Below the pieces are notes generated by a model. That model made no database searches and was not told the DNA's origin. It worked only from the letters and a program-made list of their open reading frames with translations. The translations under genes were made by a program, and so were the position numbers. Positions 1-37,762 of a DNA stretch of 37,762 nt are shown piece by piece. This DNA comes from Flavobacteriia bacterium (lineage in GTDB: Bacteria > Bacteroidota > Bacteroidia > Flavobacteriales_D > Crocinitomicaceae), in assembly GCA_947455255.1 (NCBI GenBank), contig CANGOA010000011.1, positions 1 to 37,762 of the forward strand. Direction: 5' to 3'. The stretch's first letter is position 1, and every line of letters begins with the position of its first letter.

Positions 1-1
1 G

Positions 2-625
2 TTGGCATGTTTAGGGATAGAATATATTTTGGAAATTTTAGATATGTTTGAGTATACTCTTACAAAAGTTTCAAATGGACTTCAAGCTGTTGATTTTATG
101 AAATCGAGTCCATTTGATGTTCTATTAATGGATTTAAAATTGGATGATTGTGACGGATTTACACTTCTTAATTGGATGATAAATTTACAATTAAATGTTC
201 CAACTGTGGTTTTTTCAGAAAATGATGATTTTAAAGTAATAAGGCAAGTTTTAAATTTGGGTGCTAAGGCTTTTGTAAGTAAAAATGCGGATAACGAGTT
301 TCTAGGGAATGCAATTTTGTCAGTGGTTGAAGGACAAGAATTTATTTCCGAAACAGCTAGAAATAACCTTGAAGATTATAAGATTCAAAAAAAGAATTCT
401 TTAAGAAGTAAAGACAAACTTCTATTTAAGGAAAAAGAATTAATTATATTAAAATTGTTAATGGATGGAATGACGAGTAAGGAAATTGCAAGTTATTTGT
501 TTTTGAGTCCAAGAACCGTAGAAGGCCATAGAGCGAAATTAATGAGAAAGACCCAAACTAAAAGTATGTTTGAACTAGCGAAATATGTGACTCAAAATAA
601 TCTTAAACTAATTGGAAAAGTCTAG
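2..625 (+). CDS. LuxR/NarL-type response regulator, 5' end missing
   Basis: The start lies outside the window: the frame is open to base 1 and the usual first beta strand and acidic pair of a receiver domain are missing, so about 10-15 residues are lost. What remains is a receiver domain with the likely phospho-acceptor Asp at visible residue 44 (motif LLMDLKLDD) and the conserved Lys near residue 94 (FVSKNAD). After a short linker comes a LuxR-type helix-turn-helix at about residues 140-200 (KELIILKLLMDGMTSKEIA and SPRTVEGHRAKL). The family consists of transcription regulators phosphorylated by a sensor kinase, which would lie upstream and is not seen. The next gene starts inside its last 14 bases, so it is probably co-transcribed with the outer-membrane genes downstream and may control them (inference). 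Confidence in the family is high; the target is unknown. Confidence 0.9.
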   Translation: MACLGIEYILEILDMFEYTLTKVSNGLQAVDFMKSSPFDVLLMDLKLDDCDGFTLLNWMINLQLNVPTVVFSENDDFKVIRQVLNLGAKAFVSKNADNEFLGNAILSVVEGQEFISETARNNLEDYKIQKKNSLRSKDKLLFKEKELIILKLLMDGMTSKEIASYLFLSPRTVEGHRAKLMRKTQTKSMFELAKYVTQNNLKLIGKV

Positions 626-1445
626 ATGTTCTAATTTTTGTATTGCCACATTCGTCCTTACTTCTATTTTTTCTAGGTCAGTTGCGCAAAGTAATGAAAT
701 TATTAGCGCAAGAAGTATGTCCCTTGCTTCATGTGTTTCAACATTAAATGATTTAACCCTCATAAATGTCAATCCTGTTAGTTTAGTAAGATTAAAAAAG
801 TTTTCTGCAGGTTTACAATATGAAAATACTGTTGGATTGTCAGAACTTCAAAAAACAGGATTGATTATCGCGAAACCATTTAAAATAGGTGGGGTAGGTT
901 TAGGATTTCAATCTTTTGGTTGTAATTCATACAGAGTAATTAATAGTGGGGTAGATTATGGATTTAAACTTACAGATGATTTTTTTTTAGGTGTTCACTT
1001 AGGTCTAAAAAATATCTCTATTCAAAGTTATGGAAGTCGAACTATTACGCAGCTATCTTTAGCATTTCAAGGTAAAATTTCTAATAAGACCACTTATGGT
1101 TTGACTGTACAATCCATTGGAAAAGAGTATAAAGAAATTAATGGATTGAATTCACTTTTGGTTTGTATGGGGGTAAAATATAAACCATCTGAAGTCCTTC
1201 ATTTTTATTCGGAAATTGAAAAGACTTTGACTTCGCCAGTGCGAGTTAAAATTGCTTTTGAATATCAGGCTTTAAAATCATTTTATTTTAGGACGGGAAT
1301 CATCACTTCAAATCGTCAAATATGTGGTGGATTTGGGTGTGTTATAAAAGAAAAGTTTCGTTTTGATTTTGGAAGTACTTGGCAATCTGTAATAGGAGTT
1401 TCAATTCAGGGTGGAATCCTTTTTTTAGTGAATGAATCGGATTAA
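612..1445 (+). CDS. Predicted secreted outer-membrane beta-barrel protein, PorV/PorQ-like pattern
   Basis: A 277-residue protein with an N-terminal signal peptide (hydrophobic stretch at about 9-24, likely cut after SVAQ). The body is rich in alternating, glycine- and aromatic-spaced strands typical of an outer-membrane barrel. The early segment ARSMSLASCVSTLNDLTL followed by NVNPVSL resembles the 'gene is always-present, N-P-A' opening of PorV/PorQ/UPF0164-type barrels in Bacteroidota. The start is TTG at 612: an in-frame TAA at 609-611 lies immediately before it, so no longer start exists, and no ATG occurs before the signal sequence. It overlaps the regulator by 14 bases and the next gene by 14 bases, implying one operon. 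The family match is by pattern, not by a recognised name, and function is unknown. Confidence 0.7.
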   Translation: MEKSRCSNFCIATFVLTSIFSRSVAQSNEIISARSMSLASCVSTLNDLTLINVNPVSLVRLKKFSAGLQYENTVGLSELQKTGLIIAKPFKIGGVGLGFQSFGCNSYRVINSGVDYGFKLTDDFFLGVHLGLKNISIQSYGSRTITQLSLAFQGKISNKTTYGLTVQSIGKEYKEINGLNSLLVCMGVKYKPSEVLHFYSEIEKTLTSPVRVKIAFEYQALKSFYFRTGIITSNRQICGGFGCVIKEKFRFDFGSTWQSVIGVSIQGGILFLVNESD

Positions 1446-3504
1446 AATGGATAAGAAAATTTTTATAATTTCCTTGTTTTTTAGTAGTTTCTATTTGTAT
1501 TCTCAGGAAAAATCATCTATACTTCAACAAAGACTTGAGTATTGGATGGAGAAAAACCAACAAGAAAATCCCGATCTAACCCAAATTCAAGAAATGTGGG
1601 AGTTCTTTCTAGAAAATCCTTTGAATTTAAATAAAGCAACGAAACAACAGTTAGTTCAATTAGATTTGTTGAGCGAATTACAAATTAATGTGTTGTTACG
1701 TCATAGAGAACAATCAGGAGTTTTGTTGTCAATTTATGAGTTACAAACACTTAATTCTTGGGACACAGACTTTATTGAATTAATCTCACCTTTTGTAACG
1801 ATTGATGAGCGTTGTGAAAACCCACCTTTGACATGGAAAGAATTAATAAACAATGGAATGGTCGAAGGTGTTACACGATACCAACATTCATTTCAAAAAT
1901 CAGTAGGTTATATGAATGTTTCTGATTCAATCAAAATGAATTCAAATTCTTATTATCTAGGTAATTCAGATTATTATTTAACCAAAATTCGTTACACTTA
2001 TTTTCAGCGATTAAGTATAGGGCTGACCGCTGAAAAAGATGCTGGAGAACCTTTTTTTAGGAATGTAAATAAAAACGGATTCGATTATTATTCATTTCAT
2101 CTTAATATAAAAGGAGGGAAGTATGTCAAAAACATCGTTTTAGGAGATTATCACATTCAGATTGGGCAAGGCTTAAATTGTTGGACTTCTTTTGCTTTGG
2201 GAAAATCTTTAGAACTGACAACGTGTAAAAAAAACGCTCAAGTTATTAGGCCACATACTTCTATTGATGAAAATAGATTTTTTAGAGGTGTTGCGGTAGA
2301 TATTTCAAAGAAACGTTTTACATTACTCTTTTTTGCATCGAATAATAAAAAAGACGCTTCTTTTTCAGTGGATTCAACTACTCAAGTATTATCAGTTTTA
2401 AATACAGGTTATCATAGAACACAAAATGAAATAGCTCATAAAGATAAATTAACTGAATCTATTATTGGTGCATATCTTCGTTATGATATTGGGAATTTAC
2501 ATGTAGGAATAGCGTCTGTTTTTACTCATTTTTCAACTGCTATTAACAAAAGTTTAAAACCATATAATACGTACGATTTTAGAGGTCAGCAATATCAGAG
2601 TTCTAGTGTTGATTATTCATACATATTTCGAAACATTCTACTATTTGGGGAGTTGTCATATGTGGATTTCAGTAGGAAATCTGCCGTTTTACAAGGAGTT
2701 TTATGGGCTTTAGATAGCAGAACTTCCTTAAGTGTGTTATATCGAAATTATGATAAAGGATATGAAACAATGTACAATGCTGGATTTTCTGAAGGAAATT
2801 CTGTGCAAAATGAAAAAGGTGTATATGTTGGGATTTCATTTAAGCCAAGCCAACTATGGAAATTTCAAGGATATTATGATTTTTTTCAATATCCATGGTT
2901 GAAATATCAAGTGAATCTACCTTCAAATGGGATTGAAAATGTTTTACAAGTGACTTTAACACCCAATAAAAAGCTTGAATGTTATTTGCGTTATCATGGT
3001 CAATTGTCAGAACAAAACAGTATTTTGTCAACAAATGGCTTGGTTGATTTAGTGTCTGTAAATCAAAAAAATATCCGCTTACATTTAAATTATAAAATAA
3101 ATGATCAATGGGGGATGAGAGCACGAATTGAGTGCGTGAGTATTGCTAGAAAAGACAAGAATTATGAGACAGGAATATTAATTTTTCAAGATGTCAATTA
3201 TGAATTTAAATCATTGCCATTAGAATGTGTTGCTCGTATCGAACTCTTTGATACTGATTCCTATGCGGCAAGAATATATGGGTATGAATCCACTCCTTTA
3301 TCTCAATTTAGTTGTCCTGCTTTATTCGGTAAAGGAAACCGTACATATCTTTTAATTCGATATACTTTTCTGAAAAAAATAGACTGTTGGATGAAAGTAG
3401 GATTTTCAAATTATCCTGGTTTAGAAAAGATTGGAACAGGTACTGATCAGATACTTGGAAGTCGAAAAAGTGAAATAAACCTGCAATTTCGTTGGAGATT
3501 ATAA
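1432..3504 (+). CDS. Helix-hairpin-helix domain outer-membrane barrel protein
   Basis: A 690-residue protein. A signal peptide follows either Met1 or Met6 (base 1447; KKIFIISLFFSSFYLYSQ); both starts are possible, and the earlier one overlaps the previous gene by 14 bases. Residues about 63-124 carry a ComEA-like helix-hairpin-helix pair (PLNLNKATKQQLVQLDLLSE and GVLLSIYELQTLNSW). This fold normally binds DNA non-specifically. The remaining ~550 residues look like many amphipathic beta strands ending in an aromatic strand (INLQFRWRL), consistent with a large outer-membrane barrel. Proteins of this architecture are widespread in Bacteroidota but uncharacterised as far as I know. If the barrel call is right, the HhH part would sit in the periplasm. 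Whether it meets DNA, protein or nothing is unknown. Confidence 0.8.
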   Translation: MNRIKMDKKIFIISLFFSSFYLYSQEKSSILQQRLEYWMEKNQQENPDLTQIQEMWEFFLENPLNLNKATKQQLVQLDLLSELQINVLLRHREQSGVLLSIYELQTLNSWDTDFIELISPFVTIDERCENPPLTWKELINNGMVEGVTRYQHSFQKSVGYMNVSDSIKMNSNSYYLGNSDYYLTKIRYTYFQRLSIGLTAEKDAGEPFFRNVNKNGFDYYSFHLNIKGGKYVKNIVLGDYHIQIGQGLNCWTSFALGKSLELTTCKKNAQVIRPHTSIDENRFFRGVAVDISKKRFTLLFFASNNKKDASFSVDSTTQVLSVLNTGYHRTQNEIAHKDKLTESIIGAYLRYDIGNLHVGIASVFTHFSTAINKSLKPYNTYDFRGQQYQSSSVDYSYIFRNILLFGELSYVDFSRKSAVLQGVLWALDSRTSLSVLYRNYDKGYETMYNAGFSEGNSVQNEKGVYVGISFKPSQLWKFQGYYDFFQYPWLKYQVNLPSNGIENVLQVTLTPNKKLECYLRYHGQLSEQNSILSTNGLVDLVSVNQKNIRLHLNYKINDQWGMRARIECVSIARKDKNYETGILIFQDVNYEFKSLPLECVARIELFDTDSYAARIYGYESTPLSQFSCPALFGKGNRTYLLIRYTFLKKIDCWMKVGFSNYPGLEKIGTGTDQILGSRKSEINLQFRWRL

Positions 3505-3520
3505 TATTTTGTTATCTTTA
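3492..3520 (+). promoter_or_regulatory. Putative Bacteroidota-type promoter for the giant adhesin
   Basis: A TTG at 3492-3494 is followed after 18 bases by TATCTTTA at 3513-3520, close to the Bacteroidota sigma-A pattern TTG-N(17-23)-TAnnTTTG; the last base is A rather than G. It lies in the last codons of the previous gene and the 39-base gap, about 23 bases ahead of the adhesin start. An AGGAG at 3537-3541 precedes the ATG. Assignment is by eye. Confidence 0.4.
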
Positions 3521-3543
3521 TATTCATTCGATTTTAGGAGTGC

Positions 3544-6500
3544 ATGAATAAATTGCTAATATTTTTTTTTCTTTTATTTTTTCAAGGATTTGTTTTTAGT
3601 CAAGCCCCTGTAAATGACAAATGTACGGGTGCAATACCTGTTACTCCTTCATCCGATTGTACACCTGTAAATGCGACACTTAGTAAAGCTACTGTTGATG
3701 CAGGATATGCATTAAATGATGTTTGGTTTTCGTTTGTTGCAACTGAAACAACACATGCAATTGATGTAGATAAAACGAAAGATATACTTGGAGCTAAAGT
3801 TTTTAAGCCAGATGTAAATCTCTATGATGCATGCGGTGGAACCAAATTAAATTCTCTTCCAATTGATTATACTACTATTGGTAGTGTTCCAAATCCTCAA
3901 AACCATATCGAAAGAACATTTACGGGGTTAACGATTGGTAAAACATATTATTACCGTGTTTTTAATGCTAATGCAGGAAATGAGTTTGAATTTACAACTT
4001 CGGTATGTGTTTTTAAAAATTTAGGTAGTTTGAATGATTTGTCGGTAAATGCTATTGAATTACCAGTTTCTCAGACGTGTAATTATTTGCTCTATTCTCT
4101 TTCCAATGCAACAAAATCAGCTCCTGAGAAAACGATTACCGCAGTGGCAAATCCAGCAATACAATATGCAGATGTTTGGTTTAAAGCAAAAGTTCCAGCA
4201 AATGGACGTTTAAGTGTCATTCTTTCTAATCTTGGAACAGATGGTTTAGAGGCACTTGCTTTTTATACTTCAGCAGATAATGGGACAACCTTAACTGAAA
4301 TTGCATCAGATTATAATTCAGGTGCACTTTCTATCGATAAGTCTGGTTTGACACCAAACACATATATCTATATTAGAGTCTGTTCGACTAATACAAATGC
4401 ACTATTAGGTACGTTTAATATTTGTGCTTCAACCCCCCCAGATTGTGGAGCGCATCAACCTGCTGGTGATAATTGTAGTGCACCTACTCGTATTTGTGAT
4501 TTGAATGGATATTGTGGTAATACTTCAAGTACTTATACTGTTGATTTACCAGGAGGAACGTACCAACAACATGCTGTTTATGGAGGTGCTTCGATTGAAA
4601 ATAATTCTTGGCTTTCTTTTATTGCTAGTGCAACTTCAGCATCATTTACCATTTATGTAAGTAATTGTAAAGCGGGTAAAGCTGGAAATATACTTGGTAT
4701 TCAAGCCGGTGTTTATGAAGGTAATTGTGCGTCAATCGTACCTAAATCTACTTTTTGGTCATCACCAAATATGGATAATACTGTATTGAACGCTACAAAT
4801 TTAACAGTAGGGAACGAATATTTTATCATGATTGATGGAAATCTAGGGGCGACTTGTGATTACATTTTTGCAACTAATTCCGGAGTGCAAATGGTAGATG
4901 CAGGACCTGATCAAACTTATTGTAATCCAAATACCAATCCTTTAGAATTAAAAGCGACCGGTACTGGTTCAGCAGCTCTTAAATGGTCGTCTAGAGCAGG
5001 AAATGTTTATACTCCTAATATTGGAACTACAGCAGCATTATCTGTTAATCCTGGTCCAACGGTTGATACTCGTTATATTATTGAAGCGACAGGTACTTGT
5101 ACAGGTACAAAAGATTCTCTGTTGGTAACAATGAAAAATTGTTTATGTGTGCAACCGACAATAAATTCTCAGCCTCGTGACACTTCAGTTTGTGCAGGTT
5201 CAACGGTTACCTACAAAGTTAAGACAACTGGAGCGACTAGTTTTCAATGGAAAGAAAGTAAAGATGGGGGTGCGTCATACACAGACTTGTCAAATGGGGG
5301 GATTTATAATGGTGTTACGACAAATACACTCGTATTAACTAATGTTATATCAATTCATAATAGCTATAAATATAAATGTATTATAAAAGACATAACAGGA
5401 AAATGTAGTGACAGTACATTGGTCTTAACTTTAAAAGTGAATGGACTACCAACAGCAACTATAGGAACTACTAAAACAGTTTGTAAGGGAGATGCAAATC
5501 CGGATATAACTATTACAGGAGCTAATGGGACCTCAAATTATACTTTTACATATAATATCGGAGGTGGAGCAAATCTAACAAGTGTAAGCACGGGAAATAC
5601 ATCACTAATATCAGTAAGTACATCAAGTGCTACTACTTATACGTATAATTTAGTGAGTGTAAAAGACGCAAATAATTGTAGTCAAAATCAACTAGGAAGT
5701 GTCATAATTACGGTTGATCCAACTAATATCGGAGGAACTGTAAATACTAATCATACAATATGTTCAGGAAGTAAAAGTAATTTATTAACCCTCTCAGGGA
5801 ATATTGGAAATGTTACTAAATGGCAATATGCTGTTTCACCATTCACTATTTGGAAAGATACTGCTATAAGTACTTCTACGTTTACTTCTGGTAATTTAAC
5901 GTCATCAACTCAATTTAGAGCTGTAGTAAAAAGTGGAAGCTGTCCTGAAGCCTTTTCAACCCCAGTATTAGTTAGTGTTGATCCTAAAAGTGATGCTGGG
6001 ACATTAAATTCTTCTAACTCAATTTGCCAAGGTCAAACGAGCGGTACATTATCGTTGACAGGTAATGGTAATACAATTCAAAAATGGCAAAGTGCAATTT
6101 CTCCATTTAATTCATGGAGTGATATTGCACATATAAGTAATTCATATACCTCTGGAATTTTAAATGATACCACACAATATCGTGTTATTGTAAAATCTGG
6201 TGTTTGTCCAGCTGATACTTCAAATATTATTTCAATAAATGTTACCCCAAATCAGACACTTAATCTACAATGTGGTAATAGCACGAATACTACTGTGGAG
6301 TTTACTTGGGATAAAATTAATGGTGCTACTCGTTATGATTATAGCTATACTGTAGACAATCTTGGACCTGGCATAACTGGAACAATAAATAAGAATTCGA
6401 TTGATACTACAATTACAGTTAGTGGTATGGGGAAAACAGTGAATTTCACACTTACACCAATTGGGATTTCTTGTACAGGAGCTGAGACTGCTAATTGTAT

Positions 6501-9500
6501 TTCTACAACCTGTTTAAAACCTACAACAGATCAAATTCAAGATATCATTGTTTGTGCTGGAGATAACATTGATATTCCAACATTTATAAGTCCTGATTCA
6601 CCAGAGTCGTTTGCATGGACTAATTCAAATACTGCAATTGGTTTACCTATTAAAGGTATCTCAGATACTTTGTTTAAAACTGCATTAGTAACCAAACAAG
6701 AAATAGGGATTATAAAGGTGAATGCCTATAAAAATCCGTGTAAAGGACCTACTATGACTTTCAAAATCACTGTCAATCCTTTACCGATGGTTACAACCAA
6801 ACTAGATACAAGCATCTGTAAAGGTTCCTCCATAAAATTAAAAGGAGTTGGTGCTGTTTCTTACGTATGGAGTAATGGAATTACGGATAATGTTACTTTT
6901 GCTCCTACCACTACATCGACATATACTGTTACTGGTACAGATGCTAATTCATGTAAAAATACGGCAAATGTAAAAGTGTCAGTGAATTCATTACCAGTGA
7001 TTACGGTTTCTAATTCTGGACCAATTTGTGCGAGTGATTCTTTGTTAAATCTAAATCAAAGTGGTGATGTATTGACCAAGTGGAGTTGGAAAAGTAATTC
7101 AAATGCTGTTTTTAATGATTCTTTAGTAAAACAACCTGTTGTTAAAAAAGCGATTAATAATGAAGTGTTTACATTAAAAGGTACGGATGCAAATGGGTGT
7201 TATTCCTTTGCAACTACAACTTTGACAATTAATCCATTACCTTCATTTAATTTAGCAGCAAATACTCCTTGTGAAAAACAAACAATTACACTTTTCTGTT
7301 CTTCAGCCACTGCAAATTCATATGCTTGGTCACATAAAAATGGGTATACAAACTCTCAACAAAATCCGACCTTATCAAATTGTCAGTTAAGTGATTCCGG
7401 TTATTATTATTTGAAATTCACCGATGCTAAAGGATGTGTGAAAACGGATTCTGTATTTGTAAATATTAAATCAATCCCTGTTTTTACTCCATCTGCTATT
7501 TCTCCGTGTGAATCAACTCCATTTTCAGTAAAAGCAAATTTACTAAATGCTACTTCGTATTCTTGGAGTGGACCAGTGACTTTGGCTAATTCGGAAACGG
7601 TTTTAGTTTCTAATTCAGCAAATCCTACAACACATAATGGTGATTATTCAGTGACTGTAACAAACATAAATGGATGTTCGGATACAAAAAAAGTGACAGT
7701 AACTGTAAAACCTAGTCCAGTGATATCGGTTTCTAACAATGGACCTTTATGCGCAAATGATACTTCATTAAGTTTAAATCAAACAGGTGATGTTTTGATA
7801 AAGTGGAGTTGGAAAAGTGATCGTTCTGCAATTTTCAATGATTCATTAATCCAACAGCCAAAAATTAAAAATGCAGGGAATGGGGAAGTTTTTACTCTAA
7901 AAGGGATGGATGCAAATGGTTGTTCTTCTTCAGCATCAACAACATTAACAGTCAATCCACTTCCAGTTTTTAAAATTTTTACAAATACGCCTTGTGAAGG
8001 TCAAACGTTAAATTTGTCCTGCGATTTTGTAGGGGCAACTAAATACGAGTGGAGCCAAATAAATGGATTTACTAACACAACCCAAAACCCTACAATTTCA
8101 AATGTAAGTTTACTAGATTCAGGACAATATGTATTAAAATTAACAGACGCTTCAAATTGTAGTGATACACATTCAATTCGCGTGAAAATAAACTCACTTC
8201 CTGTATTCGCTCCTAGTTATATACCTCCTTGTGAGGCAAAACCATTATTATTAAAAGCAAATTATAGTTCAACAACCTTGGTTAAAAGATTTGCTTGGAA
8301 AGGACCAAGTAATTTAGTAGATACAATTCCTTCAATTGCAAATACTACTGTTGCTCAAAAAGCAACTCCTAAAATTCATAATGGAGAATATGCGTTGACT
8401 ATAACTGATGTTAATAATTGTTTGGATACCAGAAAAATAACGGTAACTATAAACCCTTTACCGGCAGTTAAAAGTGTGAATGATTTTGATATTTGTATTG
8501 GTGATTCTGTAATTTTAAACGGATCTGGTGCTGTTAGTTATTCATGGGACAAAAACATTGTTGATAATACACCTTTTAAACCGTTAACTACAACAACTTA
8601 TATAGTAAAAGGTATTGATAAGAATCAATGTGAAAATCTAGATACAGTAACTATTACAGTGAATCAATTACCTACTTTAAATGTTCCTGAATTATGTGAA
8701 AATTATAATCAAGTTTTGAAGAGTAATCATGCACCTGCAAAAAATAACGCATGGATTTTATCTGATATTACTGTTGCGACTATTGATCCTACAAGTGGTA
8801 AAGTGCAAGCAATGAAAGCCGGGAAAACTAAAGTGACTTTTACAGACAGTGTTGGTTGCACTGTATCAAAAGATTTAATAGTGAATGCTACCCCAACAAT
8901 TACAACTAATCCGCTTTCAGCTTGTGTAAATAGTCAAATTAATTTAAAAGCAAATCAATCTCCTGCGATAGTGAATCCATGGAAATCTACTTCAAATAAT
9001 AGCTCAATTAATTCAATTTCAGGACAAGTTTTAGGATTAAAGGAAGGTACAGATTCTGTTTCTTTCACAAATAATAAAGGATGTAAAACTTCAAAATTAC
9101 TAACTGTTTATGGGTTACCAATTGCGAATTTTACTTCTGTAAATACAATTTGTATTGACGATACGCTTCATTTGATAAACTCAACTTCACCATTATGTGA
9201 TACATATAGTTGGGATTTTGGAGATGGAACGAAATCAACAGTTCCTTCTCATAAATATAATAAAAGTGGATTGTTTACAATTTCTCTAACTGTAACTGAT
9301 AGTCATGGATGTCAAGATACGATTACGAAAGTGAATCACATTGATGTAGTCGATAAGCCATTCGTAGGTTTCACATTTACACCTGATTCAATTGATATTT
9401 TAAATCCTGAAGTAATTTTTAAAACAAATTCGAATGGTAAATATTTTAAGTGGAATTTCGGAGACGGTAAGCCTAATACTAAAACAAAAGATGCGGTTAA

Positions 9501-9894
9501 TTTTTTTCCAACCGATGAAGGGAAATATTATACGGTTACATTGACTGCTTCAAATACAAAGGAAGGTTGTTCAAATTCTTATACTCAAGTAATAGTTTCG
9601 AAAGAACCTGTAATCTATTACATTCCGAATACGTTTACTCCAAATGGAGATGAGGTAAATAATACATTTCAACCTATTTTCTCTAGTGGTTTAGATCCTT
9701 ACAATTATGTATTATACATCTATGATCGTTGGGGAGAGTTGATTTTTGAATCACATAATGTCCAAATTGGCTGGGATGGAACCTATAATAATGATATTGT
9801 TGGAAGTAATACTTATATCTGGAAATTAGAATTTAAGGGGAAACACGACGGACAACAACATACCAAATTGGGGCACGTAAATGTCATTCGTTAA
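3544..9894 (+). CDS. Giant multidomain surface protein with T9SS type B sorting domain
   Basis: A 2116-residue secreted protein. A signal peptide ends near VFSQ (residues 1-20). Three N-terminal beta-sandwich modules follow (about 21-155, 159-298, 300-450; the first opens APVNDKCTGAI). Next come an Ig-like module (about 536-635), a tandem pair of ~89-residue repeats (731-819 and 820-905), and a fibronectin-like stretch. A tandem pair of large units spans 1151-1391 and 1392-1639, flanked by matching ~75-residue modules. Two Big_2-like modules lie near 1710-1850. Two PKD domains follow, with WDFGDGT at about 1886 and WNFGDGK at about 1967. The C-terminus from about 2022 has the gliding-associated/type B signature IPNTFTPNGD, YDRWGELIF and W-x-L. 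Such proteins are exported by T9SS and act as adhesins or gliding surface proteins. The start is ATG with AGGAG 2 bases upstream. Ligand unknown. Confidence 0.95.
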   Translation: MNKLLIFFFLLFFQGFVFSQAPVNDKCTGAIPVTPSSDCTPVNATLSKATVDAGYALNDVWFSFVATETTHAIDVDKTKDILGAKVFKPDVNLYDACGGTKLNSLPIDYTTIGSVPNPQNHIERTFTGLTIGKTYYYRVFNANAGNEFEFTTSVCVFKNLGSLNDLSVNAIELPVSQTCNYLLYSLSNATKSAPEKTITAVANPAIQYADVWFKAKVPANGRLSVILSNLGTDGLEALAFYTSADNGTTLTEIASDYNSGALSIDKSGLTPNTYIYIRVCSTNTNALLGTFNICASTPPDCGAHQPAGDNCSAPTRICDLNGYCGNTSSTYTVDLPGGTYQQHAVYGGASIENNSWLSFIASATSASFTIYVSNCKAGKAGNILGIQAGVYEGNCASIVPKSTFWSSPNMDNTVLNATNLTVGNEYFIMIDGNLGATCDYIFATNSGVQMVDAGPDQTYCNPNTNPLELKATGTGSAALKWSSRAGNVYTPNIGTTAALSVNPGPTVDTRYIIEATGTCTGTKDSLLVTMKNCLCVQPTINSQPRDTSVCAGSTVTYKVKTTGATSFQWKESKDGGASYTDLSNGGIYNGVTTNTLVLTNVISIHNSYKYKCIIKDITGKCSDSTLVLTLKVNGLPTATIGTTKTVCKGDANPDITITGANGTSNYTFTYNIGGGANLTSVSTGNTSLISVSTSSATTYTYNLVSVKDANNCSQNQLGSVIITVDPTNIGGTVNTNHTICSGSKSNLLTLSGNIGNVTKWQYAVSPFTIWKDTAISTSTFTSGNLTSSTQFRAVVKSGSCPEAFSTPVLVSVDPKSDAGTLNSSNSICQGQTSGTLSLTGNGNTIQKWQSAISPFNSWSDIAHISNSYTSGILNDTTQYRVIVKSGVCPADTSNIISINVTPNQTLNLQCGNSTNTTVEFTWDKINGATRYDYSYTVDNLGPGITGTINKNSIDTTITVSGMGKTVNFTLTPIGISCTGAETANCISTTCLKPTTDQIQDIIVCAGDNIDIPTFISPDSPESFAWTNSNTAIGLPIKGISDTLFKTALVTKQEIGIIKVNAYKNPCKGPTMTFKITVNPLPMVTTKLDTSICKGSSIKLKGVGAVSYVWSNGITDNVTFAPTTTSTYTVTGTDANSCKNTANVKVSVNSLPVITVSNSGPICASDSLLNLNQSGDVLTKWSWKSNSNAVFNDSLVKQPVVKKAINNEVFTLKGTDANGCYSFATTTLTINPLPSFNLAANTPCEKQTITLFCSSATANSYAWSHKNGYTNSQQNPTLSNCQLSDSGYYYLKFTDAKGCVKTDSVFVNIKSIPVFTPSAISPCESTPFSVKANLLNATSYSWSGPVTLANSETVLVSNSANPTTHNGDYSVTVTNINGCSDTKKVTVTVKPSPVISVSNNGPLCANDTSLSLNQTGDVLIKWSWKSDRSAIFNDSLIQQPKIKNAGNGEVFTLKGMDANGCSSSASTTLTVNPLPVFKIFTNTPCEGQTLNLSCDFVGATKYEWSQINGFTNTTQNPTISNVSLLDSGQYVLKLTDASNCSDTHSIRVKINSLPVFAPSYIPPCEAKPLLLKANYSSTTLVKRFAWKGPSNLVDTIPSIANTTVAQKATPKIHNGEYALTITDVNNCLDTRKITVTINPLPAVKSVNDFDICIGDSVILNGSGAVSYSWDKNIVDNTPFKPLTTTTYIVKGIDKNQCENLDTVTITVNQLPTLNVPELCENYNQVLKSNHAPAKNNAWILSDITVATIDPTSGKVQAMKAGKTKVTFTDSVGCTVSKDLIVNATPTITTNPLSACVNSQINLKANQSPAIVNPWKSTSNNSSINSISGQVLGLKEGTDSVSFTNNKGCKTSKLLTVYGLPIANFTSVNTICIDDTLHLINSTSPLCDTYSWDFGDGTKSTVPSHKYNKSGLFTISLTVTDSHGCQDTITKVNHIDVVDKPFVGFTFTPDSIDILNPEVIFKTNSNGKYFKWNFGDGKPNTKTKDAVNFFPTDEGKYYTVTLTASNTKEGCSNSYTQVIVSKEPVIYYIPNTFTPNGDEVNNTFQPIFSSGLDPYNYVLYIYDRWGELIFESHNVQIGWDGTYNNDIVGSNTYIWKLEFKGKHDGQQHTKLGHVNVIR

Positions 9895-9905
9895 CACAAA
9901 AAGTT

Positions 9906-10484
9906 ATGATTTTAATCATCGACTGTGGTAGTCAAAAAACACCTTTTATCGAAGAAGCAGTTGATCTTCAAATGGATTATGAAACAATAGGACTTTGGGA
10001 AGTTACGAAAGAACATACATTGAATAAAAAAGGTGTGATTATTTCTGGAGCTCCGATTTTGATTACTGAAATTGATTATTCGAAACATTTGACGCAACTT
10101 TCATTTCTAAAAGAACTAGAAATTCCTGTACTTGGCATCTGTTTTGGTCATCAAATGATTGGTTTGTTACATGGAGCTGCTCCATCGCGTCAAAAAGAAG
10201 ACCGTGATTGGCAAACGATCGAATCCTTGGAAGAACACTCCTTGTTTGATAAACTACCGGTCGAATTTGAAATGATGGAAGACCATTGTGAGTCCATTTC
10301 CTTACCTAAAGACTTTCGATTATTAGGAGTTTCGGATGCCTGTGTCAATGAAGCGATGTGTCATAGTTCCAAACCTTTGTTTGGTGTTCAGTTTCATCCT
10401 GAGGTTTCTGGAAATCAAGGAACCTTGTTTATTGAAAACTTTGTTAATATTTGTTTGCAACACGAATCAAACGCCGCTCGATAA
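9906..10484 (+). CDS. Class I glutamine amidotransferase, GMP-synthase-like, stand-alone
   Basis: A 192-residue protein made only of a class I glutaminase domain. The nucleophile is Cys79 in GICFGHQ, and the partner residues are His164 and Glu166 in VQFHPEVSG. The N-terminus (MILIIDCGSQ) resembles the GMP synthase glutaminase half. This family hydrolyses glutamine and passes ammonia to a partner synthase. There is no ATP-pyrophosphatase domain fused to it and none follows, so it is either the glutaminase subunit of a split enzyme (as in archaeal GMP synthase) or a paralogue with another acceptor. It begins 11 bases after the adhesin stop and is followed 18 bases later by a nucleoside-recognition-type membrane protein. 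The family is certain; the pathway is not. Confidence 0.85.
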   Translation: MILIIDCGSQKTPFIEEAVDLQMDYETIGLWEVTKEHTLNKKGVIISGAPILITEIDYSKHLTQLSFLKELEIPVLGICFGHQMIGLLHGAAPSRQKEDRDWQTIESLEEHSLFDKLPVEFEMMEDHCESISLPKDFRLLGVSDACVNEAMCHSSKPLFGVQFHPEVSGNQGTLFIENFVNICLQHESNAAR

Positions 10485-10502
10485 ATCCCGAACTTCGCTC
10501 TT

Positions 10503-11738
10503 ATGTTATTGAATAGACTTTGGATAGGAATGTTTTTGATTGCGCTGGTTACAGGTCTTTCAAAACTACTTTTTTGGCATGACTTGATCATTTTTGAGAA
10601 GATGGTAACTTCATTGTTTGATGCTGCTAAATCTGGATTTGAAATTTCGCTATATTTCACTGGCGCTCTATGTTTGTGGTTAGGTTTTATGAAAGTAGGA
10701 GAGGAAGGTGGAGCCATTCGTATAATGACTAGACTGGTATCACCTTTATTTTCAAAATTATTTCCAGAAGTTCCTAAAGGTCACCCTGCGATTGGTTCGA
10801 TGATGATGAATATTTCTGCGAATATGTTAGGACTCGATAATGCAGCGACTCCGATGGGGCTTAAGGCAATGAAGGAATTACAAACGTTGAACCCAAAACC
10901 AGATACAGCTACGAATGCACAAATCATGTTTTTGGTCTTGAATGCTTCAGGGTTGACAATTATTCCAATTAGTATTTTATCACTACGTGCAGCAAATGGA
11001 TCTACTTCTCCATCAGAAGTTTTTCTTCCGATATTAATAGCAACTTTTTTCGCAACTCTTGCTGCGTTAATTTATGTAGGGATTCGCCAAAAAATCAATT
11101 TGTTAAATAAAGTTGTTTTACTTTATGTAGGGTCATTAACCGCTTTGATTGTTGGGTTGTTGGTGCTGCTTTATAATCATCCGCAATACATTCAACCGAT
11201 TTCTTCTGTCGGTAGTAACTTGTTTTTATTTCTAATTATAATCTTTTTTATAGTACTAGCAATTCGTTCTAAAGTCAATGTCTATGACCAATTCATTGAA
11301 GGAGCAAAAGGTGGTTTTGAAGTTGCGATTGGTATTGTTCCTTACCTAGTTGCAATGTTAGCTGCGATTGCAGTTTTTCGTTCCTGTGGGGCACTTGAAG
11401 CATTGATTGATGGGATTAAGTTGGGATTGGTTGCCATCGGGGTAACAGCTACTCAATTTGTAGATGCATTACCTGTGGCTTTTATGAAACCTTTTTCAGG
11501 TAGTGGAGCACGTGCTTTAATGGTGGAATCTTGGACAACGTTTGGTGTCGATAGTTTTGTTGGAAAATTAGCTGCAACATTTCAAGGTAGTACTGAAACT
11601 ACTTTTTACGTACTTGCTGTATACTTTGGTGCTGTAAAAGTCAAACACACACGTTATGCTGCTATGGGTGGTATTATTGCTGATATTGTTGGAGTAGTTA
11701 CTGCAATTTTAGTTTCTTATTTATTTTATGCTCACTAA
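10503..11738 (+). CDS. SpmA-SpmB-like fused 'nucleoside recognition' (Gate domain) membrane protein
   Basis: A 411-residue polytopic membrane protein with about 8-9 hydrophobic segments. Two homologous halves can be seen. The first has GEEGGAIRIMTRLVSP, HPAIGSMMMNISANMLGLDN and A-T-P-M-G-L (about 65-125). The second has YDQFIEGAKGGFEVAIGIVP and FVDALPVAFMKPFSGSGARA (about 265-345), then GSTETTFYVLAVYFG. In Bacillus these halves are separate proteins, SpmA and SpmB, needed for spore core dehydration; fused forms occur widely in non-spore-formers. The 'nucleoside recognition' name comes from domain similarity and the substrate is not established. It follows the amidotransferase by 18 bases and overlaps the next gene by 11 bases, so the three are probably co-transcribed. 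Confidence 0.85.
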   Translation: MLLNRLWIGMFLIALVTGLSKLLFWHDLIIFEKMVTSLFDAAKSGFEISLYFTGALCLWLGFMKVGEEGGAIRIMTRLVSPLFSKLFPEVPKGHPAIGSMMMNISANMLGLDNAATPMGLKAMKELQTLNPKPDTATNAQIMFLVLNASGLTIIPISILSLRAANGSTSPSEVFLPILIATFFATLAALIYVGIRQKINLLNKVVLLYVGSLTALIVGLLVLLYNHPQYIQPISSVGSNLFLFLIIIFFIVLAIRSKVNVYDQFIEGAKGGFEVAIGIVPYLVAMLAAIAVFRSCGALEALIDGIKLGLVAIGVTATQFVDALPVAFMKPFSGSGARALMVESWTTFGVDSFVGKLAATFQGSTETTFYVLAVYFGAVKVKHTRYAAMGGIIADIVGVVTAILVSYLFYAH

Positions 11739-12219
11739 GATTTTAGATATGTTCAAAAAGAAAAAAAAGGTACACATCCCTTCTGATAAAGAGAAAAAAG
11801 TCGTACCGATGAAGGCATTGGACTATCCTCCAAAAATCTTATTGGCATGGGCGAAAGCCATAGAAGGTGAAGATGAGTTCTCAGAATGGTTAAAATTTAA
11901 TGGGTTTTTAGAATTACATACTGCCGCTTCAGCGATCAAATTAAATGCAAAAGCACGTGATTGGTTGATGGATAATGGCTACCCTCATTTATTAGCGTTT
12001 ATTCAAGCTTCAGAAGGTAATAAACATGCTGAAACTTGGTTGGAACGCAATAAATTCAAATTGTTACTCAATATGGCGCGCGCTATAGACGGAGATAACG
12101 ATTCTTATAAATGGGTCAAAGAAAACCAATCAGTAGATATTTACATATTGATGGTTGCGATTAAGAAAATCAAGGATCAAATTGAGGATTTTAATAATGA
12201 TCCTCATATTTTTAAGTAA
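11728..12219 (+). CDS. Small protein of exact 25-residue helical repeats, function unknown
   Basis: A 163-residue soluble protein, not recognised by name. After a Lys-rich N-terminus (FKKKKKVHI) it consists of repeats with an exact 25-residue period. Trp occurs at 54, 79, 104 and 129, each followed by a hydrophobic residue and, four residues after the Trp, by Asn at 58, 83, 108 and 133. Ala-Ile/Ser lies 9-10 residues before each Trp, and a fifth partial copy starts at about 137 (VAI). The pattern A-[IS]-x8-W-[LV]-x2-N predicts paired helices stacking as a small solenoid. It overlaps the SpmA-SpmB-like gene by 11 bases; an alternative ATG lies at 11749. A hairpin that could end transcription lies in its last codons. 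The role may be linked to its membrane-protein neighbour (inference). Confidence 0.8.
   Translation: MLTKILDMFKKKKKVHIPSDKEKKVVPMKALDYPPKILLAWAKAIEGEDEFSEWLKFNGFLELHTAASAIKLNAKARDWLMDNGYPHLLAFIQASEGNKHAETWLERNKFKLLLNMARAIDGDNDSYKWVKENQSVDIYILMVAIKKIKDQIEDFNNDPHIFK
12184..12212. terminator. Possible bidirectional terminator between convergent genes
   Basis: GAGGAT at 12184-12189 pairs with ATCCTC at 12200-12205 across a 10-base loop, followed by a short T-rich run to 12212. On the other strand the hairpin lies just past the rpe stop. The stem is only 6 bp and overlaps the end of the plus-strand gene, so this is a weak call. Confidence 0.35.
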
Positions 12220-12222
12220 ATT

Positions 12223-12873
12223 CTATAAACTTTTCAATTGTTCAATCGTCTCACTAGGATTCGTAGAACCAAATACAAAACTTCCAGCAACTAACACGTC
12301 AGCTCCAGCGTCTACTAATAATTTTCCTGTTTCAAGGTTTACACCACCATCAACTTCAATCAACGCTGAAGAACCTTTTGCTTGGATTAATTGTTTTGTT
12401 TCAGCAACTTTATTCACTGCATTTGCAATAAATTTTTGTCCACCAAAACCTGGATTTACAGACATAATCAATACCAAATCCAATTCGGCAATTACATCTG
12501 TTAATGCGCTTACTGGAGTATGTGGATTCAATGCTACACCTGCTTTCATTCCAGCTTGTTTAATCGCTTGTATCGTGCGGTGTAAATGTCTACACGCTTC
12601 ATAATGAACCGTTAATATGTCTGTCCCACAACGTTTAAATTCTGCAATGTAATCGTCTGGGTTCTCAATCATAATGTGAACATCCAACGGTTTAGTTGCA
12701 TGACGTTTCATTGCTTCAATTACCGGAAAACCAAAGGAAATATTAGGTACAAATACACCATCCATCACGTCCACATGAAACCAATCTGCTTGACTTGCAT
12801 TGATCATTTCAATATCACGTTGCATATTCGCAAAGTCACAGGATAACATCGATGGGGAAATTAGTACGCTCAA
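12223..12873 (-). CDS. rpe: Ribulose-phosphate 3-epimerase
   Basis: A 216-residue TIM-barrel enzyme of the usual family length. It interconverts ribulose 5-phosphate and xylulose 5-phosphate in the pentose phosphate pathway in the cytoplasm. The metal-site and catalytic residues are visible: His33 and Asp35 in WFHVDVMDG, His66 in LDVHIMIENP, and Asp175 in EVDGGVN. The phosphate-binding loop GFGGQKF and the late GADVLVAGSFVFG are also present. The N-terminus ISPSMLSCDF fixes the start. It is a single-gene unit, convergent with the repeat-protein gene (3 bases between stops) and divergent from the rhomboid gene across 113 bases, in which I see no strong promoter match. Confidence 0.97.
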   Translation of the reverse strand: MSVLISPSMLSCDFANMQRDIEMINASQADWFHVDVMDGVFVPNISFGFPVIEAMKRHATKPLDVHIMIENPDDYIAEFKRCGTDILTVHYEACRHLHRTIQAIKQAGMKAGVALNPHTPVSALTDVIAELDLVLIMSVNPGFGGQKFIANAVNKVAETKQLIQAKGSSALIEVDGGVNLETGKLLVDAGADVLVAGSFVFGSTNPSETIEQLKSL

Positions 12874-12986
12874 AATTCTTTTTTTTGGATTTGACGTTAA
12901 AATTACGGATTATAATAGATTCTTGAAATTTAAACCTCAAAATTTCATCAGCAATCCTTATATTTACTTCGTATTACAACGTTTAT

Positions 12987-13595
12987 ATGACTATTCTAAT
13001 CATCATTGCTACTGCCATCACTTCGTTTATGGGGTTTAAAAATCCTCAAATGATTAGTAAATGGGTATTTTCACCATTCCGCGTTAAACATAACAATGAA
13101 CTTTCTCGATACATATCTCACATGTTTATACATGCAGATTTGTCACATTTACTTTTTAATATGATCTCTTTCTTTATGTTTGGTAACATGATTGAAAATG
13201 AATTGTATAACCATTTTGGAGATTCACAAGGAATGATACATTTTTTAATTTTATATTTTGCTGGTGGATTATTTTCGACTTTATGGCCATACATGCGAAA
13301 TCAAGAAAATCCAAATTATCTATCTCTTGGTGCTTCAGGTGCTGTTTCAGCTGTAGTTTTTGCAGGTATCATGTGGAATCCAACGATGAAAATGGGGTTG
13401 ATTTTTTTACCAATTATGATTCCAGCGTATATCTTTGGACCGCTTTATTTAGCGTTCGAATTTTGGATGTTTAAAAGACAAAAAACAAATATTGCACACG
13501 ATGCACATATCGGTGGTGCTGTTTTTGGGGTGTTGTATATTTTATTGATCAACGCCAATAAAGGAAGTGAGTTTTTACATAGTATAATGCCCTAA
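12987..13595 (+). CDS. Rhomboid-family intramembrane serine protease
   Basis: A 202-residue protein with about six membrane segments. The catalytic Ser117 is in LGASGAVSAVV, and the catalytic His174 is in the AHIGGAVFG segment. The early HMFIHADLSHLLFNM motif supplies the conserved His and Asn of the oxyanion region. Rhomboids cut single-span membrane proteins within the bilayer; the substrate here is unknown. It appears to head a plus-strand run with the aminotransferase, the helicase and a glycosyltransferase (3-, 4- and 13- to 16-base gaps). A TATATTTA box at 12959-12966 could be the -7 element, but no TTG lies at the right distance. All expected active-site residues are present, so it should be active. 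Confidence 0.93.
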   Translation: MTILIIIATAITSFMGFKNPQMISKWVFSPFRVKHNNELSRYISHMFIHADLSHLLFNMISFFMFGNMIENELYNHFGDSQGMIHFLILYFAGGLFSTLWPYMRNQENPNYLSLGASGAVSAVVFAGIMWNPTMKMGLIFLPIMIPAYIFGPLYLAFEFWMFKRQKTNIAHDAHIGGAVFGVLYILLINANKGSEFLHSIMP

Positions 13596-13598
13596 TGT

Positions 13599-14468
13599 AT
13601 GCAAGATTTATTCGTAAATAATAACGGAGCAGTCCTCCCTAATAAAGGCGCTACTATCGCTGCTGGTAACCGTTCATACTTGTATGGTGATGGATTGTTC
13701 GAAAGTATTCGCATCATGAATGGTAATCCAATCAACATGGTGAACCATTTTAACCGTATGGTGGAAGGGGCTAAAGCGATTAAAATGCGATTTCCTTCTT
13801 TTTTTACGGTTGAATTTTTTGAAGATAAAGTGAAAGAATTAATCTCACTTTCAGGTATTAAAGAAGGTGGGAAGTGTAGAATTTCCTTAGACAGAGCGTT
13901 GGGTGGAACTTACATTCCTGAAACGAACGAAATTTCTTACTTTATTGAGGTATATCCGTATGAATCCAATTATTTTGAATTGAATTCTAAAGGTTACGAG
14001 GTAGATATCTACCGTGAAATTAAAAAACAAAAAAATTTTCTAGCCAATTTCAAAACCAAGAACGGTCTATTGTATGTCATGACTGCCATTGCGGCAAAAG
14101 AAAAAGGGTTGGATGACTACTTGTTAATTAATGAAAATGATGCAGTCATTGAAAGTTCAAACTCGAATTTATTTGTCGTTAGCAATGGTGTTTTATATAC
14201 ACCAAGCTTAGAAGATGGCTGTTTGGCTGGAACGATGAGAATGCAGGTGATTAATATTGCATTGACACATGGAATCAAAGTCTATGAATGTGCGATTTTA
14301 CCTCAAAATCTATTGGCTGCAGATGAAATTTTCTTAACCAACGCAATTCGTGGAATTGTTTGGGTAGGAGGGTACAGAACAAAGCGTTACTTCAATACGG
14401 TTGGAAGAAAAATTCAATCCTACCTCAATGATTATTGGGACAACCAATTAAACGAAATAGAAGAATAA
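13599..14468 (+). CDS. Class IV PLP-dependent aminotransferase (IlvE/PabC-like)
   Basis: A 289-residue fold-type IV pyridoxal-phosphate enzyme. Features seen: SYLYGDGLFESIRI near the start, the likely PLP-binding Lys152 in NFKTKNGL, Glu185 in IESSNSNLF, GCLAGTMRMQV (about 207-217) for phosphate binding, and EIFLTNAIRGI. Branched-chain aminotransferases, D-amino-acid aminotransferases and aminodeoxychorismate lyases share these motifs, and I cannot separate them safely from sequence alone. The neighbouring helicase and protease give no pathway clue. The start is ATG, 3 bases after the rhomboid stop. Confidence 0.88.
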   Translation: MQDLFVNNNGAVLPNKGATIAAGNRSYLYGDGLFESIRIMNGNPINMVNHFNRMVEGAKAIKMRFPSFFTVEFFEDKVKELISLSGIKEGGKCRISLDRALGGTYIPETNEISYFIEVYPYESNYFELNSKGYEVDIYREIKKQKNFLANFKTKNGLLYVMTAIAAKEKGLDDYLLINENDAVIESSNSNLFVVSNGVLYTPSLEDGCLAGTMRMQVINIALTHGIKVYECAILPQNLLAADEIFLTNAIRGIVWVGGYRTKRYFNTVGRKIQSYLNDYWDNQLNEIEE

Positions 14469-14472
14469 TTCA

Positions 14473-15606
14473 TTGTCATTTAACTCATTAAACGTGGCTA
14501 ATTTTAAAGAATTAGGGGTCGAATCCTATCTAATAAAAGCATTAAACGATATCAATATTACTGAACCTACTGAAATTCAGCAAAAAGCACTGCCTTTTTT
14601 GTTAGAGTATAATTCTGATTTTGTAGGCCAGGCTCAAACAGGAACTGGTAAAACGGCTACGTTTGGTATTCCAATCATTCAAAAAATTGATGCGACTTCA
14701 CCAAACGTACAGGCGTTAATTTTAGCTCCAACGCGTGAATTATGTCAACAAATTTCCAAACAACTCTTTAAAATGACAAAGTACACAACAAATGTGTATG
14801 TCCAAGCGGTTTATGGAGGTGAAAAAATTGATTTGCAAATTCGTGCGCTTTCTAGACCTACTCAAATCATTGTGGCTACACCTGGTCGTTTGATCGATTT
14901 ATTGGACAGAAAAGTGGTTGATCTAAAAGGAGTAAACACTGTTGTATTAGACGAGGCGGATGAAATGTTGAAAATGGGATTCCAAAAAGATGTGGAGACG
15001 ATTTTAAGACAAACGCATAAAAACAGCTTTACGTGGTTGTTTTCAGCGACGATTCCGAATGAATTAGAGTTGATTATCACGAATTATTTATCAGAAGACG
15101 CAAAACGCATTCAGGTAAATAAACAAAAAAACATGAACTCAGGGATTGAACATCAATATTTTGTGTGTGATCCAAAACAAAAGTTTGCCTATTTAACTCA
15201 TTTTCTAAAAACACAGCCAAACAAAACTGGAATTTTCTTTTGTAGAACAAAGGCTTCTGCTCAATTTATTTCAGATAAATTGAAAGAAAGTAAACACAGT
15301 GTTGGTGTAATTCATGGTGACTTAGAGCAACGTGAACGTGAAAAAGTGATGCGTATGTTCAAAAAAGGTACTTTTTCTTTTCTGGTTGCAACAGACATTG
15401 CTGCACGTGGTATAGACGTTGAAGATTTGTCTTTTGTGGTTCATTACGAATTACCTGATGATATAGAAAATTACACTCACCGAAGTGGTCGTACTGCGCG
15501 TGCTGGTAAAAAAGGTATTTCTATAGCATTTATTGAATCAAAGGAAATCAAACGTATTCGCAAGATAGAACAAGAATTAGGGATTAAATTTTATCAAATC
15601 AAATAG
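14473..15606 (+). CDS. DEAD-box ATP-dependent RNA helicase, minimal core
   Basis: A 377-residue helicase core. Visible motifs: Q motif around residues 15-40, walker A AQTGTGKT (54-61), PTREL (86-90), ATPGRLIDL, DEAD (160-163), SAT (191-193), VATDIAARGID (305-315) and HRSGRTARAG (336-345). It uses ATP to separate short RNA duplexes, for example in ribosome assembly or RNA turnover at low temperature. It has almost no C-terminal extension, unlike DbpA, CsdA or RhlE, so partner specificity is not visible. The start is TTG, 4 bases after the aminotransferase stop; the first in-frame residues match the usual Q-motif lead-in, and no ATG fits. Motif VI has Ser and Ala where Ile/Val and Gly are more common. 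Confidence 0.95.
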   Translation: MSFNSLNVANFKELGVESYLIKALNDINITEPTEIQQKALPFLLEYNSDFVGQAQTGTGKTATFGIPIIQKIDATSPNVQALILAPTRELCQQISKQLFKMTKYTTNVYVQAVYGGEKIDLQIRALSRPTQIIVATPGRLIDLLDRKVVDLKGVNTVVLDEADEMLKMGFQKDVETILRQTHKNSFTWLFSATIPNELELIITNYLSEDAKRIQVNKQKNMNSGIEHQYFVCDPKQKFAYLTHFLKTQPNKTGIFFCRTKASAQFISDKLKESKHSVGVIHGDLEQREREKVMRMFKKGTFSFLVATDIAARGIDVEDLSFVVHYELPDDIENYTHRSGRTARAGKKGISIAFIESKEIKRIRKIEQELGIKFYQIK

Positions 15607-15619
15607 TTTAGTTCGATTA

Positions 15620-16861
15620 GTGATGAAACATCATGTATTGTTTATTGGCCTTGTTTGGCCAGAACCTGATTCATCAGCTGCAGGTGTTCGCATGCTTCAA
15701 ATCATTCAATCATTTTTAGAACAAACATATACTGTCTCCTTTGCTTGTTCTGCTGCGCGCAGTGAATTTAGTTTTGCGTTGGAAAGTTTGGGTGTTTCAT
15801 GTCATGATATTATTCTCAATGACAGTAGTTTTGATATGTTTATTTCAGAATTAAATCCAACCATGGTCGTTTTTGATCGTTATATTACGGAAGAACACTA
15901 TGGGTGGAGGGTAACTGAAAATTGTCCAACTGCACTTCGAATTTTAGATACCGAAGATTTACATTGCTTACGTAAAGCACGTCATAAAGTATTCAAAGAG
16001 AACAGAGAATTTACGATGAATGATTTATTGGTAGAAGAAACTGCTAAACGAGAAATAGCAAGTATTTTACGATGCGATGTCACGTGGATTATTTCAGAAT
16101 ATGAAATGGATCTCTTGAAACACATATTCAACGTGGATGAATCGTTAATCTATTATTTACCAATGTGGGTGGATTCTGTAGGGATGTTGCATGCAACACC
16201 CCTACAGAATCAATTCCACCAAAAATTAAATTTTTCATTTGTCGGAAATTTTTTACACGACCCGAATTGGGATGCAGTCTTGTTTTTGAAAAAGGAAATT
16301 TGGCCACTTATACGAAAACAGCTTTCTCAAGCCGAACTACATATTTTTGGCGCTTATCCTTCTCAAAAGGTAATGGATCTTCATAATCCGAAAGAAGGGT
16401 TTATTATTCGAGGAAGAGCAAATTCATTGGATGATGTATTTGAACCAACACGTGTTTTTTTAGCTCCGCTTCGTTTTGGTGCGGGTATCAAAGGAAAATT
16501 GATGGAAGCCATGCTGAGAGGCGTACCTAGTGTGACGACTCCCGTTGGAGCAGAATCAATGCATGGAGAATTACCTTGGAATGGTTGTATAGAACAAGAG
16601 GCAGAAGGAATTGCAGATGCAGCTGTATCATTGTATGCTAATGAACAATTATGGAAAGATTCAGTAGAAAGAGGTGTTCAACTTATTCAATCCAGGTATC
16701 TCAAAAAAGATAATTCGTTCGTTACGCATTTGGAAGAACTTTACGAAAATCTAGAAATTCATCGCAAACAAAATTTCATAGGTGGTTTGTTGCAACATCA
16801 AAGTTTACAAGCGACCAAGTATATGTCTAAATGGATAGAATTAAAAAAATTACTGAAATAG
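15620..16861 (+). CDS. GT-B glycosyltransferase (group 1/GT4-like)
   Basis: A 413-residue sugar transferase. The donor-binding half shows FSFVGNFLHDPNWDAVLFL, APLRFGAGIKGKLMEAM (Glu in the E-x7-E position) and the VTTPVGAESM loop. The N-terminal half (LFIGLVWPEPDSSAAGVR) is the acceptor side. GTG at 15620 and ATG at 15623 are both possible starts; ATG is the likelier. The linker between the two halves is unusual: residues 185-198 are encoded by a near-perfect 40-base palindrome (16172-16211). The gene ends 12 bases inside the stop end of the convergent transglutaminase-like gene. It is away from the main polysaccharide cluster, and its acceptor is unknown. Confidence 0.9.
   Translation: MMKHHVLFIGLVWPEPDSSAAGVRMLQIIQSFLEQTYTVSFACSAARSEFSFALESLGVSCHDIILNDSSFDMFISELNPTMVVFDRYITEEHYGWRVTENCPTALRILDTEDLHCLRKARHKVFKENREFTMNDLLVEETAKREIASILRCDVTWIISEYEMDLLKHIFNVDESLIYYLPMWVDSVGMLHATPLQNQFHQKLNFSFVGNFLHDPNWDAVLFLKKEIWPLIRKQLSQAELHIFGAYPSQKVMDLHNPKEGFIIRGRANSLDDVFEPTRVFLAPLRFGAGIKGKLMEAMLRGVPSVTTPVGAESMHGELPWNGCIEQEAEGIADAAVSLYANEQLWKDSVERGVQLIQSRYLKKDNSFVTHLEELYENLEIHRKQNFIGGLLQHQSLQATKYMSKWIELKKLLK
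16172..16211. repeat. 40-nt near-perfect palindrome inside a glycosyltransferase gene
   Basis: An inverted repeat with arms of 20 bases centred between 16191 and 16192 (core GTTGCATGCAAC, arm ends GATTCTGTAGGG and its complement). Nineteen of 20 base pairs match; the exception is A16184 opposite C16199. It is read in frame as residues 185-197 without a stop. It resembles GTAGGGG-type palindromic repeats scattered in some bacterial genomes. No second copy was seen in this window. Confidence 0.85.
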
Positions 16862-17614
16862 TTTGTTAACGCTTTGTTGCTCTTTAAAGTGAACGTGATT
16901 GATTGTGTAATAATAAGAGAATAAACGTTTTCTGTTTGATTCACCAAAAACGGAATACCATAATGTATAGAATGAATGGATTCTTCTTTCAGTAGGTAAT
17001 TGAATGATTTGATTGTATTTAGCTATTTTGAAAGCGTGTTTATTCGTATATAAATCTAGATATTCATTTTTTGAAATCCCTGTGTTTTTCGGTATCTGCT
17101 TAATTAGATTTACATTAGCTGTAATTACTTTTACATTTGCTAGTTTACCTGCATTGTCACGAATGGTAATTCCATAAAATGGGTCAAACATACAATAGTG
17201 ATTATCAATCATAATTTCACAGACCGAATGATGCGAAATACTGTCGTTTCCATACAAAAAAATAAGTCTCCCTTTGATGTTTAGTGTATTTAAAAGGGAC
17301 AAAAAAGTGTTACATTGTTCATCGCAATAGCCTTGACCTGACACTAAATGTTTTCCACTTTCACCTAATATCCGAATGTTGTTTGAAGTTGATTTTGAAG
17401 GTTTTTTTAGGTGTTTTTGTATATAGGCATAGAGTTTTATGACTTTTTCTTCTTGAGTATTTGATTCATAACTTTCTTTCTTTGCGATTGAATACAGTAC
17501 AGTATAAGCAAAATCTAATTTTTTGAAACGAACAAAAAGAAATGGGATACTATAAAAAGTGATAATAATGATCAGTAAGAGGATACTAAAAAAAATACTC
17601 TTTTTAAATTTCAT
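16850..17614 (-). CDS. Membrane-anchored transglutaminase-like (papain-fold) protein
   Basis: A protein of 254 residues from the start chosen here. One N-terminal membrane segment (FFSILLLIIIITFYSIPF) is followed by a transglutaminase-core pattern. In numbering from the longer start at 17629, the Cys is Cys102 in GQGYCDEQCNTF, His is His134 in SHHSVCEI and Asp is Asp149 in CMFDPFYG. These match the Cys-His-Asp triad of the superfamily, whose members are proteases, peptidases or cross-linkers. The ATG at 17614 overlaps the yaaA stop as ATGA, the normal coupling; an ATG at 17629 would overlap by 19 bases. About 100 residues follow the triad with no recognised domain. Location is likely membrane with an outer-facing catalytic part. 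Substrate unknown. Confidence 0.75.
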   Translation of the reverse strand: MKFKKSIFFSILLLIIIITFYSIPFLFVRFKKLDFAYTVLYSIAKKESYESNTQEEKVIKLYAYIQKHLKKPSKSTSNNIRILGESGKHLVSGQGYCDEQCNTFLSLLNTLNIKGRLIFLYGNDSISHHSVCEIMIDNHYCMFDPFYGITIRDNAGKLANVKVITANVNLIKQIPKNTGISKNEYLDLYTNKHAFKIAKYNQIIQLPTERRIHSFYTLWYSVFGESNRKRLFSYYYTINHVHFKEQQSVNKLFQ

Positions 17615-18369
17615 CGAATAAAGTTCCATTCTGTTTCTGTAGAAGTTTTAGCATCAAAGGTATACCCATCCACACTGTAAATCTTTAATTCTTCAACCGA
17701 TTGGATGTTGTTTTGTATACAATAATTAGCCATGGCTCCACGGGCATGTTTTGCATACATCATCACCACTTTATATTGACCATTACTAAAATCTTTAAAT
17801 GTTGGTGTTATGACCTTTGTTTTTAAATGTTTGAAGTTGATGACTTTGTTATATTCTGCTGAGGCAAGATTTAATACTTCACTTGGTTTTTCTGAATTTA
17901 AGTGCTTGGTTAATTTATCTGACCAAAAAGCGTATAAATTCTTAATCTTGGGAGTTATTTGCCATTTTGTTCCCATCTCTAAACGATAAGGATATACCAA
18001 ATCTAATGGTTTTAAAATACCGTATAATCCAGATAAGATTCTTAATTGTTCATTCGCTCGTAGTAATTCTTCTTGAGTCCATGAAAATGGATCTAAGCCT
18101 TTATATACTTCACCATTAAACACTTCGATACATGATTTTACCACATCATTTTCCTCTGAGGGTGTAATCCATGCTTGATAACGATCATAATTTAAGTGTG
18201 CTAAATCCGAAGAAATATGCATCATCTCCATCAATTTTTTAGGACTTATTTTTTTTAATTTAGCTACCAATTGCTCTGTTTCTTTTAGAAAGCTAGGAGA
18301 GGTTACAAATGGTTTTTCGATAGATTTTGAATAGTCTAATGATTTTGCTGGAGAAAGTAAAATTTTCAT
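17611..18369 (-). CDS. yaaA: YaaA/UPF0246 family peroxide-stress protein
   Basis: A 252-residue protein of the full family length. Recognisable segments are MKILLSPAKSLDY at the start, QLRILSGLYGILKPLDLVYPYRLEMG in the middle (about 105-130), then NLASAEYNKVI and KHARGAMANYCI. In Escherichia coli YaaA is induced by peroxide and lowers the intracellular iron that drives DNA damage. It also has DNA-binding ability. It lies 2 bases after the Smr gene and overlaps the transglutaminase-like gene by 4 bases, so it is likely the fourth gene of the hemE operon. The hemE link through iron metabolism is suggestive only. Confidence 0.95.
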   Translation of the reverse strand: MKILLSPAKSLDYSKSIEKPFVTSPSFLKETEQLVAKLKKISPKKLMEMMHISSDLAHLNYDRYQAWITPSEENDVVKSCIEVFNGEVYKGLDPFSWTQEELLRANEQLRILSGLYGILKPLDLVYPYRLEMGTKWQITPKIKNLYAFWSDKLTKHLNSEKPSEVLNLASAEYNKVINFKHLKTKVITPTFKDFSNGQYKVVMMYAKHARGAMANYCIQNNIQSVEELKIYSVDGYTFDAKTSTETEWNFIR

Positions 18370-18371
18370 AA

Positions 18372-18917
18372 TTAATGGGATGAATGATTAAACCTAACTT
18401 CTGTAGCTCCTTTTCCATACTCTAAATAAGAAGCGTCAAAATATTCGATATGTTCTTGTCTAGCTAAAAAAGATCTTATTTCGTTTTTCAATACACCTTC
18501 ACCAACACCATGAATGATGATCAATTTTTGGATACGTTTATCTTTAGCTTTGGAAAATGTATTTTTAAAATTACTCATCTGTTTGAGTAATATTTCTGTA
18601 TTTGATAAATTTTTAGCGTTGTCAAATAAATTTTCAATGTGTAAATCGATCTCCCAAATTGAAGTTCGCTTTTTGTTTTCTATTTTGACAGAAAACTGCA
18701 TGTTTTTTCGCTTGGATATAGGTTCTTTATCGTATGGAATAGAAGTGGTTTCTAATTGATAATTTAAACTATGAAGCGTTATTAATTCTGCACTAGGTCG
18801 AATTTGTTCAAACCCTTCATTATCGATTAGTCTTATTTTTTTATTTGGAAGAAACTCTAAGATTTTAGCCGTACCCTGTTCAGATAAAAAACCAATTTTT
18901 TCTCCTAATTTAAACAT
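18372..18917 (-). CDS. Smr-domain protein
   Basis: A 181-residue protein. The N-terminus (about 1-45) is a small beta domain (LGEKIGFLSEQGTAKILEF) like the lead-in of DUF2027 proteins. The C-terminal half is a Smr domain with DLH at 91-93, the loop HGVGEGVLK at 136-144 and the final GATEVRF. Smr domains, as in the MutS2 C-terminus, act as nucleases on DNA or RNA; the conserved HGxG loop and the DxH motif are both intact. The target is unknown. It is 8 bases downstream of the OmpA-family gene and 2 bases upstream of yaaA, in the same direction. Confidence 0.88.
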   Translation of the reverse strand: MFKLGEKIGFLSEQGTAKILEFLPNKKIRLIDNEGFEQIRPSAELITLHSLNYQLETTSIPYDKEPISKRKNMQFSVKIENKKRTSIWEIDLHIENLFDNAKNLSNTEILLKQMSNFKNTFSKAKDKRIQKLIIIHGVGEGVLKNEIRSFLARQEHIEYFDASYLEYGKGATEVRFNHSSH

Positions 18918-18925
18918 GAATATTT

Positions 18926-20080
18926 TTATTTTTTCACGATGAACATAACACGTCTATTCTTAGCAAGTTTCAAATCTTCATCGTCCTCTTCTATTATTTC
19001 TTCGTTTGGTTCTTTTTCGTCTTTAGGTGTTGAAATAAGTCTTTTATCGTCAATACCATTCTCTATCATATACTTCATAACCTCACGAATGCGACGATTA
19101 GCTAAATCTGCAAATAAAGGTTTCTTAACAGCTAACTCAGCCTCGTTGATATCTAGATGACCAAACAATTCAACAATAAAAGTTGGGTTAGCTTTCATTT
19201 CTCGAATAACAGCATCAATGGTGCTGCGATTAGTTTCTTGTAATTCGTATTTACCAAAAGGAAAAAATGCTGTATGAGCTTCAATTCGCTCTATAGGTGT
19301 CATTTTATCTTCTAACATGATAATTTTATGATAGTATGTATCCTTTTTATTTTCATTCGATCCACAATCACAAGCTGTTTTTTGATCAACCATTATCACT
19401 GAAATGTCATCAATATAATAATACGCAAAATCAGAAATTACACCTTTATAGTCTTTGATTTTAATCGCTTTCTCTGTTTTTGTTTTATCTGTTGCTGTAA
19501 AATTTCCAATAGTTATAAATTCTTCCCCCCCTTCTGCAATATAAGTTCCGCATACTTTTTCCCATCCATAAGTTGCAGTTACTACTTTCGATTGAGGGTG
19601 TAAAATAGACGTTTTTTCGACGATGTTTTTATTATCTTCTTGTTTCAGTTGTTTTTTATGAAAATTGATTCCAACTTGATTTGTAGCATATTTAGATCCT
19701 TCAGCTAAAGAAATATACATACTAATACAATATTTTTTTCCTTTTAGCATAGGTTGCCCTAATGGAGAAGTGATGTAATTTCGTGCAATTTTATCTTTAG
19801 GAGAGTAGACAACAAGTCCGGCGTAATTATCTCCTTCTTTCGGTTCCTCCTTACCATATGAATTTCCAGAAGTCAATAAAAGAGGATTTTTATTTTCTTT
19901 AACAAATAAATCAGCTTTAGTAGTAGTAACATTTTTCCAATCATCTGATGATTCAACACACCCTAATCCTTTTACTTTCCCTTTGATTACTTCAAAGCTA
20001 CCATTCTCCACAAGGTTAGTGGTTTGAGAAAAAACAAAAACACATAAAAAAATAAAAAATAATAAGGTGCTTACTTTCAT
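18926..20080 (-). CDS. OmpA-family protein with N-terminal beta-sandwich domain
   Basis: A 384-residue secreted protein with a signal peptide (VSTLLFFIFLCVFVFSQ, cut near residue 20). Residues about 22-230 form a jelly-roll-like domain beginning NLVENGSFEV, a pattern seen in carbohydrate-binding-like modules of Bacteroidota. The C-terminus (about 265-384) is an OmpA peptidoglycan-binding domain with FFPFGKYEL, IVELFGHLD, ADLANRRIREVMKYM and KNRRVMF. Such proteins tether the outer envelope to peptidoglycan. There is an acidic insert (about 355-370) before the last motif. It lies 3 bases downstream of hemE and 8 bases upstream of the Smr gene. The ligand of the N-terminal domain is unknown. Confidence 0.88.
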   Translation of the reverse strand: MKVSTLLFFIFLCVFVFSQTTNLVENGSFEVIKGKVKGLGCVESSDDWKNVTTTKADLFVKENKNPLLLTSGNSYGKEEPKEGDNYAGLVVYSPKDKIARNYITSPLGQPMLKGKKYCISMYISLAEGSKYATNQVGINFHKKQLKQEDNKNIVEKTSILHPQSKVVTATYGWEKVCGTYIAEGGEEFITIGNFTATDKTKTEKAIKIKDYKGVISDFAYYYIDDISVIMVDQKTACDCGSNENKKDTYYHKIIMLEDKMTPIERIEAHTAFFPFGKYELQETNRSTIDAVIREMKANPTFIVELFGHLDINEAELAVKKPLFADLANRRIREVMKYMIENGIDDKRLISTPKDEKEPNEEIIEEDDEDLKLAKNRRVMFIVKK

Positions 20081-20083
20081 CGA

Positions 20084-21127
20084 TTAATACTTAATTGCGT
20101 AATCTTTAACTGTTTGTATGAATGTTTTTACTTTCGTTGGATCCACATCTGGATAAACACCATGTCCAAGATTTACGATATGACGTTTGCTAGTAAATGA
20201 ATCTAATAGCTTGTTTGTCAATTTTTTCACTTCATCATGGGTACTGTATAATGCGCAAGGGTCTAAATTACCTTGAATAGTTCTTTTCTCTCCAATAACT
20301 TTTCTAAAATCAGGAATATCCATGTTCCAATCTAAACCTACTGTGTTACAATTTAAGTTTGCAATATCTTCCAATGAACTCATAGCACCTTTTGAAAAGA
20401 TTGTCAAAGGAACATCCTGAATAGCATCAGCTATTTGTTTTAAATAAGGCATGCTAAATGTAGCATATTGCTCTGTTCCTAAAATTCCTGCCCATGAATC
20501 AAATACTTGAACCATATGTGCTCCAGCTTTAATTTGAGCTTGAAGGTATTTAATGGTTACTTTAGTGATTCGATCCATTAATTTATGTGCTAATATTGGA
20601 TTAGTGTAAAGCATTTTACGAGACTCCGAAAATGTTTTAGAACCATGCCCCTCAATCATATAGCAAAAGATTGTCCATGGAGCACCAGCAAATCCAATCA
20701 ATGGAACTCGTCCATTTAGTTCTTGATTTGTAATTTTAATTGCTTCAAGTACATATCCCAAACGATCTTCAATATCAAAATCTACTTCCGCATATTTTAA
20801 ATCGTCTTCTGTTTTAATTGTTTTTTCAAACCAAGGACCTTTTGCTTCTAACATTTGATATTCTAAGCCCATAGCTTCTGGGACAACTAAGATATCTGAA
20901 AATATAATTGCAGCATCCACACCTAAAATATCTACTGGTTGTACAGTAACTTCAGCAGCAAAACGAGGAGTTTCAACTAATTCTTTGAAACCAGAAAGTG
21001 AACTTCTAACTGCACGATATTCAGGCAAGATTCTACCTGCTTGACGCATTAACCAAACAGGATAACGTTCGATATTTTCTCCTCGAGCAGCACGAAGTAC
21101 TAAATCGTTTTGTAATGTGTTTTTCAT
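20084..21127 (-). CDS. hemE: Uroporphyrinogen decarboxylase
   Basis: A 347-residue enzyme of normal length. It removes four carboxyl groups from uroporphyrinogen III to give coproporphyrinogen III in haem synthesis. The signature [16 protein letters not shown] is at residues 23-38, with [41 protein letters not shown] and [11 protein letters not shown] further on. All are family hallmarks. The start is ATG at 21127. A -7-like box lies just upstream, so hemE probably begins the minus-strand operon that continues through the OmpA-family, Smr, yaaA and transglutaminase-like genes. Confidence 0.98.
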
Positions 21128-21146
21128 GGTTGTAATTTTACTAGTG

Positions 21147-21154
21147 TAAAGATA
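21147..21154 (-). promoter_or_regulatory. Putative -7 promoter element for hemE
   Basis: Read on the minus strand the bases are TATCTTTA, matching TAnnTTTG except for the last base, 19 bases ahead of the hemE start. No clear TTG sits at the usual distance upstream. Low confidence. Confidence 0.3.
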
Positions 21155-21168
21155 CTAAATTCATTAAA

Positions 21169-21849
21169 CTACCATGAAATTTGGGCTTGCATATTCGCAT
21201 TTAAATAGTGATTACAAGCTCGAAATTGTCCGCTATTTTTAAAAGCGATAAAATCTTTCCCCGATTTTGTATAGCCTAAAGGGGAAGGATGGGAGGTTTT
21301 GATAATTAAATTTTCTGAATTATTTAATTGTTTTTCAATTGAATGCGCATTTTTCCCCCAGAGTAAATACACGATATTAATGCGTTGAGAAACTAGGTGT
21401 TGTATCACTTTTGTTGTGAATTTTTCCCAACCAATATTTTTATGACTCAAAGGTAAACCTTTCTCTACTGTTAGGATAGTGTTGAGTAAAAAAACACCTT
21501 GGTCTTTCCAGCGATTTAGATCTCCATTTTCTGGTTCGAATTCAGGAAATTCATTTTTGATTTCTCTAAATATATGTAATAAACTTTTGGGATATGGATA
21601 TATTTCTGGATTAACAGAAAAACATAACCCGTTAGCATAACCATAGGTAGGGTAGGGATCTTGACCTAAAATAACCACTTTAATTTGCGATAAATCAATT
21701 TCAAAGACCCTGAAGACTTGTTCTTTTTTTGGGTATACTTGAGTTGTTTGATACTTAGTGTCGAGATTCTTTAATAAATCAATAAAATAGGATTGATTTG
21801 TTTCATTATCAAAAAAAGAAGTCCAACTATGGTGAATATTGGAGAGCAT
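21169..21849 (-). CDS. ung: Uracil-DNA glycosylase, family 1, with altered GQDPYH motif
   Basis: A 226-residue DNA-repair enzyme that removes uracil from DNA. Key residues fall at the same numbers as in the Escherichia coli enzyme: Asp64 in GQDPY (62-66), Phe77 in GLCFSV, Asn123 in LLNTILTV, and His187 with Leu191 in the HPSPL motif. The usual His67 after Tyr66 is Pro here and the following loop differs (PTYGYANG), as does the end of the HPSPL loop (GYTKSG instead of SAxRG). It should still be active because the catalytic Asp and His remain. It begins 3 bases after the stop of the sugar-phosphate transferase gene, so it is probably read with surface-polysaccharide genes. Confidence 0.95.
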   Translation of the reverse strand: MLSNIHHSWTSFFDNETNQSYFIDLLKNLDTKYQTTQVYPKKEQVFRVFEIDLSQIKVVILGQDPYPTYGYANGLCFSVNPEIYPYPKSLLHIFREIKNEFPEFEPENGDLNRWKDQGVFLLNTILTVEKGLPLSHKNIGWEKFTTKVIQHLVSQRINIVYLLWGKNAHSIEKQLNNSENLIIKTSHPSPLGYTKSGKDFIAFKNSGQFRACNHYLNANMQAQISW

Positions 21850-21852
21850 GGT

Positions 21853-22941
21853 TTACGAACGATTGTCGTTTTCTAATTCATGAATTTTTTTTCTCCATTC
21901 ATTAATTTCATTATTCATCGATAAAAAACGAGAGATAATAGAGAATAAAAATAATAATAATATAATCGTTGCCGTGTTAGAAAAATACTCACCTGCAAAA
22001 ATGGATAGCAATAATAGCGTTATTGCAGTTACAACAATTACTAATGTTGCTTTTTTATGTTCAAGTTTTAATCCTATTAAAAGGTGATGTAAATGTGTTT
22101 TATCAGCTCTAAAAGGGCTGAATCCTTTTTGAATACGTTTACGATATACGCGAATTGAGTCAATTACAGGTAAAATCAAAACTCCAATCACCGTGGAAAG
22201 AGTTCTAGTAATATCTGGAGTGTTTGTAGATTCTTGGATTAACATAATTCCTGAAACTACAAGTATATAACCTAAAAATAAAGATCCAGCATCCCCCATA
22301 AAAATTTTATGCTTTTTACTTAAGTTATATTTTAAGAAACCAATTAATGCGCCAATGATGGTTAAAAACAAAGAAGCAAACAAGTATTGTTGATGAACTA
22401 ATGCGATTATAGAAAATGATGTAAATCCAATAATTGCCAAACCACCTGCTAAACCATCAATACCATCTGATAAATTAAATGCATTTACAGTTCCTGTTAT
22501 AATTATCACTGTTAAAATAAATTTGAAAATTTCAGGTATTTCATTAATTCCTAATATTCCAAACAATGATTCTATTTTAATACCTGAAAGGTATACGAAT
22601 ACAGCAACACCTAATTGAATAATGAGTTTAATAGAGGCTTTTAAGTTAACCTTGTCATCAATTATTCCCATTACAAGTAGGATAAATGATCCTATGATTA
22701 ATGGTGAAATCTGTTGGAAATCAGGCTCTACGATTTTTGAAATAGTTAATGCTATTGTAGCACATAAGAAAACCATAAAACCTCCAATCAACGGAATTGC
22801 TGTAAAGTGTGATTTGCGGTAATTTGGTTTGTCAACGAAGTTTATTTTAAAAGCAATTCGTCTAAAAAAAGGAGTTAATACCAATACTAGTATTAAGGCA
22901 ATCAAGGGAGAAATTATGAGTGTGATATAATTTTTTTCCAT
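21853..22941 (-). CDS. WecA/TagO-type undecaprenyl-phosphate sugar-1-phosphate transferase
   Basis: A 362-residue polytopic membrane enzyme of the MraY/WecA superfamily. It moves a HexNAc-1-phosphate from a UDP-sugar onto undecaprenyl phosphate, the first step of a lipid-linked glycan. Motifs seen: VDKPNYRKSH (36-45), Asp95-Asp96 in GIIDD, NAFNLSDGIDGLAGG (153-167), the catalytic-region Asp217 in FMGDAGS, and DKTHLHHLL (280-288). The C-terminus is a short charged helix (NEINEWRKKIHELENDN). It starts 2 bases after the DUF1972-type glycosyltransferase stop. The superfamily is certain, but the exact sugar is not, and it is not the housekeeping mraY by context. Confidence 0.93.
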   Translation of the reverse strand: MEKNYITLIISPLIALILVLVLTPFFRRIAFKINFVDKPNYRKSHFTAIPLIGGFMVFLCATIALTISKIVEPDFQQISPLIIGSFILLVMGIIDDKVNLKASIKLIIQLGVAVFVYLSGIKIESLFGILGINEIPEIFKFILTVIIITGTVNAFNLSDGIDGLAGGLAIIGFTSFSIIALVHQQYLFASLFLTIIGALIGFLKYNLSKKHKIFMGDAGSLFLGYILVVSGIMLIQESTNTPDITRTLSTVIGVLILPVIDSIRVYRKRIQKGFSPFRADKTHLHHLLIGLKLEHKKATLVIVVTAITLLLLSIFAGEYFSNTATIILLLFLFSIISRFLSMNNEINEWRKKIHELENDNRS

Positions 22942-22943
22942 GA

Positions 22944-24161
22944 TTATTTTTTATGGTCGTAAAAGTTTTTTTGATGTTTTAAATGGGCAATGTTCATTTC
23001 GAGTAAGGTTTTTTCGTCCAAATCTTTCGTGTTTGAATTAATATTTCCTTTTTTCTTCATATCCATTACTTCTTCAAAAAGCGCACTATATTTGATTGCA
23101 ATCGTTTTCCATGTATATCTTCGTTTTGCAATTTCATCCATTTGTAATCCTACTTCTTTTAAGGTTTCTTTACTTGTCTCTTGTACTAAATCTATTAAGT
23201 CAAATTGATTTCTAAAATATAATGCTTTTTCTTCTGTTGTTTTTCGATTGTAAGAAACATTGAACGCCATTATTGGTAATCCTAAATACATTGCTTCTAC
23301 TAAAGAAGGATTCGTTCCCCCAGCTGAATGGCCATGTATATAAATATGAGCATTTCCTCGAATTGCATCTAATTTTCGTTGGTCATAAATAGGGTCAAGC
23401 AAAATGATATTTTCATAATCTTTACATTTTTCACGAAAGAATTTTCCAAATTCACTATTATTCCAATTTCCAACCATAACTAATATGTGATCTGGTAACT
23501 CCATGAAAGCTTCTAGTACCTCATGTACATTGTTTTCAGGTTCAATACGACAAACTTTAAAAGCATAAGGTTTGCTTAAAAAAGGAAATTCAATTTTATC
23601 CTCTTCAGTTGGAACCACTTTCAACGTATGGTCAGCACCATATTCAATGATTCTACTTAATGAACCATAACGCATGGCCGTATAATCTTGAATAGATTCA
23701 TTGTCTGAAATGTCGATATGAGAATATTTAACTGCAATTTTTTCAGCCCAAAATAAATACCATTGTACTACTCGATTCCATTTGTCACGTTTCCATTCAA
23801 CACCATCGATAGAAATAATTATTTTCTTTTTGGTGAAATATTTAACAAAAGGAAGCATCCATGAACCTGCAACACCTAAAATGAGTAATACGTCAGAACG
23901 AAACACAGCATGAAAAATAGAAATTGCATCGTAAGCAATGCTTTGAAATCCATTAGCATCAAGTGGAATATATTTAAGTTTTGCTCCTTTATAAGTATTT
24001 AATCTTTTTTCCTTAGGATATTTTTTTCCAGAACAATAAACTGTAATGTCGTATTGATCAGCTAGATTATCAACTAAATGTTCAGTAAGTGTTTCAAAAC
24101 CACCATAAGTAGCAGGTACACCAACAGATCCTATAATTGCAATTTTCTTTTTACCTTTCAT
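22944..24161 (-). CDS. DUF1972-type GT4 glycosyltransferase
   Basis: A 405-residue GT-B sugar transferase. The N-terminus has the DUF1972 signature GSVGVPATYGGFETLTEHL (residues 11-29), typical of rhamnosyltransferases such as WchF that add the second sugar of a repeating unit. The donor side shows KVCRIEPENNVHEVLEAF, HIYIHGHSAGGTNPSLVEAM and LGLPIMAF. The last ~30 residues are Lys-rich and poorly conserved in appearance. It sits directly upstream of the WecA/TagO-type gene. The natural reading is that the WecA-type enzyme loads the first sugar and this one adds the next (inference). Confidence 0.9.
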   Translation of the reverse strand: MKGKKKIAIIGSVGVPATYGGFETLTEHLVDNLADQYDITVYCSGKKYPKEKRLNTYKGAKLKYIPLDANGFQSIAYDAISIFHAVFRSDVLLILGVAGSWMLPFVKYFTKKKIIISIDGVEWKRDKWNRVVQWYLFWAEKIAVKYSHIDISDNESIQDYTAMRYGSLSRIIEYGADHTLKVVPTEEDKIEFPFLSKPYAFKVCRIEPENNVHEVLEAFMELPDHILVMVGNWNNSEFGKFFREKCKDYENIILLDPIYDQRKLDAIRGNAHIYIHGHSAGGTNPSLVEAMYLGLPIMAFNVSYNRKTTEEKALYFRNQFDLIDLVQETSKETLKEVGLQMDEIAKRRYTWKTIAIKYSALFEEVMDMKKKGNINSNTKDLDEKTLLEMNIAHLKHQKNFYDHKK

Positions 24162-24309
24162 CCTAATATTATACTATTCACTTAATACATTCGTAAAAAA
24201 AACACAAATGTCAAATACTAATAGTCAATTTATTAAGCGAATATACGTAAAAATTAAATAGTTATAAAATTTAAGTTTAGTAGGTTTGTTTTTTTTATAA
24301 ATGTGACTC

Positions 24310-24339
24310 AAAAAAAAAGCAGGATTAAATCCTGCTTTT
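24310..24339 (-). terminator. Rho-independent terminator of the 1734-residue cargo gene
   Basis: Read on the minus strand: GCAGGAT, loop TTA, ATCCTGC (24319-24335), followed by nine T (24318 down to 24310). It lies 7-10 bases past the TAA stop at 24346-24348. It separates the cargo gene from the downstream glycosyltransferase operon. The rest of the gap (24162-24309) is AT-rich with no gene seen, and must hold a promoter for the next operon. Confidence 0.85.
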
Positions 24340-24345
24340 GTGTTT

Positions 24346-27300
24346 TTATTTAAGTATAAAGTTCTTTTTGACGCTTGGTTTATTTTCTAGAAAGATTTCT
24401 AGTATATAGCTACCTGATGACCAGCTAGAAACATTGATTGCTTTTTCTAAATTGTCTTCAGCTCTTATGCCTTCAAAAACTAATTGCCCATTTTGGTTGT
24501 ATACCTTTACAAATTTTATTATTTCATTTTCTTCTGTAGAAATATATACGAAATTATCTGTTGGATTAGGATAGACAGTGAATTTTGATTCATTTTCAAA
24601 ATCTTTATCAGAAATTCCAGCCGATTCTTCATTAAGTACTTTTTCAGGTACGTATACTTGTGTCCCTTCTGGATTTGTTACAGTTTGAATCATTTTACTT
24701 CCATTACCAATTACAAATTGATAACCTTGGTATTTAGTTCCATCTGATCCGCAATACGCATAGATATCATAAATTCCATCGGCTAAATCCGTAATTGTCA
24801 TTGATTTTGTTTCACCGATTTGATTGTTTAAAGATAAAAATGTCGGTCTATATACACTTACAAACACTCCTTTGTCGTCACGTTTACGTAATCTGTATTT
24901 ATTATTTGCCGAACCGTTTAGAACCGTAAATTTTAAAGTTTTAGGATTACTCGTCGCATCAATGTTTAAACGAATTGCAGAACAATTTTCAACAGCCTCA
25001 TTCAAATAGATTGTTTCTACTTCAGTCTCAGATATTGCTCTACTATAAACTCTTAATTCATCAACAGAAGCGTCTGCCGTTCTAGAATTTCCAATATATC
25101 CTAAAACAATGTCAACTAAGTTATTACTAAATGCATAAGCAGAACTATTGTTTAACAATTTACCATTGTGATAGATACTGTTTGTTGTTTTGTCACTTGT
25201 TAATACAATATGATTCCATTTGTTTTTCAAAGCGATTTCATTACTTCTCAAAAGTTGAGAACTCGAACCATTACCATAATTATATCTAATTGCTCCATCT
25301 TTATCAAATGCAAATTCTGCTCTTAATGTATTAGAACTATTATTAGGTATGGATAGTAATGTTGAAGCATCTTCCGCAGGATACTCATTTAATTTGTACC
25401 ATAAAGAAACTGTATATCCTTTAGCTGTGTCAATATCAATAACATCTTTGATTGTAATATTATTATACAATCCATTCAAGTGGTAAGCACCTTTTGGATC
25501 ATTGTAATTATCCATTGTTTGATCAACACAATTGATAATTGCGTTGTGGTTGTTTCCGCTTTCATCTTTTGCACTTCCTTTGAAAGGGAAATAGGCAATT
25601 AATTCATTAGTAACTAAGGTACATTTAGCTTTAGTTATTGAAAATGTTAATGATTTATAGCTCTTCGCTTCGTTAGCACAATAAACATATAAATCATATT
25701 CACCAATAGATAAGTTATTTACTTTAATTTCTTTGATTTCATTACTTATATTTCCTACTGGAGCAAAAGCAGGGGAGGTAATCGTTGTAAAAGAACCATC
25801 ATTATTTTTCTTACGAACTCTGTATAAATTGTTTGGATAACCTCCAGAAACAGTAAATAAAATTGACCCATCGTTATCCGTTTTACAAGATGCCGGAACA
25901 ATGTCAGATTTATTCAGGTTCAAGTTCAAATTTGTACATTCATATGAGATAGGTCCAGTACAAACATCTTTACCAATAGTAAAATATTTAGTATTAAACA
26001 TATTTGGATTCTCATTACAGAATGCATATAAATCGTATTCTCCAATTCCAAGCCCACCAACCGTAATTGTTTTTGTTTCGTTTTCTAAATTTCCAGAAGG
26101 AGAATATGCAGGGAAAGTTACAACTGTATAGCTCCCGTTAAAATTCTTTTTTCTTATTCTATATAAGTTATTTGATGAACCATTTGAAATTGTAAAAGTT
26201 ACCGAACCATCACTTAATCCTACACAAGTAACATTCTTTAAGCCGTTTTCTTCAATATTTACAAGAATATTCTTGCAGGAAGAAGAAGTATTACTTGCAT
26301 TTTTTATTTCAGTTACATAGATTGTATCTGTAATTGTATTTGAATTACAAGCATATTGTTTAATATAGAAATCGCTATAGTAACCAGCTGTTAAAGAAGA
26401 TAAAAAAGCATTTCCACTATTGTCACTATTTATTTCTCTCGTTTCCACTTCGCTATTTCTCTTATAGAAAATTGAATAGGTATTTGTTTTAGCAAGTCCT
26501 TTAATTTCCAAGGTACTGTTACAAGTCAAGCAATTTAATGGTGTAGATAGCTTTCCAAGTAAAATAACTGGTACTAAAGGATTAACTAGACTCACCTTGT
26601 CTGTAATACTATTTGATTGACATTCCTTATACGTAACATAGAAGTTTTCGTAATCTCCAGCTTTCAAATTGTTTAATGCCATGGATCCAAAAAACGAAGA
26701 ACTTACTTTGTTTACTGAGTTTGTTCCATTGTAGGTATAGTATAAGTTGTACTCTGTATTACCAGATAAACCTGAGAATTCAATAGAACCGTCACTTAAG
26801 CCACATCCAGAAGGCGAAGTAAAACTACCTTTAGAAAGAGTAGGGGCAGAAGGTTCAACCAAATTGATTGTGTTAGTCAATGTATTTGAATTACAACCTT
26901 TTGTTTCAACATATAAACTTGAGTAGTTTCCAGCTGCTAAATTTGATATTTTAATTTCTGCATTATCATTTGACGTAAACAATGTTTTTACTGATGTGCT
27001 ATTTTTAATGTAATTAACATTATATGCTGTGTTTTTTTGAGCAACATTTAATGTAATACTTCCATCGTTTGCAATGCATGTGGTAGGATTAATTGATGAC
27101 ATCAAGTTGACAGTTGAAGCAATAGGATCAGTTAAAATTATTTTAGCTGTATTAATGTTCGATAAACAAGCATTTACACTTAATGTAATATTTGCATATT
27201 CTCCAGAAGTCAAATTAGATAAAACTAAATCTTTACCAACAGAAGTTACATTTTTAGTAGTTAAATCTCCATTTTTTGTATAACTAATAATGTGCTCCGC

Positions 27301-29550
27301 GTTTTCATTTGACACTTGTAATTTAATATTACCATCATTTCCGTTACAAACTGAAGGTGAAGTTGAATTAACAAATGTAAATGTAGGTTCAACAGGAGTA
27401 GAAATGGAAATGTTATCTGTTAATGTATTCGATATGCAACCATTAATAGCTACATATATGTTTGTATAGACTCCAGCTTCAAGGTTTGGGATGCTTAAAA
27501 TCCCAATGTTCGAAGAGGTTGCAATTATTGAGCTATTTACATTGTTTTTAGAATATTTACAAGAATAGGTTGTATTATTAGCTAAACCATTTAATTGGAT
27601 CATACCGTCTTTTAAAGAACAATTAGAAGTGTTCAAAGTATTATCCAGTGCAATCGTTAAATTAATTGGGTGTTTAATTGTAATTACATCGTTAATTACA
27701 TTGGAATTACAAGCACTTGTTGTTATATAAAATGCAGAATAATCAGCAATGTCTAAGTTAATCAACTTAAGAATTCCTGTATTCGATGATGTAAGATCTA
27801 TTTTATTGTTTATATCTCCTTTTTTGTAGTTTAACGTATATACTTTATTTGCGTTTAAACCATTTATTTCAATAGAAGCATCTTTTGAAATACAAGTTGA
27901 AAGGTTTGTAACATTTCCCTTTGAAATAGTTGGAACAACAGGATTTGATAATACTATTTTGTCAGTAATCAAATTAGATAAACAACCATTCAAGTTTACA
28001 TATATGTTAGAATATTCAGCAGCTTCTAAATTTGTTAAAGATAAATTCCCACTGGTATTTGAAGTTGCAGATGCACTAGAGGTTACACCATTTTTACTAT
28101 AAGTTATACCAAATATAGTGCTTTTTGCTAACCCATTTAGTTGAATAGAACCATCGTATGAAACACAACTGCTAGGAGAAGTATATAAACCTTTCGTAAT
28201 AACAGGAGAAGCGGGATTAACAAGTGTAATTTTATCGGTAATTGTGTTTGATACACATCCATTTAAAGTCGCATAGAAGTTTGAATATTCAGCAGCGACT
28301 AATCCTGTAATTGTACCAACTCCTGTTGTACTGGAGGTGATGTTTGTAATGGTAGTTACACCATTTTTGGTATAGGTTATTGAGTAAGCAGTTGAGTTAT
28401 TTAAACCATTAATTTTAATACTTCCATCTTTACTAGAGCATGTTGTTGGAGAGGTAAAAGTTCCTTTAGAAATCGCTTTTAATGATGGGACAGTTAAGGT
28501 GATTTTATCTGAAATAGGATTTGTATTACAACCATTCAATGAACCAAAAAACTCTGTGTATTCACCAGCTCCTAATCCAGAAAGTGTTATTACACCTGTT
28601 GAAGAAGAGGTTGTACTAATTGTGTTTTTTGATCCGTTTTTTGTATAGTTAAAAGTATAAACAGTTGAATTGTTAAAGTTATTGATTATTATTTTACCGT
28701 CATTGCTAATACATGTTGCAGGAGAAGTAAAGGTTCCTTTTGTAATTGTTTTTAATGCAGGATTAGTTAGAATAGTAGATGTTGTAATTTTGTTTGAAAC
28801 AACAGTTCCAAGTGTTACATAAATATCTGTGTATTCTCCAAATGATAGGTTTGCAATTTTTATTGCTCCATTCACATCAGATACGATTGTTGTAGAAATT
28901 ATAGCTCCGTTTTTAGTATAAGTTAATTTATACGAAGTAGTTTTCAATAAACCGGTTAGGTTAATATATCCATCTGTTCCGTTACAGCTAGATGGGGATA
29001 AAAAAGTTCCTTTTGTAATAGCAGGTCTTGTATTAAATGAACAACTAGATGTATTCGTGTATTTTTCTTCAACTCCGTCACATTTTGCAGAAACTGTTGT
29101 GTTAATAGAACGAGTACATTCAGGAGAAATTACTTCTCCATCTTTATCGTATAAATTTGATTTGTACGTTGTTTCAAGTACATACTTATCATTCCCTGGT
29201 AAATCTGGTAATGTTCCAAAAGTAACTGTGTTAACACCATTCACTGTTTTACAAGTTCCAGTATATGTTTTAGTAGATTTAGTACTTTTTATTACACTTG
29301 AAACATGTGTATAACCATCTTCTGTTTCTACACTTGTTTGAAGATTAGTTAACGCTTTAGGGTCTGTACAACTAATGTTTGTCGTCACTTTAACTTCCGT
29401 TTCAGGAGTTACCGAAGTTTTAGAACAGGTAGTTTCTGTTTTTACTTTCTTTTGACCGAAGGTAAGTGTACTAACAAATAAAACACCAATAAAAATTGAT
29501 TTTTTTAAAAGTTTTTTCGTTTGAACAGTTTTTTGTAAAAATTTAATCAT
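24346..29550 (-). CDS. Giant repeat/LamG surface protein with T9SS type A sorting domain
   Basis: A 1734-residue secreted protein. A signal peptide ends near FGQ (residue 33) and an unassigned Cys-containing domain runs to about 173. Ten ~91-residue repeats occupy about 177-1086, each with TKGxxxSPxxC, DGSIxxxGL, Y-x-KNG, L-x-AGEYSN and CxSNxITDKI. Then come two ~110-residue YRxRKK modules (about 1093-1310), a LamG/concanavalin-like domain (about 1312-1520, LIAYFPFKGSAKDESGN and SVDELRVYSRAIS) and a third YRxRKK module. The C-terminus from 1657 is the type A sorting domain (FTVYPNPTDNFVYI ... SGSYILEIF ... KKNFILK). Such proteins leave by T9SS and become anchored at the surface. The gene has its own terminator and a 248-base leader, so it is likely a single transcription unit. 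Ligand unknown. Confidence 0.95.
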   Translation of the reverse strand: MIKFLQKTVQTKKLLKKSIFIGVLFVSTLTFGQKKVKTETTCSKTSVTPETEVKVTTNISCTDPKALTNLQTSVETEDGYTHVSSVIKSTKSTKTYTGTCKTVNGVNTVTFGTLPDLPGNDKYVLETTYKSNLYDKDGEVISPECTRSINTTVSAKCDGVEEKYTNTSSCSFNTRPAITKGTFLSPSSCNGTDGYINLTGLLKTTSYKLTYTKNGAIISTTIVSDVNGAIKIANLSFGEYTDIYVTLGTVVSNKITTSTILTNPALKTITKGTFTSPATCISNDGKIIINNFNNSTVYTFNYTKNGSKNTISTTSSSTGVITLSGLGAGEYTEFFGSLNGCNTNPISDKITLTVPSLKAISKGTFTSPTTCSSKDGSIKINGLNNSTAYSITYTKNGVTTITNITSSTTGVGTITGLVAAEYSNFYATLNGCVSNTITDKITLVNPASPVITKGLYTSPSSCVSYDGSIQLNGLAKSTIFGITYSKNGVTSSASATSNTSGNLSLTNLEAAEYSNIYVNLNGCLSNLITDKIVLSNPVVPTISKGNVTNLSTCISKDASIEINGLNANKVYTLNYKKGDINNKIDLTSSNTGILKLINLDIADYSAFYITTSACNSNVINDVITIKHPINLTIALDNTLNTSNCSLKDGMIQLNGLANNTTYSCKYSKNNVNSSIIATSSNIGILSIPNLEAGVYTNIYVAINGCISNTLTDNISISTPVEPTFTFVNSTSPSVCNGNDGNIKLQVSNENAEHIISYTKNGDLTTKNVTSVGKDLVLSNLTSGEYANITLSVNACLSNINTAKIILTDPIASTVNLMSSINPTTCIANDGSITLNVAQKNTAYNVNYIKNSTSVKTLFTSNDNAEIKISNLAAGNYSSLYVETKGCNSNTLTNTINLVEPSAPTLSKGSFTSPSGCGLSDGSIEFSGLSGNTEYNLYYTYNGTNSVNKVSSSFFGSMALNNLKAGDYENFYVTYKECQSNSITDKVSLVNPLVPVILLGKLSTPLNCLTCNSTLEIKGLAKTNTYSIFYKRNSEVETREINSDNSGNAFLSSLTAGYYSDFYIKQYACNSNTITDTIYVTEIKNASNTSSSCKNILVNIEENGLKNVTCVGLSDGSVTFTISNGSSNNLYRIRKKNFNGSYTVVTFPAYSPSGNLENETKTITVGGLGIGEYDLYAFCNENPNMFNTKYFTIGKDVCTGPISYECTNLNLNLNKSDIVPASCKTDNDGSILFTVSGGYPNNLYRVRKKNNDGSFTTITSPAFAPVGNISNEIKEIKVNNLSIGEYDLYVYCANEAKSYKSLTFSITKAKCTLVTNELIAYFPFKGSAKDESGNNHNAIINCVDQTMDNYNDPKGAYHLNGLYNNITIKDVIDIDTAKGYTVSLWYKLNEYPAEDASTLLSIPNNSSNTLRAEFAFDKDGAIRYNYGNGSSSQLLRSNEIALKNKWNHIVLTSDKTTNSIYHNGKLLNNSSAYAFSNNLVDIVLGYIGNSRTADASVDELRVYSRAISETEVETIYLNEAVENCSAIRLNIDATSNPKTLKFTVLNGSANNKYRLRKRDDKGVFVSVYRPTFLSLNNQIGETKSMTITDLADGIYDIYAYCGSDGTKYQGYQFVIGNGSKMIQTVTNPEGTQVYVPEKVLNEESAGISDKDFENESKFTVYPNPTDNFVYISTEENEIIKFVKVYNQNGQLVFEGIRAEDNLEKAINVSSWSSGSYILEIFLENKPSVKKNFILK

Positions 29551-29798
29551 ACTTCTTTTTTAAGAAATTTATAAATGCACAAATAATTTTTGTACAAGAT
29601 GTAATAAATATAGTATTTAACGTATATAAAAACAAATTAAAAAGAATATTTTCTAATTAATTTGATTAAACACTCTATGAATAAAGTAAATATTTACGTT
29701 TTTACAAATTTACGCATATTCACGTAAAACTTGAATGAAAAAGAATGTTTATTGGTTATTAGGGGATTAATATATTTTATGGAATGTATAAAAATATA
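29551..29798. other. 248-base AT-rich gap without a gene
   Basis: It lies upstream of the T9SS type A cargo gene and downstream of the last polysaccharide glycosyltransferase. A TAAATTTG box on the minus strand (29705-29712) matches the -7 pattern TAnnTTTG but has no TTG at the usual spacing, and would give a leader of about 150 bases. TTTACG occurs near 29693 and 29710 and its complement CGTAAA near 29723, a possible regulator site. No RNA gene was recognised. Confidence 0.4.
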
Positions 29799-30869
29799 TT
29801 ATGATATTATTTCGAACGATTTTTCACTAAAAACGTTTTCTTTAAAATGTTCTACTTTTCTTAGTGCATTTTCATGTAATTTTTGATATAGTTGTGTGTT
29901 TTCTATAATTTTTTTGAAAGTTGTATCTAATTTTTGTAAGTCACGACTATCAACTTGAAAGCCATTTTCGCCTTCTTCAATAAGTTCTGTAATTCCTCCA
30001 ACTGGTGGTACGATTGCAGGTAAACCATACGCCATACCTTCAATGATTGTTAAGCCAAAAGTTTCAATCCATCCATCTGGTCGAGATAAATTTACGATTA
30101 AATCAGCCCATAAATAATGCGGATGAAGATTCGTTTGAACGGGTAATATCTCTATATTAATAGGTAGTCTAACTTCCGTAAAATATTCATTGATTTCATT
30201 TTGAACTGCATTAACGATTACTCGAAAATTATTGGAAGGGTTTGCGATTGCGAGTTGAACAAATTCATTTACACCTTTGTAATCTTTTAAAGAACAAACA
30301 AGTAGCGTATTTTTCAGATTCGTTTTCGAAGTTCTGTTTTGTTTTGCAATTTCAAAAAAATCATCTTCCAAAGCATTGTATAATAAATGAGATTTTGCGT
30401 TAGGAATAGGTTCTTCTTTTGCTAAATAATCGGAAACGTAGATAACATCATTTGCTGACCACTTAACGATACCAAAAAGAAATTTCTTTAAGATTGGTGG
30501 CTTTACAGTTGTTTCGTGAATATGGTAGATTACTCTACATCCTTTCATCTTACCTAAAAAAGCAGCACCAAATGGGAGTACCGTATTAATGTATATAATA
30601 TCCTCTTTTTTGACTTTAAAAAACATTTTCCAAAAAACCATTTTTTGACTCCATGTTAAGTTTATTAGTCGAACGTATGGATTTTGAGCAAATTTATAGG
30701 TGTAAAAATGATATTTAACACCTGTAATATTGGATAGAAATCCATCGCGACCTTTGCATGTAACCATATTGACATCCAAACCTTTTTTAACCCAACCTTT
30801 TAGTAGTTGACTCAAAACTTTTGGACTACCACTGTAATCGTTTAGTAGGTGAAAAGCAAAAATTCTCAT
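29799..30869 (-). CDS. GT4-like glycosyltransferase (last gene of the polysaccharide operon)
   Basis: A 356-residue GT-B sugar transferase. The opening FAFHLLNDYSGSPKVLSQ is the N-terminal Rossmann start, and YHIHETTVKPP lies near residue 116. The donor-binding half has LVCSLKDYKGVNEF, the NLSRPDGWIETFGLTIIEGMAYG segment with the Glu pair, and PPVGGITELIEEGENGFQV. It begins 1 base after the previous glycosyltransferase stop. Sugar and acceptor are unknown. Between its stop and the cargo gene start (29551-29798) there is no gene: that stretch is very AT-rich and contains an AT-only inverted repeat (29769-29780 with 29787-29800) that could help end transcription. Confidence 0.88.
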   Translation of the reverse strand: MRIFAFHLLNDYSGSPKVLSQLLKGWVKKGLDVNMVTCKGRDGFLSNITGVKYHFYTYKFAQNPYVRLINLTWSQKMVFWKMFFKVKKEDIIYINTVLPFGAAFLGKMKGCRVIYHIHETTVKPPILKKFLFGIVKWSANDVIYVSDYLAKEEPIPNAKSHLLYNALEDDFFEIAKQNRTSKTNLKNTLLVCSLKDYKGVNEFVQLAIANPSNNFRVIVNAVQNEINEYFTEVRLPINIEILPVQTNLHPHYLWADLIVNLSRPDGWIETFGLTIIEGMAYGLPAIVPPVGGITELIEEGENGFQVDSRDLQKLDTTFKKIIENTQLYQKLHENALRKVEHFKENVFSEKSFEIIS

Positions 30870-30870
30870 G

Positions 30871-32088
30871 CTAAAGTTTTTGATAAATTTCGTTTAATTG
30901 TTCACCACGTCTGTCCCAATGAAAATAGTTTTCGAAGCGTTTTCTAGCTTCTTTGCTCATTTTGGCGTGTAATTCTTTATCCTCGTAGAGTTGTTTAATC
31001 GCGTTACTCAATTCGTTTACAGTATCCTCGTGATTTTTCATCGGAACAGCAATACCACATTTTTCAGTAATGAATTCACCTGGACCGCAGTTGTCTAAAC
31101 ATACCACAGGTAATCCAAAGGATAAAGCTTCAGCAACAACCATACCTGCGCCTTCGTGGGAAGGGAAAAGAAAAACGGAAGCATCTTTGTACATATCGAG
31201 TAAATCCTTACGGTCTATCCATTCAATGAAAGATACGTTTTGTTCAATATTTTCTTGTTTACATAATTGTTTGTACAACCCTAATTCAGGTCCACTTCCT
31301 ACAATTTTTAGAAATATATTACTCGTGTCCTCTACCGATTTTAAGAATTTTGAAAAGGCTAAAATGGTCAAATCAAAACCTTTTAAAGGTACCAATCTCC
31401 CTGCAGATATAAGTGAAAATGAATCTTTAGTTCTGGCTAAATCGTAGCCAAAATCTTCGGTTGCTACAGATGGAATAACGGAATTTCTTCCAGGTTTTAA
31501 AGGCAAATGATCTGCAACTGATTTATTCATACAGACTACAAAGCTAGCTTTATGAGCAGTACGATTTAGGGCTAGTGATGCATTCCAGAAGAATAATTTA
31601 ATAGCCCAAGTCAGACGATCTTTAATGAAATAGGATTTTTTAAATAGTTTAAAATATTGCTTCGGAATTAAAGGATGATGTCCAACAGGTCCCCAAATGA
31701 AAGGCTTTCCTAGTTTCCATAAATAACTAGGTGTCCAATCGTTGTGAAAATTCACATTGTGAACAATGTCGTATTTTATGGATTGTTTTTTTATAAAACC
31801 AACAATCCCTTTTTGCCACATCCAGTAATAGAGCATTGCACCACGACCTCCTTTTTTCCAGAAACGCATCCAGTAGGGTAGGTCAAAGTAAAGAAATGTT
31901 ATGTTTTGATAAATTTCAGAAGGGTTTTCCTTCATGTATTTCTCTATATGAGGCTGATTATTTTCACGCGTAATTGCAATAACTTTGTTGAAACGTGCAA
32001 TTTGACATACAAAATTCCACCCCATACCATCTTCTGAGCCTTTGTATGGATTAACCGCATACGTTGTAGCTAAAATTGATTTACTCAT
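30871..32088 (-). CDS. GT4-like glycosyltransferase
   Basis: A 405-residue GT-B sugar transferase. The N-terminal half shows TYAVNPYKGSEDGMGWNF, a start seen in one subgroup of polysaccharide glycosyltransferases, and PFIWGPVGHHPLIPKQYF near 136-153. The donor half has SLISAGRLVPLKGFDLTI, LFPSHEGAGMVVAEALSFG with the two Glu of the E-x7-E pattern, and CGPGEFITEKCG. Its start overlaps the acyltransferase stop end by 8 bases, implying translational coupling. No signal peptide or membrane segment, so it works on the inner face of the membrane. Acceptor unknown. Confidence 0.9.
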   Translation of the reverse strand: MSKSILATTYAVNPYKGSEDGMGWNFVCQIARFNKVIAITRENNQPHIEKYMKENPSEIYQNITFLYFDLPYWMRFWKKGGRGAMLYYWMWQKGIVGFIKKQSIKYDIVHNVNFHNDWTPSYLWKLGKPFIWGPVGHHPLIPKQYFKLFKKSYFIKDRLTWAIKLFFWNASLALNRTAHKASFVVCMNKSVADHLPLKPGRNSVIPSVATEDFGYDLARTKDSFSLISAGRLVPLKGFDLTILAFSKFLKSVEDTSNIFLKIVGSGPELGLYKQLCKQENIEQNVSFIEWIDRKDLLDMYKDASVFLFPSHEGAGMVVAEALSFGLPVVCLDNCGPGEFITEKCGIAVPMKNHEDTVNELSNAIKQLYEDKELHAKMSKEARKRFENYFHWDRRGEQLNEIYQKL

Positions 32089-32773
32089 TTCTACTTTTTA
32101 ACAGTTTCGCAGGAACTCCGCCAATGATAGAATTTGCTGGAAAAGATTTATTTACAACTGCACCTGCAGCTATGATCGAACCATCACCTATTTCAACCCC
32201 ATCTAAGATTGTAACTTTACTTCCGATCCAACAGTTATTTCCAATTTTAATTCCTTTACGAGTTACACCTTGGTGACGAATGGATACATGAATATCATCG
32301 TATACATGATTTTCAGGGTGACAACTTAAATATTGTCCAACGATACACTCGTCACCAATTTCTAATCCACCTGCTCCTCCAAGGTATGCGAATTCCCCAA
32401 TTCCCACATTATCTCCAATTTTAATATAATCTCCTACTTGATTTAATGAGGTAGAGACGATGATTCGACTAAAGTCTCCAATTCCAACATTATTACCGAA
32501 GGTCACTCCGTTTTTGCTTAATGCACTTATATAAACATGATTTCCAAGTTTTAAAAACTTACCAAAGTGTATTTTAGGTGCATTGAAAAACCGAACGCTT
32601 CTTCCCAATATAGCAGCTTTAGGATTTTTTCCGTGTAGGATTAATTTCAACCCTCGAAGCATACTCCAAGCTTGATTCCATAGAAATTGAAACAAAGCAT
32701 GATCATTTAATCCTTCATCAAATTTGAAGTTAGGATTTCGTAATTGGATTATTTTTTCAAAAAGTTTCTTCAT
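32081..32773 (-). CDS. Hexapeptide-repeat (LbH) acyltransferase, WcaF/maltose O-acetyltransferase type
   Basis: A 230-residue left-handed beta-helix enzyme. Hexapeptide turns run from about 52 to 215, broken by the loop SCHPENHVYDDIHV (150-163) that supplies the catalytic-type His152/His156. The typical closing IGSKVTILDGVEIGDGSI and AAGAVVNKSFPANSIIGGVPAKLL is present. The N-terminal ~45 residues form a helical extension. Members transfer an acetyl or other acyl group from CoA to a sugar, so the likely job is decorating the surface polysaccharide. It abuts the 802-residue gene without a gap and overlaps the next gene by 8 bases. Confidence 0.92.
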   Translation of the reverse strand: MKKLFEKIIQLRNPNFKFDEGLNDHALFQFLWNQAWSMLRGLKLILHGKNPKAAILGRSVRFFNAPKIHFGKFLKLGNHVYISALSKNGVTFGNNVGIGDFSRIIVSTSLNQVGDYIKIGDNVGIGEFAYLGGAGGLEIGDECIVGQYLSCHPENHVYDDIHVSIRHQGVTRKGIKIGNNCWIGSKVTILDGVEIGDGSIIAAGAVVNKSFPANSIIGGVPAKLLKSRNE

Positions 32774-35182
32774 CTATTTCAATTTTGTATTGATGTTTTT
32801 CATAATGAAGTCTACCGTCGTATCCAAATCGATGTTATTTATTAAATGGTAGTTTTGTTTCTTTTTACGTGCCTCGAATTTGTTGAAAAGGTTAGAGTAT
32901 TTCTCCGTTAATTCTGTAATAGTTTCTGCTGAAAGTTCTTGCTTACGTTTAAGAATAACTTCAGGGTCAGCATAAAGAAAGAAATTTAGGTCAGGGGTAA
33001 ATACGAAGTTATATCCAAATTTCACAATTCCTTCGTTAATATTAATGTTACTACGTTTTGCATCATTAATAAAATCGTAGTAGTATCTGTCATATAATAC
33101 AATGATACCTCGGTATTTGTATTTAAAGTTAATATAGAATTGACCTACAAAATAGTCGAAATAGTAATACATAAATCGAACTAAAGAGGAGATGGAGCTT
33201 TTATTATTTCCTTGTCGAGGTAAACGATTGGCTGCATCTTTTTCAGCTTGTTCTTTTCCTTTTGTAATAGCACTCAAAATAGGAAGTAGAGAAGGTCTAT
33301 GTCTAATCACTACAACTTTTCGACGTAATCTTTTTTCGATTTCGTGTTTGATGTTTTCTATAATAGTGGATTTTCCAGCACCATCTACTCCGCTAAAAGT
33401 GATGATAATTCCTTTGTTTGACATAAGTTGTTTGAATGTATCTCGGTAATAATTTATTTTATTAAGGGTAAAAGATAGGAATTTGTTTTCTTTCCATTGA
33501 TTTAATTCACGGATTAATTTTTCGCGTTTTAATTTATCATACAAGAAATATTCTTTGAGAACCTTTTCTAATTTAGAGTTTTCTGGATTTAGAAATTCAG
33601 TATAATGGTAATATTTTTCTGGAACGATGGATTCATTTAAACCATAAAACATGCCTATGTAATGAGCTAGGTCATTTCCATTCATAATATTAACGCCGAA
33701 TTGGTTTTTTTCTTTTCGTTCTAAAACCTTATTTGCATTTAGGAAAACTAATTCTTTTCGTTTAAATTTCCAGATGAAATCTAAACTTAATAATGATCCA
33801 TTTCTTAATACCAAATGTGTTGAATCCATAAAAGATTTATGGATGGTATTGTTTTTCAAAACAAGAAAATGAGTAGATAAAAATGCTTGAATTTCTTTTC
33901 TACATGATTTTTTTATACAAAAATCGATGTCGGAATATTCGCTTAATAGTTCTGGTTCACCGTCATGAAATTTCACAGTTGTATAGTTCTTCTCATTTAA
34001 GTAATCGAATAAATCAATAATCATCAGTTGACGATCATTTATCCCATCACTCAATACATCTGAGATTGCCTCATTCCAAGTGTTTATTAACCAGTGAATC
34101 TGTACATGCCAATCTACTTGCTTCGAATAAATTTCCAGATAGTGAACCGTATTTGCTAATAAGTAATATTTTAAATATTTAGTAACCGATTTTTCACGTC
34201 CGTCTGTCCATAAAGCAATTACCTCTGGTGTAATGATCGCGTTAATTTCAGAACGTATTACTTTCCAAGGTTTGCGATCGACTAAGATTCCTTTTTGGAT
34301 GATAAAATGAAAAGCGTCGAATCCAATTGGAGCATTATAATTTGCTAATTCCCAGTCGTATAAAGCGATTTTATCACCATCTTTATACATGTTCCAGGGG
34401 GTGAAATCACCGTGACAGAACCCAAGGTGAATTTCCTCCTTTTGTGATTGTTCTCTTAATAAATGTAGTTTTTTAAGTATTCCACGAGGAATACGAGGAT
34501 CATTTACTTCTTTGATTTTTGTAAAATTCTCATCTATTTCAAGATTTTTTGAGAAAATTTCCCAATCTACAACTTTTTTCTCTAAGTCGTTAATTTCTTT
34601 AAGTGAATTTATATGAATGTTTTCAAGTGTTTTATAGCGTTGAGAAAGTGCAGATACATCTTGAATTTCAAGGAAATTTTCAGAAGATTTTTTAATTTTT
34701 GGGATATAAAAAGAGTTACTGTTTAAAGTTTCCACCCTACGTATTGTATTCTCTTCGTTGTGAATTATTTTTTCTGATTGTATTGTGGTGGCAACTTTGT
34801 AAAAACTGTTACCAGATTCATTTTCTTCAAAAACAAGCATTTTGTTATTTGGACCAACAGTTCCTGTAAAAATTGCCCAATTATTTTTTGTTAAATCAAT
34901 AATGTCTGGTTTATCTGAAATTGGTTTGATAAATAGCGTTTGTTTTTTGAAAGCTAATCCTTGTAATTTAAACGTGAAAATGAAATTAATGATTTTTGCA
35001 AATAGTGAGGAACGAAGGTTGTTCACCATGTAAAACTTCAGGAAAAGCGGAGTTTTTGCTTTTTTGGAGCAAATCCAACGGGGAGTACCGTCTGGGTTAT
35101 TTAAAACTACAAAAGTCACTTTGTATTTATTATCCTGTTGTTCGTCAATCGAATAATTCAGATGATTTAATATTTTTTTCAT
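32774..35182 (-). CDS. Three-part fusion: phosphotransferase-like, nucleotidyltransferase-like and thymidylate-kinase-like domains
   Basis: An 802-residue protein with three recognisable parts. Residues about 100-385 form an aminoglycoside-phosphotransferase/choline-kinase-like fold: Lys129 and Glu144 fit the ATP-site pair, FCHGDFTPWN (255-264) holds the catalytic Asp259 and Asn264, and YDWE (275-278) the metal Asp276. Residues about 395-480 carry G408 and the DID motif (418-420), as in minimal nucleotidyltransferase domains. Residues about 590-800 are a thymidylate-kinase-like P-loop domain with GVDGAGKST (598-606), LYDRYYYD (697-703) and a DPEVILKRK segment. It starts with an ATGA overlap (4 bases) with the polymerase gene and abuts the acyltransferase gene. 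Since it is embedded in a polysaccharide operon, phosphorylation or nucleotidylation of a sugar or lipid carrier is plausible. Substrates are unknown; residues 1-99 match nothing I recognise. Confidence 0.85.
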   Translation of the reverse strand: MKKILNHLNYSIDEQQDNKYKVTFVVLNNPDGTPRWICSKKAKTPLFLKFYMVNNLRSSLFAKIINFIFTFKLQGLAFKKQTLFIKPISDKPDIIDLTKNNWAIFTGTVGPNNKMLVFEENESGNSFYKVATTIQSEKIIHNEENTIRRVETLNSNSFYIPKIKKSSENFLEIQDVSALSQRYKTLENIHINSLKEINDLEKKVVDWEIFSKNLEIDENFTKIKEVNDPRIPRGILKKLHLLREQSQKEEIHLGFCHGDFTPWNMYKDGDKIALYDWELANYNAPIGFDAFHFIIQKGILVDRKPWKVIRSEINAIITPEVIALWTDGREKSVTKYLKYYLLANTVHYLEIYSKQVDWHVQIHWLINTWNEAISDVLSDGINDRQLMIIDLFDYLNEKNYTTVKFHDGEPELLSEYSDIDFCIKKSCRKEIQAFLSTHFLVLKNNTIHKSFMDSTHLVLRNGSLLSLDFIWKFKRKELVFLNANKVLERKEKNQFGVNIMNGNDLAHYIGMFYGLNESIVPEKYYHYTEFLNPENSKLEKVLKEYFLYDKLKREKLIRELNQWKENKFLSFTLNKINYYRDTFKQLMSNKGIIITFSGVDGAGKSTIIENIKHEIEKRLRRKVVVIRHRPSLLPILSAITKGKEQAEKDAANRLPRQGNNKSSISSLVRFMYYYFDYFVGQFYINFKYKYRGIIVLYDRYYYDFINDAKRSNININEGIVKFGYNFVFTPDLNFFLYADPEVILKRKQELSAETITELTEKYSNLFNKFEARKKKQNYHLINNIDLDTTVDFIMKNINTKLK

Positions 35183-36465
35183 ATATCTTGAATTAGATCA
35201 GGTCTTCTTTTCTTTAATTGTATTTTTTGTGTTGCAGTGATAATATCCGATTTTTCAAAAGAAATGTAGAAGATTATTAATTGATAAAATAAAATTCCAT
35301 AATTCGATTCACCAAAGATACCAAACTCTGTTACTGAGTTTATAATCAAAGGTATAAGTAGGCAGTAAAGCATTAGTTTTACATCTTTCTTTTCTCGAGA
35401 AATCCCTCTAAAGAGAAAACTCAATTGGAAAGCAACAATGGTTATACCAACAAAACCAAGATTAATCAATACCTGCATAAAAGTGTTGTGTGTCATCTTA
35501 CCTGCATAGGTATTTGCACTTTGGAAAGCATCCGTATAATCGATACGCATAAATCCAAAGCCTAGTAAAGGTTCACGAGGAAGTCCTTCGTTGATTAATG
35601 CCGTCCAGAATGGCAAACGACCGGTCATGGATAGTACCTCTTCCATACGACTACTATCTCCATCTTTAAAGATGATTTTATTTACAGCGATAGGCATAAC
35701 AACCATCATAACAACCACTACCGCGATTTTAATACGTGCATCGTTTAATTGTTTGAGGTGGAAACCAATGATTAAGAATGCTCCAATGAGTGAAGAGCGT
35801 GATCCTGTTTCCAATAAACAGTAAAATAAAATGAGTAATTTAAAGATGGTCCAGCCGATATAATGTTTTCTGTAAAATTCAAATAAAAGTCCAGCAACTC
35901 CAAGTCCTGCCAACATTCCAAGTTCATTTGGATTCATGAAATATCCACCTAAACGCGCTTCTTCACCACCGTTAGTTAATCGGTAGAAAGAGTCTGGATC
36001 TATCCACATTCCGATAATAAAAACGAGAATAAGTACAAAAACTGTATTACCAACCAAATTAAAAAAACGAATATTATGACCTGGAAAAAATTCATCGAGG
36101 ATGTATATACTTTTGATGAAAAAATAGCAGAAGATGGTTGTTTGGGCTGTCATGAACCATTGGAGTGCGCTATAACCAACATCTGTGCTCCATAAAAAGG
36201 ATAGAAACCCCAAACCTAAATAAGAAGCGTAAAGTAAGATAGATAAATGGTTTTTCCATTTCAGATTATCTACTGCGCCATAATTAATGATTTTATCGTA
36301 AATGGCATAGCTAGCAAAGAGTACGCCTATACGTCCAACTAATTTTATCGCACGTGTAATGGCAACATTCTCACTCCAAGTAAAAAAACAAGCAGTCATC
36401 AGAAGTAAAATTAAGAACAACTGAAAATTGATTTTTTTTAAAAATTTAGAGTGATCTACTGTCAT
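35179..36465 (-). CDS. O-antigen ligase/polymerase-like (Wzy/WaaL) membrane protein
   Basis: A 428-residue protein with about 10-11 membrane segments and one long outside loop. The pattern LLETGSRSSLIGAFLIIGF (about 226-244), preceded by MNPNELGMLAGLG and followed by a loop with GRLPFWTALINEG, LLGFGFMRIDY and MTHNTFMQVLINLGF, is the Wzy_C family signature. Members either polymerise lipid-linked repeat units or ligate the finished chain; sequence alone does not decide which. It lies 3 bases after the glycosyltransferase stop and shares an ATGA overlap with the kinase fusion. Confidence 0.88.
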   Translation of the reverse strand: MTVDHSKFLKKINFQLFLILLLMTACFFTWSENVAITRAIKLVGRIGVLFASYAIYDKIINYGAVDNLKWKNHLSILLYASYLGLGFLSFLWSTDVGYSALQWFMTAQTTIFCYFFIKSIYILDEFFPGHNIRFFNLVGNTVFVLILVFIIGMWIDPDSFYRLTNGGEEARLGGYFMNPNELGMLAGLGVAGLLFEFYRKHYIGWTIFKLLILFYCLLETGSRSSLIGAFLIIGFHLKQLNDARIKIAVVVVMMVVMPIAVNKIIFKDGDSSRMEEVLSMTGRLPFWTALINEGLPREPLLGFGFMRIDYTDAFQSANTYAGKMTHNTFMQVLINLGFVGITIVAFQLSFLFRGISREKKDVKLMLYCLLIPLIINSVTEFGIFGESNYGILFYQLIIFYISFEKSDIITATQKIQLKKRRPDLIQDI

Positions 36466-36468
36466 AGT

Positions 36469-37575
36469 CTAGCAATATAGATCATCTAACTTAGTTACTA
36501 ACTTATCCCAATCAAAAGCTTCTTTAACTAACAATTTTGCATTGTTAGCTAACGTTTCCATCTCCGATGTTTTCCAGGTTTTATATAAACTATCAAAAGC
36601 CTTTTCCAGTTCAATACTACTTTCATCATTGATGGCGATTCCAGCGTTGAATTTGGTTATATAACTAGCAATGTTTGTCGCGTGAGTAACAACACTTGGT
36701 ATTCCCATAGAACAGGCTTCTAATACAGCGGTAGGTATACCTTCATTGCGAGATGGATGTGTGAAAATGGTCATTTGACTAATCAATTCATCTTTTTCTA
36801 TTCCAAATTTACTACCGAAGAATTTCACATTAGCTTCAAGATTATTTGTTTTCACCAATTCTTCTAATGTTGATTTTTCTTTACTATCTCCAACAATCCA
36901 AAGTTCTGAAGTTGGTGCTTTTAGTATAAAATTTTTATATGCTTCGATTAATAAATCAAGTCCTTTCGTATAGATATCTAATCTTCCAACAAAGCCAATA
37001 ATAAATGTTTCCTTGTTTATTTTTTTTACAGGTAAATCACTTGGGATTTCAAATCCATAAGGAAGTAGAAAAGACTTGGAATTAGGATAGAGTTCATTTA
37101 AACCAGTAACTTCACTTTCTCCTAGTGAATGAATTCTTTTTGCATTTTTTAAAAGTGTCTTTTCAAATAGCTGGAAATATAACTTCTTCGTTATACCACT
37201 TCGTTGCATTGCGACCGTGTTGTAAGCACCATGAGGTGTAAGTACAAATGAAATGTTATTCTTTGCTAAAAAAAATGATAGCGAAGCATAAACAGGTACC
37301 CATCCACCATGAAGATGAATGACAGCTGATTTTTTATGTTCAATCAAAGCTTTTTTTAGTTTTTTATCTATTTTAAAAGGGTTTTTATGGGCTTGAAAAA
37401 GGACAGTTTTGAAATTGCGTTCACCATAATTGTGGATTAAGTCTTTTGTGATTCCCCAAACAGCAACATTTTTACCAGCATTTTGTTGACGAGTAGCCAT
37501 TTGATAAACGACTTTATTCACCCCATTCATACGATCAGGATTTGCTTTACCCAGGATTAAATGAATTATTTCCAT
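36469..37575 (-). CDS. GT4-like glycosyltransferase
   Basis: A GT-B sugar transferase of 368 residues from the ATG chosen at 37575. Its opening MEIIHLILGKANPDRMNGV is a standard family start, whereas the ATG at 37611 would add 12 uncharacteristic residues and overlap the upstream gene by 46 bases instead of 10. Numbered from the longer form, HLHGGWVPVYASL is at 99-111, TPHGAYN at 124-130, FVGRLDIYTKGLDLL at about 208, and HPSRNEGIPTAVLEACSMG at about 287 with the Glu pair. It is followed 3 bases later by the polymerase/ligase gene. Sugar and acceptor unknown. Confidence 0.9.
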   Translation of the reverse strand: MEIIHLILGKANPDRMNGVNKVVYQMATRQQNAGKNVAVWGITKDLIHNYGERNFKTVLFQAHKNPFKIDKKLKKALIEHKKSAVIHLHGGWVPVYASLSFFLAKNNISFVLTPHGAYNTVAMQRSGITKKLYFQLFEKTLLKNAKRIHSLGESEVTGLNELYPNSKSFLLPYGFEIPSDLPVKKINKETFIIGFVGRLDIYTKGLDLLIEAYKNFILKAPTSELWIVGDSKEKSTLEELVKTNNLEANVKFFGSKFGIEKDELISQMTIFTHPSRNEGIPTAVLEACSMGIPSVVTHATNIASYITKFNAGIAINDESSIELEKAFDSLYKTWKTSEMETLANNAKLLVKEAFDWDKLVTKLDDLYC

Positions 37576-37762
37576 AGCACAAATTTGTTTTTTATGAGAA
37601 TGAACTGCCAATAAACTAAAGTAATAATTTGAGAAGCGATTAAGCCAATAATTGCACCATTCACATGAAATTCTTTAAGTAGAAATTGAAAAGTCAGTAA
37701 ACTAAAAATTAAAGAGAAAACATAACCTGCAAAAAAACGACTATTTAAAACGAGCATACGAA
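37566..37762 (-). CDS. C-terminus of a polytopic membrane protein, probably a polysaccharide flippase (partial)
   Basis: The frame is open through the window end, so only the last ~65 residues are visible. They form two membrane helices (FFAGYVFSLIFSLLTFQFLL and IIGLIASQIITLVYWQFILI) joined by a short loop with NGAIIGL, ending KNKFVLWK. Position at the head of a polysaccharide operon and the helix pair fit the C-terminal end of a Wzx/MATE-like exporter. That is an inference from context, not a motif match. The downstream glycosyltransferase starts 10 bases inside its end. Confidence 0.55.
   Translation of the reverse strand, partial: RMLVLNSRFFAGYVFSLIFSLLTFQFLLKEFHVNGAIIGLIASQIITLVYWQFILIKNKFVLWK

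Follow-up and report, generated by a model that had tools for sequence, protein, structure and literature searches.

The gene analyzed here encodes a single chain that joins an APH/choline-kinase-like kinase (APH), a putative nucleotidyltransferase (NT) and a thymidylate-kinase-like P-loop kinase (TK), and it may be a multifunctional enzyme of the Wzx/Wzy-dependent EPS pathway, in which APH would phosphorylate and NT-TK would elaborate the phosphate; this reading is given a little under an even chance. Two cooperating units are proposed, the APH kinase unit and a unit B consisting of NT and the TMPK-like kinase. APH would phosphorylate a sugar or a lipid-linked repeat unit, and unit B would act on the phosphate made by APH, extending or capping it before export: the P-loop kinase may extend it to a diphosphate and/or NT may transfer a nucleotidyl or glycosyl(-phosphate) group onto it. 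The decorated unit would then be flipped by Wzx and polymerized by Wzy. The activity of each part, the identity of the substrate and the order of the steps are what we infer.

The gene lies in a polysaccharide locus within the window, the whole stretch of 37,762 nucleotides that was analyzed, with the following features.

21853..22941, minus strand: WecA-type sugar-phosphate transferase, presumed initiating enzyme (PF00953, 8.3e-35)
22944..24161, minus strand: DUF1972/GT4 glycosyltransferase (Pfam)
29799..30869, minus strand: GT4 glycosyltransferase (Pfam)
30871..32088, minus strand: GT4 glycosyltransferase, best NCBIfam match EpsH (below its cut-off)
32081..32773, minus strand: hexapeptide acyl/acetyltransferase (PF00132, 1.9e-14)
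32774..35182, minus strand: fusion gene, 802 amino acids (N-terminal part, APH-like kinase, nucleotidyltransferase, TMPK-like kinase)
32777..33421, minus strand: TMPK-like P-loop kinase TK, residues 588-802 (Pfam; Foldseek TMPK 7.3e-7)
33053..33091, minus strand: TK family signature DRYYYDFINDAKR, residues 698-710, replacing DR...AYQG of canonical Tmk (alignment)
33365..33391, minus strand: Walker A motif GVDGAGKST, residues 598-606
33443..34033, minus strand: putative pol-beta-type nucleotidyltransferase NT, residues 384-580 (AF2 pLDDT 94.6; Foldseek nucleotidyltransferases)
33923..33931, minus strand: predicted metal-binding DID motif of NT, residues 418-420 (third acid D468)
34043..34882, minus strand: APH/choline-kinase-like kinase, residues 101-380 (Pfam; Foldseek)
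34391..34414, minus strand: catalytic loop HGDFTPWN, residues 257-264
34883..35182, minus strand: conserved N-terminal part, residues 1-100, with the motif NPDG..RW...P..FLKFY and a hydrophobic helix at 56-70 (invariant residues, predicted model)
35179..36465, minus strand: Wzy/O-antigen-ligase-type polymerase (PF04932, 2.8e-15)
36469..37611, minus strand: GT4 glycosyltransferase (Pfam)

The open reading frame begins with ATG and carries HGDFTPWN, YDWE (275-278), SDID (417-420) and GVDGAGKST in one chain, the catalytic residues being kept in all three parts, as the sequence-only reading had held for a single gene; its division into three stands for APH, NT and TK and is corrected in that residues 1-100 form a further conserved part and that the strand is minus. 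Besides the fusion of the window, 32 full-length fusions were found in Bacteroidota, and the complete plasmid of Hymenobacter swuensis carries one more besides these 32. The ratio dN/dS was ≤0.30 in each part for five close pairs, with dS often >1 and saturated in three comparisons, and on these values purifying selection acts on all parts of the fusion. Because of the 32 other full-length homologues and these ratios, the fusion is taken as real and beyond chance. The window comes from a draft genome (212 contigs, 77% complete), in which separate genes might have been joined through an assembly or annotation error; however, full-length fusions also occur in the complete chromosome CP012155, in the complete plasmid and in isolates, among them Flavobacterium limicola and Fulvivirga kasyanovii, and an assembly fusion, extremely improbable, was rejected. 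The residue and locus counts below leave out the window itself, the duplicate genes L001, L016 and L012, and L004, which shares a contig with L026; the residue counts retain some duplicate genes, the distinct rows numbering 87 (APH), 73 (NT) and 88 (TK).

The N-terminal part, in which R35, W36 and Y51 are invariant (31 rows), forms a helix and strands in the predicted structure and has profile matches in relatives; from its predicted hydrophobic helix we infer a possible membrane association of the fusion. In the adjoining kinase, the motifs of the APH superfamily (the HxDxxxxN loop, DxD/E and the Lys-Glu pair) are present: D259, N264, D276 and E278 occur in 89/89 rows, H257 in 88 of the 89, and K129 together with E143 in all 87 rows that cover them. 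Foldseek matched this part to LicA (2.8e-5) and APH(9)-Ia (2.2e-5), and the earlier proposal of an APH/choline-kinase-like part with intact HGD-x4-N and D-x-E motifs is thereby upheld. The Pfam APH profile (PF01636) scored the window protein at 22.9 bits (8.5e-5), just below the curated cut-off of 23.2; among relatives, the score was above the cut-off in L085, L115 and two plasmid partners and below it in L011 and L036, and a Pfam APH match was not found in L017.

The Foldseek list for NT bears almost exclusively the titles of nucleotidyltransferases, with a best E value of only 2.3e-3; no match was obtained at ≤1e-3, and the fold support is modest. The acids D418, D420 and D468 are all present in 71/73 rows, a count that covers the close group because the NT profile misses most of the distant NT-TK proteins. 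K404 is a further conserved position (69 K and 4 R in 73 rows). In the pol-beta superfamily, an hG[GS] motif precedes the catalytic acids; this motif was not found here, and G408 is not among the conserved NT columns. The minimal nucleotidyltransferase-like part claimed from the sequence alone thus retains its DID motif, joined by the Foldseek matches, but loses G408. Pfam scans of the window protein and of relatives gave no nucleotidyltransferase match, nor anything specific for the middle part. Assignment to NTP_transf_5 (PF14907) was rejected, with no Pfam match and an hhalign probability of 11% (E 0.0027); the DID region aligns with GDID of that family in hhalign, and a kinship at the superfamily level may exist. 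LicD (PF04991) gave no Pfam match in the proteins scanned, and LicD sequences for a profile comparison with NT were obtained from 0/61 genomes at 1e-15.

TK matched the Pfam Thymidylate_kin profile (PF02223) at 26.5 bits in the window protein (6.1e-6), just below the curated cut-off of 27, and scored 28.3 in the genome search; in profile searches of the PDB, thymidylate kinases ranked first and the other matches were P-loop proteins. K604 and D698/R699 each occur in all 89 covering rows (92 rows in total). The D..D..R motif was found in 31/32 TK rows, two of which are one gene, with H for the second D in L044, and the full signature including RK.E in 85 of the 89 covering rows, the exceptions being L044, L118 and two rows of the G171 gene. 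This signature also occurs beyond Bacteroidota. Both canonical Tmk rows have AYQG and, because D..D..R/RK.E stands in its place, TK is by its sequence no thymidylate kinase proper. Of the thymidylate-kinase-like part first described, the fold, P-loop and DR motif were confirmed, whereas S..AYQG was not found.

The stop codon of the Wzy-like gene overlaps the start of the fusion as ATGA, which bears out the suggested translational coupling, and the gene for the hexapeptide transferase starts at the base next to the end of the fusion, with no gap. The surface-polysaccharide operon setting is borne out both by these neighbors and by a polysaccharide-cluster gene within three genes in 77 of 82 loci, although not in all, as the question whether the parts are always next to polysaccharide genes had asked; here, neighbor classes are BLAST clusters of which the representatives, not each gene, were Pfam-checked. 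Wzy lies directly upstream of the fusion in 21/32 cases, L008 being scored as a miss although Pfam finds Wzy_C there, and a hexapeptide transferase directly follows the TK gene in 44/56. A typical locus comprises Wza, Wzc, Wzx, GT4, Wzy, the fusion, the hexapeptide transferase, GT4 enzymes and a WecA-like enzyme. The full Wzx/Wzy EPS set (Wzx, Wzy, Wza, Wzc, glycosyltransferases and initiating transferase) is present in relatives; in the window, the contig ends before the expected Wzx/Wzc/Wza. At the stand-alone APH loci L070, L071 and L073, no polysaccharide-cluster gene was found within three genes.

NT-TK plus APH is accessory in distribution, the family occurring in at least 8 of the 296 genomes that were sampled from the phylum (the genome survey tallies are lower bounds). 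A survey of the co-occurrence of the parts, as proposed earlier, found APH and NT-TK recurring as a fusion, as neighboring genes in the order APH then NT-TK (many cases in Saprospiraceae), as distant genes and as a reverse fusion. Among 12 genomes with APH alone in the stretch retrieved around the locus, 11 have an NT-TK gene outside that stretch, directly followed by a hexapeptide transferase gene in 10/11 of these regions; the remaining region (L130) has GT4 genes beyond NT-TK. APH, NT and TK are three separate genes within one EPS cluster in L063. The reverse fusion NT-TK-APH (L117, 948 amino acids) groups with split genes, apart from the Bacteroidota fusions, in a TK tree that was built without L133 and the partial TK sequences and in which two genes each appear twice. 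Next to NT-TK in L118 lies a fusion of a Wzx-type flippase with a protein-kinase/APH-like kinase; this kinase gave no match to the APH profile of this analysis. Four of the 38 rows classed as APH-only are truncated or broken fusions (L009, L042, L047 and L078); of these, L009 has intact APH motifs and has lost the NT acids and TK. L062 has APH and TK without NT at a contig edge. No APH profile match was found near TK in G183, G630 and G657, three of at least 14 matched genomes; in G183, TK occurs without NT, with no recognized polysaccharide gene in the region examined. In plasmid records of Hymenobacter, Agrobacterium and Leisingera, the fusion or NT-TK is annotated as 'hypothetical protein'.

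Given that APH, NT and TK recur together with their catalytic residues intact, the favored reading is phosphoryl/nucleotidyl chemistry in successive steps on a sugar or a lipid-linked intermediate, as had been suggested from the order of the domains; however, that order need not be the order of the steps, because one genome has the reverse fusion and others have separate genes. The proposed role in EPS synthesis draws on the fusions, the catalytic residues, dN/dS, the split and reverse forms, the EPS locus, the PsmK/PsmN precedent discussed below and the flippase-kinase fusion of L118. Counted against it are the modest fold support for NT, G408, the cases of G183/G630/G657, L070/L071/L073, L009 and L062, the doubt concerning PsmN, the profile miss in L118 and the merely predicted nature of the helix behind the membrane association.

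It is rather unlikely that the set instead serves donor synthesis or salvage, with APH phosphorylating a free sugar or alditol, NT adding a nucleotide and TK supplying or adding phosphates to give an unusual activated donor for the neighboring GT4 enzymes; salvage making a new donor was also the alternative named in the sequence-only reading. The APH-family sugar kinases NahK and AmgK do feed nucleotidyltransferases, and the recurrent locus core has transferases, Wza/Wzc/Wzx/Wzy and the WecA-type enzyme, with no genes dedicated to NDP-sugars; the neighbor analysis recognized one NDP-sugar gene cluster (c11, of dehydratase type, with L023 as its only Pfam-checked case), at 8 loci, two of which are the same region. 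However, NT is pol-beta-like and not of the NDP-sugar pyrophosphorylase fold, the known salvage pairs to our knowledge need no second kinase, and NDP-sugar genes do occur in some clusters that contain the pair, such as rfbABCD in Leisingera. There is a small chance that the two kinases make polyprenol monophosphate and then diphosphate, supplying or recycling the lipid carrier, to which the predicted helix at 56-70, the adjoining Wzy, the WecA-type gene and the flippase-kinase fusion in L118 would be suited; this would leave no role for NT with its conserved acids, and cells usually provide undecaprenyl phosphate as a housekeeping function, at odds with a family of such sparse occurrence.

Still less probable is a regulator, in which the kinases would phosphorylate export proteins (Wzy, Wzc) and NT would nucleotidylate a partner and so control chain length or output. 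The kinase fold is shared with protein kinases, and a histidine kinase with a response regulator precedes the locus in L026, as does a sigma-54 activator in L023; however, the TMPK-like fold is associated with small phosphorylated acceptors, and the usual place of the gene is within the biosynthetic block, not among regulators. Nucleotide salvage, with TK as a genuine thymidylate kinase or other NMP kinase for DNA precursors, is very unlikely: the Pfam and Foldseek matches to thymidylate kinases and the lack of another PF02223 match at 1e-5 in 7/9 genomes speak for it, whereas the replacement of AYQG of the two canonical Tmk rows by D..D..R, the accessory distribution and the EPS context speak against it, and a salvage thymidylate kinase was rejected on the signature and distribution. 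A defense system was also rejected, PADLOC giving two weak P-loop matches (5e-4 and 1.4e-3), as was a phage gene, with no match among phage records.

From its sequences, NT-TK plus APH looks like an undescribed enzyme system; no description of a kinase-NTase-kinase protein was found in the accessible portions of the open-licence PMC literature, including PMC12419801 and PMC9266682. It is possible, if doubtful, that NT-TK and APH form an undescribed, phylum-crossing pathway of three activities by which EPS would gain a new phosphorus linkage (a diphosphate, or a nucleotidyl- or glycosyl-phosphate on a lipid-linked sugar), with TK representing a new kinase family that acts on a glycan phosphate and not on a nucleotide, and with at least two independent fusions in opposite orders. 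EPS loci are, in our judgement, annotated chiefly via their glycosyltransferases, their phosphorus chemistry being less mapped, and a kinase-NTase-kinase set that recurs with its active sites intact may point to a modification or donor that has been overlooked. The set could serve as a marker gene for locating producing strains and, if TK acts on sugar phosphates, signature-bearing genes named after thymidylate kinase would be misnamed.

Compared with known systems, APH shares its fold, K129-E143, HGDxxxxN and DxE with the PF01636 superfamily (LicA, APH(9)-Ia and methylthioribose kinase) but has the conserved N-terminal part of ∼100 amino acids with the NPDG..RW motif, falls just below the Pfam cut-off in the window and is joined to NT-TK. 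NT resembles the pol-beta nucleotidyltransferases (NTP_transf_5, LinB, ANT(6) and the CCA-adding enzyme) in its Foldseek fold and three conserved acids, whereas it lacks a Pfam match to such enzymes and a conserved G408. TK resembles bacterial Tmk (PF02223) in the P-loop with the acidic GVDG residue, the DR motif and the overall fold; however, it has DRY..D...D..R plus RK.E where Tmk has DR[FY]..S..AYQG, and its genes are mostly in EPS loci, G183 and G171 lying outside a recognized EPS context. PsmK is an HPr-kinase-type kinase, and we know of no TMPK-like part in the PsmK/PsmN system. According to the available portions of PMC9266682, PsmK and the nucleotidyltransferase homolog PsmN of the lasso peptide pseudomycoidin act in turn on one phosphate, as is proposed here, whereas their substrate is a peptide; PsmN may there be a true nucleotidyltransferase, the hexose being added by an enzyme of the host. 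Finally, the loci share Wza, Wzc, Wzx, GT4 enzymes, Wzy, a hexapeptide transferase and a WecA-type enzyme with Wzx/Wzy-dependent EPS loci, whereas the core here includes the kinase-NTase-kinase gene.

The fusion lies on C11, a contig of a draft genome (3.04 Mb, 77% complete), and its start overlaps the stop of the Wzy-like gene in the tetranucleotide ATGA.

35182..32774, minus strand, fusion gene, open reading frame of 802 amino acids

Pfam matched the fusion at residues 597-780 (Thymidylate_kin, 6.1e-6) and 242-285 (APH, 8.5e-5), both slightly below the curated cut-offs, and gave no specific match to the middle part; in the NCBIfam scan no model reached its cut-off, the top one being dTMP kinase (31.1 versus 83.25 bits). 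An AlphaFold2 model of the fusion (31 homologues) had a pLDDT of 87.4 and a pTM of 0.82, and the PDB matches listed by Foldseek included thymidylate kinases (top 7.3e-7) together with several matches to the first part: LicA (2.8e-5), the spectinomycin kinase APH(9)-Ia (2.2e-5), macrolide kinases and methylthioribose kinase. Modelled by itself, the middle part reached a pLDDT of 94.6; nearly all of its best 50 Foldseek matches were nucleotidyltransferase-type by title, such as poly(A) polymerases, TUTases, LinB, ANT(6) and a CCA-adding enzyme, with a best E value of only 2.3e-3, and 4huz was the single clear non-nucleotidyltransferase among those listed. These models and matches bear out the three parts named in the sequence-only reading, namely a kinase resembling APH and choline kinases (APH), a nucleotidyltransferase (NT) and a thymidylate-kinase-like P-loop part (TK). 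The list was incomplete, as it overlooked residues 1-100, an additional part with invariant R35, W36 and Y51 and a hydrophobic helix at 56-70. The folds of the parts are already known. The APH/NT/TK set and the TMPK-like subfamily appear to be undescribed; no Pfam, NCBIfam or PADLOC model among those scanned covers the set, and no description of it was found in the open-licence literature, such absence being no proof.

On its motifs, the TK part is apparently a family of its own, to be named TMPK-like and not thymidylate kinase. A DR motif followed by D..D..R occurs in 31 of 32 TK rows and a later RK.E in all 32, whereas canonical Tmk (two rows) has DS..AYQG and no RK.E. Of the 89 rows overall that cover the signature, 85 have it in full, the deviating genes being those of loci L044 and L118 (one position) and of genome G171 (two rows, three positions). 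The P-loop acid, which in thymidylate kinases faces the sugar hydroxyl, is retained. Apart from the fusion, seven of nine genomes contained no PF02223 match at 1e-5, and neither did a Bacteroides control, so many Bacteroidota may have a divergent Tmk or a replacement for it.

At ≤1e-5 the fusion protein was matched in 15 of 395 genomes of the phylum, of which ten were near relatives or the window itself and the others weak. In a scan of GTDB genome contigs, 71 loci were found. Besides that of the window, 32 full-length fusions were found in flavobacterial, Cytophagales, Saprospiraceae, Chitinophagales and other Bacteroidota records, including isolates and one complete chromosome, and a further fusion lies on a complete Hymenobacter plasmid. 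The exopolysaccharide (EPS) locus concerned (L151, NZ_CP007144.1) is carried by a 299-kb H. swuensis plasmid typed as mobilizable. APH residues D259, N264 and D276 are present in 89/89 rows, the three NT acids in 71/73 (the exceptions being L044 and a decayed copy, L009) and TK residues K604, D698 and R699 in 89/92, these being the rows that cover them. In five close pairs dN/dS was ≤0.30 for each part, TK having the lowest values or, where saturated, undefined ones; the values are rough because dS often exceeded 1. In L009 (genome G012) two NT acids are altered, the P-loop is degenerate and TK is lost, with APH motifs intact; only a remnant of its hexapeptide transferase gene survives.

The usual order in relatives is regulators, response regulator, Wza, Wzc/Wzz, Wzx, GT4, Wzy and fusion, followed by hexapeptide transferase, GT4, GT4, (DUF1972 GT4) and a WecA-type enzyme. 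The window covers this locus from GT4-Wzy on, the contig ending at the expected place of Wzx, and between the glycosyltransferase genes of its EPS operon lies an adhesin gene.

24346-29550, minus strand, secreted adhesin-like protein of 1734 amino acids with a laminin-G-like domain and a T9SS tail (SprB-repeat match below cut-off)

Giant unannotated ORFs also occur within or beside the cluster elsewhere, for example in L038, L056, L065, L067 and L079. Wzy is immediately upstream of 21 of the 32 fusions (two are at contig ends and nine follow a different gene), and a hexapeptide transferase gene is immediately downstream of 44 of 56 TK genes. A polysaccharide-cluster gene was found within three genes in 77/82 loci, the misses being L008, L014, L070, L071 and L073. 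Nine genomes contained 29 Wzy_C genes (one to five each), one of which adjoins the fusion or family gene in eight; from genome lengths, chance adjacency is estimated at well under 1% per case.

The co-occurrence survey proposed in the sequence-only reading revealed APH and NT-TK in fused, neighbouring, distant and reverse-fused forms. Many loci, mostly of Saprospiraceae, have two genes, APH (~450-490 aa) then NT-TK (~430-540 aa). Twelve loci have a stand-alone APH only within the stretch covered; an NT-TK gene is present outside it in 11 of these genomes (the exception being that of L076), immediately upstream of a hexapeptide transferase gene in ten of the 11, and in L074 and L080 apparently on the same contig as APH. 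In one EPS cluster, that of L063 (from a MAG with the title Hyphomicrobiales), three separate genes encode APH, TK and NT. A broad TK profile matched at least eight of 296 genomes of the window's phylum, its own counted, and at least six of 398 of the phylum of L063; in those 14 genomes APH was fused in five, a neighbour in six and neither in three. Among these three, the TK of G183 is without NT and has no recognised polysaccharide gene nearby, that of G630 has a flippase-kinase fusion alongside and that of G657 has ATP-grasp and flippase genes nearby. At L118:9960-12389 (minus strand), an 809-aa ORF combining a Wzx-type flippase (46-440) with a protein-kinase/APH-like kinase bearing HGDLTLDN immediately adjoins the NT-TK gene. 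In EPS clusters on Agrobacterium and Leisingera plasmids, genes annotated 'phosphotransferase' or 'hypothetical protein' match the APH and TK profiles; the NT profile matches the Agrobacterium protein only. Genome G443 (L117) encodes the reversed order NT-TK-APH in one 948-aa chain, which groups in the TK tree with split genes of G466 (100/95) and G431 (100/99). Given its starred branches, this tree requires a minimum of two transitions between fused and split forms, a result to be taken with caution because long branches meet in it. The TK genes of L062 and L063 (MAGs titled Arcobacter and Hyphomicrobiales) pair at 100/99 within an otherwise Bacteroidota group, reflecting either transfer or mis-binning.

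Judging from the sequences, the fusion is best, if tentatively, read as two units of one pathway, a kinase and an NT-TK unit acting on its phosphate. The APH kinase would phosphorylate a sugar or a lipid-linked repeat unit, whose phosphate NT-TK would extend or cap ahead of export. L009, which keeps its APH motifs but has lost NT acids and TK, is consistent with two units, although it is a single example and could simply have decayed. The recurrent core without dedicated NDP-sugar genes would suit synthesis of a donor, an unlikely reading, and modification equally; a role as a polyprenol kinase is improbable, and one in regulation slightly more so. For the preferred reading, kinase then NT-TK, a parallel is provided by PsmK/PsmN, in which, according to PMC9266682, a kinase and an NTase homologue act in turn on one phosphate, as is proposed for the fusion, or in which PsmN is alternatively, as the authors allow there, a nucleotidyltransferase aided by a host enzyme.
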